Origin: Pseudogemmobacter lacusdianii
GTDB taxonomy: Bacteria; Pseudomonadota; Alphaproteobacteria; Rhodobacterales; Rhodobacteraceae
Length of the DNA stretch: 64,000 nucleotides
Direction: 5' to 3'
Assembly (NCBI RefSeq): GCF_030848395.1
Contig: NZ_JAVDBT010000017.1
Location: 1 to 64,000, forward strand
Of this stretch, positions 1 through 64,000 are shown piece by piece. Every line of letters starts with the position of its first letter. Position 1 is the stretch's first letter. The translations under genes were made by a program, and so were the position numbers. The notes under the pieces were generated by a model. It was not told the DNA's origin. It searched no databases and was given only the letters and a program-made list of their open reading frames with translations.

Positions 1-104
1 TTGTCTAGCGCTCGGATACAGGCGATCTTCACCTCAAACGACACGCCACTTGGGGAATGCAGGTTAAGCTCTTTCCATTTGCCTTCGATTTGATCCCAGT
101 TCAT
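1..104 (-). CDS. CsbD-like protein start, cut by window edge
   Basis: The minus strand from an ATG at 104 reads MNWDQIEGKWKEL, the hallmark N-terminus of CsbD-family general stress proteins, which are small hydrophilic proteins often controlled by the general stress sigma factor. After about 13 residues the reading (NLHSPSGVSFEVK...) no longer resembles the family, where KGKxKEKWGKLTDDD is expected, and no other frame restores it. The gene may therefore be truncated or rearranged, or only its start may be original. It continues beyond base 1. A weak EcfG-like promoter lies about 30 bases upstream. Identity of the first residues is fairly clear; integrity of the gene is doubtful. Confidence 0.4.
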   Translation of the reverse strand, partial: MNWDQIEGKWKELNLHSPSGVSFEVKIACIRALD

Positions 105-140
105 CGGGTCATCCTTCCAAATGTGATTGCCATTGCAAGA

Positions 141-167
141 AGAACCCCCAGCTGGCGCATAGGTTCC
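141..167 (-). promoter_or_regulatory. Weak EcfG-type promoter for the CsbD-like gene
   Basis: On the minus strand GGAAC (167-163) is followed after 16 bases by GGTTCT (146-141). The -35 is perfect; the -10 has GGTT where CGTT is the consensus. It would start transcription about 30 bases before the CsbD-like ATG, a normal spacing. CsbD genes are frequent general stress targets in alphaproteobacteria, which supports the call. Confidence 0.4.
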
Positions 168-299
168 GAAGCGGTGCGGGTTCGGCAAGATTGCCGAGCC
201 AATGCGCGATCTTGTGCCATATCGAAACGCAGCTCGGCGCAATTATGCCATGGGAGCGCGTTTCAAGCGCGGCGTAAACTGGAATGTGATCGTAGCACG

Positions 300-326
300 G
301 GAACCTGATCCGATCTGCCTCGTTAA
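300..326 (+). promoter_or_regulatory. EcfG-type promoter
   Basis: GGAAC (300-304), a 16-base spacer and CGTTAA (321-326) match the alphaproteobacterial EcfG consensus GGAAC-N16/17-CGTT. The predicted start near 333 leaves a leader of about 70 bases before the secreted-protein gene at 405. Confidence 0.7.
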
Positions 327-404
327 CTGCCGTAATCGCCGGACAGCCGCCTTTGGCACGACACGCTGACGCGGATCTCTGGCCTTGTTGATGTGGAGAT
401 AAAC

Positions 405-896
405 ATGATCACTCGTAAAGTTATTGCCGCCACGCTGCTTGCCACCCTTATGGGCGGGGCTGCCTATGCCAAGGTCGACCAAATCGCCAAAGTTGATGTC
501 ACCGTCGATTTGACGGCGATCCAGAACGAAAAGGCTGTCGCCTATTGGGGCAACATCGAGAAGGATCTTGAGGCTGCAATCGGCGCCCGCGTTGGCGATC
601 TGATGGCCGAAGAAGGCGCCGATGTCTTGGTCGATATTCGCGAAGTTGAGCTGGCCAATGCTTTTGAACGCGAATTGAACCTTGGCGATGCCGTGCTGGT
701 TGGCCAAGTCAATATCAACGATCAGACCGACAACTCCAACTATGATGCTTATGAGCTGAGCGTTTCGCTGGAAAATGCCGCGGTGATCCTACCCGAGGGC
801 ACGACGACGCTGATGCTCTCGACCACCGATACGGATGAAAGCTACCGCAAGCTGATTGACGCTTTCGCAGAGGGCGTTGTTTCGCGGCTGAAATAA
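405..896 (+). CDS. Secreted protein of unknown function, likely GSR-controlled
   Basis: A protein of 163 residues with a clear Sec signal peptide: MITRKV, a hydrophobic stretch, and a cut after AYA near residue 22. The mature part is acidic, has no cysteine and no motif that I recognise. The ATG at 405 is preferred over the one at 393 because a GGAGA ribosome site lies just upstream of 405 and the signal peptide then starts in the usual way. An EcfG-type promoter at 300-326 drives it, so it is probably a periplasmic or exported stress protein. An AT-rich stem-loop and a second hairpin follow it. The function is unknown. Confidence 0.75.
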   Translation: MITRKVIAATLLATLMGGAAYAKVDQIAKVDVTVDLTAIQNEKAVAYWGNIEKDLEAAIGARVGDLMAEEGADVLVDIREVELANAFERELNLGDAVLVGQVNINDQTDNSNYDAYELSVSLENAAVILPEGTTTLMLSTTDTDESYRKLIDAFAEGVVSRLK

Positions 897-910
897 GCCA
901 TGTCTTTGCA

Positions 911-960
911 ATAACTGAATTTATATTTCAGTTATAATGGGTCGCGCCTTAAGGTGCGGC
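911..960 (+). terminator. Two consecutive stem-loops, possible terminator
   Basis: ATAACTGAA (911-919) pairs with TTCAGTTAT (927-935). A second imperfect hairpin, built on GCGCCTTAAGGTGC, follows at about 941-960. The sequence after it (CCCCTTATTT) is only moderately T-rich, so this is a plausible but not textbook terminator for the secreted-protein gene. Confidence 0.4.
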
Positions 961-1155
961 CCCTTATTTGCAGTGTCACGAATTTTTGTCTCTCAATTGC
1001 AAAAATAATATCTTAAGGTAAGCTTCTTCTTGGAAAGTGGTACGGCGGGCCATCTTTCACTGTGTGGGTGTGACGATTTTGGCCATGTTTGATGCTGTTT
1101 CCGCTTTATGCGCGGGGTCCCTCGGTCGTGGGTGGATCGAATACTGGTGCGCTAT

Positions 1156-2925
1156 ATGAAGGCCTTCTTGGGGCGTAGACTTCCTTTTGTCGCCACGGTT
1201 GCAGCCGCATTGGTCGGCATCGGAATGACCAGCGCGGTTTATGTCGCCGAAGTGCGGCGGGCCGAGATTGAGTTCAACCGCGCGGCCGACCTTTCCGTTG
1301 AGATGATCATGACGCGGCTGCGTGAGCATCTGGTGCTGATCAAAGCGGCCAAAGGGCTGTTCGCCTCTGAGCGGGGCATGCTGGGCCGCGAGAAATTTCT
1401 GGTGTTCCTCAGCTCGGTCGGTTTGGACCAAGAGCTTGCCGGTGTGCTGGGCATTGGCGTGGCGCGGCTTGACCACGTGGAAGACACCTCCAATGTCGAG
1501 GCGCAGATCCAATCGCTTTATGGTGCACCGATCAAAGCCTATCCGATGACGGATCAGGATTTGAGGGCCACCATCGTTTTGCTTGAGCCGGTTGAGCGCG
1601 GCAATCTGGGTGCGATTGGCTATGATATGTACTCAAACCCGGTGCGGCGGGCGGCGATTGATCGCGCCATTCTGACCGGCGAGGCGGAGATGAGCGGCCC
1701 GGTGCGGCTGATCCAAGAGGCCAGCGGCGGTCAGAACTACGGCTTTTTGATCTTCTTGGCCTATTCCGGCATCATCACCGATGCGCGCCAAGACCGCACA
1801 GCACAGGCAATGGTCTATGCGCCGTTCCGAGGCGAGGATCTGGTCGATGCCGCGATGGGTGAGGCCAGCAACCTGCCGGTCGCCCTGCGCATCACTGACA
1901 CTGAATATCCCAATATGCCGCTCTTTTCCAGTGAGGCGCAGCCGACGGTGGGGGGGCTGCATGTGAGCCGTGAGGTCGCGGTGATGGGGCGGCAATGGCA
2001 GTTCGATATAGCCCAGACGTTGCCCACTCATTGGCAGCGCCATATTGGCTCTGTGCTGGTAGGGCTGATCTCCTTACTCTTTGCCGCAGCAACCGGCTTT
2101 GCCATCGCGGCGCGGCAACATGAGGCTGAGCAAGCCCGTGAAGTCGCCTCGGCCGCCTCTCGCGAGGTCGAGTATCGCAGCCTGCTGCTGCAAGAGATGA
2201 AACACCGGATTAAGAACCACATCGCCCGGATCCAATCCATCGCTCGTCAAAGCGCGCGTGGGGCGACGGACGTAAAGGCCTTTACCGAAAGCTTCGATGC
2301 CAGATTGCAAGCAATGGCGGCGGTACAAGAGTTCCTGGCCGGAACCGCGATGCCGCAGGCCGAACTGACGGCCATCTTGCGCAAAGAGCTGCAGCAGTGC
2401 CTTGATACCGATGAGGTGGCGCATCTGATCGACGGACCGGCAGTCTATCTGGATGAACGTCAGGCGCATGCCTTTGCTCTGGTGGTACATGAATTGGTGA
2501 CCAACGCTTTGAAATACGGTGGTCTTTCGGGTGGGCATCAGAACTTGAACGTGAAGTGGCAGGTGCTGCCAAAAACCGTAGAGGGTGCCGCGCCGCGTGA
2601 CGGGGCGGCCGCCGGGGCTGTGGGGGCAGAACTGGTCATGGACTGGATCGAGCACTTCCCGGTCAGCGACGAAAAGCTGCAAGCGGGGCTTGGCGGCAAG
2701 GGCTTTGGCTCGCGTTTGATCGAGGTGAGCTTGAAGAGTGAGCTTTCGGGCAGCATCACCCGTGAGCTGGCGTCGGACGGATTGCGGATCGCGCTGCGCT
2801 TCCCGCTAAATCCGGGCCAGCGACCCAATCGCAGCCCAGATCGCGCCGGCGCGCATAATGTCGGACGCCCGCTCGCTCGCCCCAGCGGGCGCGGCACTGA
2901 AGCGCAAGGGCCGTTGCCAAGCTAG
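1156..2925 (+). CDS. CHASE-domain HWE-family sensor histidine kinase
   Basis: A membrane sensor kinase of about 589 residues. A first membrane segment near residues 10-30 is followed by a periplasmic CHASE-like domain, a second membrane segment near residue 315, and a cytoplasmic kinase core. The H-box reads MKHRIKNHIARIQSIA, with the phosphoacceptor at about H350. The N-box HELVTNALKYG is intact (about N450), WIE matches the HWE signature, and the G-box GLGGKGFGSRL is intact. It lies convergent with phyR, and HWE/HisKA_2 kinases are the known inputs to PhyR, so it is a candidate activating kinase of the general stress response. The ATG at 1156 is preferred because the membrane segment follows directly; earlier starts at 1108 or the GTG at 1147 cannot be excluded. 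Confidence 0.85.
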   Translation: MKAFLGRRLPFVATVAAALVGIGMTSAVYVAEVRRAEIEFNRAADLSVEMIMTRLREHLVLIKAAKGLFASERGMLGREKFLVFLSSVGLDQELAGVLGIGVARLDHVEDTSNVEAQIQSLYGAPIKAYPMTDQDLRATIVLLEPVERGNLGAIGYDMYSNPVRRAAIDRAILTGEAEMSGPVRLIQEASGGQNYGFLIFLAYSGIITDARQDRTAQAMVYAPFRGEDLVDAAMGEASNLPVALRITDTEYPNMPLFSSEAQPTVGGLHVSREVAVMGRQWQFDIAQTLPTHWQRHIGSVLVGLISLLFAAATGFAIAARQHEAEQAREVASAASREVEYRSLLLQEMKHRIKNHIARIQSIARQSARGATDVKAFTESFDARLQAMAAVQEFLAGTAMPQAELTAILRKELQQCLDTDEVAHLIDGPAVYLDERQAHAFALVVHELVTNALKYGGLSGGHQNLNVKWQVLPKTVEGAAPRDGAAAGAVGAELVMDWIEHFPVSDEKLQAGLGGKGFGSRLIEVSLKSELSGSITRELASDGLRIALRFPLNPGQRPNRSPDRAGAHNVGRPLARPSGRGTEAQGPLPS

Positions 2926-3054
2926 CTTTGCTTAGGAATGCCGGTAATGCTGCAAATCCCTGACCGCAGCCCTGCATGTCCTATGAATGGGGCGCGGCCG
3001 GGAAGGGCGCGACGCACCCCGCCCGAACCTTCGTGCTCGACCTGACCGAGGGAC

Positions 3055-3864
3055 TTAGACCGCCAGCGTATCGGTCGACGCGAAGAACATTGCCTGACTG
3101 ACCGCCGAGCGGATTTGCTCTTCGGTATAGGGCTTGTTGATCAAGAAAGCAGGCTCGGGCCGCTCACCGGTCAAAAGCCGCTCGGGGAAGGCGGTGATGA
3201 AGATCACCGGCAAAGCGCCGAACTGCGCCAGGATCTCATTCACCGCCTCAACGCCCGAGGAGTTATCGGCCAGTTGAATATCGGCCAAGATCAGATCGGG
3301 GCGGTCGGTTGCGGCCATGCTCACCGCCTCGGCATGCGTGCGGGCATTGCCGGTGACCCGGTGGCCCATCGTCTCGACGATATCTGCGATGTCCATCGCG
3401 ATGATCGCCTCATCCTCAATCACCAGCACCGAGCCGCGCACCGAGGCTTCCATTTCCCGCAAAGCAATCTCCACCAGATGATTGGCCTCATCGCCGTCGA
3501 TCCCCATGATCGCAGCAATCTGGTCGGTGTCAAAACCTTCGATGGTTTTCAACAGCAAAGCTTCGCGCGAATTATGCGTCAGCGCCGCCAGATGCGATTG
3601 GGCGCGGCCGGACACGCCATTGTCCGCTTCGCCAGTCGGTGCGCCCGAGCTGTTCCAGATCGAGTGCATAATTGCAAAAAGCGCCAAGCGGCTGTCGGGA
3701 TGATTGGCGACCAGATTGGGGTCGGCCAACACCGATTCAAGTACAGCTACAGCATAAGAATCTCCGCTGCTCTGATTGCCGGTCAGCGCACGCGCATAGC
3801 GCCGCAGATAGGGCAAATGGCGCGCAACCTTGGTGGACAGGTCGTTGGCATCCTCAGCGATCAT
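3055..3864 (-). CDS. phyR: PhyR, general stress response anti-anti-sigma regulator
   Basis: A protein of 269 residues with the PhyR architecture: an N-terminal EcfG-like sigma domain (about 1-135) and a C-terminal receiver domain (about 143-262). The receiver has the acidic pair E150/D151, phosphoacceptor D195 in LILADIQ, T224 and K244 (NKPYT). When phosphorylated, PhyR binds NepR and releases EcfG. The sigma-like part lacks the promoter-binding features of a real sigma factor, as in the family. It is divergent from nepR-ecfG, and an EcfG promoter with the exact consensus GGAAC-N16-CGTTTG reads into it, giving positive feedback. Confidence 0.95.
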   Translation of the reverse strand: MIAEDANDLSTKVARHLPYLRRYARALTGNQSSGDSYAVAVLESVLADPNLVANHPDSRLALFAIMHSIWNSSGAPTGEADNGVSGRAQSHLAALTHNSREALLLKTIEGFDTDQIAAIMGIDGDEANHLVEIALREMEASVRGSVLVIEDEAIIAMDIADIVETMGHRVTGNARTHAEAVSMAATDRPDLILADIQLADNSSGVEAVNEILAQFGALPVIFITAFPERLLTGERPEPAFLINKPYTEEQIRSAVSQAMFFASTDTLAV

Positions 3865-3902
3865 CTCAGCTCCAATTTATTTTGCTGTTTAGCGATCTTG
3901 TG

Positions 3903-3929
3903 GGAACCAAACGCTTGCGAGAGCGTATG
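3903..3929 (+). promoter_or_regulatory. EcfG-type promoter for nepR-ecfG
   Basis: GGAAC (3903-3907), a 16-base spacer and CGTATG (3924-3929). The predicted start near 3936 lies about 24 bases before the nepR ATG. It occupies the same bases as the oppositely directed phyR promoter because the whole 32-base stretch 3903-3934 is a near-palindrome (13 of 16 positions symmetrical). Confidence 0.75.
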
Positions 3930-3934
3930 GTTCC
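3908..3934 (-). promoter_or_regulatory. EcfG-type promoter for phyR
   Basis: On the minus strand GGAAC (3934-3930), a 16-base spacer and CGTTTG (3913-3908) form a perfect EcfG consensus. The predicted start near 3901 lies about 37 bases before the phyR ATG. Confidence 0.8.
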
Positions 3935-3959
3935 ACACAGATCGCAGGAATGTGGACCA

Positions 3960-4145
3960 ATGTCGAGCGAGCAGGACAAAGAGACAACGCGGCGCTTGGC
4001 CATCCGCGCCCAGATTGATGAGAATTTGAAACGCGTTTATGCGCGCACCGCCTCGGAAGAATTGCCGGATAGATTCAAAGATTTACTTGCACAGCTTAAA
4101 GCAAAAGACAGTTCCGGCGAGCCCGGTAAAGGGGGCGGCTCTTGA
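3960..4145 (+). CDS. nepR: NepR anti-sigma factor
   Basis: A 61-residue protein whose centre, from IDENLKRVYART to LPDRFKDLLAQL, is the two-helix NepR core that clamps EcfG and is in turn captured by phosphorylated PhyR. The tail is short and Gly/Ser-rich. The ATG at 3960 fits the family length and sits just downstream of the EcfG promoter. The stop overlaps the TTG start of ecfG (TTGA), so antisigma and sigma factor are probably translationally coupled. Family, size and neighbours all agree. Confidence 0.93.
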   Translation: MSSEQDKETTRRLAIRAQIDENLKRVYARTASEELPDRFKDLLAQLKAKDSSGEPGKGGGS

Positions 4146-4720
4146 GTGTCGAGTTGGCAGCCGCTTCCCCAGATCCACGTGACGGACTTGCATTGGCCAT
4201 CCCGCGGCTTCGCGCTTTCGCAATCAGTTTGACCCGTGATGTCTCTTCGGCCGATGATTTGGTTCAAGATACAATCCTTAAGGCATGGGCAAATATGGAT
4301 AAATTTGACCCAGGCAGCAATCTGGATGCTTGGCTCTTTACCATTCTGCGCAACACTTTTTATTCCAGCCTGCGTAAAACTCGGCGTGAAGTGCAAGACA
4401 GCGATGGCGCATTTGCCGCCACACTTTCGGTCAAACCGGCGCATGACAGCCGTCTCGCGATGAAGGATTTTCAGCGTGCCTTTGATCAGCTAAGCCCTGA
4501 GCACCGTGAAGTGCTGACATTGGTTGGCGCCTCGGGGTTTTCTTGCGAAGAGGCGGCGGGCATGATGAATGTGGCGGTTGGTACCGTTAAAAGTCGGGCC
4601 AGCCGCGCCAGAAAGCGGCTGACCGAGCTTTTGCAGCTTGAAGAGGGTGAAGACATGTTCTCGGGCACGGATCGCGCCACGGAAGCTGTTGTCCTACGGG
4701 CATCGACGGCCGTCAGTTGA
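4142..4720 (+). CDS. ecfG: EcfG general stress sigma factor
   Basis: A 192-residue ECF sigma factor with region 2 at about residues 20-85 (DLVQDTILKAW, then DAWLFTILRNTFYS) and region 4 at about 110-165 (LSPEHREVLTLVGASGFS, then AVGTVKSRASRARKRL). It directs RNA polymerase to GGAAC/CGTT promoters, of which several lie in this window. The start is a TTG at 4142 inside the nepR stop (TTGA); no ATG lies near and the alignment to the family begins right after it. Its own stop overlaps the next kinase gene in the same TTGA manner. Confidence 0.93.
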   Translation: MSVELAAASPDPRDGLALAIPRLRAFAISLTRDVSSADDLVQDTILKAWANMDKFDPGSNLDAWLFTILRNTFYSSLRKTRREVQDSDGAFAATLSVKPAHDSRLAMKDFQRAFDQLSPEHREVLTLVGASGFSCEEAAGMMNVAVGTVKSRASRARKRLTELLQLEEGEDMFSGTDRATEAVVLRASTAVS

Positions 4721-6417
4721 GTTGGCGGCGCAAATCCCGGTTCTCGGCCAGCTCATTGGGCGTGTTGCTGGGATCCACGCTGGTCATGGCGCTTTTGCCA
4801 TTGGGCATTCTGTCGATGGTGCAGACTTGGGTCTCGCTCGGGCAAGTGGACCAAGCCATATTGCATGGCATCGACGGCGCATCGCAGGCCGGGGTCAGCA
4901 AGCAGATTGAGCTGATCCAAGATGCACAATCGGCTGCGAGAACGATTTCTTACATCTTTTCGGTCGGCATGCCTTTGGACATCCAAAGTTGTAACAGCCG
5001 TATGAAAGCGGTGGTCGATGAGATGCCGCAGGCCACTTTGGTGACGATGATCACGACCGAGGGCGAAATTGAATGCGCTTCCTCTGACGAGTTCGACAAA
5101 ATTGCAGCCGAGCCAGCCTTGCTGGATTTGCCGCAAAAGCCTGACCTGTCTTTGACCTATATCCCGCAGGGGCCAATTTCGGGCAAGCCGGTGATCATGG
5201 TTGGTGTGCCGGTGATTGATGCGCAAGGGCGCCAGATGGGCGCGGTGGCGCTGATGCTTATTCAGCAAGCCATCACCCCCGCAGCCTACCAAAGCGATTA
5301 TGGGCTGTGGCAGGCCGTCCTTACGGCAACATATACGTCTGAAGGCGTGCTTTTGGCCGCGGACAGGCCGGTCGAGGAGATCCCCGCACTGCTTCCGGCC
5401 AACTTGCAGCTGAATGCGCTGGGCGGTAGCGTTGGAGAGCCTTACTACAGCTACGGCACTGATGGGCAGCGCCGCATTGTCTCGATCACGCGGGTTGCAG
5501 ATGATGTGAATCTGCTGGCGATCTGGGAACAAGAACACGGTGCTTCGGCTTGGGCCTCGCGGGTGATCCCCTATCTTTTGCCCGCGCTAACTTGGGCCGC
5601 CGCCTTGATCGCAGCGTATATTGCCTCGCAGCGGCTGGTAGTGCGCCATGTGCGGGCTTTGGCGCGCGCGATGACCGCCTATATGTCGCATCGCAAGCGC
5701 GAGACGGTGCCCGGCATCGCGGACTCGCCGGCCGAGATACAGCGGCTGCACGGTGTTTATGCCGAGTTGATCGCTGCGATTGAGCAGGATGAGGCCGAGT
5801 TGGAGAACTTGCTTGTCGACAAAGACAGGCTCTTGCGTGAGGTGCATCATCGCAGTGGCAACAGCCTGCAAATCATCGCTTCGGTTTTGCGCATGTATCG
5901 GCGCGAAAGCGGCGATCCGGCGCTGCGCGGCGTGCTGGACGGGCTGATCAACCGGGTGATTGCTTTGTCTTCCACCCACACCAGCCTTTACGGTCTGGAA
6001 GGGCGGCAGGATGTGCCGATGGATGCCGTGCTGAATGCCGTCATCCACCGGCTGAAAGAGATCCACGGCATCCCCATTGGCTCGGCCCGCAAACAATTCC
6101 AACCGATCACCTTGCCCGCGCAAGCCGCGATCCCGTTGGCCCTGGCTCTGGCTGAGACGGTGAGCTGCTTCTTTGGTGCCAAAGATCAGATGAAGGGCGG
6201 CGTCGATGTGGCGCTGGATGTGCAGGGGCAGGATATCAGGCTTTATGTTGAGGGCCCCAACGTGCCCGAGTTCCAGCCCGAAACAACGCATGGGCTTGCC
6301 TCACTGCCACGCCGGATGCTGACGCAGTTTGCTGGCCAATTGCGCGGCCGTGTGGTGACGCGGATCGCGGATAACCGTTCGATGGTTGAACTGACCTTCC
6401 CGCGCAACTTGCATTGA
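4717..6417 (+). CDS. PhyP-like HisKA_2 sensor protein with degenerate ATPase domain
   Basis: A 566-residue membrane sensor translated from a TTG that overlaps the ecfG stop. Membrane segments near residues 12-35 and 285-310 flank a periplasmic sensor domain, and a HAMP-like linker follows. The H-box reads REVHHRSGNSLQ (H377/H378), where the family has VKNN in place of SGNS. The ATP-binding domain is strongly altered: the N-box (expected ELVTNALKHA) reads ETVSCFFGAKD and has no asparagine, the DxG loop is replaced by VEGPNVPE, and the G-box has no GxG. It is therefore unlikely to be an ordinary autokinase. Kinase-like proteins at GSR loci can act as PhyR phosphatases (PhyP in Sphingomonas), and the location fits such a role; that role is inference. 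Confidence 0.8.
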   Translation: MSWRRKSRFSASSLGVLLGSTLVMALLPLGILSMVQTWVSLGQVDQAILHGIDGASQAGVSKQIELIQDAQSAARTISYIFSVGMPLDIQSCNSRMKAVVDEMPQATLVTMITTEGEIECASSDEFDKIAAEPALLDLPQKPDLSLTYIPQGPISGKPVIMVGVPVIDAQGRQMGAVALMLIQQAITPAAYQSDYGLWQAVLTATYTSEGVLLAADRPVEEIPALLPANLQLNALGGSVGEPYYSYGTDGQRRIVSITRVADDVNLLAIWEQEHGASAWASRVIPYLLPALTWAAALIAAYIASQRLVVRHVRALARAMTAYMSHRKRETVPGIADSPAEIQRLHGVYAELIAAIEQDEAELENLLVDKDRLLREVHHRSGNSLQIIASVLRMYRRESGDPALRGVLDGLINRVIALSSTHTSLYGLEGRQDVPMDAVLNAVIHRLKEIHGIPIGSARKQFQPITLPAQAAIPLALALAETVSCFFGAKDQMKGGVDVALDVQGQDIRLYVEGPNVPEFQPETTHGLASLPRRMLTQFAGQLRGRVVTRIADNRSMVELTFPRNLH

Positions 6418-6465
6418 CGCGGTCTGAAATTTCCGCCTGCGCACGCAATTTTCGAAGCGATCACG

Positions 6466-6492
6466 GGAACTTGGCTTTCGCATTGGCGTTAA
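6466..6492 (+). promoter_or_regulatory. EcfG-type promoter for the DUF1328 gene
   Basis: GGAAC (6466-6470), a 16-base spacer and CGTTAA (6487-6492). The predicted start near 6499 gives a leader of about 50 bases before the ATG at 6551. Confidence 0.72.
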
Positions 6493-6550
6493 GCTTTCAG
6501 TTCTGGCGTGCGCTTTCCCAAGGTCACGCCTTTTGTGAAGGGAGCGTTAC

Positions 6551-6726
6551 ATGTTGGGTTGGGCCATCACTTTTCTGATCATCGCCATCATCGCGGGTAT
6601 CCTTGGCTTTGGCGGCATCGCCGGGACCTCGGCCGGGATTGCGCAGATCTTGTTCTTCATCTTCTTGGTATCTTCTTGGTGCTGTTCGTCCTGTCGCTCA
6701 TTGGCCGCGTGATGCGTCGCGGTTGA
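6551..6726 (+). pseudogene. DUF1328 small membrane protein, frameshifted by tandem duplication
   Basis: The start [20 protein letters not shown] and the following [15 protein letters not shown] are typical of DUF1328 membrane proteins of about 54 residues. At 6659-6680 the 11-base unit ATCTTCTTGGT occurs twice in tandem, which shifts the frame. As written the gene ends at 6712 with an unrelated tail (SSWCCSSC...). Removing one copy restores [19 protein letters not shown] and the stop at 6724-6726. The EcfG promoter at 6466-6492 and the terminator at 6729-6773 are intact, so the break looks recent or reversible. An assembly error is possible, but clean 11-base tandem duplications are more typical of slipped replication. 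Confidence 0.85.
6659..6680 (+). repeat. 11-bp perfect tandem duplication inside DUF1328 gene
   Basis: ATCTTCTTGGT at 6659-6669 is repeated without a gap at 6670-6680. One copy is needed for the conserved reading frame; the second causes the frameshift. Confidence 0.95.
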
Positions 6727-6728
6727 TA

Positions 6729-6773
6729 TTGAAGGGGGCGGGCGGGTCTCCCCAGCCGACCCTCCCCCTTCAA
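6729..6773 (+). terminator. Long GC-rich hairpin after DUF1328 gene
   Basis: TTGAAGGGGG (6729-6738) pairs with CCCCCTTCAA (6764-6773), and the stem extends inward with few mismatches. No long T-run follows on either strand, so it may act as a transcript-stabilising or weak termination structure. Confidence 0.6.
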
Positions 6774-6932
6774 CCCTGCTGCTGCGCAAGCCTAAAAGCC
6801 TCAAGACAGATCGCCAGGTGATATAGGCTCACTGGGTGATGATCTTTGCGTTTGGCGAGATGGTGCGGTGGGGAATATGCGCCGTGGCCGGATCAGCTGC
6901 GGCCAGGGTCCCCCAAATACGGGCGGCCAAGC

Positions 6933-7454
6933 TTACGGGCGGCCAAGTTGCCGTGCTCCAAGATGCGGGGGCTGCATCTGCGGCGCGCTCAGCTCAAGGG
7001 TGACGAGGATTCCATGCTGTGCCAGGCCGGGCGAGAGTCGTGTGAGAAACTCTTGCAGATTGGCAACCGCTGGCCCGTCGTCCAGCATCAGAGTGACCTG
7101 TGCTTGGCGGGGGCGGCGCAGGGCAGGAAGTAAGCTCAACAGCGCGCACATCATGGAAAACACCACCTCCGCCCGCGCGCCGTCACCGGCCAGGACCATC
7201 TGGTCCAGACCGCCTAAGGCGTCAATCTCTTGGTGCAGCCGTCCAAGCGAGCTGCTTTGGCGAAAATCAGTCCAGATCATCTGCGCGCCCGGCACCGCCA
7301 GCTCCGCCAGCGTCATGTCGACAATCTGACTACCCGCGACCAAAAGCACGGCATCGGCATTGTCCACGCGCTCTAAATCGATGCGAAAAAGCGCCTCGGC
7401 ATTGATCAAGACGACGGGACGGCGGGGGGGAGTTGGGGGGCTAGCCATCGTCAC
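6933..7454 (-). CDS. Unknown cytosolic protein, likely GSR-controlled
   Basis: A 173-residue protein with no signal peptide or membrane segment. Alternating hydrophobic strands (VVLINAE, AVLLVAG, MIWTDF, QVTLMLDDG, ILVTLEL) and helices suggest an alpha/beta fold with a Rossmann-like look, but no nucleotide-binding motif is evident and I do not recognise a family. ATG codons at 7454 and 7448 are both possible starts. An EcfG-type promoter (7611-7585, minus strand) lies about 120 bases upstream, which puts it among the probable stress-response targets around phyR. The C-terminal part is rich in Pro, Gln and Leu. The function is unknown. Confidence 0.65.
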   Translation of the reverse strand: MTMASPPTPPRRPVVLINAEALFRIDLERVDNADAVLLVAGSQIVDMTLAELAVPGAQMIWTDFRQSSSLGRLHQEIDALGGLDQMVLAGDGARAEVVFSMMCALLSLLPALRRPRQAQVTLMLDDGPAVANLQEFLTRLSPGLAQHGILVTLELSAPQMQPPHLGARQLGRP

Positions 7455-7584
7455 TTTCCCTCTTCAGCTGTAACTGCGGGCCGTTTTCGCCTTTGACCGA
7501 AGCCCACTGGGGGCCTAGTGGCGCGGGTTGCCTTTGGCATTGGCGGGTCCGTAGATCGCCGGTCCGGTGCTTTGCAGTTACCTC

Positions 7585-7611
7585 TTAACGCGGACCGATA
7601 GCCTAGGTTCC
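7585..7611 (-). promoter_or_regulatory. EcfG-type promoter for the unknown gene at 7454
   Basis: On the minus strand GGAAC (7611-7607), a 16-base spacer and CGTTAA (7590-7585). The predicted start near 7578 gives a leader of about 120 bases. Confidence 0.68.
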
Positions 7612-7786
7612 CAAGCTTAGCCCGATAACACCGGGAATAAAGGGGGCTGGCCCTGCAGAATTGGTGACGACCGACAGGAGGGGGGCCGCTATGGTGTGCG
7701 TTGTCTGATGCTTTTTTACGCTAAATCAGTATCTTAACAAATATGTATTGGGGCGGCCGATTTTGGTGCAAAGTCAGCAAGGCTGC

Positions 7787-7814
7787 GGAACCCAGCCGCG
7801 CGCGATGTCGTTAA
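7787..7814 (+). promoter_or_regulatory. EcfG-type promoter for AI-2E transporter gene
   Basis: GGAAC (7787-7791), a 17-base spacer and CGTTAA (7809-7814). Transcription would begin near 7821, after the possible GTG start at 7816, so the site also decides for the ATG at 7861. Confidence 0.7.
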
Positions 7815-7860
7815 CGTGACCAGCACCAATCTTGATGAGAGTGCGGGTGGGGGACAGAAC

Positions 7861-9876
7861 ATGAGTGCATCCGACCAAGGGCCGAAAGAACCGCCGGCCA
7901 AGCCGCCAGCGGCTAAAGCCACCGCGAGAGCCACTGCGAAGCCGGCGACTGCAGTTGCGGCAAAGTCTACTGCGCGGCGGGCAGAGGTGCGGGCCGAGAC
8001 CGCGCGCGGCGAGCCGCGGACCGCGGTGCACCGCATCGGCACCCGCGCCCTGGAAGAACCGCAGGGGCCGGAAAGTGCCTCGATCGTGACGCTTCCTGTG
8101 ATGGCGGTCATTGTCGCGGTCTGTGTCATCCTTTCGGTCGGGCAGGAGCTGTTCTTGCCGCTTGCGATGGGGATGCTCTTTGCCTTTATCTTGACGCCGG
8201 TGGTCAATGCGCTGCGGCGGCTTGGCTTGGGCGACAAGGTGGCCGTGGTGATCACCGTGGTCGCGGCCTTCGCTTTGCTTGGGGCCTTTGTGTTGATCTT
8301 CGCCTATCAGCTCAGCGTCATCGGCTCTAACCTGCCGCAATATCAGGGAAATGTCATCGGCAAGATCGATGCCATCTTTGAGATGGGCAGCGAAAGCAAG
8401 GTGATGGCAAGGCTGCAAGAGATGGTGGGCGATATTGGCGCCCGCTTGCAGCCCGTTGAAAATACCGGCACGGGACCGATGCAGGTGCAGGTGGTGGACC
8501 ACACCAGTCTCACCGATTGGCTGAATGGGGTGATCCTGCCCGCGCTAAGCCCGGTGATCGTCTTTGGTCTGATTGCGGTGGTCGTGGTCTTCGCACTGCT
8601 CGAGCGTGGCGAGCTGCGCGACCGTTTGGTGGCGCTGATCGGGGGCGGCAATATCGTCGGCACATCGCGTATGCTGGCCGAGGCGGGGGCGCGGGTCTCG
8701 AGCTACCTCGTCGCGCAGCTGATGGTTAACGTGATCTATGCGGTGCCGATCTGGCTGGGGCTCTGGCTCATCGGCGTGCCAAACGCGCTTTTCTTTGGCA
8801 TCGTCACGCTGATCTTGCGCTTCGTCCCTTATATCGGCACCGCGCTTTCGGCGATCTTGCCGCTTTTGATGGCCTTCGCCGTCTCGCCGGACTGGTCTTT
8901 GGTCCTTTGGACGGCGGGTCTGTTTGTCTTGGTCGAGTTTACCACTTCAAACGTGATCGAGCCTTGGTTTTACGGTCGCAAAACCGGTGTCAGCCCGCTG
9001 GCGGTGATCATATCGGCGATGTTCTGGACTTGGCTTTGGGGGCCGGCGGGTCTCATCATTGCGACACCGCTGACAGTGTGCCTTGTGGTGATTGGCCAAC
9101 ATATTCCCGGTCTGCGCGTGTTCTCGGTGCTCTTGGGCGACAACCCGGTTCTGGAGGAAACCTCTCGACTATATGACCGGTTGCTGACGGGCCATGTCTT
9201 TGTCTTTGAAGAGGCGACCACTTTGGCCTCGGGCGCCGATGAACCTGCGGAAGAGATCGTCGCCTATTATGACACGCAAGCTTTGCCGGTGCTTGTGATG
9301 GCGCAAGCCGATCATGAGGCGGGGCAGCTCACCGACCAGCAGGCCAACCGGATCGCCAATTCGATCTTTGCTTTGGCCGAAAAGATGGAGCCGGTGATCG
9401 AAGAAGAGCTTATCCCCGAACCCTTGGCCGAGGGCGAAGCGCCGCCCGCGACCCTGCCGGGCGAAGGGCGGCGGGTGGCCGTCATGGGCGCGCGGACTGA
9501 GCTTGACGATGCCGCGGCAGAGCTTGTTGGCCAGTCCTTGCGCGCGCGCGGAGCCGAGACTTTGGTCATGGAACACCGCACCTTGCCGGGCCGGGCCTTG
9601 CGTGAGTTTGGCGCTGATGCCTTCATGATCGTGGCGCTCGACGGTGCTAGCCAGCCTGCCGCCGTGACACAGTTGCGCCAGCTGCGGCGCCGCTTCTCGG
9701 GCTTGCGGGTGGTGCTTGCCACTTGGCCCAATGCCGCGGATCCCGAGGCGGCGGAAGAGGGGCGCTCGCTTGATAAGAACGGCGCGGATGCCGTGGCCGT
9801 GGGTATGAAAGAGGCAACGGCCTTGGCCTTTGGCCTGCCGATTGAGGCGCTCGAGGCTGCGGATTTGGCTGTATAA
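7861..9876 (+). CDS. AI-2E (DUF20) family transporter with C-terminal extra domain
   Basis: About 671 residues. The first 75 are a low-complexity tail rich in Ala, Lys and Pro, then come eight or so membrane segments typical of the AI-2E/PerM exporter family (about residues 75-425, including RFVPYIGTALSAILP and GPAGLIIATPLTVCL). A cytoplasmic tail of roughly 240 residues follows. Its last 130 residues (from RRVAVMGARTELDDAAAE) look like an alpha/beta, B12-binding-like or receiver-like domain. The ATG at 7861 has a GGGGGA ribosome site, and the EcfG promoter at 7787-7814 rules out the GTG at 7816. The substrate is unknown. A strong terminator follows. Confidence 0.85.
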   Translation: MSASDQGPKEPPAKPPAAKATARATAKPATAVAAKSTARRAEVRAETARGEPRTAVHRIGTRALEEPQGPESASIVTLPVMAVIVAVCVILSVGQELFLPLAMGMLFAFILTPVVNALRRLGLGDKVAVVITVVAAFALLGAFVLIFAYQLSVIGSNLPQYQGNVIGKIDAIFEMGSESKVMARLQEMVGDIGARLQPVENTGTGPMQVQVVDHTSLTDWLNGVILPALSPVIVFGLIAVVVVFALLERGELRDRLVALIGGGNIVGTSRMLAEAGARVSSYLVAQLMVNVIYAVPIWLGLWLIGVPNALFFGIVTLILRFVPYIGTALSAILPLLMAFAVSPDWSLVLWTAGLFVLVEFTTSNVIEPWFYGRKTGVSPLAVIISAMFWTWLWGPAGLIIATPLTVCLVVIGQHIPGLRVFSVLLGDNPVLEETSRLYDRLLTGHVFVFEEATTLASGADEPAEEIVAYYDTQALPVLVMAQADHEAGQLTDQQANRIANSIFALAEKMEPVIEEELIPEPLAEGEAPPATLPGEGRRVAVMGARTELDDAAAELVGQSLRARGAETLVMEHRTLPGRALREFGADAFMIVALDGASQPAAVTQLRQLRRRFSGLRVVLATWPNAADPEAAEEGRSLDKNGADAVAVGMKEATALAFGLPIEALEAADLAV

Positions 9877-9900
9877 GAAGCCCTTACGGGGTGAACGAAA

Positions 9901-9932
9901 AGCGCGCGCCCGAATAGAGGCGCGCGCTTTTT
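9901..9932 (+). terminator. Intrinsic terminator after AI-2E gene
   Basis: AGCGCGCGCC (9901-9910) and GGCGCGCGCT (9919-9928) form a perfect 10-bp stem with an 8-base loop, followed by TTTTCATTTTT. The upstream side is A-rich (GAAA), so it could also serve the opposite strand. Confidence 0.92.
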
Positions 9933-9986
9933 CATTTTTACAGATCGAAGGGGAGCGGATCTGGCTTCGCTGCCAGCGTAAAAACC

Positions 9987-10487
9987 TTATCCGTTATAGG
10001 CCACTTCGTGCATGGCAATGCGGATCAAGTCTTGGCCGTCCACGGCGTCGCTCCAATCCACACCTGAGGCAACGACGCAGCTGATCCCGTCCGAGCCATG
10101 ATGCAGTGCCGTCCATGTCCCCATCAGGGACGAGGTCCAAAGCTCGATCTTCAGCCCCTCGCTGTTGGTTGTGGTGGTGGTCAGGCTTTCGGCGAAGTCG
10201 TGCTTTAGCCCCTCGACCATCTCGTCATGCGCGTCGCAATAGGTTTGCGCGGGTGTGGCTTGCGCATGGCCCAAGGCGTCATAGACGGAGGGCGCGGGCT
10301 GCGCAGCCGTTGCAGCTTGCGGCGAGACGGCGGCGTGAATGACGATATCTTCCGCAGCAACCTGCGCTGAGCCTTCTTTCCCGGCAGCGAAATTAACGCT
10401 GGGCGAGAGCGGGGGCAGGCTGGTCGCGGCAATTGCGCCAGCGGTCACGGTCGAGGCAATCGCCATCGCGGTGCTGTGCATAAACAT
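9987..10487 (-). CDS. Secreted protein of unknown function, likely GSR-controlled
   Basis: 166 residues starting at MFMHSTAMAIAS with GGAG eight bases upstream; longer starts (10556, 10514) lie upstream of or too near the predicted promoter. The N-terminus is a signal peptide or membrane anchor, then a Ala/Pro-rich linker and a small C-terminal domain (from about residue 85) with two cysteines (TYCDAHDEM and ISCVVASG) that could form a disulphide. No family recognised. The EcfG-type promoter at 10566-10539 implies induction in general stress. It converges on the AI-2E gene across the shared terminator. Confidence 0.7.
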   Translation of the reverse strand: MFMHSTAMAIASTVTAGAIAATSLPPLSPSVNFAAGKEGSAQVAAEDIVIHAAVSPQAATAAQPAPSVYDALGHAQATPAQTYCDAHDEMVEGLKHDFAESLTTTTTNSEGLKIELWTSSLMGTWTALHHGSDGISCVVASGVDWSDAVDGQDLIRIAMHEVAYNG

Positions 10488-10538
10488 GTCATTTTCTCCG
10501 GTCGTTCCCGTCATGGGCCCTGTCTCGGACCACCCAAA

Positions 10539-10566
10539 CCAACGTGGAGCAGGCAAAACAGGTTCC
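10539..10566 (-). promoter_or_regulatory. EcfG-type promoter for the secreted protein at 10487
   Basis: On the minus strand GGAAC (10566-10562), a 17-base spacer and CGTTGG (10544-10539). The predicted start near 10532 lies about 45 bases before the ATG. Confidence 0.68.
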
Positions 10567-10694
10567 GCTCTCAGCCTGCCTTGCAGACCTTACTGGCAGA
10601 TGACGCTACGTCAGGTAAATGCATAGCTTTGCGGCGAACCGCCGCGTTTGCGCCTGCGGCTCGCCGGTCTTTCGCCCAAATCTCTTAGGCTATC

Positions 10695-11525
10695 TTACCC
10701 TTCAAGACCCAAGGCCTGCCGCAACGGGTGCATCGCATGCGGGGCTGGCAGATCCGCAAGAAAGCTATGGCCAAGCCCTTCGGCCATGACCAGCCTGCCG
10801 CCCAAAAGTGTGGCGAGCAGTTCTGATTGGTTGCAGACAGGATCGGCCCCGGCGGCGACCACGGTCAGTTTTTGCGGGCGCGGGAAGTCGGGATGGCGCA
10901 TGTTGAGCGACGGCGTGGCAGCGATCATTCCGGTTGGGTCCAGCTTGCGCCGGTAAGCCGCCATCGACAGCGGTCCAAGCCCGGTGCTTTCATCGGTGGT
11001 GGTTGGCGGTGGCGCATCGGGCAGACCACCGGCATAGAACAGCACCAGCTCTTCAATCCGGGCGCGTTCGGCCTCGGTCAGACCGGCATGGGCCCAAAGC
11101 GACAAGGCGCCGCCCGCGCTATCGCCCATCACCCGCAGCTTTTCGTGGCGCTGCAACTGGCGCCGAATGGCGGCGACGCCATCTTCGGGCTGCGCGGGCA
11201 GGGTGTGCTCTGGCGCCAATCTATAGCGGACCGAGATCACCTCGGCCCCGGTCAGATGCGCGATCCAAGCGGTGTTGATCCGATGCGTCTCGGGCGAGCC
11301 CACGATGAAACCGCCGCCGTGGAAATAGACCACCGGCGTGCCGTGCGGATTGGGCGGGGTGAAAATCAGCCCGCCGGGGCAGGGGGCCAGCGGTTCGAGC
11401 GTTTGGATGTCGATATCTGGCGGCAGCACCGGCGAGACCACTTCGGCCGAGCTGGCACGGATCCGGCGCAGCTCAACTGGGTCGCCATTGACCCAATCAA
11501 CGGCGGCACTCTCTTGTATTTCCAT
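10695..11525 (-). CDS. Alpha/beta hydrolase, hormone-sensitive-lipase-type esterase
   Basis: 276 residues with the HSL-family oxyanion motif HGGGFIVGS (about residue 75) and the nucleophile elbow GDSAGG (about 142), plus a plausible acid in AGADPVCNQSE and the catalytic His in GLGHSFL near the C-terminus. It should hydrolyse small carboxylic esters in the cytoplasm; the substrate is unknown. The ATG at 11525 has a strong GGGGGGAAAG ribosome site, so the upstream in-frame ATG at 11609 is not used. The gene stands alone between the stress neighbourhood and the glucan operon. Confidence 0.85.
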   Translation of the reverse strand: MEIQESAAVDWVNGDPVELRRIRASSAEVVSPVLPPDIDIQTLEPLAPCPGGLIFTPPNPHGTPVVYFHGGGFIVGSPETHRINTAWIAHLTGAEVISVRYRLAPEHTLPAQPEDGVAAIRRQLQRHEKLRVMGDSAGGALSLWAHAGLTEAERARIEELVLFYAGGLPDAPPPTTTDESTGLGPLSMAAYRRKLDPTGMIAATPSLNMRHPDFPRPQKLTVVAAGADPVCNQSELLATLLGGRLVMAEGLGHSFLADLPAPHAMHPLRQALGLEG

Positions 11526-12004
11526 TTCTTTCCCCCCTTGCAGTGCAAGCACTTGGCCCAGATTGGGGCGGCGCAAATCCTTGCTAGGGCATGGCACCCG
11601 ATCCGCCATTGCACGTCAAGTCTGCGCAGCGGCTGCGGCGGGCAAAGACCGAAATCATGCCGCCGCAACGCCGGTTTTACGGCACGTCCCGCCGCCTCCA
11701 AAGTCGAGCCATTGGAGCGGTGCTGGTATTCGTCGCAACTGCCCAGAACATGGGCAAGATTCTGCTCAACCTTGCGCGAATTTTTGGCCTCCGCGCATGA
11801 GGACGATTGACCTTATTCGAAGAGGCGCGCATTTCGCCAACGCAGCATATTGAGCCGGGGCGACCGGGGCTTGAGTCGCGTGCAATGCGGGGTTTGCAGT
11901 TGCAGCAAGCCTGACCTGCATTCGCCGCATGTCTCGGCTTCGCTCCTTATCTTATATGTAACAGATTGAGGCGTTTATCCCGAATCGGGAGCAGGAGTTA
12001 AGAC
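11526..12004. other. Intergenic region before the glucan operon
   Basis: About 480 bases between the divergent hydrolase and opgG genes. I see no gene, repeat or EcfG-type site. It must hold the promoters of both neighbours. The last 60 bases are AT-richer (CTTATCTTATATGTAACAG), and AGGAG lies just before the opgG ATG. Confidence 0.5.
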
Positions 12005-13624
12005 ATGACAGGTCGCCGGACGATGCCAGCGGTCCTTACCCGCCGCAGCTTGCTGTCGCTGCTGGGCGCCGGGGCGATGCTGCAGTGCAGCACCATCTTG
12101 GCTGGCCCTGCGCGTGCAGAGGTCGCGCAGCCGGCTGAGCCTACGCCTCCTGCCGCTCCCGAAGGGCAGCCCTTCAGCTTTGACAGCCTGACCGATGAGA
12201 TGCGGCTCAGCGCGACCAAGCCGCATAGCGCGCCTGCGAAAGCTGCGGGATTCTTTACCAATTTCAGCTACGACGACTATCAATCGGTGCAGTTCGACCC
12301 GACCCGTGCGCATTGGGCGGGCGAGAAGGCTGGCTTCCATGTGCATGCCTTCCATCTCGGTTGGCTCTTCTCAGAGCCGGTGAACCTTTATGAAATCTCG
12401 GAAGGTAAAGCTTATCCGATCGGCTTTTCGACCGATGATTTCCTTTACTACGACCGGGTTAAAGACCGGGTTCCAGCGCATGAGCCTTTGCCGGGTGTGG
12501 CCGGGTTCCGGATCAATGCGCCGCTCAATCGCGCCGATATGTTTGATGAGGTCGTGGCCTTCTTGGGCGCAAGCTACTTCCGGGCCTTGGGACGCGACAA
12601 TTTCTACGGGCTTTCGGCCCGCGGTTTGGCCATCGATACCGGGTTGGGCCAGCCGGAAGAATTCCCGCGCTTCTCGCGGTTTTGGTTGGAAAAACCCGCC
12701 GATCACGCGCTTTCGGTCACGCTTTACGCCAGCCTTGAAAGTGAAAGCTGCACGGGCGCCTATCGCTTCGTGATCCGGCCCGGCGCCCATACCGAGATCG
12801 AAGTGACGGCACGGCTCTTCTTCCGCACCGAGGTGCAGCAGGTCGGCATCGCGCCTTTGACCTCGATGTTCCTTTACTCGGAAAAGAACCGCTCTAGCTT
12901 CGATGACTACCGCCCGGCTGTGCATGACAGCGATGGTCTTTTGATTCATCGCCGTGATGGCGATCGGATCTGGCGGCCGCTGAACAACCCGGTGCGGCTT
13001 ACCGAAAGCTGGTTGGGGGAAGAGAGCCCCAAAGCCTTTGGTCTGATGCAGCGCGACCGCGATTTTGAGAATTATCAAGACGCCAGCGCGCATTACGAGC
13101 GTCGACCTTCGGCCCTCGTGGTGCCACAGGGCGATTGGGGGCGTGGTGCGGTGCGTCTGGTCGAGATCCCGACCGATCTTGAGGTCAACGACAATATCGT
13201 CGCCTTTTGGGTGCCCGAGACCAAGCCTGTGCCCGGCCAGATGGCTGAGTTCTCCTATCGGCTGATCTGGGGCGCGCTGACCGAGGATCATTTGGATGAT
13301 CTGGCCTTTGTCAAAGAAACCCGCGCAGGCGAGGGCGGTGTTTCGGGCGTCGCCAATGCGGCCGGCACTCGCAAATTCGTGGTCGATTTTGCCGGCGGAA
13401 TGCTGGCAGATCTGCCGCCCAATGCCGTGCTTGAGCCGGTCGTGAACATCCAAGGCGGCACAATTGCGGTGCAGACCTTGTCAAAGATCGACGGAACCGA
13501 CACTTGGCGTTTGGTGTTGGATGTACTGCCGCAGCCCGGTGCTACCGTTGAATTCGTTGCCCATGTGGCCGGATTTGGCCGCAAACTGACGGAAACGTGG
13601 ATTTATCAATGGGTGACCAAATGA
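12005..13624 (+). CDS. opgG: OpgG, periplasmic glucan biosynthesis protein
   Basis: A 539-residue MdoG/OpgG-family protein. It begins with a twin-arginine type signal (TRRSLLSLLGAGAM, cut after ARA near residue 38), as is usual for OpgG/OpgD, and the mature part shows family segments such as YDDYQSVQF and GLSARGLAIDT. It acts in the periplasm on the beta-glucan backbone of osmoregulated periplasmic glucans. Its stop overlaps the next small gene by ATGA, and opgH and opgC follow, matching the Rhodobacter sphaeroides opgGIHC order. Confidence 0.93.
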   Translation: MTGRRTMPAVLTRRSLLSLLGAGAMLQCSTILAGPARAEVAQPAEPTPPAAPEGQPFSFDSLTDEMRLSATKPHSAPAKAAGFFTNFSYDDYQSVQFDPTRAHWAGEKAGFHVHAFHLGWLFSEPVNLYEISEGKAYPIGFSTDDFLYYDRVKDRVPAHEPLPGVAGFRINAPLNRADMFDEVVAFLGASYFRALGRDNFYGLSARGLAIDTGLGQPEEFPRFSRFWLEKPADHALSVTLYASLESESCTGAYRFVIRPGAHTEIEVTARLFFRTEVQQVGIAPLTSMFLYSEKNRSSFDDYRPAVHDSDGLLIHRRDGDRIWRPLNNPVRLTESWLGEESPKAFGLMQRDRDFENYQDASAHYERRPSALVVPQGDWGRGAVRLVEIPTDLEVNDNIVAFWVPETKPVPGQMAEFSYRLIWGALTEDHLDDLAFVKETRAGEGGVSGVANAAGTRKFVVDFAGGMLADLPPNAVLEPVVNIQGGTIAVQTLSKIDGTDTWRLVLDVLPQPGATVEFVAHVAGFGRKLTETWIYQWVTK

Positions 13625-13794
13625 ACGCGCAGCAGCCGGTCCAGCCGGATGTCGTGGCGGATTTTGCCGGCGCGCCGCCTTTGGCGCCCTTGCATATGCC
13701 CAAGCAGATCCTGATCTCGGAGCCGGGCGTCTGGCGGCGGGCCTTTGCCCGCATCGTGACTGCCCTGCCTTCGGGGCGGCGTAGGCCGGGCTGA
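13621..13794 (+). CDS. Small OpgI-position protein
   Basis: A 57-residue protein starting with ATG inside the opgG stop (ATGA) and ending two bases before opgH. It has no signal peptide or membrane segment, a Pro/Ala/Val-rich N-terminal half and a basic C-terminus (VWRRAFARIV, then GRRRPG). Its place between opgG and opgH is that of opgI in Rhodobacter sphaeroides, a gene without an enterobacterial counterpart. Homology to OpgI itself cannot be confirmed from the sequence alone. The tight coupling suggests a role with the membrane glucosyltransferase. Confidence 0.65.
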   Translation: MNAQQPVQPDVVADFAGAPPLAPLHMPKQILISEPGVWRRAFARIVTALPSGRRRPG

Positions 13795-13796
13795 GC

Positions 13797-15563
13797 ATGA
13801 CACAGCAGAGTGAAAACACCGGGGATCGCGCAGGCGGTACCCGGGCCTTGGCCGTGGCGCTAAGCGTTCTGGCGGCTGCTGCGGCGGGCATGGTGTTCTA
13901 CATCTACGGAGCGACAGACGGGGTCGACCCGCTCGACATCGTGCGCAGCTTATTGATTTTCCTCTCGACTTGGTGGCTGGCATGGGGGGCGGCGACCGCT
14001 TTGCTGGGTTTGACCTCGCGGGCAAAACCACGCCCGAGCCTGACGGCACCGATCCGAGGCCGTACGGTTGTGATCGTGCCGGTTTACAATGAAGACCCTC
14101 AGGTCACCTTCGCGCGCGTCGCTGCGATGGACGATTCCTTGCGCGCCGCAGATCCCAGCGTGCCGGTCGATATCGCCATCCTCTCAGACACCCGAGATGA
14201 GGCGATTGCGGGTGCCGAGCGGATATGGTTCTCGCGCCTTTTGGCCCGCCAGCATGGGCAGGGGCGGATCTTCTACCGCCGCCGCGAAAAGAACACCGGC
14301 CGCAAAGCCGGCAATATCGAAGAATTCGTCGTCCAATCCGGCGCGGCTTGGGATTACGCGGTGATCCTTGACGCTGACAGTCTGATGGAAGGCGCGTTGA
14401 TCCACGAGATGATCCGCCGGATCGAGGCCGAGCCGCGTTTGGGGCTTTTGCAAACCCTGCCCAAGGTGGTGCGGGCCCGCTCGATCTTTGGCCGTGCGAT
14501 GCAATTCGCCGCTGGCTTCCACTCGCCGATCTTTGCCCGCGGATTGGCCGCGATGCAGGGCCGGACCGGTCCCTTCTGGGGCCATAATGCCATTGTGCGG
14601 ATGCGGGCTTGGGCGGAATGCTGTGGCTTGCCGGAACTGCCCGGCAAGGCTCCCTTTGGCGGCCATATCATGAGCCATGACTATGTCGAGGCGGCCTTGC
14701 TTGCGCGCGGCGGTTGGACGGTGCGGCTCGATGATGACTTGCAGGGCAGTTACGAAGAGGGCCCCGAGAATATTGTCGATCACGCCAAGCGCGACCGCCG
14801 TTGGTGCCAAGGCAATTTGCAGCACTCCAAGGTTCTTATGGCACCGGGGCTGAAACCGTGGAGCCGTTTTGTCTTTATCCAAGGCATCTTCGCCTATATC
14901 GCGCCGCTGATCTGGCTTGCCTTCATCGCGGCTTCAATCGCGGCGGTGTATTGGGTTGGGCAACCGAACTATTTCCCGCTGGAAAACTGGCCTTTCCCGG
15001 TTTTCCCCAATGATGAGACCGCCAAGGCGGTGGGCTTGGCTGTGGGCGTCTTCGGTCTTCTGGTGATGCCCAAGTTCTTGGTTTTGCTGGAAGCCATCTT
15101 TTCGGGCCGCGCGCGCAGCTTTGGCGGAGCGGCACGGGCTGCGGGATCTGTGGGGTTGGAGCTGCTTTTGTCCTCACTGATCGCGCCGGTGCTTTTGGCG
15201 TTCCAAAGCCGTTCGGTCTTCCAAGTGATCTTGGGCAGCGATGGCGGCTGGCCGCCGAACAATCGCGGCGATGGCCGACTTGATCTGGCCGATGCTTGGG
15301 CGGCGGCCCGCTGGATTAGCCTGTGCGGCGCGATTGGCATGGCGGCGACCTATGTGCTGGCGCCGGTGCTGCTTCTTTGGTTGATGCCGGTGACCTTGCC
15401 GATGCTGATCGCGCCGGTGCTGATCGCTTGGACCTCGCGACCGGGCCGGGAGCAGGGGTTCTTGGTGCCTGAGGATGCGGATTACCCCGCAATCCTTGAG
15501 CGCCATGACGAGATCTTGCGCGAATGGGGCCGGGCTTTTGAGAGCGAGACTAAGGTTGCCTGA
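13797..15563 (+). CDS. opgH: OpgH, membrane glucan glucosyltransferase
   Basis: 588 residues, a family 2 glycosyltransferase anchored by several membrane helices (two N-terminal near residues 15-40 and 45-68, and more after residue 355). The catalytic region has IVPVYNEDP, ILDADSLMEG and the processive-synthase signature RRWCQGN. It polymerises UDP-glucose into periplasmic glucan backbone while moving it across the inner membrane. It is shorter than enterobacterial OpgH, which has longer N- and C-terminal regions. It is coupled to both neighbours, and the opgC start lies inside its 3' end. Confidence 0.92.
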   Translation: MTQQSENTGDRAGGTRALAVALSVLAAAAAGMVFYIYGATDGVDPLDIVRSLLIFLSTWWLAWGAATALLGLTSRAKPRPSLTAPIRGRTVVIVPVYNEDPQVTFARVAAMDDSLRAADPSVPVDIAILSDTRDEAIAGAERIWFSRLLARQHGQGRIFYRRREKNTGRKAGNIEEFVVQSGAAWDYAVILDADSLMEGALIHEMIRRIEAEPRLGLLQTLPKVVRARSIFGRAMQFAAGFHSPIFARGLAAMQGRTGPFWGHNAIVRMRAWAECCGLPELPGKAPFGGHIMSHDYVEAALLARGGWTVRLDDDLQGSYEEGPENIVDHAKRDRRWCQGNLQHSKVLMAPGLKPWSRFVFIQGIFAYIAPLIWLAFIAASIAAVYWVGQPNYFPLENWPFPVFPNDETAKAVGLAVGVFGLLVMPKFLVLLEAIFSGRARSFGGAARAAGSVGLELLLSSLIAPVLLAFQSRSVFQVILGSDGGWPPNNRGDGRLDLADAWAAARWISLCGAIGMAATYVLAPVLLLWLMPVTLPMLIAPVLIAWTSRPGREQGFLVPEDADYPAILERHDEILREWGRAFESETKVA

Positions 15564-16692
15564 GCTGAAGAAACCGCGCGACCACCGGATTGATTTCCTG
15601 CGGGGGCTGGCTTTGGTGATGATCTTCATCAACCATATTCCGGGCACGTTCTGGGAAAACTTTACCTCGCGCAATTTCGGATTCTCCGATGCGGCCGAGG
15701 GTTTTGTGCTGATGTCAGGGATCGCCACCGGACTGGCCTTTGGTCCGGCCTATATGGCAGCGGCCCCAATGGTGGCGCGGTTGCGGCCTTGGCGTCGATC
15801 CTTGGTGCTTTGGGCGGTGCATGTGCCTTGCTGTCTGTTGATCTTGGCGCTTTTCGCCGCCCTTATCGGCGATCCTGCCGTGGCGAAAATGGCGGCGGCG
15901 CGCAACATCGCGCCGGTCCTGCAAGATCCTTGGAGCTATGTGCCTTCGGTCACCGTCTTGATGCACCAATTCGCCTATGCCGACATTTTGCCGCTTTATA
16001 TTCTGTTGTTGCTGGCCGCGCCGGGCGTGCTCCTGCTGGCGGTGCGCTGGCCGCGCGCGCTGATGCTGGGGTCACTGATCATGTGGTTTGCGGCCGGGTT
16101 CTGGTTCATTCGTCTGCCAACCTATCCGCAGCCAAACGCTTGGTTTTTCAACCCGTTCAGCTGGCAGGTGCTGTTTGTGGCAGGGGTCTTAACCGGGCTT
16201 GCCACGCGGCAAGGTCGCCGCTTCCTGCCCTATCATAAATGGGCTGTTGTACTGGCTTGGGGCTTTTTGATCATGGCGGCAATCTGGGTACAGGTTCCTG
16301 CCGTCGCCAAAGCCGGAGGCCACGCACTATGGCAGCTTAAACAATGGTTTGGCCTGCCTTCGGTGCTGGTGGCCTTTGACAAAGGCATGCTGCATCTGCC
16401 GCGCCTGCTGCATATCTTGGCTTTGGCCTATGCGCTGAGCTACCTGCCAGTGCTGAAGCCGATTGCCTCGAGCGGGTTTGGCGCGGTGCTGGCGCGGCTT
16501 GGCCGCCATTCTCTGCCGGTCTTTGCCACGGGCACGGTGCTGGCCTATGTGGGGCAATTGACGAAGGCGATGGCCGGGCCTTCGCTCCTTCTCGACACGC
16601 TTTTGATTGGGTTGGGCCTTTGCGTGCTCTTCGCCGTCGCCCGCCTGCGCGAGGGGCAAAAGCAAAGCGCTGCGATCGCGCGCACCGCCTAA
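15556..16692 (+). CDS. opgC: OpgC, glucan succinyltransferase
   Basis: About 378 residues with ten or so membrane segments; the N-terminal signature RDHRIDFLRGLALVMIFINHIPG is that of the OpgC_C acyltransferase family. It transfers succinyl groups from succinyl-CoA to periplasmic glucans. The likely start is the TTG at 15556, overlapping the opgH stop by eight bases and placing the conserved region at residue 7; an ATG at 15508, deeper in opgH, is the alternative. It is the last gene of the operon, 74 bases before the ATP-grasp gene on the same strand. Confidence 0.88.
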   Translation: MPELKKPRDHRIDFLRGLALVMIFINHIPGTFWENFTSRNFGFSDAAEGFVLMSGIATGLAFGPAYMAAAPMVARLRPWRRSLVLWAVHVPCCLLILALFAALIGDPAVAKMAAARNIAPVLQDPWSYVPSVTVLMHQFAYADILPLYILLLLAAPGVLLLAVRWPRALMLGSLIMWFAAGFWFIRLPTYPQPNAWFFNPFSWQVLFVAGVLTGLATRQGRRFLPYHKWAVVLAWGFLIMAAIWVQVPAVAKAGGHALWQLKQWFGLPSVLVAFDKGMLHLPRLLHILALAYALSYLPVLKPIASSGFGAVLARLGRHSLPVFATGTVLAYVGQLTKAMAGPSLLLDTLLIGLGLCVLFAVARLREGQKQSAAIARTA

Positions 16693-16766
16693 AGCAGCGC
16701 CCTTGCCTTTGCGGCCATTGAAGGGGCCAGCCGAATTTGGCATCTCGGCTGAAAGGGGGGCTTGGC

Positions 16767-17915
16767 ATGGCGCGGATTTTGGTGACGGGCGCAAGGGCCC
16801 CAGTGGCCCTGCATCTGGCCCGACTGCTGAGCAGCGCGGGTCATACCGTGCTGATGGCCGACAGTCAGCTTTGCCCAATGGCCAAGGCAAGCCGTATGCA
16901 TCACGGCTTCCACCTGTTGCCTCCACCGCGTTTTGAACCTGAAGCCTTTGAGGCCGCATTGCGCCAGCTGATCGAGCGAGAAGCGATCACCTTGGTTCTG
17001 CCAAGCTGCGAGGAGGTCTTCTACCTTGCGCAAATCTGGGCCAAATCGCCTCACAATGCGCAGCTTTACGCGCCCCCGATGGCACTCTTGGCCGAAGCCC
17101 ATGACAAGCACGCCTTCATCGGCCTTTGCGAGCGGCTTGGACTAGGGGTTCCGCCGACCCAGCTTTTGACCTCTGTGAAAGATCTGCAGGCGTTGGGGCC
17201 GGATTTGCAGAGGTTTGTTCTTAAGCCGGTCTGGTCGCGCTTTGCCTCGCAAGTCTTGATCCGTCCCAAGGGGACAGAGCTGACGGGGGTTTTGCCAAGC
17301 AAGGCCGCACCTTGGGTGGCGCAGAGCCATTTAGAGGGCACGGAGATCTGCGCCTATGCCTTGGCCGATCATGGCCGTCTGCGGGCATTGTCGCTTTACC
17401 GAGGGCTTTACCGCGCGGGCAAAGGGGCTTCGGTGGCTTTTGCGCCGCTCGAAGACCCAACTGCGCGGCGCTTTGTTGAGCGTTTCGTGGCGGGCACAGG
17501 TTGGACTGGCCAAATTTCTTTTGACCTGATGCGTCTGGCCGATGGGCGGGTGTTGCCTTTGGAATGCAACCCCCGCGCCACCAGCGGGCTGCATTTCTTC
17601 AAAGATGGGCCGGGGTTCGCACGGGCGCTCTTCGGCCAAGGCGATGTGGCCCCTGATGTTACCGCCCCGCAAGGGGTGCGGCTCGCACTTTGGGCTTACG
17701 GCCTGCCGCAGGCCTTGCGCCGGGGCGCGCTGCCGGCTTACCGCACCGCCTTGCGTGAGGTGCAAGAGGTGCTCGATTGGCCCGGTGATCCGGGGCCGAA
17801 GCGCGCCCAATTTGCCACGCTGCGCGCGATCGCCGCAAAGGCCTTGCGTGAGCGGATCAGCCTTCAACAAGCCTCGACCCGTGACATCGAATGGAACGGG
17901 CCTCAGGGCGCTTAA
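16767..17915 (+). CDS. ATP-grasp protein, orphan ligase
   Basis: 382 residues starting at MARILVTGARAP behind a GGGGGG ribosome site. An N-terminal Rossmann-like preATP-grasp domain (about 1-110) precedes an ATP-grasp fold, with the lysine in FVLKPVWSRF and the metal-binding end LECNPRATSG near residue 265. Such enzymes activate a carboxylate as acyl phosphate and join it to an amine, thiol or hydroxyl. It faces the six-gene minus-strand cluster, and its TAA shares bases with the Rieske gene stop (TTAA). It may be part of that pathway, or a tail gene of the opg operon. The substrate is unknown. Confidence 0.8.
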   Translation: MARILVTGARAPVALHLARLLSSAGHTVLMADSQLCPMAKASRMHHGFHLLPPPRFEPEAFEAALRQLIEREAITLVLPSCEEVFYLAQIWAKSPHNAQLYAPPMALLAEAHDKHAFIGLCERLGLGVPPTQLLTSVKDLQALGPDLQRFVLKPVWSRFASQVLIRPKGTELTGVLPSKAAPWVAQSHLEGTEICAYALADHGRLRALSLYRGLYRAGKGASVAFAPLEDPTARRFVERFVAGTGWTGQISFDLMRLADGRVLPLECNPRATSGLHFFKDGPGFARALFGQGDVAPDVTAPQGVRLALWAYGLPQALRRGALPAYRTALREVQEVLDWPGDPGPKRAQFATLRAIAAKALRERISLQQASTRDIEWNGPQGA

Positions 17916-18907
17916 AGCTCGATCTGCAGCTTTCGGGGATGTGAGGCAGCCTGCGGTGCCTGTCCCGCCGCCAGCGCCTCGATATCGGCGCGCAGGATGT
18001 CCAAGGGGCCGATCAGCGGGCGCGGCTGGCCTGCCTCATTCCAGCGCTCCAAGGCCTGCGCCAATACCTTGCGGTCTTGCTGCAAAGCGATGCGGAAAAG
18101 CGGTCGGAAGGCCTGCATCTTCAGCCAGCCCCAAGCCCCCTGACGCGGCCCAACCAAAAGGCCGATGCCTTCCACGTGATCCGGCTTGGCTTGGCGCAGA
18201 TGGAAGGTCGTGGCCAGAACCAGTCCCTTCGGCCCCCAATATTCCAACTCGGCAATCCCGGGATGGCGGTAGCGCCCAATGGTCCGCACCCGCGACCCAT
18301 CCAGCAGCGCCGAGATCAGGCCCTGCTGGCGATCTTCGCCGGTATAGCTGGCCTCAACCCAATTCGGCCCGCCAGTTACCTCAACATTCACCGCATAGCG
18401 TTTGGACGACAGCCCGCGCAGCAGGCCTTTGTGGGTGTAATGGGTATGGGTCGCGTCCAGGATATTTTCGGCGGCATCGATCAGGGTTGAGCGGGTCTCG
18501 CTGTGCACCAGAAGACTGCGAACATCCTGCCCCTCGGCGGCGTGGAGATAGGGGGCATGCGTCGGATCGCCGGTGGAGATGAAGATCACGCCGCCGCGCT
18601 CGGCTGTGCGGAGGCTCGGGATCCGGTAGCGCGGAAGTTGGGTCATCAGCCCCGGAATAGCGGTGCATTGCCCGCCGCCGTTGAAACGCCAGCCGTGATA
18701 GGGGCACTCGATCTGGCCCTGATGCACGCGCCCGCCCGAGAGCGGCACATGGCGATGCGGGCAGCGGTCGTGCAACGCGCTGAGCCCCTCGGCCCCGCGA
18801 AAAAGCACATAAGGCTGACCTTCCCACCAGATCTGCCGGGGCTTTGCGCCAATGTCGCGGCTTAGCGCGACGGCTTGCCAATCTTGATGCGGAGAGGCTG
18901 AGGTCAC
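17912..18907 (-). CDS. Rieske non-haem iron oxygenase
   Basis: 331 residues from a GTG that overlaps the upstream stop (GTGA). The N-terminal Rieske domain has C49, H51, C68 and H71 (CPHRH ... CPYHGW), which bind the 2Fe-2S cluster. The C-terminal part carries the mononuclear iron motif DATHTHYTH. This is the alpha-subunit architecture of ring-hydroxylating or demethylating oxygenases; no reductase or ferredoxin gene is near, so electrons must come from elsewhere. It is the last gene of the six-gene cluster and probably oxidises its product. Confidence 0.88.
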   Translation of the reverse strand: MTSASPHQDWQAVALSRDIGAKPRQIWWEGQPYVLFRGAEGLSALHDRCPHRHVPLSGGRVHQGQIECPYHGWRFNGGGQCTAIPGLMTQLPRYRIPSLRTAERGGVIFISTGDPTHAPYLHAAEGQDVRSLLVHSETRSTLIDAAENILDATHTHYTHKGLLRGLSSKRYAVNVEVTGGPNWVEASYTGEDRQQGLISALLDGSRVRTIGRYRHPGIAELEYWGPKGLVLATTFHLRQAKPDHVEGIGLLVGPRQGAWGWLKMQAFRPLFRIALQQDRKVLAQALERWNEAGQPRPLIGPLDILRADIEALAAGQAPQAASHPRKLQIEL

Positions 18908-20007
18908 AGACGGAACCTTTGCAAAAGTGGCACGCCGATGCGGGTCAAAAGCTGGCGCATCAGGGCCGTCGCCCAGCGTTGGCGGCGGGGCAGGTGGCGG
19001 GTGTAGACGGCTGTATATTCGATGACGGGAATGCCGCCGCGATGGCGCTTGAAGGCGGCGGCCCCGGCGGAGCAATTGAAAAACATGCCTCTTTCGGCCG
19101 CATGATCGCGTGCGACTTGCATAATCAGCCGGTACAGCCCCTCACGCATTGGGCGTGAGGTGTCATAGCCGACGATGGGTTGCGTCAGGGTGCGTCCGCT
19201 TGCAAAGAGCCCGGTGACGGCGATCAATCTGCCCGTTTCATCGCGGAAGCCTGCGAGTTCCAAAAGCCCCGCGCGGTGCATCTCTTGGATGTAAAGCGCG
19301 GTGTAGTCGGGATTAAGCGGGGTATATTTGCGCAAATATAGATCGGCGTAAAGCTGGGCGCAGACCGGGTAATCTTCCTCGGTGAAGTCCTCATTGCCAA
19401 CGCGCGGGAAGGGGCAGCGCTGAAGATGTAGGCGGTCGCGGCGCATGTTTGGGCTATGCGGGCGATCGGGGGAAATGTCCGAAAAGATATAGACCTGTCG
19501 GGCCGGGAGCAGGTCAAACCCAGCAGTTTGCAGGGCTGCAATGGTTTCTGCATCTGCCAGTTTGTTCAAAGATCGCAGCAGGATGGCGTGAGTTTTGAAA
19601 GTGGAGGACAGTTGGTCCCGCAGATCTACGGCTTGCGCCACCGAAAGCGCCGGAACTGGATTTGTAGAAAAAAGCCAATTGTTGATCTGCACCTGTCGAT
19701 CAAGACCACTGGCTTTTACAAAGGGCCGGGCGGCCCGAATAAGGCCCATGCAGGCGGCCCGCAGGAAAGGGTTGCGCGCGAAGTGCCGGGTCTCTTCCAA
19801 GGCGTAATCGATGTAGCCGCTGGTGGGGTTGCAAATGTAGCAGGTCTCCGCCCCATCGTTCAGGCTGAGCGGAAAACTCAGCCCGCCGCTTTGGACGACT
19901 TGCAGCCTCGTCTCTAGGTTGGCGACGAGCGCCGGAGTGCCGTGCCGCTGAAAGAGCGCCACGAAGGCTGCGACATCTTCGGGACGGTTGTGGGCCTGCG
20001 CCGTCAT
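18904..20007 (-). CDS. Acyltransferase-like protein of unknown function
   Basis: 367 residues, starting with an ATG in the upstream stop (ATGA). No signal peptide or membrane helix. The C-terminal half (REGLYRLIMQVARDHAAERG, then FNCSAGAAAFKRHRG) resembles the acyl-CoA N-acyltransferase fold seen in GNAT/FemAB-like proteins, but this rests on pattern only. The N-terminal half is not recognisable and holds a pair of cysteines in TCYICNP. Its place between the adenylate-forming enzyme and the Rieske oxygenase suggests that it transfers an activated acyl group. Confidence 0.6.
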   Translation of the reverse strand: MTAQAHNRPEDVAAFVALFQRHGTPALVANLETRLQVVQSGGLSFPLSLNDGAETCYICNPTSGYIDYALEETRHFARNPFLRAACMGLIRAARPFVKASGLDRQVQINNWLFSTNPVPALSVAQAVDLRDQLSSTFKTHAILLRSLNKLADAETIAALQTAGFDLLPARQVYIFSDISPDRPHSPNMRRDRLHLQRCPFPRVGNEDFTEEDYPVCAQLYADLYLRKYTPLNPDYTALYIQEMHRAGLLELAGFRDETGRLIAVTGLFASGRTLTQPIVGYDTSRPMREGLYRLIMQVARDHAAERGMFFNCSAGAAAFKRHRGGIPVIEYTAVYTRHLPRRQRWATALMRQLLTRIGVPLLQRFRL

Positions 20008-21254
20008 GGCAGAGCCTGCGGCAAGGCGCATTCGACCCGGCGCAGTTTTCGCGTTGCGTCCAAGGGCAGTGGGCGGCGGGTCAGAGTGAGCTGCACGCCG
20101 GGGCTGCGCTGGTTTAGAAGGGCTTGAACCGCTGTGGCTGCCGCTTGGGCGCTGGCCTCCGGCAGCTCTGGCGGCAGCAGCAGTTCCACTTGCGTTCCTG
20201 ACCGCTGAACCAGTCGAAAATCATCGATGTCGCGGGCGCTTAACACGGCGTTGCGCAACACATCAGGGGTGAGAAGCACCCCGCCAGCCAGCCTGAAACA
20301 ATCGTCCATCCGGCCGACAATCTCATGAACGTGACGCAAAGGTGAGCCGCAGGAGCAGGGCGTATCGGCGAGCCGTAGAAGATCATTCATCCGGTAGCGC
20401 GCCATGATCTGCGTCTCGCGGCGGAAGGCGGTGACGAGCGGAGTGACAAGCCCGTCCCCCGCCGGTTCAAACTCAAAAAAGGTTGCATCCTCGGCCAGAT
20501 GCAGCCCGCCATGACGGCAAGTGGTGGCGAATAGTCCCTCGGTTGCCATGTAGATCTGATCGAGGGGGCGGTTGAAATATCCCTCGATCATCGGCCGGTC
20601 GGGCGGATCCAAGGTCTCGGCTGCGGCAAAAATCCGTTGCGGCTGAAGGCGATAGCGGCTTTCAGCGAAATGGCGCAGAAGCCGCGGCGGCGCCAGAAGG
20701 ACGGTCGGCGCGAAGCTCTCCAATTCAGCGCGCCAGTTGACCGGGCCGATGGTTATGTCGAAGACGCGCAACTGCAGCCAAGGCAGGCGGCGCGCGGCGT
20801 GATACAGCCTTGTGTCGCGGGGCAGCACGATCGCGACGCGGGAAGGCCGGGTTAGCAAGCCGTCCATGCATTTGGCTAAGATACTGCCCAACCAGCGAAA
20901 GCGCTCAGCCTCGGAGATCACGAAAAGCCCGCGATTGCCCGAGGTGCCGGTGGAGCAACCGATGGTCAAACGGCCGATCTTGCCGCCTTCCAGCCCCGCC
21001 CAAGCCTGCTCGGCGGTGAGGCCGGGGCGGTTGTAGCGGTGAAATTGCGCCATCAGCTGGGCTTTATCGGTGATCGGCAGATCGCTGAGCCTTGCCGGCG
21101 CCGCTGCATAGGCCCGCACTTGCGGCAAATCGTTGTGGAGCCAGCGGGCGAGGGCGCGGGTCTGGGCGGCTTCAAAATCGGCACGCGAAAGACCGGGGCG
21201 CGAGAGGCGTTTGGTGCGAAAATAGGAGCTTAACACCTCAATGGCGGCGATCAC
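20004..21254 (-). CDS. Adenylate-forming enzyme, F390 synthetase/PaaK-like
   Basis: 416 residues from a GTG overlapping the upstream stop. The P-loop-like segment GCSTGTSGNRGLF and the downstream YMATEGLFATTC and RYRMNDLLRL mark the acyl-adenylating superfamily, in the branch of coenzyme F390 synthetase-related proteins and phenylacetate-CoA ligases. The zinc-ligand-like CSCGSPLRHVHEIVGRMDD seen in PaaK relatives is present. It probably activates a carboxylate as adenylate within the six-gene cluster; the substrate and acceptor are unknown. Confidence 0.82.
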   Translation of the reverse strand: MIAAIEVLSSYFRTKRLSRPGLSRADFEAAQTRALARWLHNDLPQVRAYAAAPARLSDLPITDKAQLMAQFHRYNRPGLTAEQAWAGLEGGKIGRLTIGCSTGTSGNRGLFVISEAERFRWLGSILAKCMDGLLTRPSRVAIVLPRDTRLYHAARRLPWLQLRVFDITIGPVNWRAELESFAPTVLLAPPRLLRHFAESRYRLQPQRIFAAAETLDPPDRPMIEGYFNRPLDQIYMATEGLFATTCRHGGLHLAEDATFFEFEPAGDGLVTPLVTAFRRETQIMARYRMNDLLRLADTPCSCGSPLRHVHEIVGRMDDCFRLAGGVLLTPDVLRNAVLSARDIDDFRLVQRSGTQVELLLPPELPEASAQAAATAVQALLNQRSPGVQLTLTRRPLPLDATRKLRRVECALPQALP

Positions 21255-22051
21255 GGCAACACCTCATCAAAGGCGGTGAGAGCGGGATCGTGGCAGAGCA
21301 TTAGCCGCGCGCCGGTATCGCGCAAAGCTGTCAGCCGCGCTGAGGAAGGGGCCAAAGCGGCGGGGCTCTCCGCGATCCAGCGCAACGGCGGACCGGGGAT
21401 TTTGGAGGGCTCGAGCGCTGCGATCAGCCATTGCGCATCGGTCCCATAGGCGAGCGGGCCACCCGTAGCTTGCGGAAAATAAAGGCCGAAATGCTCTTCA
21501 GCATGGCCGGGCAGGTCGATGGTGAAAAGGCTGCCATCGCCAAGGAGGTCACGGCCCGATGGGCCTTCCGCTTGGTGCTCGATAGGGTCAAGCCGGGCGG
21601 CAAAATCATCGGGCAAGAGGTCTGGGAATATCCCGTGGCGCAGATTGCCTGCCGTGCTGCGCTGGCGGATGCGGGCATAGGCGCGGGCGCTGGCGGTGAA
21701 GCGGGCGTTTGGGAATTGCCGCAGGCCCGAGATATGGTCTGCATGGAAATGCGTGACGATGACGCGGGTGATGTCCTGCGGGCGCAGGCCTTGGCGGGCG
21801 AGGAAGGCCTGCGGTTGGCCCGTGGCGATCAGCCTTGGCCGTAGAAGTTGCCCGTAGATCCGCAAGCCAAAGGAACGGCCGGGGGCGGTGATGCTTTCGG
21901 CGGTATAGCCGGTGTCGATCAGGATCGGGCCTGATGCATGGCGGATCAGACCGTAGCGCACTTGCAGGTTCACCGCGCGCCAAGCGCCGCCGCGTTTCAG
22001 CAGCGCTTCGGGCGCGCGGACGAAGGCGCTGTTGCTAAAAATCGGTGTCAT
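21251..22051 (-). CDS. MBL-fold metallohydrolase
   Basis: 266 residues with the metallo-beta-lactamase signature THFHADHISG (H101, H103, D105, H106), DLPGHAEEHFGL for the third histidine, and GTDAQW for the bridging aspartate. Lactonase-like in overall layout (N-terminal VRYGLIRHASGPILIDTGY). It could hydrolyse a thioester, lactone or ester intermediate of the cluster pathway. It starts within the SDR stop (ATGA) and ends within the start of the adenylating enzyme (GTGA). Confidence 0.85.
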   Translation of the reverse strand: MTPIFSNSAFVRAPEALLKRGGAWRAVNLQVRYGLIRHASGPILIDTGYTAESITAPGRSFGLRIYGQLLRPRLIATGQPQAFLARQGLRPQDITRVIVTHFHADHISGLRQFPNARFTASARAYARIRQRSTAGNLRHGIFPDLLPDDFAARLDPIEHQAEGPSGRDLLGDGSLFTIDLPGHAEEHFGLYFPQATGGPLAYGTDAQWLIAALEPSKIPGPPLRWIAESPAALAPSSARLTALRDTGARLMLCHDPALTAFDEVLP

Positions 22052-23007
22052 GGTCGGGCCTTGAAGGTGCGATCAAGCCCTTCATCAAAGCTGATGCGAG
22101 GCCGCCAACCCAAGATTTTCTCGGCTTTGCCGATGTTTAGGCTTTGCGCATAGGCGAAGAGTGCCAGACCGTAGCGGGTCACCATTGGCTCGCGACCATG
22201 GGTGAGAAGGGCCATGCGTTCGGCGATGGATGCGGCGAAAAGCACCGGGGGGAGCGGCATTTTGCGCCAGCGCAGCGCCACATTCACACGGGCGCAGGCG
22301 CGGCTGGCGATCTCGGTCACTGGTAGCGAGGTGCCGCCCGAGATGTGGAAGATCTGGCCTGAGGCTTCGGGGCCAGCATCAAGGGCCGCGATACAGGCGG
22401 TGGCCACGTCGTCCACATGGGTGAGGTCAATCCGTGCATGACCGCCTCGGAAAAGCGGCAGGGGGCGGCTGCGGGCGGCCTGCAAAAGGCGCGGCAGAAG
22501 GGCGGTGTCGCCCGCCCCGTAAAGCCCGCGGGGACGCAGTATCACTGGCGAGAGGTCCGGGGCGGCTAGGACCAGAGCCTCCGCTTCGGCTTTGGTGCGG
22601 GCGTAGGACGTGTAGGGCGCGGGCAGGGGCGTGGTCTCATCGAGATCCAACTGGTCGCATGGCGCGAAAAGCACCGAAGGCGAGGAGATATGCACGAGCC
22701 GCCGCACCCCAAGCCGGCGGGCTAAGGCGATGACCAAAGCCGTGGCCGCCACATTGGCGCGGCGGAAGTCGTGCAAATGGCCAAAAGGCGCAGAGAGCGC
22801 TGCACAATGCAGGATCGTTTCAACCCCTTGCAGGGATTGAGTATCTGGCAGCGGCTCGGCCAGATCCCAAGCAAGACCGGGCTCGGGCAGGGCTTCCAGC
22901 CGGGCGGGGTCTCGGCTTTGGGCAATGACGTCTCGGTCATGTAATGCGCGCCGCAAAGTGGTACCCAAGAACCCTGTGGCGCCGGTGATCAGGATGCGGC
23001 CAGACAT
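22048..23007 (-). CDS. NAD(P)-dependent epimerase/ketoreductase (extended SDR)
   Basis: 319 residues. The nucleotide-binding motif GATGFLG (G9, G12, G15) and the catalytic YxxxK (Y135, K139) are both present, in the extended SDR family with 3-beta-HSD and OleD-type reductases. After a KAS III-like enzyme, the natural reaction would be reduction of the new 3-keto group. The ATG overlaps the stop of the synthase gene by one base (TAATG). Confidence 0.87.
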   Translation of the reverse strand: MSGRILITGATGFLGTTLRRALHDRDVIAQSRDPARLEALPEPGLAWDLAEPLPDTQSLQGVETILHCAALSAPFGHLHDFRRANVAATALVIALARRLGVRRLVHISSPSVLFAPCDQLDLDETTPLPAPYTSYARTKAEAEALVLAAPDLSPVILRPRGLYGAGDTALLPRLLQAARSRPLPLFRGGHARIDLTHVDDVATACIAALDAGPEASGQIFHISGGTSLPVTEIASRACARVNVALRWRKMPLPPVLFAASIAERMALLTHGREPMVTRYGLALFAYAQSLNIGKAEKILGWRPRISFDEGLDRTFKARP

Positions 23008-23987
23008 TAAACCTCCAGCGCCATGCCGCCGAAGGAGACCCCGGCTGAGGTGCCAAGGAATAAGACCCGCATGCCGGGCCGGATGCGGCCCTGCCGCCGC
23101 GCCAGATCCAGCGTGAAGGGGATCGAGGCCGCGATCTGGTTGCCATAATCGGCGGCGATATTCACCACACGCTCCGCCGCAAAGCCGGTTTGGCGGATCA
23201 TATGGGCCAAGGCGGCGGGGCTGGCTTGATGCGGGATCACCAGATCGACATCGCTATGCTGCCAGCCGGCGCGGTCCAGAAGGTCAGTGACAAAGCCACC
23301 GAAATATTGCGCGGCAAGGCGGAAGAGGGTGCGGCCTTCCATCGCGAAAAATGCATGTTCTGCAAAGGCCTCTGGCTCTTGGGTGAAGTCGAACCTTGTC
23401 CCCCCTGCGCCGATGCCGCAGGCCTCATAGGCGGAAGGGTAGCTGCGCATCAGGCAAGCGGCGATGCGGGCTGGGCCTTTAGCGGGACGCAAGATGGCAG
23501 CAGCAGCGCCATCGCCGAAAAGCCCCGCAATCTCGGGAGCTTGCGCCCAAGGCAGGGCGCGCGAGGCAAGCTCGGAGGAAAAGACCAAAGCTGTGCCGCC
23601 TTGGGAAATCATCCGCGCGGCGGTCTCAAATCCGGTCAGAAAGGAAAGGCAGGTGCTGTTCACATCGAAAGCTGCCGCTTGGCCATCGGCGATGCCAAGG
23701 CGGGCCATCACCAAAGGCGCTGTCGCGGGGATGGGCTGGTAGGGCACAGCAGAGGCGCCGATGATCAGACTGATCTCTTCGGCGCGGATCCCGGCATCGT
23801 CTAGCGCGGCTTGCGCGGCTGCCACCGCCAGATCAATCTGGCTCTCGTCTTGACAGATCGCCCGCTCGGCCACTCCGGTCAGGCTGAAAATCCGCCCCTC
23901 GGGCAGGCCGTGGTGCGCATCGAGCGTGGCTGAGCTGACCATAGCAGCGGGAAGCGCGCGGCCTGTGCCTGCAATCTCAACTCGCAT
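23007..23987 (-). CDS. 3-oxoacyl-ACP synthase III-like (KAS III) enzyme
   Basis: 326 residues with a complete KAS III triad: C113 in NSTCLSF, H253 in IPHQA and N283 in YGNQIAASIP. It should condense an acyl starter with a second acyl unit. Since it is encoded in a cluster and not with fatty acid genes, it is probably a pathway-specific synthase and not the housekeeping FabH. The ATG at 23987 gives a normal N-terminus (MRVEIAGTG); a TTG two codons earlier is less likely. It is the first gene of the overlapping six-gene operon. Confidence 0.87.
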   Translation of the reverse strand: MRVEIAGTGRALPAAMVSSATLDAHHGLPEGRIFSLTGVAERAICQDESQIDLAVAAAQAALDDAGIRAEEISLIIGASAVPYQPIPATAPLVMARLGIADGQAAAFDVNSTCLSFLTGFETAARMISQGGTALVFSSELASRALPWAQAPEIAGLFGDGAAAAILRPAKGPARIAACLMRSYPSAYEACGIGAGGTRFDFTQEPEAFAEHAFFAMEGRTLFRLAAQYFGGFVTDLLDRAGWQHSDVDLVIPHQASPAALAHMIRQTGFAAERVVNIAADYGNQIAASIPFTLDLARRQGRIRPGMRVLFLGTSAGVSFGGMALEV

Positions 23988-24093
23988 GAACAATTCCTTA
24001 ACGCGGCGTCAGACTGCAGACATAAGGCGCGGTTCCTCCAAGGGAAAGGCGCGTCTGGAATTCCGCACCTTACGGAGTGCCTTGGTGGGCCAT

Positions 24094-24124
24094 GAAAACA
24101 CCCCCGGAGTTGCCTCCGGGGGTG
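24094..24124 (-). terminator. Intrinsic terminator of the APC permease gene
   Basis: On the minus strand CACCCCCGGA (24124-24115) pairs with TCCGGGGGTG (24108-24099) over a six-base loop, then TTTTC. It lies 26 bases after the permease stop and separates it from the KAS III cluster. Confidence 0.9.
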
Positions 24125-24149
24125 CAAATATTCACCTCAGATCCACAGA

Positions 24150-25598
24150 TCAGCGCTGATTTTCGCCCATCTTGGCAAAGCGCGCCGGGTCATTGGCCTT
24201 CAGTCGCGATGCGAGAAGGAAGCCTATGATCGCGGCCAGCGGGATCAGCGAGGGCAAGATCCAGCCCAGATTGCCGCCGGTGGTGCCGGTCAGATCACCG
24301 TAATTGGCGAAGATATAGGCGAAGAGCCCGGCCAGAACCACCGCTGCCACCAAGGGCAGGATCAGCGTTTGCAAAGGCGAGCCGGTGATGCCCGGTTTGC
24401 GGAAGAAGGCGATGACTGCGATCGAGGTCACGCACATCATCGCAATCACGCCCAGAGTGCCAAGCTGGCTGATCCAGGTGAACATATGCACGATCGGGTC
24501 AAGGCCCAGGCCGGCAAAGATCGCCAACACGATCACCGCACCGATGGTTTGCACCACCGAGCCGATGTGGGGGCTTTCATGGGTGATATGGGTCTGGCCG
24601 AAGACCGGCGGCAGAAGACCTTCACGACCGGCCACAAAGCTGTAGCGGGCGATGTAGTTGTGGAAGGCTGAAAGCGCTGCAAAAAGGCTGGTGACCAGCA
24701 GAAGGCCAGCGATCATGGCCACGGTCGGGCTGGTATAGGTTTCCGCCAGAATGAAGAAATGCGCGGTCGGATCTTCAAGGCCGCCGAGCATCGGCATCAA
24801 CTCGGCCGCACCCGTGCCGGCGATCATCAGCCAAGTAGTAAAGACGAAGAAGACACCGATCATCAGCACCGCGAGATAGGTGGCGCGCGGAATGGTTTTC
24901 TCGGGGTCGCGGGCTTCCTCACCATAGATCGTGGTGGCCTCGATGCCGATGAAAGAGCCAAAGCACATCAGGATCGCGGTGGTCAGCGAGCCGGTGGTCA
25001 AGGCGTTGAAATCAAAAATGTTGACTGCGAGACCGGTGCCTTCATGCCCGCCTGAGAAGAGGATCGCGAAGTCAACGACCAGCACGATCAGATATTCCAG
25101 CGCCACGACGGCGACCAGAACCTTGGCCGAGAGATCGACTTGGCGGTAGCCAAGGATGCCGACGAGCAAGATCGCGATCAAGCTCCACATCCACCAAGGC
25201 AGGTTGAGGCCCATCTCGCCAAAGACGCCGGCCGAGATGCCGCCCAAAAGGCCGATCAGGCCAAATTGCATGGCGTTGTAAGAGACCATCGCGACGATGG
25301 CGACAGCACCGCCGACGCGGCCATCAAGCCCGCGCGCGGCATAGGCGTAAAAGGCGCCAGCGTTCTTCACATGCCGGCTCATCGCCACATAACCGGCGGC
25401 GAAAGCAAGCATCAACAGCGTGATGAGGATGAAGGTCAGCGGCACGCCGGTGCCATTGCCCAGAAGGAAGGCGAGCGGCATTGCCCCCGCCACACCGGTC
25501 AGCGGGGCTGCCGCAGAGATCACCATGAAGGTGACGGCGATCAGCCCCAACGAATTTCGACGAAGCTGGTTCGTCGGAGTTGCCTTGATTTCAGACAT
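24150..25598 (-). CDS. APC-family amino acid permease
   Basis: 482 residues, about twelve membrane segments, with the conserved N-terminal region of amino acid/polyamine/organocation permeases (SAAAPLTGVAGAMPLAFLLGNGTGVPLTF) and the family segment FIGIEATTIYGEEARDPEKTIPRATY. It probably imports an amino acid or a related organic compound. It lies 187 bases downstream of the nitrilase gene in the same direction, so it may be part of the gentisate/nitrilase arm or separately expressed. GGAACC before the start belongs to the ribosome-site region and not to a promoter. Confidence 0.85.
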   Translation of the reverse strand: MSEIKATPTNQLRRNSLGLIAVTFMVISAAAPLTGVAGAMPLAFLLGNGTGVPLTFILITLLMLAFAAGYVAMSRHVKNAGAFYAYAARGLDGRVGGAVAIVAMVSYNAMQFGLIGLLGGISAGVFGEMGLNLPWWMWSLIAILLVGILGYRQVDLSAKVLVAVVALEYLIVLVVDFAILFSGGHEGTGLAVNIFDFNALTTGSLTTAILMCFGSFIGIEATTIYGEEARDPEKTIPRATYLAVLMIGVFFVFTTWLMIAGTGAAELMPMLGGLEDPTAHFFILAETYTSPTVAMIAGLLLVTSLFAALSAFHNYIARYSFVAGREGLLPPVFGQTHITHESPHIGSVVQTIGAVIVLAIFAGLGLDPIVHMFTWISQLGTLGVIAMMCVTSIAVIAFFRKPGITGSPLQTLILPLVAAVVLAGLFAYIFANYGDLTGTTGGNLGWILPSLIPLAAIIGFLLASRLKANDPARFAKMGENQR

Positions 25599-25785
25599 TG
25601 TCCACTCCTTGTTGGTTCCTAAAAGGACCGATCTTGCCGCCGGTCTCTTTGGTCTTTCGCCCTTTTCGAAGGGCGGAGTATGGGAAGGTTAGCTTAAAGT
25701 TTTACTCATGGGTTAGATAAATAATTCGCAGATGCAGGAATCCTTGGAGGTTTCCGTTGCATCTGCAATGGTTCTATTTTGCGGT

Positions 25786-26715
25786 CTATTCGGTGCTGAC
25801 GGCCGGCTTGGCGCGGGTGTCGACGGTAAGCTGGAACACATCGGGGCGGGCGTAATGGCCGGTGGCGTCGAAGTCATATTTCGCGCGCAGGATCTCAGAT
25901 GGGTCGATCGTCGCGTAAAGGATTGTCTCGCCTGTGAAATCCGGCCCGACCAGCACTTTGCCCAAGGGCGAGATGATCGCCGAGCCGCCGCGCATCAGCA
26001 CGGTCTCGGGCGCATCGCCCAAGGCGCATTCATGATCGGCAGGGTAGGCGGCGCGGGTGATGTGCTGGCAGGCGGTGAGTACGAAGGTGCGGCCTTCGAG
26101 GGCGATATGTTGCATCGTTGCCAGCCAAGTGTCGCGATCATCGGCGGTCGGCGCGCAATAAAGGCTGACACCTTGGTGATACATATGCATCCGCAGGGCA
26201 GGCATATAATTCTCCCAGCAGATCACCGCGCCGATGGTGCCGAGCCGGGTTTTGAAGACCGGCAGGGTGGAGCCATCGCCAAAGCCCCAGATCAGCCGCT
26301 CGCCGGCGGTGGGCATCAATTTGCGGTGCTTGCCAACAAGGCCTTTGTCGCCGTCGAAATAGAGGACGGTGCAGTAAAGCGTTGCGCCGTCACGCTCGAT
26401 CACGCCAATGACGGCGAAAGCGCCGGTCTCGGCAGTGGCCTCAGCGAGGATCTGCACCTCGGGGCCGTCAAGGTCGATGGCGGCGGCATGGTAGCGCGCG
26501 AAAGCCTCACGGCCTTCGGGTTTGCGCATGCCGATTGGGGCGCCGAAGCTGGCGCCTTTGGGGTAGCCACCGATCAGCGCCTCGGGGAAGACCACGAGTT
26601 GCGCGCCTTTGGCGGCGGCTTCGCGCAGGCGCTGGGTGGCTTTCTCCGCCGTGGCGAGCGGGTCGGTGGGGAAGGCGGCCATCTGCACGACGGCGGCGGT
26701 GAAGGGTGCGGACAT
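25786..26715 (-). CDS. Nitrilase-family carbon-nitrogen hydrolase
   Basis: 309 residues with the catalytic triad E45 (FPEALIGGYP), K132 (KHRKLMPT) and C166 (CWENYMP). The CWENYM context is that of true nitrilases, which turn a nitrile into the carboxylic acid and ammonia. In an aromatic-acid island it might form an aromatic or aliphatic acid that feeds the pathway. It lies 87 bases after the FAA hydrolase gene, with a repeat element between them. Confidence 0.88.
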   Translation of the reverse strand: MSAPFTAAVVQMAAFPTDPLATAEKATQRLREAAAKGAQLVVFPEALIGGYPKGASFGAPIGMRKPEGREAFARYHAAAIDLDGPEVQILAEATAETGAFAVIGVIERDGATLYCTVLYFDGDKGLVGKHRKLMPTAGERLIWGFGDGSTLPVFKTRLGTIGAVICWENYMPALRMHMYHQGVSLYCAPTADDRDTWLATMQHIALEGRTFVLTACQHITRAAYPADHECALGDAPETVLMRGGSAIISPLGKVLVGPDFTGETILYATIDPSEILRAKYDFDATGHYARPDVFQLTVDTRAKPAVSTE

Positions 26716-26742
26716 GGATGACCTCGGCGCTTTTGGCAGGCG

Positions 26743-26797
26743 CCGGGGGTTTCACACCCCCGGACCCCCGTGGGATATTTAGGGACAGAAAATGAGC
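26743..26797 (+). repeat. Hairpin repeat, copy A (GGGATATTTAGGGACAGAAA)
   Basis: CCGGGGGT/ACCCCCGG hairpin, a second C-rich block, then GGGATATTTAGGGACAGAAA and ATGAGC. It is closely similar to copy B at 33315-33362. On this strand its ATG opens no real gene. It lies right after the stop of the minus-strand FAA hydrolase. Confidence 0.75.
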
Positions 26798-26802
26798 TTT
26801 GG

Positions 26803-27726
26803 TCAGTCTTCGGGCGTGGCGTCGATGACCGGGTGGCGGATGGTGCCGATGCCTTCGACATGGGCCACAACGGTATCGCCGGGTTTGAGCCATTCTTGCG
26901 GATTGCGGCCGGCGCCGACGCCTTCGGGCGTGCCGGAGGCGATGATATCACCCGGTTCCAGCGTGATGCCCGAGGAGATGTCGGCGATCAGATGGTCGAC
27001 CTTGAAGAGCATATGGCGGGTGTTGGAGCGCTGCTTTTCGACGCCATTGACGGTGAGCCAGAGGTCGAGGGCTTGCGGATCGGGGATCTCATCGGCGGTG
27101 ATGATGCAAGGGCCGAAAGGGGCGTATGTGTCCATACCCTTGGAGAAGATCCATTGCCCGGCGCGGCGGTTGTCGCGGGCGGAGATGTCGATCATCACCG
27201 AATAGCCGAAGACATGGTTGAGCGCGTCTTCGCGGCGGATGCGGCGGGCGGTGGTGCCGATGATCACCGCGAGTTCGACTTCCCAATCCAGCTGCTGGGT
27301 GATGTTACGATTGTGCTCAATACCATCGCCCGGGCCAATCACCGAGGTGGGGGGCTTTGAGAAGACCACCGGCTGTTTCGGCAGGTCTTTCGAGGTGTCG
27401 AGAGAGGCCGCCGATTCCGCGACATGTTCGACATAGTTAAGCCCGATGCCGAAGATGTTCTTCCGTGGGCGCGGGATCGGGGCGAGGAGTTTGACATTGG
27501 CCAAATGGGTTGCGGTGCCGGGGGCGTAGCGGCCTTCGGCTTCCTCAAGGCATTCTTGCAGCGCCTCCAGCCCCGGGCGGCCAAGGTCGATCAGGCTGAG
27601 CATGTTGTCGGGTAGATCTTCGCCTTGCGAAGCGGCCAGCCCTTCGACATCCACCACCAGATCGCCGTCGATCACGCCCAGACGGGCCTCTGCCTCGATC
27701 GAGGCGCGATAGGTTACAAGTTTCAT
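26803..27726 (-). CDS. FAA-hydrolase family enzyme, likely fumarylpyruvate/maleylpyruvate hydrolase
   Basis: 307 residues. The fumarylacetoacetate-hydrolase fold is shown by GIGLNYVEHVAES and the metal-binding DWEVELAVIIG, with YSVMIDISARD after it. Located ten bases after gentisate 1,2-dioxygenase, it should cleave the ring-opened product to pyruvate and fumarate or malate. The ATG at 27726 (MKLVTYRAS) is the family start. No glutathione-dependent maleylpyruvate isomerase is present in the window, so direct maleylpyruvate hydrolysis or an unlinked isomerase must be assumed. Confidence 0.87.
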   Translation of the reverse strand: MKLVTYRASIEAEARLGVIDGDLVVDVEGLAASQGEDLPDNMLSLIDLGRPGLEALQECLEEAEGRYAPGTATHLANVKLLAPIPRPRKNIFGIGLNYVEHVAESAASLDTSKDLPKQPVVFSKPPTSVIGPGDGIEHNRNITQQLDWEVELAVIIGTTARRIRREDALNHVFGYSVMIDISARDNRRAGQWIFSKGMDTYAPFGPCIITADEIPDPQALDLWLTVNGVEKQRSNTRHMLFKVDHLIADISSGITLEPGDIIASGTPEGVGAGRNPQEWLKPGDTVVAHVEGIGTIRHPVIDATPED

Positions 27727-27736
27727 CTGATCGTCC

Positions 27737-28852
27737 TTAAAGCAGGGGCTGGTGGCCGGAGTTGTCGGCAAGCGCCTCTTCGCGGTAAAGGCCAAGCGCG
27801 CGCATCACCGGCAGGTCGTTGAGGCAGAAAAGGCAGGCGTCGTCGCGGTCCGACAAGTTGACATGCTCATGCCAAGCCCATGAGGGGACACAGAAAATGT
27901 CACGCTCGGACCAGTCAAAGCGCTTGCCGTTGATCACCGAATAGCCGCGCCCTTTGGCGACATGGTAAAGGTAGCTGCCGGTGTGGCGATGCGCCTTGGT
28001 CGCCTCACCGGGGCGCAGCATCTGCATCGAGGCGCCAAGTGTTTGCATCACGGGGCCATTGGTCACCGGGTTCACATATTCCATCATCACCCCGTCATAG
28101 GGGCTGCCCGCAGTGGCGGCGGAATATTTGGTTAATGCCTCATAGGTCGGCGCCCATTCATATTTGAACATCGGGCTATAGCCCTTGCGCCAGCTCTCGC
28201 CGTAAGGGGTGAGGCCCGCATTGCCCCAAGTTTTGGTCATATCATCGACGGCAAAGCCGACGGCTTGGTTCATATCGGGATGAACCTCGTAGAAATTCGC
28301 CTCCATCGCATTGACGAAGGGGATGTCGAGACCGTCTTGCCAGAGGCAGAGCGAGCCATCCTCGGAGACGCCATGTTCGTGCCAAGTGCCATTGGGGGTC
28401 AGGACGAAATCATTGGCGCCGAGGGTCATTTTATGGCCGTCAACCACGGTATAGGCGCCGGTGCCTTCCATGATGAAGCGGATGGCGCTGGCGGAATGGC
28501 GATGCGCGCCCGCAACTTCCCCGGGGTTCATCACTTGCAGGCCGGCATAGATCCAGCCCACGGCTGCGGCCACATCCGAGCGGCCGGGGTTGTTGAGATA
28601 GATCACCCGGCGACCGGCTTTCTCCGGCGTCACCAGATCGACTGAGCGGATCACATGGTCGCGCAAGTCCTTGTAACGCCAGAGCATTGGCAGGGACTGC
28701 GACTTCGGCGCCCAAGGCTCGATCTTATTGGCCACGGTCCAAAGCGCGCCAGCGCTGAAGCTTTCCAGCTCGTCGTAATAGGCCAAAAGCTCGGGCGTGT
28801 CTTCGACATTGGCGCGGCCCGCCACGTCCTCTCGGTGATTTTCGCGTGCCAT
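27737..28852 (-). CDS. Gentisate 1,2-dioxygenase
   Basis: 371 residues, a bicupin protein. The first cupin has HRHSASAIRFIMEG with WHEHG, and the second HRHTGSYLYHVAKGRG with WHEH; the histidines of the first bind the catalytic iron. It opens gentisate between C1 and C2 to maleylpyruvate. The start is the ATG at 28852 with GGGGGAAG upstream; an in-frame extension to 28999 runs through the promoter region and is not used. First gene of the minus arm, divergent from the fused monooxygenase. Confidence 0.9.
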   Translation of the reverse strand: MARENHREDVAGRANVEDTPELLAYYDELESFSAGALWTVANKIEPWAPKSQSLPMLWRYKDLRDHVIRSVDLVTPEKAGRRVIYLNNPGRSDVAAAVGWIYAGLQVMNPGEVAGAHRHSASAIRFIMEGTGAYTVVDGHKMTLGANDFVLTPNGTWHEHGVSEDGSLCLWQDGLDIPFVNAMEANFYEVHPDMNQAVGFAVDDMTKTWGNAGLTPYGESWRKGYSPMFKYEWAPTYEALTKYSAATAGSPYDGVMMEYVNPVTNGPVMQTLGASMQMLRPGEATKAHRHTGSYLYHVAKGRGYSVINGKRFDWSERDIFCVPSWAWHEHVNLSDRDDACLFCLNDLPVMRALGLYREEALADNSGHQPLL

Positions 28853-28916
28853 AGCTTCCCCCCTCCGGATGCGATTGTCCGCAGTTTGGGTTAAGTATTT
28901 GTCGATTACAATTAAA

Positions 28917-28978
28917 ATTATCGATAATAATCCGCGCAGTGCTGCAATGTGCTTCAAGTCTAAAACTTTAAGCTTGAA
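28917..28978. promoter_or_regulatory. Candidate operators in the divergent aromatic promoter region
   Basis: The 186 bases between the divergent arms hold a perfect 12-base palindrome ATTATCGATAAT (28917-28928) in an AT-rich block, and a spaced inverted repeat TTCAAG (28953-28958) / CTTGAA (28973-28978). Either is a reasonable site for the MarR regulator encoded at 32061, which would control both arms at once. Confidence 0.45.
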
Positions 28979-29038
28979 ATGAATCGGACAAGCTGCCACG
29001 CTTTCTTCAAATCATATGACCGTGAGGGGGATTCGGCG

Positions 29039-31324
29039 ATGAAGGTGCTTTGCCTTGGTGGGGGTCCGGCTGGTCTTTACTTCGCGATTTCAATGAAATT
29101 GCGCGATCCGTCGCATCAGGTGACGGTGCTTGAGCGCAATAAGGCCAATGATACCTTTGGCTGGGGCGTGGTGCTGTCGGATGACGCGCTGGGCCGGATG
29201 CAGAAGAACGACCCGATCTCGACCGATGCGATCCGCAGCCATTTCGCCTATTGGGACGATATTGCGGTGGTGCATGACGGGGTGCGCACGGTCTCGGGCG
29301 GGCATGGCTTTGCCGGGATTGGCCGCAAGCAGATGCTGATCCTCTTGCAGGCTAGGGCGCGCGAGTTGGGCGTTGAGATGCTCTTCGAGACCACCTTCCG
29401 CTCGGCTGAAGATTACCGCAAGGATTATGACCTTGTGGTGGCGACCGATGGCATCAACTCCTTGGTGCGCAACGAATATAAGGATGTGTTCCGCCCCGAT
29501 ATCGACACCCGCAAGTGCAAATTCGTCTGGCTCGGCACGCATCAGAAATTTGACGACGCCTTCACCTTTATCTTTGAGAAGACCGAACATGGCTGGGTCT
29601 GGGCCCATGTCTACCAGTTCGACGACAACACCGCGACCTTCATCGTCGAGACCTTGCCCGAGACTTGGGACAAGCTTGGCTTTGAGGCGATGACCAAGGA
29701 AGACACCGTCGAGACCTGCCGCAAGATCTTTGAGCGGCATCTGGGCGGGCATGATCTGATGTCCAATGCGGCGCATTTGCGCGGCTCGGCGGTTTGGATG
29801 CAATTCCCGCGGGTGATCTGCGAGAAATGGTATCATGAGAATGTCGTGCTGATGGGCGATGCGGCGGCGACGGGGCATTTCTCGATCGGCTCCGGCTCGC
29901 GGCTGGCCTTCGATTCTGCGATTGCTTTGGCGGAATATTTGCATTCCGAGCCGGATATGCAGGCGGCGTTTGAGCGTTACCAAGAAGAGCGCCGGGTTGA
30001 GGTGCTGCGCCTGCAATCGGCGGCGCGCAACTCCTTGGAATGGTTCGAACAAGTCGAGCGCTATTTGCCGCTCGACCCAACCCAATTCGCCTATTCGCTG
30101 CTGACCCGCAGCCAGCGCATCAGCCATGAGAACCTGCGCCTGCGTGACCCGGAATGGCTGGCCGAGGCCGAGGATTGGTTCCAAGCGCAAGCCGGTGGGC
30201 AAAAGGGCCGTCGCCCGATGTTTGCGCCTTTCAAGCTGCGCGACATGCAGCTGAAAAACCGCATCGTTCTGTCGCCGATGGCGCAATATAAGGCCGTGGA
30301 CGGCATGCCCAATGATTGGCATTTCGTGCATTACGCCGAGCGCGCCAAGGGTGGGGCGGCGCTGATCTACACCGAGATGACCTGCGTCTCGCCCGAAGGC
30401 CGCATCACCCCCGGTTGCCCCGGTCTTTACACGCCCGAGCAAGAGGCGGCATGGAAGCGGCTGGCCGATTTCATCCATGCCGAGACCACGGCGAAATTCT
30501 GCATCCAGATCGGCCATGCCGGGCGCAAGGGCAGCACCTGCGTGCCATGGGATGGCGGGATTGACGCGCCTTTGGCTTCGGGCAATTGGCAGACGCTGGC
30601 ACCCTCGGCCTTGCCCTATAAGCCTGCCAATGCCGCTCCGAAGGCGATGGACCGCGCCGATATGGATATGGTGACGGCGCAATTCGTGGCCTCGACCGAG
30701 ATGGCCAATCGCGCTGGCGTCGATATGGTCGAGATGCATGCCGCACATGGCTATTTGCTGGCGGAATTTATCTCGCCGATCACCAACCAGCGCAGCGACG
30801 CATATGGCGGCAGCTTGGAAAACCGCATGCGCTATCCGTTGGAGGTGTTCCAAGCGATGCGCGCGGTTTGGCCCAGCGAGAAGCCCATGGCGGTGCGGAT
30901 TTCGGCGCATGATTGGATTGACGGCGGGGTAACCCCGGAAGAAGCGGTTGAGATCGCGCGTCAGTTCCGCGCGGCGGGGGCGGATATCATCGATGTCTCC
31001 TCGGGCCAGACCGATCCGGCTGAAAAGCCGATTTACGGCCGGATGTTCCAGACGCCCTTCAGCGACCGGATCCGCAATGAGGCGGGCATCCCCACGATGA
31101 CCGTCGGTAATATTTCCGATTGGGATCAGGTGAATGGCATCTTGATGGCGGGGCGCGCCGATCTGGTTTGCCTTGCCCGGATGCATCTTGCCGATCCCTA
31201 TTGGACGCTGCATGCCGCAGCCGAGCAGGGGGATCAGGCCAGCGAATGGCCCGCCCCCTATAAGGGCGGCCGCGATCTTCTCTTCCGGCTGCGTGAACGG
31301 CAGGAGGCACAGATCCGGGCATGA
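29039..31324 (+). CDS. Fused flavin monooxygenase/OYE: salicylyl-CoA 5-hydroxylase or 2-aminobenzoyl-CoA monooxygenase/reductase
   Basis: 761 residues, two enzymes in one chain. Residues 1 to about 380 are an FAD aromatic hydroxylase (GGGPAG at 7-12, and MGDAAATGHFS with the FAD-binding GD). From about 397 to the end is an Old Yellow Enzyme-type FMN reductase (MFAPFKLRDMQLKNRIVLSPM, HAAHGYLLAEFISP). This fusion is known from 2-aminobenzoyl-CoA monooxygenase/reductase of Azoarcus and is often annotated as bifunctional salicylyl-CoA 5-hydroxylase. The neighbours support both readings: gentisate dioxygenase for salicylate, beta-oxidation-like enzymes for 2-aminobenzoate. The ATG at 29039 has GAGGGGG upstream. 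Confidence 0.88.
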   Translation: MKVLCLGGGPAGLYFAISMKLRDPSHQVTVLERNKANDTFGWGVVLSDDALGRMQKNDPISTDAIRSHFAYWDDIAVVHDGVRTVSGGHGFAGIGRKQMLILLQARARELGVEMLFETTFRSAEDYRKDYDLVVATDGINSLVRNEYKDVFRPDIDTRKCKFVWLGTHQKFDDAFTFIFEKTEHGWVWAHVYQFDDNTATFIVETLPETWDKLGFEAMTKEDTVETCRKIFERHLGGHDLMSNAAHLRGSAVWMQFPRVICEKWYHENVVLMGDAAATGHFSIGSGSRLAFDSAIALAEYLHSEPDMQAAFERYQEERRVEVLRLQSAARNSLEWFEQVERYLPLDPTQFAYSLLTRSQRISHENLRLRDPEWLAEAEDWFQAQAGGQKGRRPMFAPFKLRDMQLKNRIVLSPMAQYKAVDGMPNDWHFVHYAERAKGGAALIYTEMTCVSPEGRITPGCPGLYTPEQEAAWKRLADFIHAETTAKFCIQIGHAGRKGSTCVPWDGGIDAPLASGNWQTLAPSALPYKPANAAPKAMDRADMDMVTAQFVASTEMANRAGVDMVEMHAAHGYLLAEFISPITNQRSDAYGGSLENRMRYPLEVFQAMRAVWPSEKPMAVRISAHDWIDGGVTPEEAVEIARQFRAAGADIIDVSSGQTDPAEKPIYGRMFQTPFSDRIRNEAGIPTMTVGNISDWDQVNGILMAGRADLVCLARMHLADPYWTLHAAAEQGDQASEWPAPYKGGRDLLFRLRERQEAQIRA

Positions 31325-32064
31325 CAGCGGTTGCGGGTAAACGCGTTTTGGTGACAGGCGGCGGCTCGGGCGTGGGGGCAGCGCTTGCGCTGGCTTTTGC
31401 CGGGGCAGGGGCAGAGGTGGTGATCTCTGGCCGCAGGCGGGCGGCGCTGGAGGGGACGGCTGCCCGCCACCCCGCTATTCAGCTGGTTGAGGCGGATGTG
31501 ACGGATGAGGCCTCGGTTCAGGCGATGTTCGCCGCCGCTGGGCCTTGTGAAATTGTCATTGCCAATGCCGGAGCGGCGGAGAGCGCGCCTTTCGGGCGCA
31601 TCACTTTGGATCAATGGAATGCGATGCTGGCGGTGAACCTTACCGGCACTTTTCTGACCTTCCGCGAAGGGTTGGCCCAGATGCCGGGCTGGGGGCGGCT
31701 GATCGCCGTTGCCTCAACCGCGGGGCTGAAGGGCTATGGCTATGTCGCGCCCTATGCCGCTGCCAAACATGGCGTGGTTGGGCTTTGCCGATCCTTGGCG
31801 CTGGAGGTTGCGAAAAAGCCCATTACGGTCAATGCCTTGTGCCCGGGGTTCTTGGATACCGAGATGACCGATCGCTCGGTCGAGAACATCAGCGCCAAGA
31901 CCGGGATGAACACTGACGAGGCCCGCGCCAGTCTTGCAGCGCATAACCCGCAAAAGCGGCTTATCCAGCCCGCCGAGGTCGTCTCGGCCGCCATGTGGCT
32001 GTGCGCGCCGGGCGCTGAGGGCATCAACGGCCAGGCCCTTGCCATCGCGGGGGGCGAGCTATGA
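31321..32064 (+). CDS. SDR-family dehydrogenase
   Basis: 247 residues, classical short-chain dehydrogenase with TGGGSGVGAALAL (cofactor), NAG, the catalytic YAAAKHG tyrosine/lysine pair and the PGFLDTEMT segment. It overlaps the monooxygenase stop (ATGA) and the MarR start (ATGA). In a 2-aminobenzoyl-CoA type route it would oxidise a 3-hydroxyacyl-CoA after hydration; in a salicylate route its role is unclear. Confidence 0.85.
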   Translation: MTAVAGKRVLVTGGGSGVGAALALAFAGAGAEVVISGRRRAALEGTAARHPAIQLVEADVTDEASVQAMFAAAGPCEIVIANAGAAESAPFGRITLDQWNAMLAVNLTGTFLTFREGLAQMPGWGRLIAVASTAGLKGYGYVAPYAAAKHGVVGLCRSLALEVAKKPITVNALCPGFLDTEMTDRSVENISAKTGMNTDEARASLAAHNPQKRLIQPAEVVSAAMWLCAPGAEGINGQALAIAGGEL

Positions 32065-32498
32065 GTGAGCTTTCCAAACGCCGATTGAAGACTTGGATCC
32101 GGCTTTTGGGCGTCACCCGCGCCGCAGAAGCCGAACTGCGTGAGTTCTTGCGCCTGCAACACGACACCACCTTGCCGCGTTTCGACGTGATGGCAGCACT
32201 TTGGCGGCGCCGCGAGGGGCTGACGATGTCCGAGCTGTCGCGCATGTTGTTGGTTTCAAACGGCAATGCCACCGCAGTGGTGGACCGGCTGGAAAAAGAC
32301 GGGCTGGCCCGCCGCCGCCCTTCCGAGACCGACCGCCGCACGGTCTTTGTCGATCTGACCGAAGAAGGCCTGCGGGCCTTTGAGGGGATGGCAGAGGGCC
32401 ATGAGATGGAGGTGGACCGGCTGCTCTCGGATCTGGATGACGCGGATCTTGAGGCGATGGTGACCCTGCTGCGTAAGATGAAGAAGGACCGCAAATGA
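32061..32498 (+). CDS. MarR-family transcriptional regulator
   Basis: 145 residues with the MarR winged helix: [10 protein letters not shown], then [32 protein letters not shown] as recognition helix and the wing [17 protein letters not shown]. It probably represses the aromatic operon and is released by an aryl-CoA or aromatic acid. Its gene is inside the operon, overlapped by both neighbours, so it is likely autoregulated from the divergent region at 28853-29038. Confidence 0.9.
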
Positions 32499-33307
32499 CC
32501 AAGATGGCAGAGCTGAAGCCGCAGAACTTTCTGCTCGACGTGCAGGATCGGGTGGCCGTTGTCCGGTTGAACCGGCCCGAGCGGAAAAACCCGCTGACCT
32601 TCGCAAGCTATGCCGAGCTGCGCGATATGTTCCGCGATATGGTCTATGCGGAAGACGTGGACGTTGTGGTTTTCGCCTCGCAGGGCGGCAATTTTTGCTC
32701 GGGCGGCGATGTGCATGAGATCATCGGCCCGCTGATCGGCCTGCCGATGAAGGATCTTCTGGCCTTTACCCGGATGACCGGGGATTTGGTCAAGGCGATG
32801 ATTTCTTGCGGAAAACCGATCATTTCCGCGGTGGATGGCGTGGCGGTGGGGGCGGGTGCGATCATCGCCATGGCCTCGGATCTGCGGATTGCCACGCCCG
32901 AGGCGAAATGTGCATTTCTCTTCACTCGCGTCGGGCTGGCGGGCTGCGACATGGGCGCTTGCGCGATGCTGCCGCGGATCATCGGGCAGGGCCGCGCGGC
33001 CGAACTTCTCTACACCGGCCGGGCGATGGGCGCGGAAGAGGGCGCGGCTTGGGGTTTTTGGAATGCGCTGCATGCAGCCGAAGATCTTGAGGCAGAGGCA
33101 ATGAAACTGGCCCGCCGTTTGGCCGCCGGTCCGACCTTCGCGCATGGCATCACCAAGACCCAGTTGAACCAAGAGTGGAACATGGGACTGGAGCAGGCGA
33201 TCGAGGCCGAGGCGCAGGCCCAAGCCATCTGCATGCAGACCGAGGATTTCAATCGCGCCTACAAAGCCTTCGTTGCGAAAGAAAAGCCGGTTTTCGAAGG
33301 CAATTGA
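32495..33307 (+). CDS. Enoyl-CoA hydratase/isomerase family protein
   Basis: 270 residues of the crotonase family: [17 protein letters not shown] forms part of the oxyanion hole, and [34 protein letters not shown] is the second. Expected to hydrate an alicyclic enoyl-CoA made by the fused monooxygenase/reductase. Coupled to marR by ATGA. After it comes a repeat hairpin that separates it from the acyl-CoA dehydrogenase. Confidence 0.87.
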
Positions 33308-33314
33308 GGCAAGG

Positions 33315-33362
33315 CCGGGGCTCTGCCCCGGACCCCGGGATATTTAGAGACAGAAATTGAGC
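33315..33362 (+). repeat. Hairpin repeat, copy B, carrying the next start codon
   Basis: CCGGGGCTCTGCCCCGG hairpin, ACCCCGGGATATTTAGAGACAGAAA and TTGAGC. It matches copy A at 26743-26797 with few changes. The TTG at 33357-33359 is the apparent start of the acyl-CoA dehydrogenase, so the element seems to provide its start region. Confidence 0.75.
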
Positions 33363-34502
33363 GACAGCAGCTTTCTGAATTGGCCGTTTTTTGAAGAGCG
33401 TCACCGGGTGTTGGCGGCGGCTTTGGAAGGCTGGTGCGCTTCGCATTTGCCGGTGGATCATTCGGATGTGGATGCGGCCTGTAAGGGGCTGGTGGCGGCT
33501 TTGGGGGCGGCGGGGTTCTTGCAGCCTTCGGGGGCCGGGGCCGGGGAAAAGCTGGATGTGCGCAGCCTATGCCTGATCCGCGAGACCTTGGCGCGGCACG
33601 ATGCTTTGGCGGATTTCTCCTTTGCTATGCAAGGGCTTGGCATGGGAGCGGTGTCTTTGTTTGGCACCGAAGAGCAGCGGCTTTGGTTGGAGAAGACCCG
33701 TGCCGGAAAGGCGATTGCGGCCTTTGCTTTGACCGAGCCGGGCTCGGGCTCGGATGTCGCCAATACCGCGACTTTGGCCGAGAAGGTTGAGGGTGGTTAT
33801 CGGCTGAGCGGCGAGAAGACCTATATCTCGAACGGCGGCATTGCCGATGTCTATGTGATTTTCGCGCGCACGGGCGAGGCACCGGGCGCACGGGGCCTCT
33901 CGGCGTTTTTGATGCCGGCGGATGTGGCGGGCCTGACCATCGCCGAGCGCATTGAGGTGATCGCGCCCCATCCTTTGGCGCGGCTGAAGCTTGAGGGGGT
34001 GTTCCTGCCCGAGAGCGCTTTGATCGGCAAAGCTGGCGAGGGCTTTAAGCTGGCTATGTCGGTCTTGGATGTCTTCCGCTCGACCGTAGGGGCGGCGGCT
34101 TTGGGCATGGCGCGCCGGGCTTTGGATGAGGCGCTTGCGCGGGTGCAGGCGCGCAAGATCCAAGGCGAGCCTTTGGCCAATTTGCAGATGGTGCAGGGGC
34201 ATTTGGCGGATATGGCGCTGAAGGTGGATGCGGCGGCCTTGCTGGTCTACCGCGCCGCTTGGACCAAGGACCAGGGCGCTGCCCGCGTCAGCCGCGAGGC
34301 GGCGATGGCCAAGCTTTATGCTACCGAGGCCGCGCAAGAGGTGATCGATGCCGCCTTGCAATTGCATGGCGGGGACGGCGTGCGCCACGGCATGAAAGTG
34401 GAAGAGCTTTACCGCGATATCAGAGCCTTGCGGATCTACGAAGGCGCCAGCGACGTGCAGCGCGTGGTGATTGCGCGCACCATTTTGGGAGAGGCGCGAT
34501 GA
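33357..34502 (+). CDS. Acyl-CoA dehydrogenase
   Basis: 381 residues, with [15 protein letters not shown] and the later [17 protein letters not shown] of the FAD-binding middle domain, and [35 protein letters not shown] containing the catalytic region near the C-terminus. It starts at a TTG embedded in repeat copy B ([11 protein letters not shown]). Likely role: oxidation of an alicyclic acyl-CoA or removal of two hydrogens in the degradation of the reduced aromatic ring. The stop overlaps the thioesterase start (ATGA). Confidence 0.87.
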
Positions 34503-34912
34503 TCTTTCGCCAGCCGATCCGCATCGAGTTTAACCATTGCGACCCGGCGGGGATCGTTTTCTATCCGCGCTATTTTGAGATGACGAACTCGGTTTGCCAA
34601 AGCTTTTGCCGCGAGATCATCGGCCATTCCTATGCCGAGATGATGGCGCGCGGGCAGGGGCTGCCGGCGGCCAATATTGCGGTGAACTTCCATCTGCCGA
34701 GCCGTCTTGAAGAGGTGCTTGATTGGCGGATGCAGGTCACCCGGCTTGGAGGCTCATCGCTCGCTTGCCGGTTGGAGGCGCATTGCGACGGCACCCATCG
34801 GCTGACCGCCGATCTGACCTTGGTCTTCGTCGCGGACGGCAGACCCTACCCCTGGCCGCAAGAGCTGCGCGACCGGATCACTGCTTTTATGGAGGCCCCT
34901 GATGAGCCATGA
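34499..34912 (+). CDS. 4-hydroxybenzoyl-CoA-type thioesterase
   Basis: 137 residues, hotdog fold, with the active-site motif [18 protein letters not shown] (D17). It would release an aryl-CoA as free acid. In a salicylate pathway that is exactly the step gentisyl-CoA to gentisate, which would then meet the divergent gentisate dioxygenase; in the 2-aminobenzoate pathway it could clear dead-end CoA esters. The ATG at 34499 overlaps the dehydrogenase stop. Confidence 0.87.
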
Positions 34913-35300
34913 GTTCCTACACCCGCGCGGCTGGAAGCCTGCCATCGGCTATTCGAACGGCGTCTCGGCCCGGGGCCGCACGATCTATACCGGTGGTATG
35001 ATCGGCTGGAACGGCGATTGCGAATTTGAGACCGATGACTTCTTGGGTCAAGTTGAGCAAGCCCTGCGCAACATCGTGGCGGTGCTGCATGAGGGCGGCG
35101 CCAAGCCCGAGCATATCGTGCGCCTTACATGGTTCGTCACCAGCAAGGACGAATATCTGGCCGATCTGCGTGGCCTTGGTCGCATCTATAAAGAGGTGAT
35201 CGGCAAGCATTATCCGGCGATGGCTTTGGTGCAGGTCGTGGCCTTGGTCGAGGACCGCGCCAAAGTGGAAATTGAAGCAACCGCAGTGATCCCCGACTAG
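34902..35300 (+). CDS. RidA-family (YjgF/UK114) protein
   Basis: 132 residues of the RidA family (SNGVSARGRTIYTGGMIGWN, EQALRNIVAVLHEGGA, RLTWFVTSKDEY, ALVQVVALVEDRAKVEIEATAVIP). RidA proteins hydrolyse reactive enamines and imines to ketones and ammonia. That fits a pathway in which the aminated ring of 2-aminobenzoyl-CoA is reduced and an enamine/imine must be deaminated, and it is one argument for that substrate over salicylate. Overlaps the thioesterase gene by eleven bases. Confidence 0.85.
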   Translation: MSHEFLHPRGWKPAIGYSNGVSARGRTIYTGGMIGWNGDCEFETDDFLGQVEQALRNIVAVLHEGGAKPEHIVRLTWFVTSKDEYLADLRGLGRIYKEVIGKHYPAMALVQVVALVEDRAKVEIEATAVIPD

Positions 35301-35359
35301 GGGGACAGGCTGTGCCGGACCGGGCGCAGACCCGGCGGCTCATGGGGGAGTGAGACGGA

Positions 35360-37000
35360 ATGACGGGGAATGCGCCTTTGGGACCAAGCGGCCATGTGGA
35401 CAGTTTCACGCGGGACAATCTGCCGCCGGCAGAGCTGTGGCCCGAGATCGATCTTGCGGGCTTCAGCTATCCCGATTGGCTGAATGTGGGGGTGGAGCTG
35501 ACCGACCGCATGGTCGAGCGGGGGTACGGCGACCACACCGCCTTGATCGGCAATGGCCGGATGCGGACCTATAAGGAACTGAGCGATTGGACCAATCGCA
35601 TTGCTCATGCGTTGGTTGAAGATTATGGCGTAAGGCCCGGAAATCGTGTTCTTATTCGCTCGGCCAATAACCCGGCGATGGTGGCGGCTTGGCTGGGGGC
35701 AACCAAGGCTGGTGCGGTGGTGGTCAACACCATGCCGATGCTGCGCGCGGGCGAATTGTCGAAGATCATCGACAAGGCCGAGATCTCACATGCTCTCTGT
35801 GACACCCGGTTGATGGAGGAGCTGGTCACTGCCGCCAAGGGCAGCCGTTTCCTGAAATCCGTGGTCGGCTTCGACGGCACCGCCAATCACGATGCCGAGC
35901 TGGACCGGATGGCTTTGTCGAAATCGGTGCGGTTTGAGGCCGTGGCGACGGGCCGCGATGATGTGGCGCTTTTGGGCTTCACCTCGGGCACCACCGGAGA
36001 GCCGAAGGCTACGATGCATTTCCACCGCGATGTGCTGATCATCGCCGATGCTTATGCCAAAGAGGTGCTGGATGTGCAGCCCTCGGATGTTTTCGTGGGC
36101 TCGCCGCCTTTGGCTTTCACCTTCGGGCTGGGCGGCCTTGCGGTCTTCCCGCTGCGCTTTGGGGCGGCTGCGGCTTTGCTGGAACAAGCCACCCCGCCCA
36201 ATATGATCGAGATCATCCAAAAGCACCGCGCCACCGTGTGCTTCACCGCGCCCACCGCCTACCGGGTGATGCTGCGGGCGATGGAGGAGGGGGCGGATCT
36301 GTCGTCCCTGCGCGCCGCCGTCAGCGCCGGGGAGACCCTTCCCGCGCCAGTCTATGAGGAATGGGCGCGCAAGACCGGCAAGCCGATGCTGGATGGCATC
36401 GGCTCGACCGAGATGCTGCACATCTTTGTCACCAATCGCTTTTCCGACCATCATCCCGGCTGCACCGGCCGTCCGGTGGCGGGCTATCAGGCGCGGATCA
36501 TTGGCGCCGATGGGCAAGAGGTGAAGCGCGGCGAGACGGGGCGTCTGGCCGTCAAAGGCCCGGTCGGTTGTCGTTATCTCTCGGCCCCTGACAAGCAGCG
36601 TGACTATGTGAAGGACGGCTGGAACCTGACCGGCGACAGCTTTTGGCAAGATGACGAGGGCCGGTTCCACTTTGCCGCCCGCACCGATGGCATCATCCTT
36701 TCGGCGGGCTACAACATCGCTGGCCCCGAGGTGGAAGCGGCGTTGCTGGCGCATCCGGACGTGGTCGAATGCGCCGTTGTCGGGGCGCCAGACGAAGAGC
36801 GCGGCCAGATTGTTGAGGCGCATGTGGTGCTTGCCGCCGGAGCCTCGCCCGATGCAGCCACCGTTAAAATGCTGCAAGATCACGTCAAAGCGGTGATCGC
36901 GCCCTTCAAATATCCGCGCCGGGTGGTCTTTACCGCCGCCCTGCCGAAAACCGAAAGCGGCAAGATCCAACGCTTTAAGTTGCTTGAAGGACGGGGCTAA
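35360..37000 (+). CDS. Aryl-CoA ligase (2-aminobenzoate/benzoate-CoA ligase family)
   Basis: 546 residues of the ANL superfamily: FTSGTTGEPKATMHFHRD (phosphate-binding loop), DGIGSTEMLHIF, GDSFWQDDEGRFHFAARTDG (hinge aspartate region) and the C-terminal lysine in PKTESGKIQRFKL. The benzoate/2-aminobenzoate ligase type is indicated by the N-terminal region LPPAELWPEIDLAG and the overall layout. It starts the pathway by making the aryl-CoA substrate of the fused monooxygenase. Confidence 0.87.
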   Translation: MTGNAPLGPSGHVDSFTRDNLPPAELWPEIDLAGFSYPDWLNVGVELTDRMVERGYGDHTALIGNGRMRTYKELSDWTNRIAHALVEDYGVRPGNRVLIRSANNPAMVAAWLGATKAGAVVVNTMPMLRAGELSKIIDKAEISHALCDTRLMEELVTAAKGSRFLKSVVGFDGTANHDAELDRMALSKSVRFEAVATGRDDVALLGFTSGTTGEPKATMHFHRDVLIIADAYAKEVLDVQPSDVFVGSPPLAFTFGLGGLAVFPLRFGAAAALLEQATPPNMIEIIQKHRATVCFTAPTAYRVMLRAMEEGADLSSLRAAVSAGETLPAPVYEEWARKTGKPMLDGIGSTEMLHIFVTNRFSDHHPGCTGRPVAGYQARIIGADGQEVKRGETGRLAVKGPVGCRYLSAPDKQRDYVKDGWNLTGDSFWQDDEGRFHFAARTDGIILSAGYNIAGPEVEAALLAHPDVVECAVVGAPDEERGQIVEAHVVLAAGASPDAATVKMLQDHVKAVIAPFKYPRRVVFTAALPKTESGKIQRFKLLEGRG

Positions 37001-37054
37001 GCCCGCCAAAGTAGAAGGCATAACAACAAAACGACCAACAAGAGAGGTAAGCCT

Positions 37055-38206
37055 ATGACATTGAAATCACTGCTGCTGTCAGCGACCACCACGCTGGCTT
37101 TGATCACTGCGCCCGCAATGGCCGAGCCTGTGAAAGTGGGCCTGATCACCACGCTTTCGGGCGGCGGGGCGGGCATCGGGGCTGATGTGCGCGACGGCTT
37201 CATGTTGGCGCTCAAGGCCGCAGGCGATGCGGGAAAAGAGATTGAGGTCATCCTTGAGGACGATCAGCAAAAGCCCGATATCGCGGTGCAAGTTGCCGAT
37301 AAGATGATCCAATCGGACAATGTCGATGTGCTGACCGGCATCATCTGGTCGAACCTTGCCATGGCAGTGGTGCCAGCGGCGACGGCGCAGGACAAGTTCT
37401 ACCTCTCGACCAATGCCGCCCCTTCGGCTCTGGCGGGTGAGGGCTGCAATCCGAAATACTTCTCGGTCTCTTATCAAAACGACAATATGCACGAAGCTGC
37501 AGGCGCCTATGCCGCGGCCGAGGGCGTGAAGAAGATGTTCATCATGGCGCCGAACTATCCGGCGGGCCAAGACAGCCTTGCTGGCTTCAAGCGCTTTTAT
37601 GACGGCGAAGTGGTGGCCGAGGTCTATACACAAGTTGGCCAAACCGATTTCGCCGGTGAGATTGCGCAGATTCGGGCCTCGGGCGCGGATCGGGTGTTCT
37701 TCTTCCAGCCGGGCGGCATGGGCATTGCATTCTTGAAGCAATATGCCGAATCCGGCGTGGATATCCCGCTGATCGGACCGGGCTTCTCGCTTTCCGAAGA
37801 CATCCTGCCAGCCGTGGGCGATGCGGCGCTTGGCACGATCAACACCTCGCATTGGTCGACCGATCTCGACAATCCGGCCAACAAAGCCTTTGTGGATGCC
37901 TTCCGCGCCGACTTTGGCCGCTACCCGTCGCTTTACGCGGCCCAAGCCTATGACACGGCCAATCTTCTGTTGTCGGCCTCGGCCAAAGCCAGCCCCTCGG
38001 GCGATCCCGATGGCTTCCGCGCTGCGCTGCAAGCCGCTGATTTTGCGTCTGTCCGGGGCAAGTTTGCCTTCGGTCCGAACCAGCACCCGATCCAAGATTT
38101 CTACGTCTTGGAAGTGGAGAACCGCGACGGTGGCCTGACCAACAAGATCGTTGGCAATGCCATGACGGACCGCGGCGACGCCTACGCTGAGCTGTGCAAA
38201 ATGTGA
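37055..38206 (+). CDS. LIV-type ABC transporter substrate-binding protein
   Basis: 383 residues with a signal peptide cut after AMA near residue 23 and the type I periplasmic binding fold of branched-chain amino-acid-like receptors (VKVGLITTLSGGGAGIGADVRDGFMLALKAAG). Next to an aryl-CoA ligase it probably binds the aromatic acid that enters the pathway. AGAGAGGT lies before the ATG. A hairpin follows it, as often after highly expressed binding-protein genes. Confidence 0.88.
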   Translation: MTLKSLLLSATTTLALITAPAMAEPVKVGLITTLSGGGAGIGADVRDGFMLALKAAGDAGKEIEVILEDDQQKPDIAVQVADKMIQSDNVDVLTGIIWSNLAMAVVPAATAQDKFYLSTNAAPSALAGEGCNPKYFSVSYQNDNMHEAAGAYAAAEGVKKMFIMAPNYPAGQDSLAGFKRFYDGEVVAEVYTQVGQTDFAGEIAQIRASGADRVFFFQPGGMGIAFLKQYAESGVDIPLIGPGFSLSEDILPAVGDAALGTINTSHWSTDLDNPANKAFVDAFRADFGRYPSLYAAQAYDTANLLLSASAKASPSGDPDGFRAALQAADFASVRGKFAFGPNQHPIQDFYVLEVENRDGGLTNKIVGNAMTDRGDAYAELCKM

Positions 38207-38213
38207 TCTGAAG

Positions 38214-38250
38214 GGTGGCTCCAAGATGCGCAAGCCTTGGAGCCGCCTTT
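38214..38250 (+). terminator. Hairpin between binding protein and permease genes
   Basis: GGTGGCTCCAAG (38214-38225) pairs with CTTGGAGCCGCC (38236-38247), 11 of 12 positions plus a G-T, followed by TTT. Probably an attenuating terminator or mRNA stabiliser that makes the binding protein more abundant than the permeases. Confidence 0.65.
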
Positions 38251-38293
38251 GCTCACATTCGTCCCCATCCGCCCCGCATAGAGGAGAAGGCCC

Positions 38294-39208
38294 GTGATGC
38301 TACTGGCCGAGCAGCTGCTGAATGGCCTGCAATATGGAATGATGCTGTTTTTGATGGCAGCGGGGCTGACGCTGGTCTTCGGCGTGATGGGGCTGATAAA
38401 TCTCGCCCATGGCGCGCTTTACATGGTGGGGGCTTTCGCCTGCGCCGTGGTGGCGGCCTCGACCGGGTCGTTCTGGCTGGGGCTGGTGGCAAGCCTTGCC
38501 GTGGCGGCCGCAGCGGGGGCCTTGGTCGAGATGCTGGTGATCCGGCGGCTTTATAACCGCGATCACTTGGATCAGGTGCTGGCGACCTTCGCGCTGATCT
38601 TGGTCTTTTCCGAAGGCACGCGTTGGCTCTTCGGGGATTTCCCGCTTTACCTCAAACTGCCGCCCGCGCTGTCCGGCGCCATCACTCTGCCCGGCGGGCT
38701 GCAATATCCCTTCTTCCGGCTGGTGATCATCCTCGTCGGCGCCGTGGTGGCGCTTGGCCTTTGGCTTTTGATCAGCCGCACCCGGCTTGGCATCCGCATC
38801 CGCGCGGGCGAGGCGGACCGAGAGATGATCGGCGCCTTGGGCGTTGATATTGCAAAGCTTTACACCATCGTCTTTGCCTTGGGGGCCGCGCTTGCGGGCC
38901 TTGCCGGAGGCCTCGTCGGCTCGATCCAATCGGTGCAGGTCGGCATGGGAGAGCCCGTCTTGATCCTTGCCTTCGTGGTGATTGTGATTGGCGGCATCGG
39001 CTCGATCAAAGGCGCGTTGGTGGGGGCTTTGCTCGTTGGCATGACCGACACGCTTGGCAAAGCGGTGATCCCGGGGCTTTTCGCCCGCGTCATGGACACG
39101 GCCTCGGCCAATACCACAGGCTCGGCGGTCGCCTCGATGCTGATCTACATCTTGATGGCGGTGGTGCTGCTGGTCCGCCCGCAGGGCCTCTTTGGGGCGA
39201 GGGTCTGA
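38294..39208 (+). CDS. LivH-type ABC permease
   Basis: 304 residues, about eight membrane segments, with the LivH signature FGVMGLINLAHGALYMVGAF and FVVIVIGGIGSIKGALVGALLVG. GTG at 38294 and ATG at 38297 are equally placed after GAGGAGAAGG. It forms the channel with the LivM-type protein that follows immediately. Confidence 0.88.
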   Translation: MMLLAEQLLNGLQYGMMLFLMAAGLTLVFGVMGLINLAHGALYMVGAFACAVVAASTGSFWLGLVASLAVAAAAGALVEMLVIRRLYNRDHLDQVLATFALILVFSEGTRWLFGDFPLYLKLPPALSGAITLPGGLQYPFFRLVIILVGAVVALGLWLLISRTRLGIRIRAGEADREMIGALGVDIAKLYTIVFALGAALAGLAGGLVGSIQSVQVGMGEPVLILAFVVIVIGGIGSIKGALVGALLVGMTDTLGKAVIPGLFARVMDTASANTTGSAVASMLIYILMAVVLLVRPQGLFGARV

Positions 39209-40210
39209 GTGATGACTATGAACCGTGAATTCATCATCAATATCATGATCTTCGGCCTGCTGATCGCTGTGGGCATTGGCGCGCATCTGGCGGGGCAAGG
39301 CTTCACCGTCACGCTTGCCACCAAAGTCGCCATTCTGGGGCTGGCGGGCGTTGGGCTGAATTTGGCCTTGGGTTATGGCGGCCTTGTCTCCTTCGGCCAT
39401 GCCGCCTTCTTCGGGATCGGAGGCTATGCGGCGGGCGTTCTTGCCAGCCATGCTGCCAATGGCGATCCGCTGATGTTCGGCTTTGGCGGCAGCAATCAGA
39501 TGCTGGTGATCTGGCCGGTGGCAATGCTGGCGGCGGGCTTTGCCGCCCTGATGATCGGCGCGCTTAGCCTGCGCACCAGCGGTGTTTACTTCATCATGGT
39601 GACCTTGGCCTTCGCGCAAATGATCTATTATTTCGCGATCTCTTGGCCGCGCTATGGCGGCGAGGACGGTCTAAGCTTTTACGTCCGCAATGCCTTTCCG
39701 GGCATGAACACCTTGAAACCGATTGAGTATTTTACGATCTGCGCCAGCCTTTTGGGCCTTGCTTTGGTCTTCTCGGGCCTTGTCACCCAATCGCGCTTTG
39801 GCCTTGCCTTGCAATCGATCCGGCAAAACCCGCAGCGCGCCACAGCCGTTGGCATCCGCGCCACCCCAGTGCGGCTGACCACTTTCGTGATCTCGGCAAT
39901 GATCACCGCCCTTGCCGGTGCGCTTTACGCCGATCTCAATCGCTTCGTCAGCCCCTCGATGTTCTCTTGGCATATGTCGGGCGAAATCATGGTCTTCGTG
40001 ATCCTTGGCGGGGTGGGGCGGCTTTGCGGCCCGATCGCGGGGGCGGCGATGTTCATCTTGCTTGAGCATCTTCTCGGCAAGGTCTCGGACCATTGGCAGG
40101 CGCTTTTGGGGTTGATGCTTCTGGGCATCGTGCTCTTCGCACCCGGAGGGTTGATTGGCCTTATCACCAAGGGCTTGGACGCTTTGCGCAAGGAGAAGGC
40201 CGATGTCTGA
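39209..40210 (+). CDS. LivM-type ABC permease
   Basis: 333 residues with around nine membrane segments and the LivM signature LGYGGLVSFGHAAFFGIGGYAAG plus FVILGGVGRLCGPIAGAAMF. It starts at the base after the livH stop (GTG 39209 or ATG 39212). The first ATPase gene begins eight bases before its stop. Confidence 0.88.
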   Translation: MMTMNREFIINIMIFGLLIAVGIGAHLAGQGFTVTLATKVAILGLAGVGLNLALGYGGLVSFGHAAFFGIGGYAAGVLASHAANGDPLMFGFGGSNQMLVIWPVAMLAAGFAALMIGALSLRTSGVYFIMVTLAFAQMIYYFAISWPRYGGEDGLSFYVRNAFPGMNTLKPIEYFTICASLLGLALVFSGLVTQSRFGLALQSIRQNPQRATAVGIRATPVRLTTFVISAMITALAGALYADLNRFVSPSMFSWHMSGEIMVFVILGGVGRLCGPIAGAAMFILLEHLLGKVSDHWQALLGLMLLGIVLFAPGGLIGLITKGLDALRKEKADV

Positions 40211-40952
40211 TCCGATCCTGTCGATCCGCGGGCTGAAGAAAAGCTTTGGCGCTTTGACCGCCACCGATGATGTCTCGCTGGACCTATACCCCGGCGAGAT
40301 CCATGCCCTGATCGGCCCGAATGGCGCGGGAAAATCCACGCTTATCAAGCAGATCGTCGGCGAGATCCGCCCCGACGCGGGCAGCATTGCCTTTGAGGGG
40401 CAGGTGATTGACCGGCTGGACGGGGCGGCGCGGGCGCGGCGCGGCTTGGCGCGCAGCTTTCAGGTCTCCTCGGTCATTCCCGATTTCACCGTGCAGCAAA
40501 ATGTGATGCTGGCGGTGGCGGGGGCGGGCGGCCATGTGTTTCGCTTCCTGCGTCCGGCTCTCTCGGACCCCGGCCTGACCGGACCTGCGCAGGGCTATAT
40601 CGCCCATGCGGGCCTGACTGGGCGTGAGCAGAGCAAAGCCTCGGCCCTGTCGCATGGCGAGCGGCGCAAGTTGGAGATCGCGATGGCTTTGGCTTTGCGG
40701 CCCAAGGTGTTCCTTTTGGATGAGCCAATGGCGGGGATGGGGCTTGAAGGCGCCAAGCAGCTGACGGCGATCTTGTCAGAGCTGCGCCGCGAAGCGCCGA
40801 TCTTGCTGGTTGAGCATGATATGGACGCGGTCTTTGCACTGGCCGACCGCATCACGGTGCTGGTTTATGGTCGGGTGATCGCCACGGGCACAGTGTCCGA
40901 GATCCGCGCCAACCCCTTGGTGCGCCAGTCTTATCTGGGAGAAGAAGCATGA
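40203..40952 (+). CDS. LivG-type ABC ATPase
   Basis: 249 residues with Walker A GPNGAGKSTL, signature LSHGERRKLEIAMAL and Walker B VFLLDEPMAGMG, of the LivG subfamily. In the signature the usual SGGQ is replaced by SHGE, which is normal for this subfamily. ATG at 40203 overlaps the livM-type gene by eight bases. Confidence 0.88.
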   Translation: MSDPILSIRGLKKSFGALTATDDVSLDLYPGEIHALIGPNGAGKSTLIKQIVGEIRPDAGSIAFEGQVIDRLDGAARARRGLARSFQVSSVIPDFTVQQNVMLAVAGAGGHVFRFLRPALSDPGLTGPAQGYIAHAGLTGREQSKASALSHGERRKLEIAMALALRPKVFLLDEPMAGMGLEGAKQLTAILSELRREAPILLVEHDMDAVFALADRITVLVYGRVIATGTVSEIRANPLVRQSYLGEEA

Positions 40953-41638
40953 GTGCCTTGCTGGAGCTTTCCGATGTCAGCGCCTCTTATGGCCCGGTGC
41001 AGGCGTTGTTTGGCGTCTCGCTGCGGCTCGATGAGGGCAAGGTGCTGGCACTGATGGGCCGCAATGGCATGGGGAAAACCACCACCATTCGCTGCATCAG
41101 TCGGCTGTTGCCACATCGCGGCGGCAGCATCCGGTTGCGTGGCAAGGATCTTGGCGGCTTGAACGCCCCCCGCGTCGCGCGGCTGGGCTTGGGGCTGGTG
41201 CCTGAAGGCCGGCGCTGCTTTGCGCCGCTCACTGTGGCCGAGAATCTGACCGTGGCGGCGCGTCTCGGCCCTTGGGATATCGCCCGCGTCGTGGCGCTGT
41301 TCCCGCGACTCGGTGAGCGTATGGGGCAGGTATCGCGCACGCTTTCGGGCGGTGAGCAGCAGATGCTCGCCATTGGCCGGGCGCTGATGACCAACCCTAG
41401 CCTGTTGATCTTGGACGAGGCGACCGAGGGTCTGGCCCCGGTGGTGCGGCAAGAGATCTGGGCAGGCGTGCGGCAGCTGAAGGCTGAGGGCTTGTCAATC
41501 CTTGTGGTCGATAAGTCTTTGAAAGAGTTGGAGACAGTCGCCGATAGCGCCGTGGTGCTAGAGCGCGGCCAAAGCGTTTGGTCCGGCCCTTTGAGCGATC
41601 TTACTCCCGAGATGACGGATCGCTGGCTCGGCGTCTAA
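40949..41638 (+). CDS. LivF-type ABC ATPase
   Basis: 229 residues with Walker A GRNGMGKTTT, signature LSGGEQQMLAIGRAL and Walker B LLILDEATEGLAP, of the LivF subfamily. ATGA overlap with the LivG gene. Last gene of the aromatic plus-strand operon. Confidence 0.88.
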   Translation: MSALLELSDVSASYGPVQALFGVSLRLDEGKVLALMGRNGMGKTTTIRCISRLLPHRGGSIRLRGKDLGGLNAPRVARLGLGLVPEGRRCFAPLTVAENLTVAARLGPWDIARVVALFPRLGERMGQVSRTLSGGEQQMLAIGRALMTNPSLLILDEATEGLAPVVRQEIWAGVRQLKAEGLSILVVDKSLKELETVADSAVVLERGQSVWSGPLSDLTPEMTDRWLGV

Positions 41639-41699
41639 GCCTCGGTTTGGCGATTGCTGACAAAAGAGAGCCATTGGTCATTGGTAAAAAATATCTAGA

Positions 41700-41720
41700 T
41701 GCGAATGGTTCTCATTTGCA
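41700..41720 (+). promoter_or_regulatory. Fur/Mur-like palindrome before the metal transporter
   Basis: TGCGAATG-GTTCT-CATTTGCA: an 8+5+8 inverted repeat with one mismatch. Its spacing and the AATG/CATT arms resemble alphaproteobacterial Fur/Mur operators. It lies 54 bases before the binding protein start, overlapping a possible -35 (TTGCAA, 41717-41722), with TATATT at 41742-41747 downstream, so a manganese- or iron-loaded repressor would block transcription. Confidence 0.65.
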
Positions 41721-41774
41721 ATTCATCAAAGGAGCGCTATCTATATTGCGAAGAAGTCGCAACTGGACAGGTCT

Positions 41775-42734
41775 ATGCCCCGCATGATCCAAGGATGGAT
41801 GCTCGCCGGAGCCACCGCACTGGCGCTTTTGGGCGCGACCGGCGCGGCTATGGCCGAGAAGCTGACCATCGTCGCGACCACGGGCATGATCGCGGATGCG
41901 GCGGCCAAAGTCGGTGGTGAGCGGGTTGAGGTGCGCGCGCTGATGGGGCCGGGGGTCGATCCGCACACCTACCGCCAGACCCGCTCGGATATCGAGGCGA
42001 TGCTGGGGGCGGACGCCGTCTTCTGGCACGGGCTTTACCTTGAGGCGCAGCTGGAAGAGCTTTTGCAAAAGCTTGCCACGCAAAAGCCGGTGGTCGCTTT
42101 GGCCGAAGGCATTGCGCAAGATCAACTCCTTGGCTCGGCCGATTACGCCGAGCGGCCTGACCCGCATGTCTGGATGGACCCGCAGCTTTGGACCGAAGTT
42201 GTCAGCGCCGCCCGCGATGCTCTGACCGAAATAGACCCCGAGAGTGCCGATCTCTACGCCGCCAATGCCGAAGCGCATCTGGCTGAAATCGAAGCACTTT
42301 CCGGCTATTCAACGGAAGTCCTTGCTTCGGTGCCGCAAGAAAAACGCGTGCTCATCACCGCGCATGACGCCTTTAACTACTTCGGCAATGCCTATGGCTA
42401 TGAGGTGATGGGCATCCAAGGCATCTCAACGGAATCCGAAGCTGGCCTTGCCGGGATCGAGGCCTTGGTCTCGGTGCTGGTTGAGCGCAAAATCGGCGCG
42501 ATCTTCGTGGAATCCTCGGTCTCGGACCGCAATGTGCGCGCTTTGATCGAAGGGGCCGCCGCCAAGGGCCACCAAGTCACCATCGGCGGCACGCTCTTTT
42601 CCGACGCGATGGGCGAGCCGGGCAGCTATGAGGGCAGCTATATCGGCATGATCGACCACAATGTGACTGTGATCGCCCGCGCTTTGGGCGGCGCGGCCCC
42701 CGAGGCGGGGATGCAGGGAAATCTGGGGCAATAA
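41775..42734 (+). CDS. TroA/SitA-type metal-binding protein
   Basis: 319 residues with a signal peptide cut near AMA|EK (residue 28). Metal ligands of the cluster A-I family are visible: the histidine in GPGVDPHTY, the next in DPHVWMD, the histidine in ITAHDAFNYF and the aspartate near SDAMG. It binds Mn2+, Zn2+ or Fe2+ in the periplasm. The motif and operator suggest manganese. One base separates it from the ATPase gene. Confidence 0.9.
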   Translation: MPRMIQGWMLAGATALALLGATGAAMAEKLTIVATTGMIADAAAKVGGERVEVRALMGPGVDPHTYRQTRSDIEAMLGADAVFWHGLYLEAQLEELLQKLATQKPVVALAEGIAQDQLLGSADYAERPDPHVWMDPQLWTEVVSAARDALTEIDPESADLYAANAEAHLAEIEALSGYSTEVLASVPQEKRVLITAHDAFNYFGNAYGYEVMGIQGISTESEAGLAGIEALVSVLVERKIGAIFVESSVSDRNVRALIEGAAAKGHQVTIGGTLFSDAMGEPGSYEGSYIGMIDHNVTVIARALGGAAPEAGMQGNLGQ

Positions 42735-42735
42735 C

Positions 42736-43545
42736 ATGACAGCCACCGCCGAACTTGTGGTCGATGCCGGGCGCAGGATCGCGCAAGACCATCCAGAAAG
42801 CCCGCTGGCCATTGCGGGTCTGACGGTGCGCTACGGCGATAAGCCGGTGCTCTTCGGGGTGGATTACGCCACCCCTCCGGGCGCGATGCTGGCAATCATC
42901 GGCCCCAATGGTGCGGGCAAATCCACGCTGATCAAGGCGGCTTTGGGCATCGTGCCGAAGGTCACGGGCGAGGTCACGCTCTTTGGCCGCCCGCAAGCGC
43001 AAGAACGCCACCGCATCGCTTATGTCCCGCAACGTGCTGGCGTGGATTGGGATTTCCCGGCCACGGTGCTGGATGTGGTGCTGATGGGGCTTTACCGTGA
43101 GATGGGACTTTGGCGCTTCACTGGCGCGCGTCACCGCAAAACCGCGCTCGATTGCCTTGAGCGGGTGGGGATGCGAAATTTTGCCGACCGCCAGATTGGC
43201 CAACTTTCGGGCGGCCAACAGCAGCGCGTCTTCCTCGCCCGCGCTTTGGCCCAAGATGCCGAGCTTTACGTGATGGATGAGCCCTTTGCCGGGGTCGATG
43301 CCGCGACCGAGCGGGCGATCATCACCGTGTTGAAAGAGTTGAACGCGCGCGGCAAGACCATCATCTGCGTGCATCACGATCTGGCCACGGTGGCGGAATA
43401 TTTCACCCATGTGCTGATCGTGAACATGCACAAAATCGCCGAAGGCCCCGTGGCCGAGGCCTTTACCGAGGCCAATTTGCAAGCGGCTTATGGTGGGCGG
43501 CTCTCGGGGGCCCAAGTCACCCGGCTGGCGGGGGCGTCCAGCTGA
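42736..43545 (+). CDS. TroB/SitB-type metal ABC ATPase
   Basis: 269 residues with Walker A GPNGAGKSTL, signature LSGGQQQRVFLARAL and Walker B LYVMDEPFAGVD. The segment YVPQRAGVDWDFPATVLDVVLMG is typical of Mn/Zn importers. Overlaps the permease gene by one base (TGATG). Confidence 0.9.
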   Translation: MTATAELVVDAGRRIAQDHPESPLAIAGLTVRYGDKPVLFGVDYATPPGAMLAIIGPNGAGKSTLIKAALGIVPKVTGEVTLFGRPQAQERHRIAYVPQRAGVDWDFPATVLDVVLMGLYREMGLWRFTGARHRKTALDCLERVGMRNFADRQIGQLSGGQQQRVFLARALAQDAELYVMDEPFAGVDAATERAIITVLKELNARGKTIICVHHDLATVAEYFTHVLIVNMHKIAEGPVAEAFTEANLQAAYGGRLSGAQVTRLAGASS

Positions 43546-44762
43546 TGGAGATACTCGCGCCTTTGTTTTTACAGGCGGGGTATAACACCGCTTTGGTCAC
43601 GATTGGCGCCGCACTTTTGGGCGCAAGTGCCGGGGCGATTGGCAGTTTCGTTTTATTGCGCAAGCGGGCTTTGGTCTCGGATGCGATCAGCCATGCCACG
43701 CTGCCGGGGTTGGCTTTGGCCTTTATCGCGATGGTCTGGCTGACGGGCGAGGGGCGATCTTTGCCGGGATTGATGCTCGGCTCGGCGCTGACGGCGGGGC
43801 TTGGGCTTTTGGCGGTGGATTGGCTGACGCGCCGCACGCGGCTGGCCGAGGATGCTGCGATTGGTGCGGTGCTTTCGGTCTTCTTCGGCTTCGGCGTGGT
43901 GCTGATGACGGTGATCCAGACGCTGAACACGGGCGAGCAGGCAGGGCTGGCGGGATACCTTTTGGGCTCGACCGCAGGGATGCTGCGCAGTGAGGCTGAG
44001 CTGATCGCCGTGGCCGCCGGGGTGACGGGTGCCGCGATTTTTGCCTTGCGGCGGCCCTTTACGCTGGTCTGTTTTGACCCGGAATATGCTGGGGGGCGCG
44101 GCTATCCGACCGGCCGTGTCGATCTTGCGTTGATGGGGCTTTTGCTTGCCGTCACCGTGATCGGGTTGAAAGTGGCGGGGCTGGTGCTGATCGTCGCACT
44201 GACCATCACGCCGCCGGTGACGGCGCGGCTTTGGACGGATCGGCCGGGGCAGATGGTGGTCATCGCCGCCCTTCTGGGTGCGGCAGCGGCTTGGATCGGC
44301 ACGGCGATTTCGGCCAGCGGTGAGGGGCTGCCGACTGGCGCTTTGATCGTGCTGGTGGCCTTTGCGCTCTTCGTGATCTCACTTCTCCTTTCACCCAAAC
44401 GCGGGCTTTTGGCCGGATTGATCCGCCAACGCCGCTTTCAAACCTTGGTGCATGAGCGGCAAGGCCTGCTGGCGATCCTGCGCAACGAGCCGATCTATGA
44501 CAGCCTTACCTTGCGCCGGTTAAAAGCGCGCGGTTGGCTGCGGGCGGATGGCCAAGTCACGCCCGAGGGCCTATCGGCCGCCCGCCGGGCCGAGGCTGAT
44601 GCCGCGCGCTGGCAGCTTTACCGCCAAAGCCATCCGGCCGAGGCGGAACTTCTCTCGGGACGGATGATGGAGCCGATGGCCCGCGTCCTGCCGCCCGATC
44701 TTCTGGCCGAGCTGGACAGCCGCCTTGCCCTGGCCGCCGCCAAAAGGGGAGAGGCGCTGTGA
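43545..44762 (+). CDS. TroC-type metal permease with C-terminal DtxR-like extension
   Basis: 405 residues, longer than the usual 280-300 of ABC-3 permeases. Residues 1 to about 285 hold the eight or nine membrane segments (KRALVSDAISHATLPGLALAF is the family signature). The last 110 or so residues are soluble, and the stretch LRRLKARGWLRADGQVTPEGLSAARRAEADAARW resembles the winged-helix and following helix of DtxR/MntR repressors. Such fused permeases are known in TroC-like proteins. The domain may sense metal and gate transport, but this is inference. Confidence 0.85.
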   Translation: MEILAPLFLQAGYNTALVTIGAALLGASAGAIGSFVLLRKRALVSDAISHATLPGLALAFIAMVWLTGEGRSLPGLMLGSALTAGLGLLAVDWLTRRTRLAEDAAIGAVLSVFFGFGVVLMTVIQTLNTGEQAGLAGYLLGSTAGMLRSEAELIAVAAGVTGAAIFALRRPFTLVCFDPEYAGGRGYPTGRVDLALMGLLLAVTVIGLKVAGLVLIVALTITPPVTARLWTDRPGQMVVIAALLGAAAAWIGTAISASGEGLPTGALIVLVAFALFVISLLLSPKRGLLAGLIRQRRFQTLVHERQGLLAILRNEPIYDSLTLRRLKARGWLRADGQVTPEGLSAARRAEADAARWQLYRQSHPAEAELLSGRMMEPMARVLPPDLLAELDSRLALAAAKRGEAL

Positions 44763-45673
44763 ACCCCTTTCTGCAACTCACCCTGACGCCGATGCTGATT
44801 GGCGTGCTCGCCGCCTGCGCCTGCGCCTTGCCGGGCAATTTCCTCTTGCTGCGGCGGCAAAGCCTGATCGGCGATGCGATCAGCCATGTCGCTTTGCCCG
44901 GCATCGTCGCCGCCTATCTCTTGACCGGCACGCTCTCGGCCACGGCGATGTTCCTTGGCGCGACCGGGGCCGCCCTGCTGGCCGTGGCTTTGATCGAGCT
45001 TGTCCGTCGTCTGGGCCGGGTTGAGCCCGGGGCGGCGATGGGGGTGGTCTTCACCACGCTCTTTGCCTTGGGCGTCTTGATGCTGGAGCAATCGGCGTCC
45101 CGCAACCTGCATCTCGATGTGGAGCATGCGCTTTACGGCAATCTGGAAAGCCTGATCTGGCTAGAGGGCACCAGTTGGTCAGCGCTCCTTGACCCTGCCG
45201 CCTTGGCCGGGATGCCGCCGCAGATCTTCCGGCTGGCTTTGGTTCTGGCGGGGCTGGCGCTTTTCACCGTGACCTTCTGGCGTGAGCTGATGATCGGCAC
45301 CTTTGACCCCAGTTTTGCCCAAAGCATCGGGGCGCGCCCAAGACTGTTCAACATCGCTCTGGTTGGCCTTGTTGCCATCGCGGCGGTGGCCTCTTTCGAC
45401 GCGGTCGGCTCGATCATCGTGATTGCGATGTTTATCTGCCCGCCCGCTGCGGCGCGGCTGATGACCGATAGGCTCAGCCGACAAATCTGGTGGAGCATGG
45501 GCTTTGCCAGCGCTTCGGCCATCTTGGGCTATGTGCTGGCGGGCTATGGGCCGATGTGGTTTGGCAGCCCGCATTCGGTCTCGGCTGCGGGGATGATCGC
45601 CACGGTCAGCGGGGTGATCTTGGCTGGCACTGCGCTTTTTGGCCCGCGGCGGCGGCAAAATCTGGCGGCGTGA
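44759..45673 (+). CDS. TroD-type metal ABC permease
   Basis: 304 residues, eight or so membrane segments, and the family signature LRRQSLIGDAISHVALPGIVAAY. No C-terminal extension, unlike its partner. The GTG start overlaps the stop of the longer permease (GTGA), so the two are probably made in equal amount. A bidirectional terminator follows. Confidence 0.9.
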   Translation: MNPFLQLTLTPMLIGVLAACACALPGNFLLLRRQSLIGDAISHVALPGIVAAYLLTGTLSATAMFLGATGAALLAVALIELVRRLGRVEPGAAMGVVFTTLFALGVLMLEQSASRNLHLDVEHALYGNLESLIWLEGTSWSALLDPAALAGMPPQIFRLALVLAGLALFTVTFWRELMIGTFDPSFAQSIGARPRLFNIALVGLVAIAAVASFDAVGSIIVIAMFICPPAAARLMTDRLSRQIWWSMGFASASAILGYVLAGYGPMWFGSPHSVSAAGMIATVSGVILAGTALFGPRRRQNLAA

Positions 45674-45683
45674 TTGCCTCATG

Positions 45684-45713
45684 AAAAGGCCCCGCCGTTG
45701 AGCGGGGCCTTTT
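45684..45713. terminator. Bidirectional intrinsic terminator
   Basis: AAAAGGCCCCGC (45684-45695) and GCGGGGCCTTTT (45702-45713) form a perfect 12-bp stem with a six-base loop and a T-run on both strands. It separates the convergent metal transporter operon and katE. Confidence 0.95.
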
Positions 45714-45730
45714 ACCCTTAGCGCAAGGCC

Positions 45731-47779
45731 TTAGGCCAGATCACGCAATTCCGGCTCGCGCGCCCAGTAGCGCTTTTTGGCGGTCTGGGCGAGATCCTCC
45801 CAAGGGCCAACGCCCTCGCCATCCTCAATCCCGGCGCGGTCGAGAATAACCGTCGAGCCTTTGCAGTGACCGATCGCTTTAAGATGCGCATAGGCGTCCA
45901 TCACAAAGCCCACCGCCGCCGCATCTTTGGCCAGCTTCTGTGCCTGATCCGGCATCAAGATCATCGCGATGCCGTCAAAAAGCGCGGAAGGTGAGCCTGC
46001 CAGCTGCCCATCGGGCACCAAAGAGCCGCCCTTCAGCGCCAGGGGGCCGATCTTCGGGGCCACGACAAAGACCGAACCGCCTTCGCCTTCAATCGCGGCG
46101 GTCAGTTTGTCGATGCTTTCTTTATCCGAGCCTTCTGCGACCAAAAGCCCGATCTTGCGGCCCTTCAGCGTCTCCTTCCAATTGCCTTGGATCGAAAGCG
46201 CGGCGGAGGGTTCGAGATCGACTGGCTCCTTGAAGGGTTTGGCCGGGGCAGGGACATCGATCCCCAGACCCTTGGCAACGCGCTCGCCCAGCCCTTGGTC
46301 GATCACCAAAAGATGCGCCACCACTTTCGGGCGCACATGCTCAAGCCCGACTTTCGACAGCTCAAAGACGAAAGAGGAGGCGGTGTGCGCCCGCTCATTC
46401 TCGGTCAAAGACCGCCAGTAAAGCCGGGGCTGGCTGTAATGGTCGCCAAAGCTTTCCGCCCGGATACGCTCTTTGCCACCCGAAACCTCGGCCTTGGCGG
46501 TGACAAAGCCCTGTTTAGACGCGCGCGGACCCGGATCCTCACCCGCTTGATCCAGCGAGTTCGGCTCATAATTGGCGCGGCCCTTCGGCACGGCGGTCTG
46601 CATCAGCCCGTCGCGCATCATATTGGCATAGGGGCATTTCGGCGCATTGATCGGGATTTGGTGGAAATTCGTGGTGCCAAGCCGCGATTTCTGGGTGTCG
46701 AGATAGGAGAAGAGACGCCCTTGCAGCAAAGGGTCTTCGCTGAAGTCGATCCCCGGCACGATGTTTGAGGGCAGGAAGGCTGATTGCTCGTTCTCGGCAA
46801 AGTGGTTGTCGGGGTTGCGGTTCAGCTTCATCCGGCCAATCACTTGCAAAGGCACGATTTCTTCGGGGATGATCTTGGTTGGGTCCAAGACATCATAGGG
46901 CAGGCTATCGGCCAGCTCTTGGTCAAAGACCTGCACCGCAAAGTCCCATTCCGGGAAGTCACCCGCCTCGATCGCCTCATAAAGATCGCGGCGGTGGTAG
47001 TCGTTATCCGCCCCTTGCAGCTTGGTGCTTTCGTCCCAAACCAGTGACTGCACGCCCAAGACGGGCTTCCAATGGAACTTGACGAAGCGCGCCTCGCCTT
47101 CGGCATTCACAAAGCGGAAGGTGTGAACGCCAAAGCCCTCCATCATCCGCAGCGAACGCGGGATGGCGCGGTCGGACATCGCCCAGATCACAGTGTGCAA
47201 AGTCTCGGGCATCAGCGAGACGAAGTCCCAAAAGGTATCATGCGCCGAGCCCGCTTGCGGATAGCCCTTATCGGCTTCCATCTTCACCGAATGCACCAGA
47301 TCGGGGAATTTGATCGCATCTTGAATGAAGAAGACCGGGATGTTGTTGCCGACCAGATCCCAGTTGCCTTGGTCGGTGTAGAACTTGACCGCAAAGCCGC
47401 GCACATCGCGCGGCGTGTCGACCGAGCCTGCGCCGCCTGCCACGGTGGAGAAGCGCACAAAGACCGGGGTCTCTTTGCCTGTCTCGGCCAGAAGGCTGGC
47501 GACGGTCAACTCGGGGATGGCTTTGGTGCAGGTGAACACCCCATGCGCGGCCGAGCCGCGGGCATGGACGATCCGCTCGGGGATGCGCTCATGGTCGAAG
47601 TGGAAGATCTTTTCGCGCAGGAGGAAGTCTTCCAAAAGCGTCGGCCCGCGCGCGCCAGCGCGCAGTGAATTTTGATTGTCCGAGAAGGGGATGCCGTGAT
47701 TGGTGGTCAGGACCTCGCCGCCGCGTTGCTGGGTCTCACCGGCATTGCCTTGCGCAGTCTCATAGCTTTTCGGTGCCAT
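45731..47779 (-). CDS. katE: KatE, large-subunit monofunctional catalase
   Basis: 682 residues, a clade 2 catalase of the HPII type. The core contains RIVHARGSAAHG with the catalytic histidine, FSTVAGGAGSVDTPRDVRGFAVKFYT, and the haem-ligand region RLFSYLDTQKSRLG with its tyrosine. The C-terminal domain (about 530-682, from GRKIGLLVAEGS) is the class I glutamine amidotransferase/PfpI-like fold found in large catalases. It removes H2O2. An EcfG-type promoter upstream (47957-47931) implies control by the general stress response, as for katE in other bacteria. Confidence 0.93.
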   Translation of the reverse strand: MAPKSYETAQGNAGETQQRGGEVLTTNHGIPFSDNQNSLRAGARGPTLLEDFLLREKIFHFDHERIPERIVHARGSAAHGVFTCTKAIPELTVASLLAETGKETPVFVRFSTVAGGAGSVDTPRDVRGFAVKFYTDQGNWDLVGNNIPVFFIQDAIKFPDLVHSVKMEADKGYPQAGSAHDTFWDFVSLMPETLHTVIWAMSDRAIPRSLRMMEGFGVHTFRFVNAEGEARFVKFHWKPVLGVQSLVWDESTKLQGADNDYHRRDLYEAIEAGDFPEWDFAVQVFDQELADSLPYDVLDPTKIIPEEIVPLQVIGRMKLNRNPDNHFAENEQSAFLPSNIVPGIDFSEDPLLQGRLFSYLDTQKSRLGTTNFHQIPINAPKCPYANMMRDGLMQTAVPKGRANYEPNSLDQAGEDPGPRASKQGFVTAKAEVSGGKERIRAESFGDHYSQPRLYWRSLTENERAHTASSFVFELSKVGLEHVRPKVVAHLLVIDQGLGERVAKGLGIDVPAPAKPFKEPVDLEPSAALSIQGNWKETLKGRKIGLLVAEGSDKESIDKLTAAIEGEGGSVFVVAPKIGPLALKGGSLVPDGQLAGSPSALFDGIAMILMPDQAQKLAKDAAAVGFVMDAYAHLKAIGHCKGSTVILDRAGIEDGEGVGPWEDLAQTAKKRYWAREPELRDLA

Positions 47780-47930
47780 CTAGGGTTCCTCTGCTGCATG
47801 TCGAGGGGACCGATGAGGGGGCATACATGCGGCCTCTTAGAGCAAGGGCGATGTCCGGTTGGGGCCTGTCAGCGCCCCCCGTTCCCCATATCACCTCAGC
47901 GGTCCCGTCAGAGCTTATGTGCCCATTGGG

Positions 47931-47957
47931 TGAACGGCTGAGGGGTGCAAAGGTTCC
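47931..47957 (-). promoter_or_regulatory. EcfG-type promoter for katE
   Basis: On the minus strand GGAAC (47957-47953), a 16-base spacer and CGTTCA (47936-47931). The predicted start near 47925 gives a leader of about 145 bases. It lies in the only gap between katE and the AEC gene, so it can serve no other gene. Confidence 0.68.
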
Positions 47958-47995
47958 GCCATGGCGGCGGATCGGGCGGCGCTCGGCGGGAAGTG

Positions 47996-48934
47996 TCAGG
48001 GCAGCAGGTTCAGCCAGACCCAAGTGGTGCCGATCGAGGCCACGGTGGCGAAAAGCACCGAGGAGGCATTCACTCGCATCGCCACGCCATACATATGCGC
48101 GAAAAGATAGGCGTTCACGCCCGGCGCCATTGCGGCGGTCAGCACGGCAGAACGCAGCCCCGCCGTATCCAAGCCAAAGACGAAGCGGCCCAAAAGATAG
48201 GTGAGCGCGGGCTGCAGGATCAGCGAAATCGCGCAGATCATCGCAATCGTGGCGCGGTCGCCCTCGGGTCGGTAGCGGAAAAGCACGCCGCCAAGCCCAA
48301 ACAAAGCCGCCGGGATTGAGGCGCGCACCATCATCTCGACCGCATCCCAAAAGGGTTGCGGCAGCGGCAAGGCGGTGAGGTTGACGGCAAATCCGGCCAG
48401 AACGCCGATGACCAGAGGCTGGGTCAAGATCCCGCCGCCGATCTGGCGGCCCATCCTCAGCACGGATTGGCCTTGCCCGCGCCCCCGGGCCCATTCCATC
48501 AGAGCGATGCCAAAGGTGTAGAGCAGCGTGGCATGGATCGAGATGATGGCAAGGTTGCCTGCCAAAGCCTCCGCCCCATAGGCGCGCTCGGTGATGGGCA
48601 GGCCCAAGAGCAGGGTGTTGGAGAAGAAGCTTGCAAAACCAATGGCGATGGCATCGGGCAGCGGGCGTTTGAAGACCAGCCTTGCGCCGAAGAAACCTGC
48701 GCCAAAGGCCGCGAAGGCCGAGAGGTAGAAGGTCAAAAGCAGCCCGATGTCATAGGCCGCAGAAAGGTCTAATTGCGCGATCGCGCGAAAGAGCATGCAA
48801 GGCAAAGCGAAGTTCTGCGCAAAGCGCATCACGCCATCGACCGAGCCTTCGTCGAAAAGCTTGGCCCTTGCCGCCGCATAGCCAAAGCCAATCAGCAGGA
48901 ACACGGGCAAGATGACTTCGATAAGCGCGGTCAT
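47996..48934 (-). CDS. AEC-family (auxin efflux carrier-like) permease
   Basis: 312 residues with about ten membrane segments of the AEC family (PVFLLIGFGYAAARAKLFDEGSVDGVMRFAQNFALPCMLFR at the N-terminus, VMAPGVNAYLFAHMYG at the C-terminus). In bacteria such carriers export or import organic acids such as malate or malonate. The gene stands alone upstream of katE; the substrate is unknown. Confidence 0.87.
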   Translation of the reverse strand: MTALIEVILPVFLLIGFGYAAARAKLFDEGSVDGVMRFAQNFALPCMLFRAIAQLDLSAAYDIGLLLTFYLSAFAAFGAGFFGARLVFKRPLPDAIAIGFASFFSNTLLLGLPITERAYGAEALAGNLAIISIHATLLYTFGIALMEWARGRGQGQSVLRMGRQIGGGILTQPLVIGVLAGFAVNLTALPLPQPFWDAVEMMVRASIPAALFGLGGVLFRYRPEGDRATIAMICAISLILQPALTYLLGRFVFGLDTAGLRSAVLTAAMAPGVNAYLFAHMYGVAMRVNASSVLFATVASIGTTWVWLNLLP

Positions 48935-49024
48935 AGGGCGGGTCTTTGCTGATGTCCGCCCAAGGCGAGCGGTGGAGAGCTATGGCAGTCGGTTGAGAAA
49001 CGAAGGCGCGCCCCTGCAGCAAGC

Positions 49025-49828
49025 TTAGGCGAGGTTGTCGTATTGAATTTGCATCCCGTCATAGGCCGGGCGGATATGGGCCGCCAACTCGGCCAGCAAG
49101 GTTTCGAAATCAAGATCGATATGCATATCGGTCAGGATGGCGCGGGCGGGCTTGGCGCGGGCAATCCAGTCCAACGTCAGGTCCAGATGCGCATGGGTCG
49201 GATGCGGCTTGCGACGCAAGGCGTCAACGATCCAGCAATCAAGGCCTTGCAGCGCGGCCCAAGTCTCGTCGGGGATCTCAACCGCATCGGGCAGATAGGC
49301 CAGGGGGCCAACCCGGAAACCAAGTGCGTCGGTCGAGCCATGGTCGGCGCGGAAGGGCTGGAAGGTGATGGGGCCGCCGGGGCCATCCACCTCAAAGCTG
49401 CCATCGATGGTGTGCAGATCCAAGATCGGCGGGTAAGGCGAGCCTGCGGGCTGCACGAAAGCATAGCCAAAGCGCGACAGCAGCGCCTCTTGCGTCGGGC
49501 CATCGGCCCAGACCGGGATGCGACGGCGCTGGCGATAGGTCAGCTGGCGCAGATCATCGATGCCGTTCATATGATCGGCATGCGAATGGGTATAGACCAC
49601 AGCATCCATCGCCTGCACGCCCGCATCCAAAAGCTGGTCGCGCATATCGGGCGAGGTGTCGATCAGCACCGTGGTGGTGCCTGCCTCGGTGATCCGCTCG
49701 ACCAAAAGCGAGCAGCGGCGGCGGCGGTTCTTCGGGTTTGCCGGGTCGCAATCGCCCCAATCGCCGCCGATCCGTGGCACTCCGCCCGAGGAGCCGCAGC
49801 CCAGAATGGTGAAGCGCAAGCTGGCCAT
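49025..49828 (-). CDS. MBL-fold hydrolase, PhnP-like
   Basis: 267 residues. LGCGSSGGVPRIGGDWGDC at the N-terminus and THSHADHMNGIDDLR (H81, H83, D85, H86) are typical of the PhnP/LipB-linked branch of metallo-beta-lactamase phosphodiesterases. It probably cleaves cyclic phosphodiesters, but the substrate is not evident. The ATG overlaps the tatD stop by one base (TGATG), the usual Rhodobacteraceae arrangement. Confidence 0.85.
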   Translation of the reverse strand: MASLRFTILGCGSSGGVPRIGGDWGDCDPANPKNRRRRCSLLVERITEAGTTTVLIDTSPDMRDQLLDAGVQAMDAVVYTHSHADHMNGIDDLRQLTYRQRRRIPVWADGPTQEALLSRFGYAFVQPAGSPYPPILDLHTIDGSFEVDGPGGPITFQPFRADHGSTDALGFRVGPLAYLPDAVEIPDETWAALQGLDCWIVDALRRKPHPTHAHLDLTLDWIARAKPARAILTDMHIDLDFETLLAELAAHIRPAYDGMQIQYDNLA

Positions 49829-50634
49829 CAGGCAGCCTTTCTTGCAGCATTGGCCTTCCAGAACAGCCGATCGAAATTGGCCGTGGTGGCGGCGGCGAAC
49901 TCGGCCTCGGAGACGCCAAAGACCTGCGCGCCGGTCTTGGCGGTGAAGGCGGTATAGGCGGGCTCATTGCGGCGGCCGCGATAGGGCGGCGGGGCAAGAT
50001 AGGGGCTGTCGGTCTCGACCAGAATCCGGTCCAGCGGCGCGCGGGCGAAGATCTCGCGCAGCTCCGAGGATTTGGGGAAGGCCGCAATGCCCGACATGGA
50101 AAGGTAGAACCCCATCTCCAACGCCGCCTCGGCCAGACGGGGCCCGGAAGAGAAGCAATGCATCACGCAAGAATAAGGCTTTGCCGCCATGCCTTCACCG
50201 AGGATCGCCTCAATCTCTTCATCCGCCGCGCGGGCGTGGATGATCAGCGGCAGGCCGGTTTCTTGCGCGGCTTCGATATGAATACGCAGGCTCTCGCGCT
50301 GCACGGGGGCTGAGTCAGGCGTGTAGTGGAAATCCAGCCCCGTCTCACCAATCCCCACCATTTTGGGGTGCTTTGCCGCCTCAATCAGATCGGCGACCGA
50401 AAGGGCAGGCACTTCGCCCGCGCTCATCGGGTGGATGCCGTAGGCGTAGAAGATATTTTCATAGGCTTCGGCGATCTCAATCGCGCGGGCCAGCCGGTCG
50501 GGCTTGGTGCAGATATGCACCATGCGCTTCACGCCAGCCTCGCTTGCGCGGGCGATGATCTGGTCAAGCTCGCCGTCGAAATCGGCAAAATCAAGGTGGC
50601 AGTGGCTGTCGACCAATTCAGGCGGGGGGGTCAT
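49828..50634 (-). CDS. TatD-family DNase/metal hydrolase
   Basis: 268 residues with the metal-binding VDSHCHLDF at the start, GETGLDFHY, and HARAADEEI further on; the closing VETDSPYLAPPPYRGRRNEP is diagnostic. It is a metal-dependent 3'-5' exonuclease or related hydrolase in the cytoplasm. Nineteen bases downstream of holB. Confidence 0.92.
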   Translation of the reverse strand: MTPPPELVDSHCHLDFADFDGELDQIIARASEAGVKRMVHICTKPDRLARAIEIAEAYENIFYAYGIHPMSAGEVPALSVADLIEAAKHPKMVGIGETGLDFHYTPDSAPVQRESLRIHIEAAQETGLPLIIHARAADEEIEAILGEGMAAKPYSCVMHCFSSGPRLAEAALEMGFYLSMSGIAAFPKSSELREIFARAPLDRILVETDSPYLAPPPYRGRRNEPAYTAFTAKTGAQVFGVSEAEFAAATTANFDRLFWKANAARKAA

Positions 50635-50653
50635 TTGAAAGCTCTCGCTTGGC

Positions 50654-51781
50654 TTAAGGGGCGAGGCGTCCCGCCGTCTCGTCGATCTTCAAGAGGGTAT
50701 CCATGAGAAGGGCGGCAGGGTCAAGGTTGACCGCTTTGCCTCGGCGCGCGCGGGCGGTCAGGTCATGCGACAGATCCGCCCAAGCCAAAGCGTGATAGGG
50801 GGTGGGCGAAAGGCGGGCGATAAGCTTCATCTCACCTTCGGCGGCCTCATGCGGGGCCTCATTCAGCGTACCGGCACGGGCGAGGCGGGCAAGGAAGGTC
50901 TCGATCAGCGTCAAGATCAGATCGAAGCGATGCGCACCTTGCTTACCGCTGGCGCTTTCGGCCAGCGCCGTGGCGCGGTTGCGGTCAAGGCGCGGCAGGT
51001 CGGAGAACAGCCGGATCAGCCCGGCATAGGTTTGCATCCCTTCGGCATTGGTCAGGCGAAACGCCTCACCCACCGAGCCGCCAGCCAGTTCGGCCAAAGG
51101 CTGGCGGTCTTCGGGGGTGATCTCACCACCCGCTTGCACCAAAGCATCCGACAGATCCTGCGGCGGCAAGGGGTGCAGCCGCAACTCGCGGCAGCGCGAG
51201 CGGATCGTGGGCAACAGCCGGTTTGGCTGATGCGCAATCAGGAAGAAGAAGGTGCTGGGCGGCGGCTCTTCCAGTAGCTTCAAAAGCGCATTGGCGGCCG
51301 AGGGGTTCATCTCATCGGCGGCATCAACAATGGCGACGCGGCGGCCACCATCGGCGGCGGAAAGCGTGAAGAAGGACTTCAGCTTGCGCACCTCATCGAC
51401 CGAGATGACTTGGCTGAGCGCGGTGCGCTTTTCATTCGGCCCCCGGCGCAAAAGGAATAGCCGAGGCTCGGCCATCGCCCGCAGGCGGCGCGCTACGGGG
51501 TGATCTTCGGGGATGTCCAAAGTCTCGGGCGGCGGGGCGGCGAACATGCCACCGCTGTCGTCGGGTGTGGCCAGCAGGAAGCGCGCCAAATGCCAAGACA
51601 AAGTGGCCTTGCCGATGCCCTTCGGCCCCGTAACCAGCCAGCCATGATGCATCCGCCCCGAGCGGAAGGCATCAAGAAAATTGGCCTGCGCCTCGGCATG
51701 GCCAAAGATCGAGCGGGTTTCGCGCGGATGCGGAGCACCCTCGATGCGGTCGGGTTCGGGAAGGGACGCAGGTTCTGCCAT
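50654..51781 (-). CDS. holB: DNA polymerase III delta' subunit
   Basis: 375 residues, AAA+ clamp-loader subunit with P-loop GPKGIGKATLSWHLARFLL, sensor-type VDAADEMNPSAANALLKLLEEPP and the SRC-like TIRSRCRELRL. It is part of the clamp loader that places the beta clamp on DNA. Next to tmk, as in many bacteria. Confidence 0.92.
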   Translation of the reverse strand: MAEPASLPEPDRIEGAPHPRETRSIFGHAEAQANFLDAFRSGRMHHGWLVTGPKGIGKATLSWHLARFLLATPDDSGGMFAAPPPETLDIPEDHPVARRLRAMAEPRLFLLRRGPNEKRTALSQVISVDEVRKLKSFFTLSAADGGRRVAIVDAADEMNPSAANALLKLLEEPPPSTFFFLIAHQPNRLLPTIRSRCRELRLHPLPPQDLSDALVQAGGEITPEDRQPLAELAGGSVGEAFRLTNAEGMQTYAGLIRLFSDLPRLDRNRATALAESASGKQGAHRFDLILTLIETFLARLARAGTLNEAPHEAAEGEMKLIARLSPTPYHALAWADLSHDLTARARRGKAVNLDPAALLMDTLLKIDETAGRLAP

Positions 51782-51820
51782 GAGCGGACAATGCCCCAGC
51801 GGCGGGGCGGGGGGAAGGGG

Positions 51821-52474
51821 CTAGCGGGCCCCGGCGCGCGGCAAAAGTGCTGTCTCTACCAGTTGCAGCACCTCGGCGGCGATGATCTCTTGGCTGCGGT
51901 CGCCATCGATGACCCGGTAGCGCGGGAAGCGTTTGGCAAGGTCGAGAAAACCCGCCCGCGCGCGGGTCTGGAAGGCCAAGCCCATATCCTCAAACCGCAT
52001 CTCATGGCCCTTGCGAGCCGTGGCGCGGGCCAATCCCGCCTCGGGGGCGAGGTCGAAGAGCAGGGTCAGGTCGGGCTCAATCCCGATCATCAGATCATGC
52101 AGCTGATCGACGGTTTGGCTGAGATCCCCGCGCGTGATGCCTTGGAAAATCCGCGTAGAATCGGCGAAGCGGTCGCAAATCACCACCGCCCCGCGCGCCA
52201 AAGCCGGACGGATGGTCTTTTCGAGGTGATCACGGCGCGCGGCGGTGAAGAGGAGGATCTCCGTCTCGGCCGACCAACGGTCGGTTTCCCCTTCAAGCAC
52301 CAAACGGCGGATCTCTTCCGCGCCGGGGCTTCCGCCCGGCTCACGGGTCAAAACAACATCGCGCCCTTGCGCGGTCAAAGCCTCATGCAGGCGGCGGGCT
52401 TGGGTGGATTTACCCGAGCCATCAATGCCTTCGAACGAGATGAACAGTCCCGACACGCCCAGTTCCGTGCTCAA
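51821..52474 (-). CDS. tmk: Thymidylate kinase
   Basis: 217 residues with P-loop FEGIDGSGKSTQ, TREPGG and the DRFADST motif. It phosphorylates dTMP to dTDP. It starts at a TTG that overlaps the stop of the carboxypeptidase gene (TTGA), the same device as at ecfG and the following kinase gene. Confidence 0.93.
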   Translation of the reverse strand: MSTELGVSGLFISFEGIDGSGKSTQARRLHEALTAQGRDVVLTREPGGSPGAEEIRRLVLEGETDRWSAETEILLFTAARRDHLEKTIRPALARGAVVICDRFADSTRIFQGITRGDLSQTVDQLHDLMIGIEPDLTLLFDLAPEAGLARATARKGHEMRFEDMGLAFQTRARAGFLDLAKRFPRYRVIDGDRSQEIIAAEVLQLVETALLPRAGAR

Positions 52475-53634
52475 GAAGCCGGGGCGGGATCGCCGAGATA
52501 GCGGCTCATCAGCGCCTGAGCCGCAATGCCCACGCGGCCCATGAAGCCGGCTTTGGCGATCGAGGATTCCGCCACCAATTGCACCTGATGATCGGGCAAG
52601 CCGGGCACTTTGACGACAAGTTCCGCCACCGGCGTGCCCGCGGCCACCGGCGCCATCAGCGGGCCTTTGTAGATCACTTCGGCCTCAACCTGACCTTGCA
52701 CAAGGGCAGGGACCAAGAGCCGCAAGTCCTGCGCGGGGACCAGACCAACTGTCGTGGCCTCGCCAAGGAAGACATCCGCCTCGGCCACGCGCACCCCGGC
52801 CTTGGCCACGGTCTTCTCGGCAAACTGGCGGAAAGCCCAAGCGACAATGCGTTCCGATTCCTCGGCACGCGCTTTTTCCGACGGCAGGCCGGTGATCGCA
52901 AAGATGACCCGGCGATCACCTTGCTTGGCGCTGCCGACAAGGCCGTAGCCTGCTTCAGATGTATGGCCGGTCTTCAAACCATCCGCACCAATCCCCAGCT
53001 TCAACAAGGGGTTGCGGTTGAAGCGATTGTCCGGTGCGCGGCCTTTATAGTCGAATTCAGTTTCGGCAAAGACCGGGTAGTACTCGGGGAATTCCTCGAT
53101 CAAACGCAGCGCCAGAACGCCCAGATCGCGCATCGACATGCGCTGCTGGGCGTGCGGCCAGCCGCTGGCATTGGCAAAGGTCGAGGCGGTCATTCCGATC
53201 GCCCGCGCCCGCTCAGTCATCTGCGCCGAAAAGGCTTCTTCGGTGCCCGCCAGCCCTTCGGCGACGACAACGCAGGCATCATTGCCTGAGTTCACGATCA
53301 TGCCGTGGATCAGATCTTCCACCGTCGGACGGTCGCTTTCTTGCAAAAACATGGTCGACCCGCCCATCGCTTTCGCGCGCGAGGAGACGGCAAAGCTGGT
53401 GTCGAGCTGCACCCGACCGTCGCGCAAAGCCTCGAACAACATGTTGATTGTCATCAACTTTGACATGCTGGCGGGCGGCACCGGTTGGTCGGCGTTCTTG
53501 TCCATCAAGACGGTATGCGTGGTCACATCATAGACCCAAGCGGCGGTGGCTTGGGTCTCGAAGGCCGAGGCCGCGCCGGGCAGCAGGGCCGCCAGCACGA
53601 TCACTTTCAGACGCAGGCGCAAACGGTGCAGCAC
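52471..53634 (-). CDS. D-alanyl-D-alanine carboxypeptidase (PBP5/6 type)
   Basis: 387 residues with a signal peptide cut after ASA and the three penicillin-binding motifs: SMSK (SxxK), SGN (SxN) and KTG (DGLKTGHT). It trims the pentapeptide of peptidoglycan in the periplasm. A GTG at 53634 with AAGGAG five bases before it is the start; a longer in-frame reading would overlap the SPOR gene. Confidence 0.9.
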   Translation of the reverse strand: MLHRLRLRLKVIVLAALLPGAASAFETQATAAWVYDVTTHTVLMDKNADQPVPPASMSKLMTINMLFEALRDGRVQLDTSFAVSSRAKAMGGSTMFLQESDRPTVEDLIHGMIVNSGNDACVVVAEGLAGTEEAFSAQMTERARAIGMTASTFANASGWPHAQQRMSMRDLGVLALRLIEEFPEYYPVFAETEFDYKGRAPDNRFNRNPLLKLGIGADGLKTGHTSEAGYGLVGSAKQGDRRVIFAITGLPSEKARAEESERIVAWAFRQFAEKTVAKAGVRVAEADVFLGEATTVGLVPAQDLRLLVPALVQGQVEAEVIYKGPLMAPVAAGTPVAELVVKVPGLPDHQVQLVAESSIAKAGFMGRVGIAAQALMSRYLGDPAPAS

Positions 53635-53645
53635 GGTGGCTCCTT

Positions 53646-54593
53646 TCACTTCAACATATAGGCATCGGCGAAGCCGGCCGATTTTACCTTTTTCAACGTC
53701 TCGGCATTGCCGCGCGCAACGACCGACCAATAGCTTTTGCCGTTGGCAGACTCATTGCGGATAGAGGCGGGCACACCGGCTTTGCTCAAAGCGTCAACCG
53801 CGCGTTTGGCATTGGCCTCGACCGAGAAAATGCCGATCTGGATCGCGCGACCCGTGGCTGCCGCGGGGGCGGCTTTCGGGGCTGCGGCATCAATGGCGGC
53901 ACCGGCCACTGCGGCAGTGGCGGCGGCCTTCTGACCGGAAGCTGCGGGGGCTGGCGCGGCCAAAGGTTTGGTCTCAACCCCGCCGGCGGTGATCGCTCCG
54001 GCCGTTGGCGCGGCGGCACCGGCCACGGTTTCAGCGCTGTCGAGAATGGGCGTCTTCGGGGTTTCCGGCGGCGCTTCCTCGCGGCGCAGTGCGGTGACCG
54101 AGATTTTGGCGGGCGCACCGGCAAGCATGCCCAAGGCCGCTGCCGCATCCGAAGAGATCTGCAGGCGCGGGCCGGGGTTCTCACGCTCGCGCCGGAAGAG
54201 GGCGCCGATGACGAACTTGCCATTGGCAGGGTTGCGCATGATCACGCGCTCGGGGTCTTTGGCGTTGGACGAGGCAACCCAGACGCCGCCCAAGCTGGGG
54301 CGGCCGTCCCAAAGTGCGTCATCGGTCATCTGGAAGACATCTGGGGCTTCCACATCACGCTCAACCAACCGAGTGGATTTCTGCGTCTTGGCAGGGGCTG
54401 GGCTCGTCTTGTCGCCAGAGCCACCCCCGACACAACCGGCCAAAGCCAATGCCGCGGCCGAGGCCACAAGCAGCGCCCGGACAGCGGATGCCGAAGTCGT
54501 TTCGGGTGAAATAATGGTTGCCCGCTGCGCAGATGCCTGTGATGCACCTGAAACTGGTGCAAGGAGCCGCGCCGTAATGGATGCCCGTGCCAT
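53646..54593 (-). CDS. Lipoprotein with SPOR domain (RlpA-like)
   Basis: 315 residues. A hydrophobic segment ending in the lipobox LAGC (about residue 53) suggests a lipoprotein, though the N-terminal region is long for one and a later start is possible. Residues about 90-165 have a double-psi-barrel-like look (VMRNPANGKFVIG), then an Ala/Pro-rich linker, and residues about 240-315 a SPOR domain (IQIGIFSVEANAKRAVDALSKAGVPA) that binds denuded peptidoglycan at the septum. Eleven bases upstream of the carboxypeptidase gene, consistent with cell wall work. Confidence 0.8.
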   Translation of the reverse strand: MARASITARLLAPVSGASQASAQRATIISPETTSASAVRALLVASAAALALAGCVGGGSGDKTSPAPAKTQKSTRLVERDVEAPDVFQMTDDALWDGRPSLGGVWVASSNAKDPERVIMRNPANGKFVIGALFRRERENPGPRLQISSDAAAALGMLAGAPAKISVTALRREEAPPETPKTPILDSAETVAGAAAPTAGAITAGGVETKPLAAPAPAASGQKAAATAAVAGAAIDAAAPKAAPAAATGRAIQIGIFSVEANAKRAVDALSKAGVPASIRNESANGKSYWSVVARGNAETLKKVKSAGFADAYMLK

Positions 54594-54795
54594 AGATGCC
54601 CTCTCATTCGCGCGGTCTTGTTTGCCGCACTGATTGACGCCGTTCCGGGCGGTTCCGGGGCGCTTCGTGCGTCATCATATCGCCCTCGGTCTCTGCTGGG
54701 AAGGGGAGAGCGCGGCGCAGACCATCACGTTGCGCTGAATTCCTGACAAGCCGCCCCTTTCAGAATCACTCCGGGCTGCGTAAGCCCTGCGTAAC

Positions 54796-54885
54796 GGAGG
54801 AGTGGCGGAGTGGTTTAACGCACCGGTCTTGAAAACCGTCGTGGGTGAAAGCCCACCGTGGGTTCGAATCCCACCTCCTCCGCCA
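54796..54885 (+). tRNA. tRNA-Ser (anticodon UGA)
   Basis: Acceptor GGAGGAG pairs with CTCCTCC, discriminator G and an encoded CCA. The anticodon stem CCGGT-CTTGAAA-ACCGT carries anticodon TGA, a long variable arm GTGGGTGAAAGCCCAC marks a class II serine tRNA, and the T-arm GTGGGTTCGAATCCCAC is regular. Accessory DNA begins just after its end. Confidence 0.96.
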
Positions 54886-54954
54886 TCTACCCCACGCACG
54901 GTGTTGTCAGGGGAACCGCTTGAGCGGGGCAGGGCGCTAGCGTAGCTTTGCCCG

Positions 54955-55662
54955 ATGACCAGATATTCTCCGTTTTGCGACTTCAAGATCAGTTCTGCGA
55001 TCATCCGCCTGGCGGTAATGCTGTAAATTCGATTTCCGCTGTCGCTGCGGAATGTGGAAGATCTGCTGCACGAATGTGGGGTCGAGGTCAGCCACGAAAC
55101 TGTGCGGTTCTGGTGGAAAAAAGTTTGGGCCGATGTATGCAATGGAGATACGGGGCAGGCGGGTTGAAACAATGCGGACCCACCGGCAGTGACGGTGGCA
55201 CCTGGATGAGGTTTCCGTAAAAATCAACGGCGCCACGCACGACCGTTGGAGGGCGGATGGTCGCGAATGCGAGGTGCTAGAAACTCTTGTCACCAATACT
55301 CGCGACCGCAAAGCAGCATTGAAATTCCTTGGGAAATTAATGAAACGGCATGGGCGACCCGCGGTGATCGTCACTGACCGCCTGAGATTCGACGGCGTGG
55401 CCCTAAAGGGTATGGGGCGTGGAGATGACCGTGAGATGGGGCGCTGGCTCAACAACCAAGCTGAGAGCTCCCACCAGCCATTCCGCCGATGAGAGCGGGT
55501 GATGTCGCGGTTCAAGCGCATGCGGATTTTACAGAAATTCGCGGCAGTCCATGCCTCGATCCGTAACCACTTCCAACCGAGCGTCATCTTCAGAACCGTG
55601 AACATTGCAAGCACTGCCGCGCCGCCGCTCTTGCCGAGTGGCGCGGCCTTCTCGTGGCCTAA
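54955..55662 (+). pseudogene. Degenerate IS6-family transposase
   Basis: Read across frames, the segment gives nearly a whole IS6-type transposase: SSAIIRLAVML, then IRFPLSLRNVEDLLHECGVEVSHETVRFWWKKV, RWHLDEVSVKINGATH, VTNTRDRKAALKFLGKLMKRHGRPAVIVTDR, GRWLNNQAESSHQPFRR and a final RAAALAEWRG. The DDE residues remain (LDEV, VTDR, QAES). It is dead: a TAA after ML (about 55026), a frameshift near 55130, a TGA for Trp near 55198, a TGA after PFRR (55490-55492) and another shift near 55590. No terminal inverted repeats could be recognised. Confidence 0.88.
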
Positions 55663-56030
55663 CCGGCGGGATGGGTCGGACAATCGGAGACTGTTTCGAA
55701 TGCGCCTGACAGCTTCCGAGATGCAGATGGGGACCTTCTGGTCACTACGGTAGGCACAGAACTTCCTCGCTGTGCATAATTCGATAAACGCGATCTTCTG
55801 GTCCTCGCCGCTATCGCCTCTCCGCCTCCTTTCGCCACGCCAGATCCGATGCCCAACACCTGTGGGCCGGATACGCCCTTGAATAGACCGTCTGAAACAC
55901 GCCGCTTAGGCCGAATTTGAGCAGATGAGAAAGATTGGCAATCGCTCGTTTTGAGATACATCAAAATTTAGATCATGCTGGATGAGACCTAATCATCACG
56001 ATGAAAAAAAGGGGCCTCGTGGCCGGCACT
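55663..56030. other. Decayed spacer between the IS6 and PadR remnants
   Basis: About 370 bases with stop codons in all frames over short distances. Short readings such as EDQKIAFIELC on the minus strand may be gene remains, but none can be assigned. Confidence 0.4.
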
Positions 56031-56038
56031 GACGGGGC

Positions 56039-56523
56039 AGGGGTCCGCCGGATTATGGCGATTTGCGGCTTTATCTGCTCGCTTTGATTGAAGAGCTACC
56101 CAGTCATGATGACGAGTTGATCCGTGCGATCGGCGCAAAATCGGGCGGCCGCTCCATCCAGAGCCCAAGGGGGATTTATCCGTACCTTTCATGGCTTGAG
56201 GAGCTGGGTTATATTGCCCCGGTCTAGGATATTGGCCGGCGCTCATTCTCTGTCGCGGATGCGGGCAGCGCGTTCGTGCTGGTAGATCGTGCTGCGGCAG
56301 AAGAGCTTTTGCCCGTGACTGGACAAAGCAGGAAGAGGAGCATGATCCGATTCATGCCGGAATGTATGCGATCAAATCTGCCATGTCCGAGCTGTTGAGG
56401 CCAAATGAGCCTCAACCCAATCTCATCGCCGCGGTCGGGGGACTGCTGCGTTCGGCGGCGGTGAATAGTCACAATGTGAGCACGGCTGCGAAGGACGGGC
56501 GAAGGATACAGCCCGGTGACTGA
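56039..56523 (+). pseudogene. Broken PadR-family regulator
   Basis: RGPPDYGDLRLYLLALIEELPSHDDELIRAI, then GIYPYLSWLEELGYIAPV, is the PadR winged helix. A TAG at 56226 follows directly; the frame continues with DIGRRSFSVADAGSAFVL and ends by frameshift near 56340, after which the C-terminal part GMYAIKSAMSELLRPNEPQPNLIAAVGGLLRSAA appears in another frame up to the TGA at 56519-56521. No clean ATG remains. PadR regulators often sit before siderophore-interacting protein genes, as here, so this was probably its repressor. Confidence 0.8.
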
Positions 56524-56565
56524 ACTTCAATAAAAGTCGGAACTTAAGGAAATAGGACCAACGCT

Positions 56566-57306
56566 ATGGAGCCCATCATCACGCGTCATCGGTTTGATAT
56601 CCGCCGCCGCACCCTCACCTTGCGAGAGAAGACATGGATCACGCCCAGTATGATCCGTCTTGTACTCGAAGGCGATGATCTGGCCGATTTCACCAGTCTT
56701 GCCCCAGATGACCATATCAAGCTGTTCTTTGAGACCGGCGCCGAAAAGCCACAGATGCGGGACTACACGCCTCGGGCCTTTGATCCCGAAGCCTGCACGC
56801 TGACACTGGATTTCGCCGTGCATGATGCGGGGCCTGCGACCCATTGGGCGGTGACTGCTGAGCCAGGCGACCGTTTGACGATTGGTGGTCCGCGCGGATC
56901 GGCAGTGGTGACAGCAACGTTCGACTGGTGGCTTTTGATCGGAGACGAGACCGCCCTTCCTGCCATGGGCCGCTGGGTGGAGGAAATGCCCGAAGGCGCG
57001 TCAGTGATCACTTTGGGCCTTGTAAGGAATGCCGCTGAAGAACAGCTCTGGGAGAGCCGGTCCGACCATCAGGCCTATTGGCATCACCGCGAGGACCCGA
57101 CCCGGCCAGAGGATGCGCTCGCGGCGGTGGCCGCGTTGACGCTGCCGCGCGGCAAAGGCTTTGTGTGGATCGCGGCAGAGGCGGCCGTTGCGCGCGCGCT
57201 GCGCGACCATTTCCAGAATGAGCGCGCCCATCCGCACGCCTGGATAAAAGCCGCAGGTTACTGGGTCAGGGGCGAAGCCGATGCCAGCGTTAAGTCGTTC
57301 GACTGA
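56566..57306 (+). CDS. Siderophore-interacting protein (ferric-siderophore reductase)
   Basis: 246 residues of the SIP/ViuB family: an FAD-binding barrel with MRDYTPRAFDPEACTLTLDFAVH, GPATHWA and GGPRGSAVV, and a C-terminal NAD(P)-binding-like domain with LLIGDETALPA and WIAAEAAVARAL. It reduces ferric siderophores in the cytoplasm to release iron. AAGGAAA lies upstream of the ATG. The gene is intact although the neighbouring regulator is broken. Confidence 0.88.
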   Translation: MEPIITRHRFDIRRRTLTLREKTWITPSMIRLVLEGDDLADFTSLAPDDHIKLFFETGAEKPQMRDYTPRAFDPEACTLTLDFAVHDAGPATHWAVTAEPGDRLTIGGPRGSAVVTATFDWWLLIGDETALPAMGRWVEEMPEGASVITLGLVRNAAEEQLWESRSDHQAYWHHREDPTRPEDALAAVAALTLPRGKGFVWIAAEAAVARALRDHFQNERAHPHAWIKAAGYWVRGEADASVKSFD

Positions 57307-57751
57307 GGTATCACAGGATCGAAGGTCAATTGCTTTGACGCCTGTACCAAGCGTTCGACATTCTAGACGATGCAATTTTTATCACCCCGCCCTCTGTTTG
57401 AAAGGGCGGGGCGACAACGTACAGGGGCGGCAGGTGTCACTGGGGATTTGGGCGGCCTGATCGCGCAGGACGACTGTCACCGTAAACCGTCAGATAGCGG
57501 CCTTCGGGTGAGCCGATTTTGCCAGCTTGCTTAACCATTTGTGAACAACAAATGGCATTTGTAGAGCCGATAACGAGCCCCTGGCTGCGCTCTTTCGCTT
57601 TGTTAGAGAACAAAGGGCAGGGCGGACAATCGCGCGAGTGTTGCGGGACGGCCGGGAAGGTCCTGCCGGTCCGGGGGCGGCGGCGGGCATGCAAAAGGCG
57701 GAGCCGCTAATATGCGCGCCCCGCCTTGGTCTTGCTCATGCGGTGGGAGGC
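57307..57751. other. Intergenic region with hairpins and two inverted repeats
   Basis: About 445 bases between convergent genes. CCCCGCCCT (57385-57393) pairs with AGGGCGGGG (57403-57411), a perfect 9-bp hairpin without a following T-run. CCATTTGT (57535-57542) / ACAAATGG (57548-57555) and CTTTGTT (57598-57604) / AACAAAG (57609-57615) are perfect short inverted repeats with a TTTGT/ACAAA core. A possible minus-strand reading of 85 codons (57437-57694) overlaps them; I do not trust it as a gene. Confidence 0.5.
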
Positions 57752-58783
57752 TTACTGATCGGCAGCCTCTGCCGAGAGCTGGGCGGTGATCGCTTGGGCG
57801 GTCAGGGTCAGGTTCTGGATCCCAGTGCCGACCAGATACCAGCCGCGCGGGTCAAGATGGATCACCTTACCGGCCTGCCAGGCCTTGGTCACGGCAATAG
57901 CGGGATCTTTGCTCAGACGGTCTTGCACATCACTCGGCTGAGGGCTCGAGATTGCGGCGCGGTCGAGGGTGATGATCCAATCAGGCTCAGCCGCCAAAGC
58001 GGCGTCGCGGGCTTCGAGTTGACGCTGGCGCGCGGCTTCTGCCTCGGGCGAGCCCGGCTCGGGACGGGGGGCCGCTGTGGCGTTGGGATCAATCGGATCC
58101 ATCACCGAACCCATGCCGAGGTAATCGTACAAAGTGCCGAAGCGTTGGCCAGGGGCATGGGCCATGCTGGTCTTGGCAACGGCGAATAAAACCAATGCCG
58201 TATCGTCGTCTTTGACGGCAGCTTGCATGGTGGCAACTGCGGTGGTCAACTCGGCGATCTTGGCCGCTGCGGCATCTTCTGCCCCAAAGACCTGGCCCAG
58301 AGTCAGCGTGTTGGCGATGGTATCTGCGACCAGACCGCCGCCTGCTGGCGAGAGGTCAAGGGTCGGGGCAATGTCCTTCACAGCATCATATTTCGACGCG
58401 GACCGCCCCGAGATGATAATCAGATCGGGCGCGAGTGCCTTCAATGCGGCCAGATCAGGCTCAAACAAGGTGCCGACACCGATAAATTTGGGGTCATTAT
58501 AGGCGCTGAGATAGCCCGGCACATTCGCCGCGCCATCTTCACCACGCGGCAGACCGGCCACCGCATCAACGCCAAGCGCGTCGATGATATCCAAAGCGGC
58601 CAGATCGAAAACGGCGACCTTCTTGGGTGGGCTTTCAATCGAAAGCTCTCCCTTGGCATGTTTAACGACCACAACTTCAGCGCTGGCTAGACCCGGCAGG
58701 AAAGCGGCGGAGATGAACGCAGCAGCACCAAAGGCGCGAAGCAATGCGCGACGATGCGCGGGAACAGTCAAAATCATCATCAT
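57752..58783 (-). CDS. Siderophore-type ABC binding protein (CeuE/FatB-like)
   Basis: 343 residues with a signal peptide (cut after ASA near residue 36) and the class III binding-protein fold of siderophore receptors (KVAVFDLAALDIIDALGVDAVAGLP, then PDLIIISGRSASKYDAV). ATG codons at 58783, 58780 and 58777 are all possible; AAGGA just before favours the last. It lies 85 bases after the TonB-dependent receptor gene on the same strand, so the receptor and this binding protein probably form one uptake route. Confidence 0.87.
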   Translation of the reverse strand: MMMILTVPAHRRALLRAFGAAAFISAAFLPGLASAEVVVVKHAKGELSIESPPKKVAVFDLAALDIIDALGVDAVAGLPRGEDGAANVPGYLSAYNDPKFIGVGTLFEPDLAALKALAPDLIIISGRSASKYDAVKDIAPTLDLSPAGGGLVADTIANTLTLGQVFGAEDAAAAKIAELTTAVATMQAAVKDDDTALVLFAVAKTSMAHAPGQRFGTLYDYLGMGSVMDPIDPNATAAPRPEPGSPEAEAARQRQLEARDAALAAEPDWIITLDRAAISSPQPSDVQDRLSKDPAIAVTKAWQAGKVIHLDPRGWYLVGTGIQNLTLTAQAITAQLSAEAADQ

Positions 58784-58868
58784 ATCCTTGCAGCAAAGAC
58801 AGGGGAGGGGCACGGATGCGCCCGGAAAGCGCGCGCGCGAAAGGGGCAAGCGCGCGCAATTGTCGTCA

Positions 58869-60980
58869 TCAGAACCGTTTGGTTAGGCTCAACCAGGCGC
58901 GACGGCCTTCGACAACGGTGTTGCTGTCGATGTTGTTCACCTCATGGTCTAAGGCGTTATAGACCGCGAAGCTTATATTGACGCTGTCGTTGATCGCATA
59001 GTCAGCGCCCAGATCCACCGTGGTATAGCCCGCATATTTGCGACCCGTGGCATCGCCGATGGTGACCGGAGTGCCATTGCTGCCAAGGCGCAAACCGGCG
59101 GCAATTTCACTGCCGTGGTAATTCCCCGAAGCCCAGGCGCTCAGACCTTCAAGCGGAGTATCCCAATCAAAACGTAGGCTTGCCATATGCTCGGGCGTGC
59201 GTGTCAGCGGGAAGCCTGCGTACTCGCCGGTCTTTTGCTTAGAGTCGGTATAGGTGTAATTGGCGCGCATTTGCAGATCATCCACAATCGTCCAATCGAA
59301 GGTCAGCTCTAGGCCGCGGATCCTGGCGGATTGGACGTTGCGATTGTAGAAGGTGTCGTAATACTGCAGGCTGCCGTCGGCCGCGGTATATTGCGGACCT
59401 TCCAGCCACGGCACCGGATTGCCAGCGTCGTCGTAAAGACGGTAATTCTCGATCTTGTCCTTGAAGTTGGTCTGGAAGATCGTCGCGCCGAATTGCATCG
59501 GACCCTTATCATAGACCATGGCCAACTCGTAGCTGGTGGTGGTCTCGGGCGACAGATTTGGGTCGGCGATGATGACGCCGCAGGTCTGTGTGGTGCGGCA
59601 GTTGCCGCCGCCGGTGGTATAGGCATAGCCGGGTGCGATTGAGCGGATATCCGGCGCGCGGAAGCCCGTCGAGACACCACCTTTGATGGTCAACGCATCA
59701 CTTGCAGTCCAGACGCCGTAAAGGCGCGGGGTGAAGTGGCCATCGTATTCGGAATGGTCGTTGAAGCGCAGGCCGCCGGTCAAAGCAAAGCTGTCGGTCA
59801 ACTGCCACTCATCCTCGACGAACAAGGCCCATTGATCTGCCCGGAACTTCTCATCCAGCCCGGTGAGCATGCCGGGGTTTTGGTCGGTCAGATCGGCGCG
59901 GATAACCTGACCGCCGAAGGTCAGGTTATGTTGTGTTTGGGCACCCAATTGGGTGTTGAGCTTGGCATCGAGCACGGTGTTGGCGATCTCGGGTGAACGG
60001 GCGCCCTCGGCCCAGCCGGTCGGGTTCTGGGTGAAGCCGGTACGCTCGGCCCATTCCTTCGACAGCGATACTTCCGACGTGCCGATTGCCCAACGCCCGA
60101 TATGGGTCAATGAGAGGTGATCACGGCTGTTGTCGCTATAGCTGGAGCCGGCGAGGGGTTCATTCTTCAGATTGGTGCGGCCAGCCTCAAACATCACGTC
60201 TTGATTGTCATCCGGAGTCCAGCTCAGGCGGACGTTCAGATCGCGCTCATCTGAACCGTTCATGCCGCCGACAACCGTCGCGGCGTCACGTTGCATGGCG
60301 CGGCCCCAGATCTGCAGGCCCAGACGATCGGTCACGATCGGGCCGTTCAGGTAGAAGGACAGCTGCTGTTTGTCGCCGTAATCGTCGCCCGGATTGACAG
60401 TAGCATCGACGGTGACTTCGCCGCCCCAGACATCGCCCACCTTCTTGGTGATGATGTTCACCACGCCGCCCATGGCATCCGAGCCATAAAGCGAGGACAT
60501 CGGTCCGCGCACGACTTCAATGCGCTCAATCGCCGAGACCGGCGGCACGAAGCTTTGCTCAAAACCGGCATTGCCGTTGGTGCGGGCGTCACGGGTGCTC
60601 TGGCGTTTGCCATCGACGAGAATCAGCGTGTATGCGCCTGATAGGCCGCGAATGAAAATATCCGTCTCATTTGCGACACCGGTCACAACAACGCCCTGAA
60701 CACCTTTCAGGGCATCCGTGAGCGAAGAGAAGTCACCCTTTTGCAACTCTTCGCCGCTGATCACGCTGATGCTGGCGGGAGCATCTTTCAGGAGCTGTTC
60801 AAAGCCCGAAGCGGTGATCACGATCTGTCCTAGGTACTCGGTCTCTCCCACGGATTGTGCGAGAGCAGAGGTGGAAATGCCTGCCGTAAAGGCAAGCGAA
60901 AGGGCCGGGATCTGGCCCCGAAGCTGCCAAGCGCTGCTGCTGAGATGCGCGCGGGCATGCGATATCCGTCGGGATGACAT
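58869..60980 (-). CDS. TonB-dependent siderophore receptor
   Basis: 703 residues: signal peptide cut after ALA (about residue 35), a plug domain (IVITASGFEQLLKDAPASISVISGEEL, then GMSDAMGG-like MSSLYGSDAMGGVVNIITKK) and a 22-strand barrel ending in LSLTKRF with C-terminal Phe, as outer membrane proteins require. CirA/FepA-like catecholate receptor in overall layout. ATG at 60980 with GGAG upstream; an earlier ATG at 61013 lacks one. It faces the divergent permease operon across an AT-rich region. Confidence 0.9.
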   Translation of the reverse strand: MSSRRISHARAHLSSSAWQLRGQIPALSLAFTAGISTSALAQSVGETEYLGQIVITASGFEQLLKDAPASISVISGEELQKGDFSSLTDALKGVQGVVVTGVANETDIFIRGLSGAYTLILVDGKRQSTRDARTNGNAGFEQSFVPPVSAIERIEVVRGPMSSLYGSDAMGGVVNIITKKVGDVWGGEVTVDATVNPGDDYGDKQQLSFYLNGPIVTDRLGLQIWGRAMQRDAATVVGGMNGSDERDLNVRLSWTPDDNQDVMFEAGRTNLKNEPLAGSSYSDNSRDHLSLTHIGRWAIGTSEVSLSKEWAERTGFTQNPTGWAEGARSPEIANTVLDAKLNTQLGAQTQHNLTFGGQVIRADLTDQNPGMLTGLDEKFRADQWALFVEDEWQLTDSFALTGGLRFNDHSEYDGHFTPRLYGVWTASDALTIKGGVSTGFRAPDIRSIAPGYAYTTGGGNCRTTQTCGVIIADPNLSPETTTSYELAMVYDKGPMQFGATIFQTNFKDKIENYRLYDDAGNPVPWLEGPQYTAADGSLQYYDTFYNRNVQSARIRGLELTFDWTIVDDLQMRANYTYTDSKQKTGEYAGFPLTRTPEHMASLRFDWDTPLEGLSAWASGNYHGSEIAAGLRLGSNGTPVTIGDATGRKYAGYTTVDLGADYAINDSVNISFAVYNALDHEVNNIDSNTVVEGRRAWLSLTKRF

Positions 60981-61272
60981 TGCAGTCTCCTTCACCGATG
61001 AAAAACGAGCCATGAGTACATGGCTGGCGGTTAAGTGCTTGCAAATGCTGGCTATTTTTTCTCGGCGTTAGCCTGAGACCCAGAGAGAATTGTGGTGATT
61101 CTAGGCTGGGGTCAAGCCGTTCTAATCAATTTCAACGATCGTGCCATCAAGTTTTACTAAATTAGTCAGGTTTAATTGACCTCCCCGCTTTCTGGCCTTA
61201 GATGAGGTCAGCTTTGTCGGTCAGAGACCACAGCGCCAGCCGTATCCAGACCTTTCCTCCTGGGGGACCCCA
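60981..61272. promoter_or_regulatory. Divergent iron-transport promoter region
   Basis: 292 bases without a gene. The AT-rich centre holds the perfect palindrome ACTAA-A-TTAGT (61156-61166) and, next to it, GTCA (61165-61168) / TGAC (61177-61180) as inverted repeat. Their place between two iron-transport transcription units suggests an iron-responsive operator (Fur, IscR or RirA class), but I cannot assign the regulator. Confidence 0.5.
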
Positions 61273-62193
61273 ATGGCAAAATCCTACATTCTTGCAGCGG
61301 CACTGACGCTGTCCCTGACCCAATCCTTCGCTGGCGCGGCCTTGGCCGAAGCCCTGACCGTGACCCATGCTCAGGGTGAGACCGTGCTCGCCGCGACGCC
61401 TAAAAGCGTCATGGTATCGGATTGGGCGGCTTTTGATAATTTGATGGCGCTTGGGGTGCCGGTGGCCGGTGTGCCTGCCTCAAACGTGCCGCCTTATCTG
61501 AAGGATAGGATCACGCCCGAGATGGTGCAGATCGGCTCATTGCAGGAGCCGGACGTGGAAGCCATCATGGCGGCCGCACCGGATCTGATGATCGTGGCGG
61601 CCCGCTCGCGCCAATCCTATCCGACGCTGGCGGCACTTTTGTCGACGCTTGATCTGTCGATCGACAATGCCGATGTGATCGGCGGCACCAAGCATAACAT
61701 CACGCTTCTGGGACAGATTTTCGACCGCGCCGATAAAGCCGTCGAACTGAACGACGCGCTCGACGCCAAGGTTGCGGTTGCCAAAGCGGCGGTTGCGGGC
61801 AAGGGCACCGGCCTTGTTATCGTCACCAACGGCAGCAAGATCGGCATCTATGGGCCGGAATCGCGGGTATCCTGGATCTATAATGCGCTGGAAGTGCCTT
61901 CGGTCTTCGACAATGTGGATGACCGAGACCATGGCGGCGATGCGATCACCTTTGAATATCTGCTTAAGACCAATCCCGACTGGCTGTTCGTGATCGACCG
62001 TGATGCCGGTGTTGGCTCCAGCGCAGGCACCGCTAAGGCGCTGCTGGACAATGAGCTGATCCATCAGACCAACTTCTGGAAGAACGATCGGATCGTCTAT
62101 CTCGATTCCTCGGCCGCTTATGTGACGATGAATGGGTATGATGCCCTGAACCTGCTTTTGGATCAGGTGATTGAGGCTTTCTCGAAGGGCTGA
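61273..62193 (+). CDS. Siderophore-type ABC binding protein (second)
   Basis: 306 residues with a signal peptide cut after ALA near residue 25 and the class III binding fold (KSVMVSDWAAFDNLMALGVPVAGVP, then PDLMIVAARSRQSYPTL). Similar in layout to the protein at 57752-58783 but clearly a different paralogue. GGGGGA lies before the ATG. A run of about 100 bases separates it from the first permease gene. Confidence 0.88.
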   Translation: MAKSYILAAALTLSLTQSFAGAALAEALTVTHAQGETVLAATPKSVMVSDWAAFDNLMALGVPVAGVPASNVPPYLKDRITPEMVQIGSLQEPDVEAIMAAAPDLMIVAARSRQSYPTLAALLSTLDLSIDNADVIGGTKHNITLLGQIFDRADKAVELNDALDAKVAVAKAAVAGKGTGLVIVTNGSKIGIYGPESRVSWIYNALEVPSVFDNVDDRDHGGDAITFEYLLKTNPDWLFVIDRDAGVGSSAGTAKALLDNELIHQTNFWKNDRIVYLDSSAAYVTMNGYDALNLLLDQVIEAFSKG

Positions 62194-62292
62194 TGCCTTT
62201 CAAGAAAGCCTGCACGCTATGCCATCCGCTGCGGCCTTAGAGCCGGTCGCGAATGGCACCGCCAGCCTTGAAACTGCGACAGGATAAGCAAT

Positions 62293-63255
62293 GTGATCGC
62301 TCTTGGTCTTGGCCTATTGGTGACGGCTGTATTGGCCATGATCAGCTTGCTGATCGGCGCAGCTGACACCAATATTCTGTCACTGCTTTGGGGGCTGCCG
62401 GATGATCAGGCCAGCCAGATCCTGATGATCAGCCGCCTCCCGCGCACGCTGGCGCTGATCTTGGCGGGCTCATCTTTGGGCATCGCGGGGCTGGTGATGC
62501 AGATGATCGTCCGCAACCGCTTTGTTGAGCCTTCGACCACCGGCACCACGGAATCCGCGATGCTGGGGTTTTTGGTTGTCACTCTGCTCGCGCCGGATTG
62601 GCCGATCATGGGCAAAATGTTGGTGGCCGCGGGCTTCGCGCTGATGGGCATGTTTTTGTTTCTGCGGCTTTTGAAGTTCGTGCCCTTGCGCGATGTGGTT
62701 TTGGTGCCATTGGTGGGCATCATGCTGGCCGGGGTGATCGGCGCAATCACCAGTTTCTTTGCCTATCGGTTCAATCTGTTGCCGATGCTGCTTGGCTGGA
62801 GCATGGGCGATTTCTCCGGCGTGCTGCGGGGCAGGTATGAGCTGCTATGGATTGGTCTGGGCTGCACCATTGCCGCCGGGATTGCCGCCGATCGCTTCAC
62901 CGTTGCCGGAATGGGGCGTGAGTTCACCACCAATCTGGGGCTCAATTACCGCCGCACTATGCTGTTCGGGCTGGTGATCGTGTCACTGATTGCCTCGGTC
63001 TGTCTGGTCTCGGTGGGGTCGATCCCGTTCCTGGGGTTGGTGGTGCCGAATGTGGTCAGCCTGATCTTGGGCGATAATATGCGGCGCGCGGTGCCTTGGG
63101 TCGCGGTGGGGGGGGCTGCTTTCGTGCTGGCCGGCGATATTCTGGGCCGCGTTGTGCGCTACCCTTATGAAGTGCCGATTTCGGTGGTGGTTGGTGTGAT
63201 TGGCAGTGCGTTCTTCATCTTGCTTTTGCTGCGGAGGCGCACAAATGCCGCATGA
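62293..63255 (+). CDS. FecCD-family iron-siderophore permease
   Basis: 320 residues, around nine membrane segments, with the FecCD signature RLPRTLALILAGSSLGIAGLVMQ and the later SVGSIPFLGLVVPNVVSLILGDN. The start is GTG at 62293, because the ATG two bases earlier is followed by a stop. It works with the permease that follows, whose gene begins eleven bases before its stop. Confidence 0.9.
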   Translation: MIALGLGLLVTAVLAMISLLIGAADTNILSLLWGLPDDQASQILMISRLPRTLALILAGSSLGIAGLVMQMIVRNRFVEPSTTGTTESAMLGFLVVTLLAPDWPIMGKMLVAAGFALMGMFLFLRLLKFVPLRDVVLVPLVGIMLAGVIGAITSFFAYRFNLLPMLLGWSMGDFSGVLRGRYELLWIGLGCTIAAGIAADRFTVAGMGREFTTNLGLNYRRTMLFGLVIVSLIASVCLVSVGSIPFLGLVVPNVVSLILGDNMRRAVPWVAVGGAAFVLAGDILGRVVRYPYEVPISVVVGVIGSAFFILLLLRRRTNAA

Positions 63256-64000
63256 GGCGAACCTGCGTCTGCCCGGTCGGCGCGTTGGAGAGCAGCGTTT
63301 TGTGACGCCTGGGCGCCCGGCGCTGGTGCTTGGCCTGTTGGGCATGATCGCACTGGTCTCAATTTGTTGCTTCATGACTTTGGGTGTGAAGGGCAATTGG
63401 GGCTTTGTGCTGCCATACCGCGGCCAGAAGCTGGCGGGGCTTCTGCTGGTGGCTTGTGCGGTGGCGCTTTCGACGGTGCTGTTTCAGACCGTTACAAATA
63501 ACCGCATTCTCACCCCCTCAATCATGGGTTTTGATGCGCTTTATGTGCTGGTGCAGACCGGCATCATGTTCTTCCTTGGCACCGGTGTCTTTGCGCTGAT
63601 GGATCCTTTCCTGCGCTTTGGCATGGAGGTGGTGCTGATGATCGGCTTCTCTGGGCTGTTGTTCCGATGGCTGTTCCTTGGCGAAGAGCGCAGCCTGCAT
63701 TTGGTTGTGCTGATCGGCATCATCTGCGGCGTTTTCTTCCGCAGCGTGTCAAATTTCATGCAGCGGATGCTGGATCCCAATGCGTTCCAGGTCTTGCAGG
63801 ACAGCTTTTTTGCCAGTTTTTCGACCATTGATCCCATGCTGTTGAAGCTGTCTTGGGTCGTGGTTCTGGCCATTGTCCTGCTGTTGTGGCGGATGGGGCA
63901 TGTGTTTGATGTGCTCAACCTTGGCCGCGCCACGGCGATCAATCTTGGGGTTAATTATCGCCGCGTTGTGATCACGATCCTGCTGATCATCTCGGTTCTT
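63245..64000 (+). CDS. FecCD-family iron-siderophore permease, cut by window edge
   Basis: 252 codons without a stop to the window end, starting at ATG 63245 (MPHEANLRLPGRR). Membrane helices, the conserved LVACAVALSTVLFQTVTNNRILTPSIMGFDALYVLVQ and the late GRATAINLGVNYRR identify a second FecCD subunit, heterodimer partner of the first. An ATPase gene would be expected beyond the edge. Confidence 0.9.
   Translation, partial: MPHEANLRLPGRRVGEQRFVTPGRPALVLGLLGMIALVSICCFMTLGVKGNWGFVLPYRGQKLAGLLLVACAVALSTVLFQTVTNNRILTPSIMGFDALYVLVQTGIMFFLGTGVFALMDPFLRFGMEVVLMIGFSGLLFRWLFLGEERSLHLVVLIGIICGVFFRSVSNFMQRMLDPNAFQVLQDSFFASFSTIDPMLLKLSWVVVLAIVLLLWRMGHVFDVLNLGRATAINLGVNYRRVVITILLIISVL

Follow-up and report, generated by a model that had tools for sequence, protein, structure and literature searches.

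A putative two-part biosynthetic operon with a conserved four-gene core and an exchangeable tail in Pseudogemmobacter lacusdianii

Closest described systems and organization of the locus

The OleABCD olefin/beta-lactone pathway and the gene set described here both contain a condensing enzyme, an OleD-like SDR, an adenylating enzyme, and a hydrolase. The set lies in the window, i.e., the whole stretch of 64,000 nucleotides of P. lacusdianii contig NZ_JAVDBT010000017.1 that was analyzed, and differs from OleABCD in having an adenylating enzyme of the PaaK/F390 type, a metallo-beta-lactamase-fold (MBL) hydrolase in place of OleB, and a tail with additional ligases and transferases. In the Escherichia coli loci encoding an F390 synthetase-related protein (TIGR02304), the four-gene core and its order are identical to those of the window and the window proteins are 29 to 35% identical to the E. 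coli ones, whereas the E. coli tail consists of PAP2, an OlsE-like fatty acid hydroxylase, and a desaturase. This 6.9-kb E. coli locus was matched in 672 of 5426 complete E. coli genomes, in 671 of them over at least 80% of its length.

Among the papers listed in searches of open-access PMC, none showed a characterized counterpart of the gene set or characterized the E. coli TIGR02304 family, which accords with the preliminary description of this DNA, whose author knew of no named pathway with these genes; the pathway is apparently without a name. Rules for cluster finding like those of antiSMASH would presumably miss the gene set, which could explain why it has gone unnamed. A 2009 amidoligase survey may have mentioned related operons, so that a prior computational note of them may exist. 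A link to ladderanes by way of the term "F390 synthetase" was rejected, since the relevant part of PMC2649909 concerns an acyl-CoA ligase-like gene in a FASII cluster of D. psychrophila and shows no tie to the gene set. Likewise set aside were PMC5467263 and PMC9823363, where in the parts concerned an F390-synthetase gene is merely listed, and PMC5501837, where a gene for coenzyme F390 synthetase figures in an expression study on phenol.

The features of the locus are as follows.

23007..23987, minus strand: KAS III-type condensing enzyme, 326 aa, first gene of the operon (PF08541/PF08545)
22048..23007, minus strand: extended SDR/3-beta-HSD-like ketoreductase, OleD-like, 319 aa (PF01370, PF01073)
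21251..22051, minus strand: MBL-fold hydrolase, nearest to AHL lactonases, 266 aa (PF00753)
20004..21254, minus strand: adenylate-forming enzyme, PaaK/F390-synthetase type, 416 aa, GTG start, last core gene (TIGR02304)
18904..20007, minus strand: tail gene 1, GNAT-fold protein, predicted aminoacyl-tRNA-dependent aminoacyltransferase, 367 aa (AF2 model and Foldseek; PF13480)
17912..18907, minus strand: tail gene 2, Rieske-type nonheme oxygenase, 331 aa, GTG start (PF00355)
16767..17915, plus strand: tail gene 3, convergent, ATP-grasp ligase, 382 aa (PRK06849)
24095..24124, minus strand: terminator-like hairpin with a GC-rich stem, a GCAA loop, and a short T run (sequence and RNA fold)

The open reading frames and the sequence agree with the earlier statement that each of the six minus-strand genes overlaps its neighbor (TAATG, ATGA, GTGA, ATGA, and GTGA, from KAS to Rieske). 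The ATP-grasp gene is convergent with the Rieske gene, the last of the six, and shares 4 nt with its end. The hairpin separates the KAS gene from the permease gene upstream of it (-27.1 kcal/mol in RNA folding; z of -4.9 versus shuffles); a promoter/terminator consensus scan found nothing exceeding shuffles and did not include this hairpin among its reports. Pfam and NCBIfam domain scans detected no carrier protein, transporter, or regulator among the seven proteins, again as described before, and no aminoacyl-tRNA synthetase is present among the seven genes.

A four-gene core with differing tails across genomes

The KAS, SDR, MBL, and adenylating-enzyme genes were found together in 74 of 80 named loci, a set that retains loci at contig ends, and the other 6 are truncated by such ends. 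All seven families are present in 44 of the 80, in four arrangements, and the SDR gene lies on the opposite strand in L043 and L127. Besides, when 398 genomes were sampled evenly from the Pseudomonadota, 9 others had an adenylating-enzyme match of at least 150 bits, and all 9 carried the core genes in the same order, one of them with the SDR matched as two frames. The core is also present in Bacillota and in a Gastranaerophilales MAG, and it is reordered in Fusobacterium. This linkage across species rules out chance adjacency of the genes; they remain together in other genomes, and the locus is, as had been proposed, one co-inherited biosynthetic unit.

The tail is likewise co-inherited. Of the 80 loci, 61 have a GNAT or an ATP-grasp gene, and 57 of these have both. 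Among 194 relatives, 33 genomes were matched at an E value of ≤0.001, with matches below about 120 bits left out as resembling paralogous PaaK-type ligases. In these 194, the GNAT protein was matched over its full length at >490 bits in 3 genomes, and the ATP-grasp protein was so matched in the same 3. The closest named relative, Rhodobacter sp. SGA-6-6 (L053), is syntenic on both sides and is without only the three tail genes, and its core retains open frames with a dN/dS of about 0.17 to 0.36. Since the core is found with differing tails across loci, the unit consists of four core genes and a tail. Thus, the genes reported as a seven-gene cluster are linked, but the seven represent one version of a broader system whose tail is exchangeable.

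We defined the tail slot as the frame overlapping or directly following the last core gene, and an end-group gene occupies it in 10 of 14 core-only loci. It encodes a DUF3419/BtaA-domain protein in L083, L084, and L109, a glycosyltransferase in L106, L110, L113, L115, and L122 (by Pfam scan in L106 and L113, by sequence clustering and the overlapping frame in the other three), and a sulfotransferase in L086 and L087 (by Pfam scan in L086, as also in L036, and by clustering and frame in L087). These three kinds of enzymes typically have a hydroxyl group of a lipid or small molecule as their target. No end-group gene was found in the slot of the other 4 core-only loci (L053, L092, L093, and L096), and in five same-genus loci of a generic type the next frame is a glutaminase where scanned, contrary to the end-group idea. 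The tails are not strictly exclusive, since L101 has a DUF3419 gene in the slot followed by a GNAT gene. The domain of the homoserine-lipid synthase BtaA thus fills the equivalent slot in other genomes but is absent from the seven window genes; a gene annotated as DUF3419 has been identified as a betaine lipid synthase in the part of PMC10685587 concerned.

Core enzymes and the pathways they resemble

Residue conservation was counted in sequences from the 80-locus set (n = 49 to 79 per family). The condensing enzyme has both KAS Pfam domains and the Cys-His-Asn triad, whose residues C113, H253, and N283, previously noted as intact, are each conserved in 75 of 75 relatives; its nearest NCBIfam model is NF005541 (272.5 bits, under the cutoff of 402). 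The nearest PDB sequences are FabH-type enzymes (148 bits) and CorB (145 bits), and a PQS biosynthetic enzyme and PqsC also match (68 and 60 bits). In the SDR, the Y135 and K139 pointed out earlier were found in 76 of 77 relatives, the remaining one having a gap at that place, and S108 was found in 74 of 77.

The adenylating enzyme scored 218.2 bits against TIGR02304, under the curated cutoff of 251.9, whereas the E. coli member scored 755.5, indicating that, by sequence comparison, the window protein has diverged from its relatives in the F390-synthetase-related PaaK-type family. The enzymatic label given before is to be corrected on this point. The residues S101-G103-T104-S105-G106, E239, D291, and K403 are each present in 78 or 79 of 79 sequences, PDB matches are weak and to PaaK-like ligases, and no Pfam family matched at an E value of ≤0.1, so that no AMP-binding domain of the OleC type was detected.

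These results bear on an OleABCD-like route to beta-lactones or olefins, with the MBL protein substituting for OleB and the PaaK-type enzyme for OleC. OleD is indeed the closest NCBIfam model for the SDR, and the genes, running from condensing enzyme through SDR and hydrolase to adenylating enzyme, follow an order like A-D-B-C. However, the SDR reached 172.7 bits against an OleD cutoff of 580, the adenylating enzyme is nearest to TIGR02304 rather than to an AMP-binding-type beta-lactone synthetase, no alpha/beta hydrolase occurs among the seven genes, and we know of no role for the tail genes in Ole chemistry. We consider such a route very unlikely and reject it on the OleB, OleC, and OleD features tested. 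The earlier comparison with OleACD logic was correct in noting that OleB is absent and the partners are different, but the analogy itself fails on these features.

The MBL protein retains H101, H103, D105, H106, H183, and D205 in 77 of 77 relatives and H254 in 63 of 77, and the metal-site residues are largely present; its score against the AttM model (63 bits; cutoff, 390) is below that of an AHL lactonase equivalog. With AHL lactonases as its nearest relatives, one could imagine a catabolic or signal-quenching operon, with lactone opening by the MBL protein, CoA ester formation by the adenylating enzyme, and degradation of these esters by the others. This is highly improbable in view of the full condensing triad in 75 of 75 relatives, the predominance of ligases and transferases among the tail genes, and the lack of any beta-oxidation gene or transporter among the seven.

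Alternatively, the adenylating enzyme could activate an aromatic or short acid, leading to an aryl-polyketide or signal of the alkylquinolone (Pqs) type in which the MBL protein would be a PqsE-like thioesterase, following the generally known Pqs parts list. The PaaK-like nearest PDB sequences of the adenylating enzyme and the presence of the PQS enzyme and PqsC among the KAS matches are consistent with this reading. It is nevertheless doubtful, because the latter two score far below FabH and CorB, tails elsewhere are mostly lipid or hydroxyl directed, and no gene for aryl-acid synthesis is found among the seven.

Tail proteins and the proposed pathway

The AF2 model of the GNAT protein has a pLDDT of 95. 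Among the first 20 Foldseek matches (TMq, 0.40 to 0.54; identity, 9 to 15%), 19 are Sbb17/Sba18, MprF/aPGS, or FemX, the 5vrv chains being only putatively aminoacyl-tRNA dependent; tandem GNATs and N-acyltransferases have the same fold with lower scores. The model thus has the FemX/MprF C-terminal domain fold and, by fold alone, is structurally closest to aminoacyl-tRNA-dependent transferases (Sbb17, MprF, and FemX). It shares its overall fold with MprF/aminoacyl-PG synthase, FemX, and streptothricin Sbb17/Sba18 but differs from them in its low identity and in its place within a KAS/SDR operon. By sequence, PF13480 is the sole family found (15 of 38 members), no member of the 38 matched a FemAB or LPG-synthase Pfam family at an E value of ≤0.1, and the alignment profile gave chance-level matches only against PDB sequences. 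Its FK motif is invariant (K320 in 59 of 59), and we take this lysine to resemble the catalytic lysine of FemX. The "acyltransferase-like" label is to be corrected, since the modeled structure suggests that the protein probably takes an amino acid from aminoacyl-tRNA. According to the relevant part of PMC2922099, lipid and metabolite pathways employ MprF/Fem-type GNATs, and operons for peptide metabolites contain ATP-grasp ligases.

The Rieske protein, at 23.2 bits slightly below the VanA_C cutoff of 23.5, has C49, H51, C68, and H71 in 48 or 49 of 49 relatives and D151, H154, and H159 in 49 of 49. We take these to be the Rieske ligands and the mononuclear iron residues, respectively, and with both sets present the protein belongs to the Rieske nonheme oxygenases. 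The ATP-grasp protein (311.4 bits against PRK06849; cutoff, 406) is modeled with a generic ATP-grasp fold (pLDDT, 94.8; nearest folds, 2pn1, PurK, PylC, and RizA) and keeps K153, E266, N268, and R270 in 59 of 59. In several Bacillota, its gene lies between KAS and SDR instead of in the tail, implying that in those genomes it may take part in the core chemistry.

It is unlikely, in our estimation, that the GNAT protein is an acyl-CoA/ACP-dependent N-acyltransferase and the product an aminolipid resembling ornithine lipids or an N-acyl amino acid, with the core supplying a 3-hydroxyacyl thioester, GNAT acylating an amine, ATP-grasp ligating an amino acid, and the Rieske enzyme hydroxylating. KAS and SDR suit 3-hydroxyacyl formation, PF13480 is a GNAT domain, the E. 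coli tail includes the OlsE-like hydroxylase, and ornithine-lipid-like logic is common in Rhodobacteraceae. In contrast, the top fold matches are aminoacyl-tRNA transferases, and OlsBA-type pathways, to our knowledge, have neither an adenylating enzyme nor an MBL hydrolase.

We favor, with a probability of roughly 0.5, a two-part biosynthetic operon whose core would make a hydroxy-acyl, lipid-like scaffold and whose tail would add an amino acid and oxygenation. The four core enzymes would condense, reduce, and activate or release the scaffold, and the exchangeable tail, coupled through overlapping reading frames, would decorate it: the FemX/MprF-fold transferase would probably add an amino acid from aminoacyl-tRNA, the Rieske oxygenase would oxygenate the scaffold, and the convergent ATP-grasp ligase would probably form one more amide bond. 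We predict the product to be an acyl lipid, or a small molecule derived from a lipid, that is oxygenated and bears an amino acid, and a lipid- or acyl-derived compound, as first guessed, remains the best guess. Computation establishes the genes, their division into core and tail, their co-inheritance, that the catalytic residues examined are present, and the predicted fold of two tail proteins; we infer in what order the reactions run, that a hydroxyl serves as acceptor, that aminoacyl-tRNA is used, and that the product is a lipid. The preference for a lipid over an aryl or short-chain product comes from analogy with gene neighbors in other genomes, not in this one.

More tentatively, the system might make an undescribed class of polar lipids (or a secreted acyl metabolite), its backbone built by a dedicated KAS-SDR-MBL-adenylase core that is distributed over several phyla and about one-eighth of complete E. 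coli genomes, with the headgroup (an amino acid from tRNA, a homoserine ether, a sugar, or sulfate) set by gene swap in one translationally coupled slot. If the favored reading is true, one conserved four-gene core would make an acyl scaffold in several phyla, with many strains of E. coli among the carriers, and the tails swapped in nature would hint at which end group is added. Rhodobacter sp. SGA-6-6 and P. lacusdianii, with common surrounding genes and differing tails, would then offer a ready-made comparison.

Gene content and layout of the cluster

Inspection of open reading frames and of the window sequence placed all seven genes at 16767-23987, with the five overlapping junctions claimed by the preliminary description, and the ATP-grasp gene was indeed convergent to the six others, having 4 nt in common with the end of the Rieske gene. 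Pfam and NCBIfam searches identified the core as KAS III (KAS), an extended SDR, a metallo-beta-lactamase-fold hydrolase (MBL), and an F390-synthetase-related adenylating enzyme (ADE), and the tail as a GNAT domain protein, a Rieske oxygenase, and an ATP-grasp enzyme. Because KAS, ADE, and ATP-grasp each scored under the curated cut-off of the nearest NCBIfam model (272.5 versus 402, 218.2 versus 251.9, and 311.4 versus 406 bits, respectively), they are divergent members. The sole match to ADE in its own genome at E ≤ 0.001 was ADE itself.

A strong hairpin and then a short T run lie between KAS and the upstream permease gene, and therefore a new operon probably starts there; a consensus scan did not report this hairpin site. 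Immediately preceding ATP-grasp on the plus strand are an opgH-like glycosyltransferase gene and opgC (13797-16692), which seem to have no connection with the pathway; both are neighbors in Rhodobacter sp. SGA-6-6 (L053) as well.

Linkage of the families across genomes

A plasmid search matched 57 records, and in 20 the match covered ≥80% of the query. All seven genes occurred in annotated records of Shinella, Rhizobium, and one record labelled Roseateles; Paenibacillus and Paraburkholderia records had the core, ATP-grasp, and GNAT, and those of Ketogulonicigenium, Paracoccus, and Escherichia coli had the core without these two tail families. The full core was absent from two Pseudomonas plasmids. 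One scan of genome contigs gave 582 confirmed matches, of which the best 80, picked by similarity and Mesorhizobium-rich, form the set of named loci. The complete four-gene core was present in 74 of these 80, the six non-Rieske families in 54, and all seven families in 44, with 21 genus-level labels including those of metagenome-assembled genomes (MAGs). The preliminary description had left to such a comparison whether the genes stay together in other genomes, and they do. The six loci missing the full core (L057, L078, L095, L114, L120, and L126) are each cut by a contig end.

Arrangements of the 44 seven-family loci
KAS-SDR-MBL-ADE-GNAT-Rieske, ATP-grasp opposed: 27
ADE opposed to the other six genes: 9
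KAS-SDR-MBL-ADE-ATP-grasp, Rieske-GNAT opposed: 7
ADE first, all genes in one direction: 1

The persistence of the same genes through these four arrangements argues for a shared function of the seven families.

In a less biased sample, an even draw of 398 Pseudomonadota genomes, 10 including the window's genome matched TIGR02304, the NCBIfam model nearest to ADE, at the required threshold of at least 150 bits. All nine other strong genomes had the order KAS, SDR, MBL, ADE, with SDR matched as two frames in one of them. Thus, the core is uncommon (~2% of species drawn), yet linked in every strong case examined. The Fusobacterium core is ordered SDR-MBL-ADE-KAS.

On Pseudomonas megaplasmids, ADE was found with an ATP-grasp relative (L038:6857-10445) or with KAS, SDR, MBL, and ATP-grasp relatives dispersed over ~17 kb (L135). 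Clusters most like alphaproteobacterial ones were seen in a MAG labelled Flavobacteriaceae (L080) and a plasmid labelled Roseateles, its organism marked unverified (L033); mislabelling, binning error, or recent transfer are alternative explanations.

Variable tails and the slot after ADE

Among 194 relatives scanned, full-length matches to GNAT (>490 bits) and to ATP-grasp were found in the same three genomes (G000, G061, and G093); in another genome, G019, GNAT matched less strongly (135 bits) and on a different contig from ADE, and 26 further genomes had ATP-grasp matches of ≤56 bits. In the 80 named loci, GNAT and ATP-grasp occurred together in 57, and each alone in 2. In an ADE tree, which is approximate, midpoint-rooted, and shown without support values, GNAT/ATP-grasp tails appeared both in an alphaproteobacterial clade and in one of Bacillota and Gastranaerophilales, and loci that have no tail or a different one were interspersed.

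The closest ADE among the 80 loci was that of L053, whose flanks match the window on both sides at 71-89% identity (FAA hydrolase, nitrilase-type, permease, opgC, and opgH) and which lacks exactly GNAT, Rieske, and ATP-grasp. In genome G002, taken as that of L053, GNAT had no match, ATP-grasp only a 20-bit match, and Rieske matches of ≤46 bits. The L053 core frames are open, with dN/dS of ~0.17 (KAS), ~0.23 (SDR), ~0.36 (MBL), and ~0.18 (ADE) and, in the same comparison, 0.10-0.16 for three flanking genes, values that are rough because dS is near 1.

In 10 of the 14 core-only loci, the frame of an end-group gene overlaps or directly follows the ADE stop; L053, L092, L093, and L096 have no end-group gene there.

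Genes in the slot directly after ADE
DUF3419: L083, L084, L109
Glycosyltransferase: L106, L110, L113, L115, L122
Sulfotransferase: L086, L087

BtaA is a member of the DUF3419 family. In L101 the slot holds DUF3419 and GNAT comes next, and in L099 a Rieske-family protein without the Rieske cluster comes first after the core and DUF3419 second. This Rieske-oxygenase relative (L099:11242-12096), between the core and the DUF3419 gene, retains the catalytic-domain part (VanA_C match), with no Rieske match. In an alga, a DUF3419-annotated gene has been identified as the betaine-lipid synthase BTA1 (PMC10685587). Paracoccus and Ketogulonicigenium carry a sulfotransferase and a TetR regulator upstream. 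Counter to the slot pattern, the next frame in five same-genus generic-type loci was a glutaminase where scanned. A co-directional frame of 231-324 aa lies 4-37 nt after the generic-form core in L045 and L047-L050; in L049, the one scanned, it is the glutaminase, with no obvious pathway role.

The E. coli tail consists of PAP2, a fatty acid hydroxylase whose closest model in NCBIfam is OlsE (score far below cut-off), and a desaturase, and 672 of 5426 complete E. coli genomes match the locus, including asymptomatic strain ABU 83972. The four-gene core with this tail spans L035:4191-11072 and L138:3001-9882 on E. coli chromosomes, at a site between the narI and tRNA-Tyr genes. Taken together, the slot and tail genes suggest a scaffold that bears a hydroxyl, is probably lipid-like, and is open to different end groups.

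Predicted folds and proposed pathway

Nineteen of the first 20 Foldseek matches to an AlphaFold2 model of the GNAT protein (pLDDT 95, from 38 sequences) were Sbb17/Sba18, MprF or aminoacyl-PG synthase domains, or FemX, the 5vrv chains among them being of the aminoacyl-PG synthase type only putatively; the remaining one was a protein of unknown function. The resemblance to streptothricin Sbb17/Sba18, MprF, and FemX was moderate (TMq 0.40-0.54, identity 9-15%), and by sequence the GNAT protein had no FemAB or LPG-synthase family match. Known members of the Sbb17/Sba18, MprF, and FemX families use aminoacyl-tRNA. K320 within an FK motif of GNAT, invariant in 59 of 59 sequences, is reminiscent of the catalytic lysine of FemX. 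MprF/Fem-type GNAT ligases have been described as drawing on aminoacyl-tRNAs to aminoacylate lipids and to synthesize antibiotics (PMC2922099). The ATP-grasp model was near several functions, including the amide ligases PylC and RizA but also PurK and biotin carboxylase.

In the proposed pathway, KAS would extend an acyl group, SDR would produce a hydroxyl by reducing the 3-keto group, MBL would hydrolyze a thioester or lactone, and ADE would activate a carboxylate; GNAT may then add an amino acid from tRNA, ATP-grasp may add an amide bond, and Rieske may carry out an oxygenation. The enzymes and their checked residues are present, the latter, with presumed catalytic roles, being almost invariant over the 80-locus set except for MBL H254 (63 of 77 sequences, in a region where the alignment shifts); the reaction order, substrates, and product are inferred.

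Among the open-access PMC papers listed by searches on the gene set or its parts, none described the set, in line with the preliminary description, whose author knew of no named pathway with these genes. We place the locus among acyl/lipid biosynthetic clusters, its core being unnamed; it might, as a bolder reading to which we give roughly three chances in ten, make a new class of lipid.
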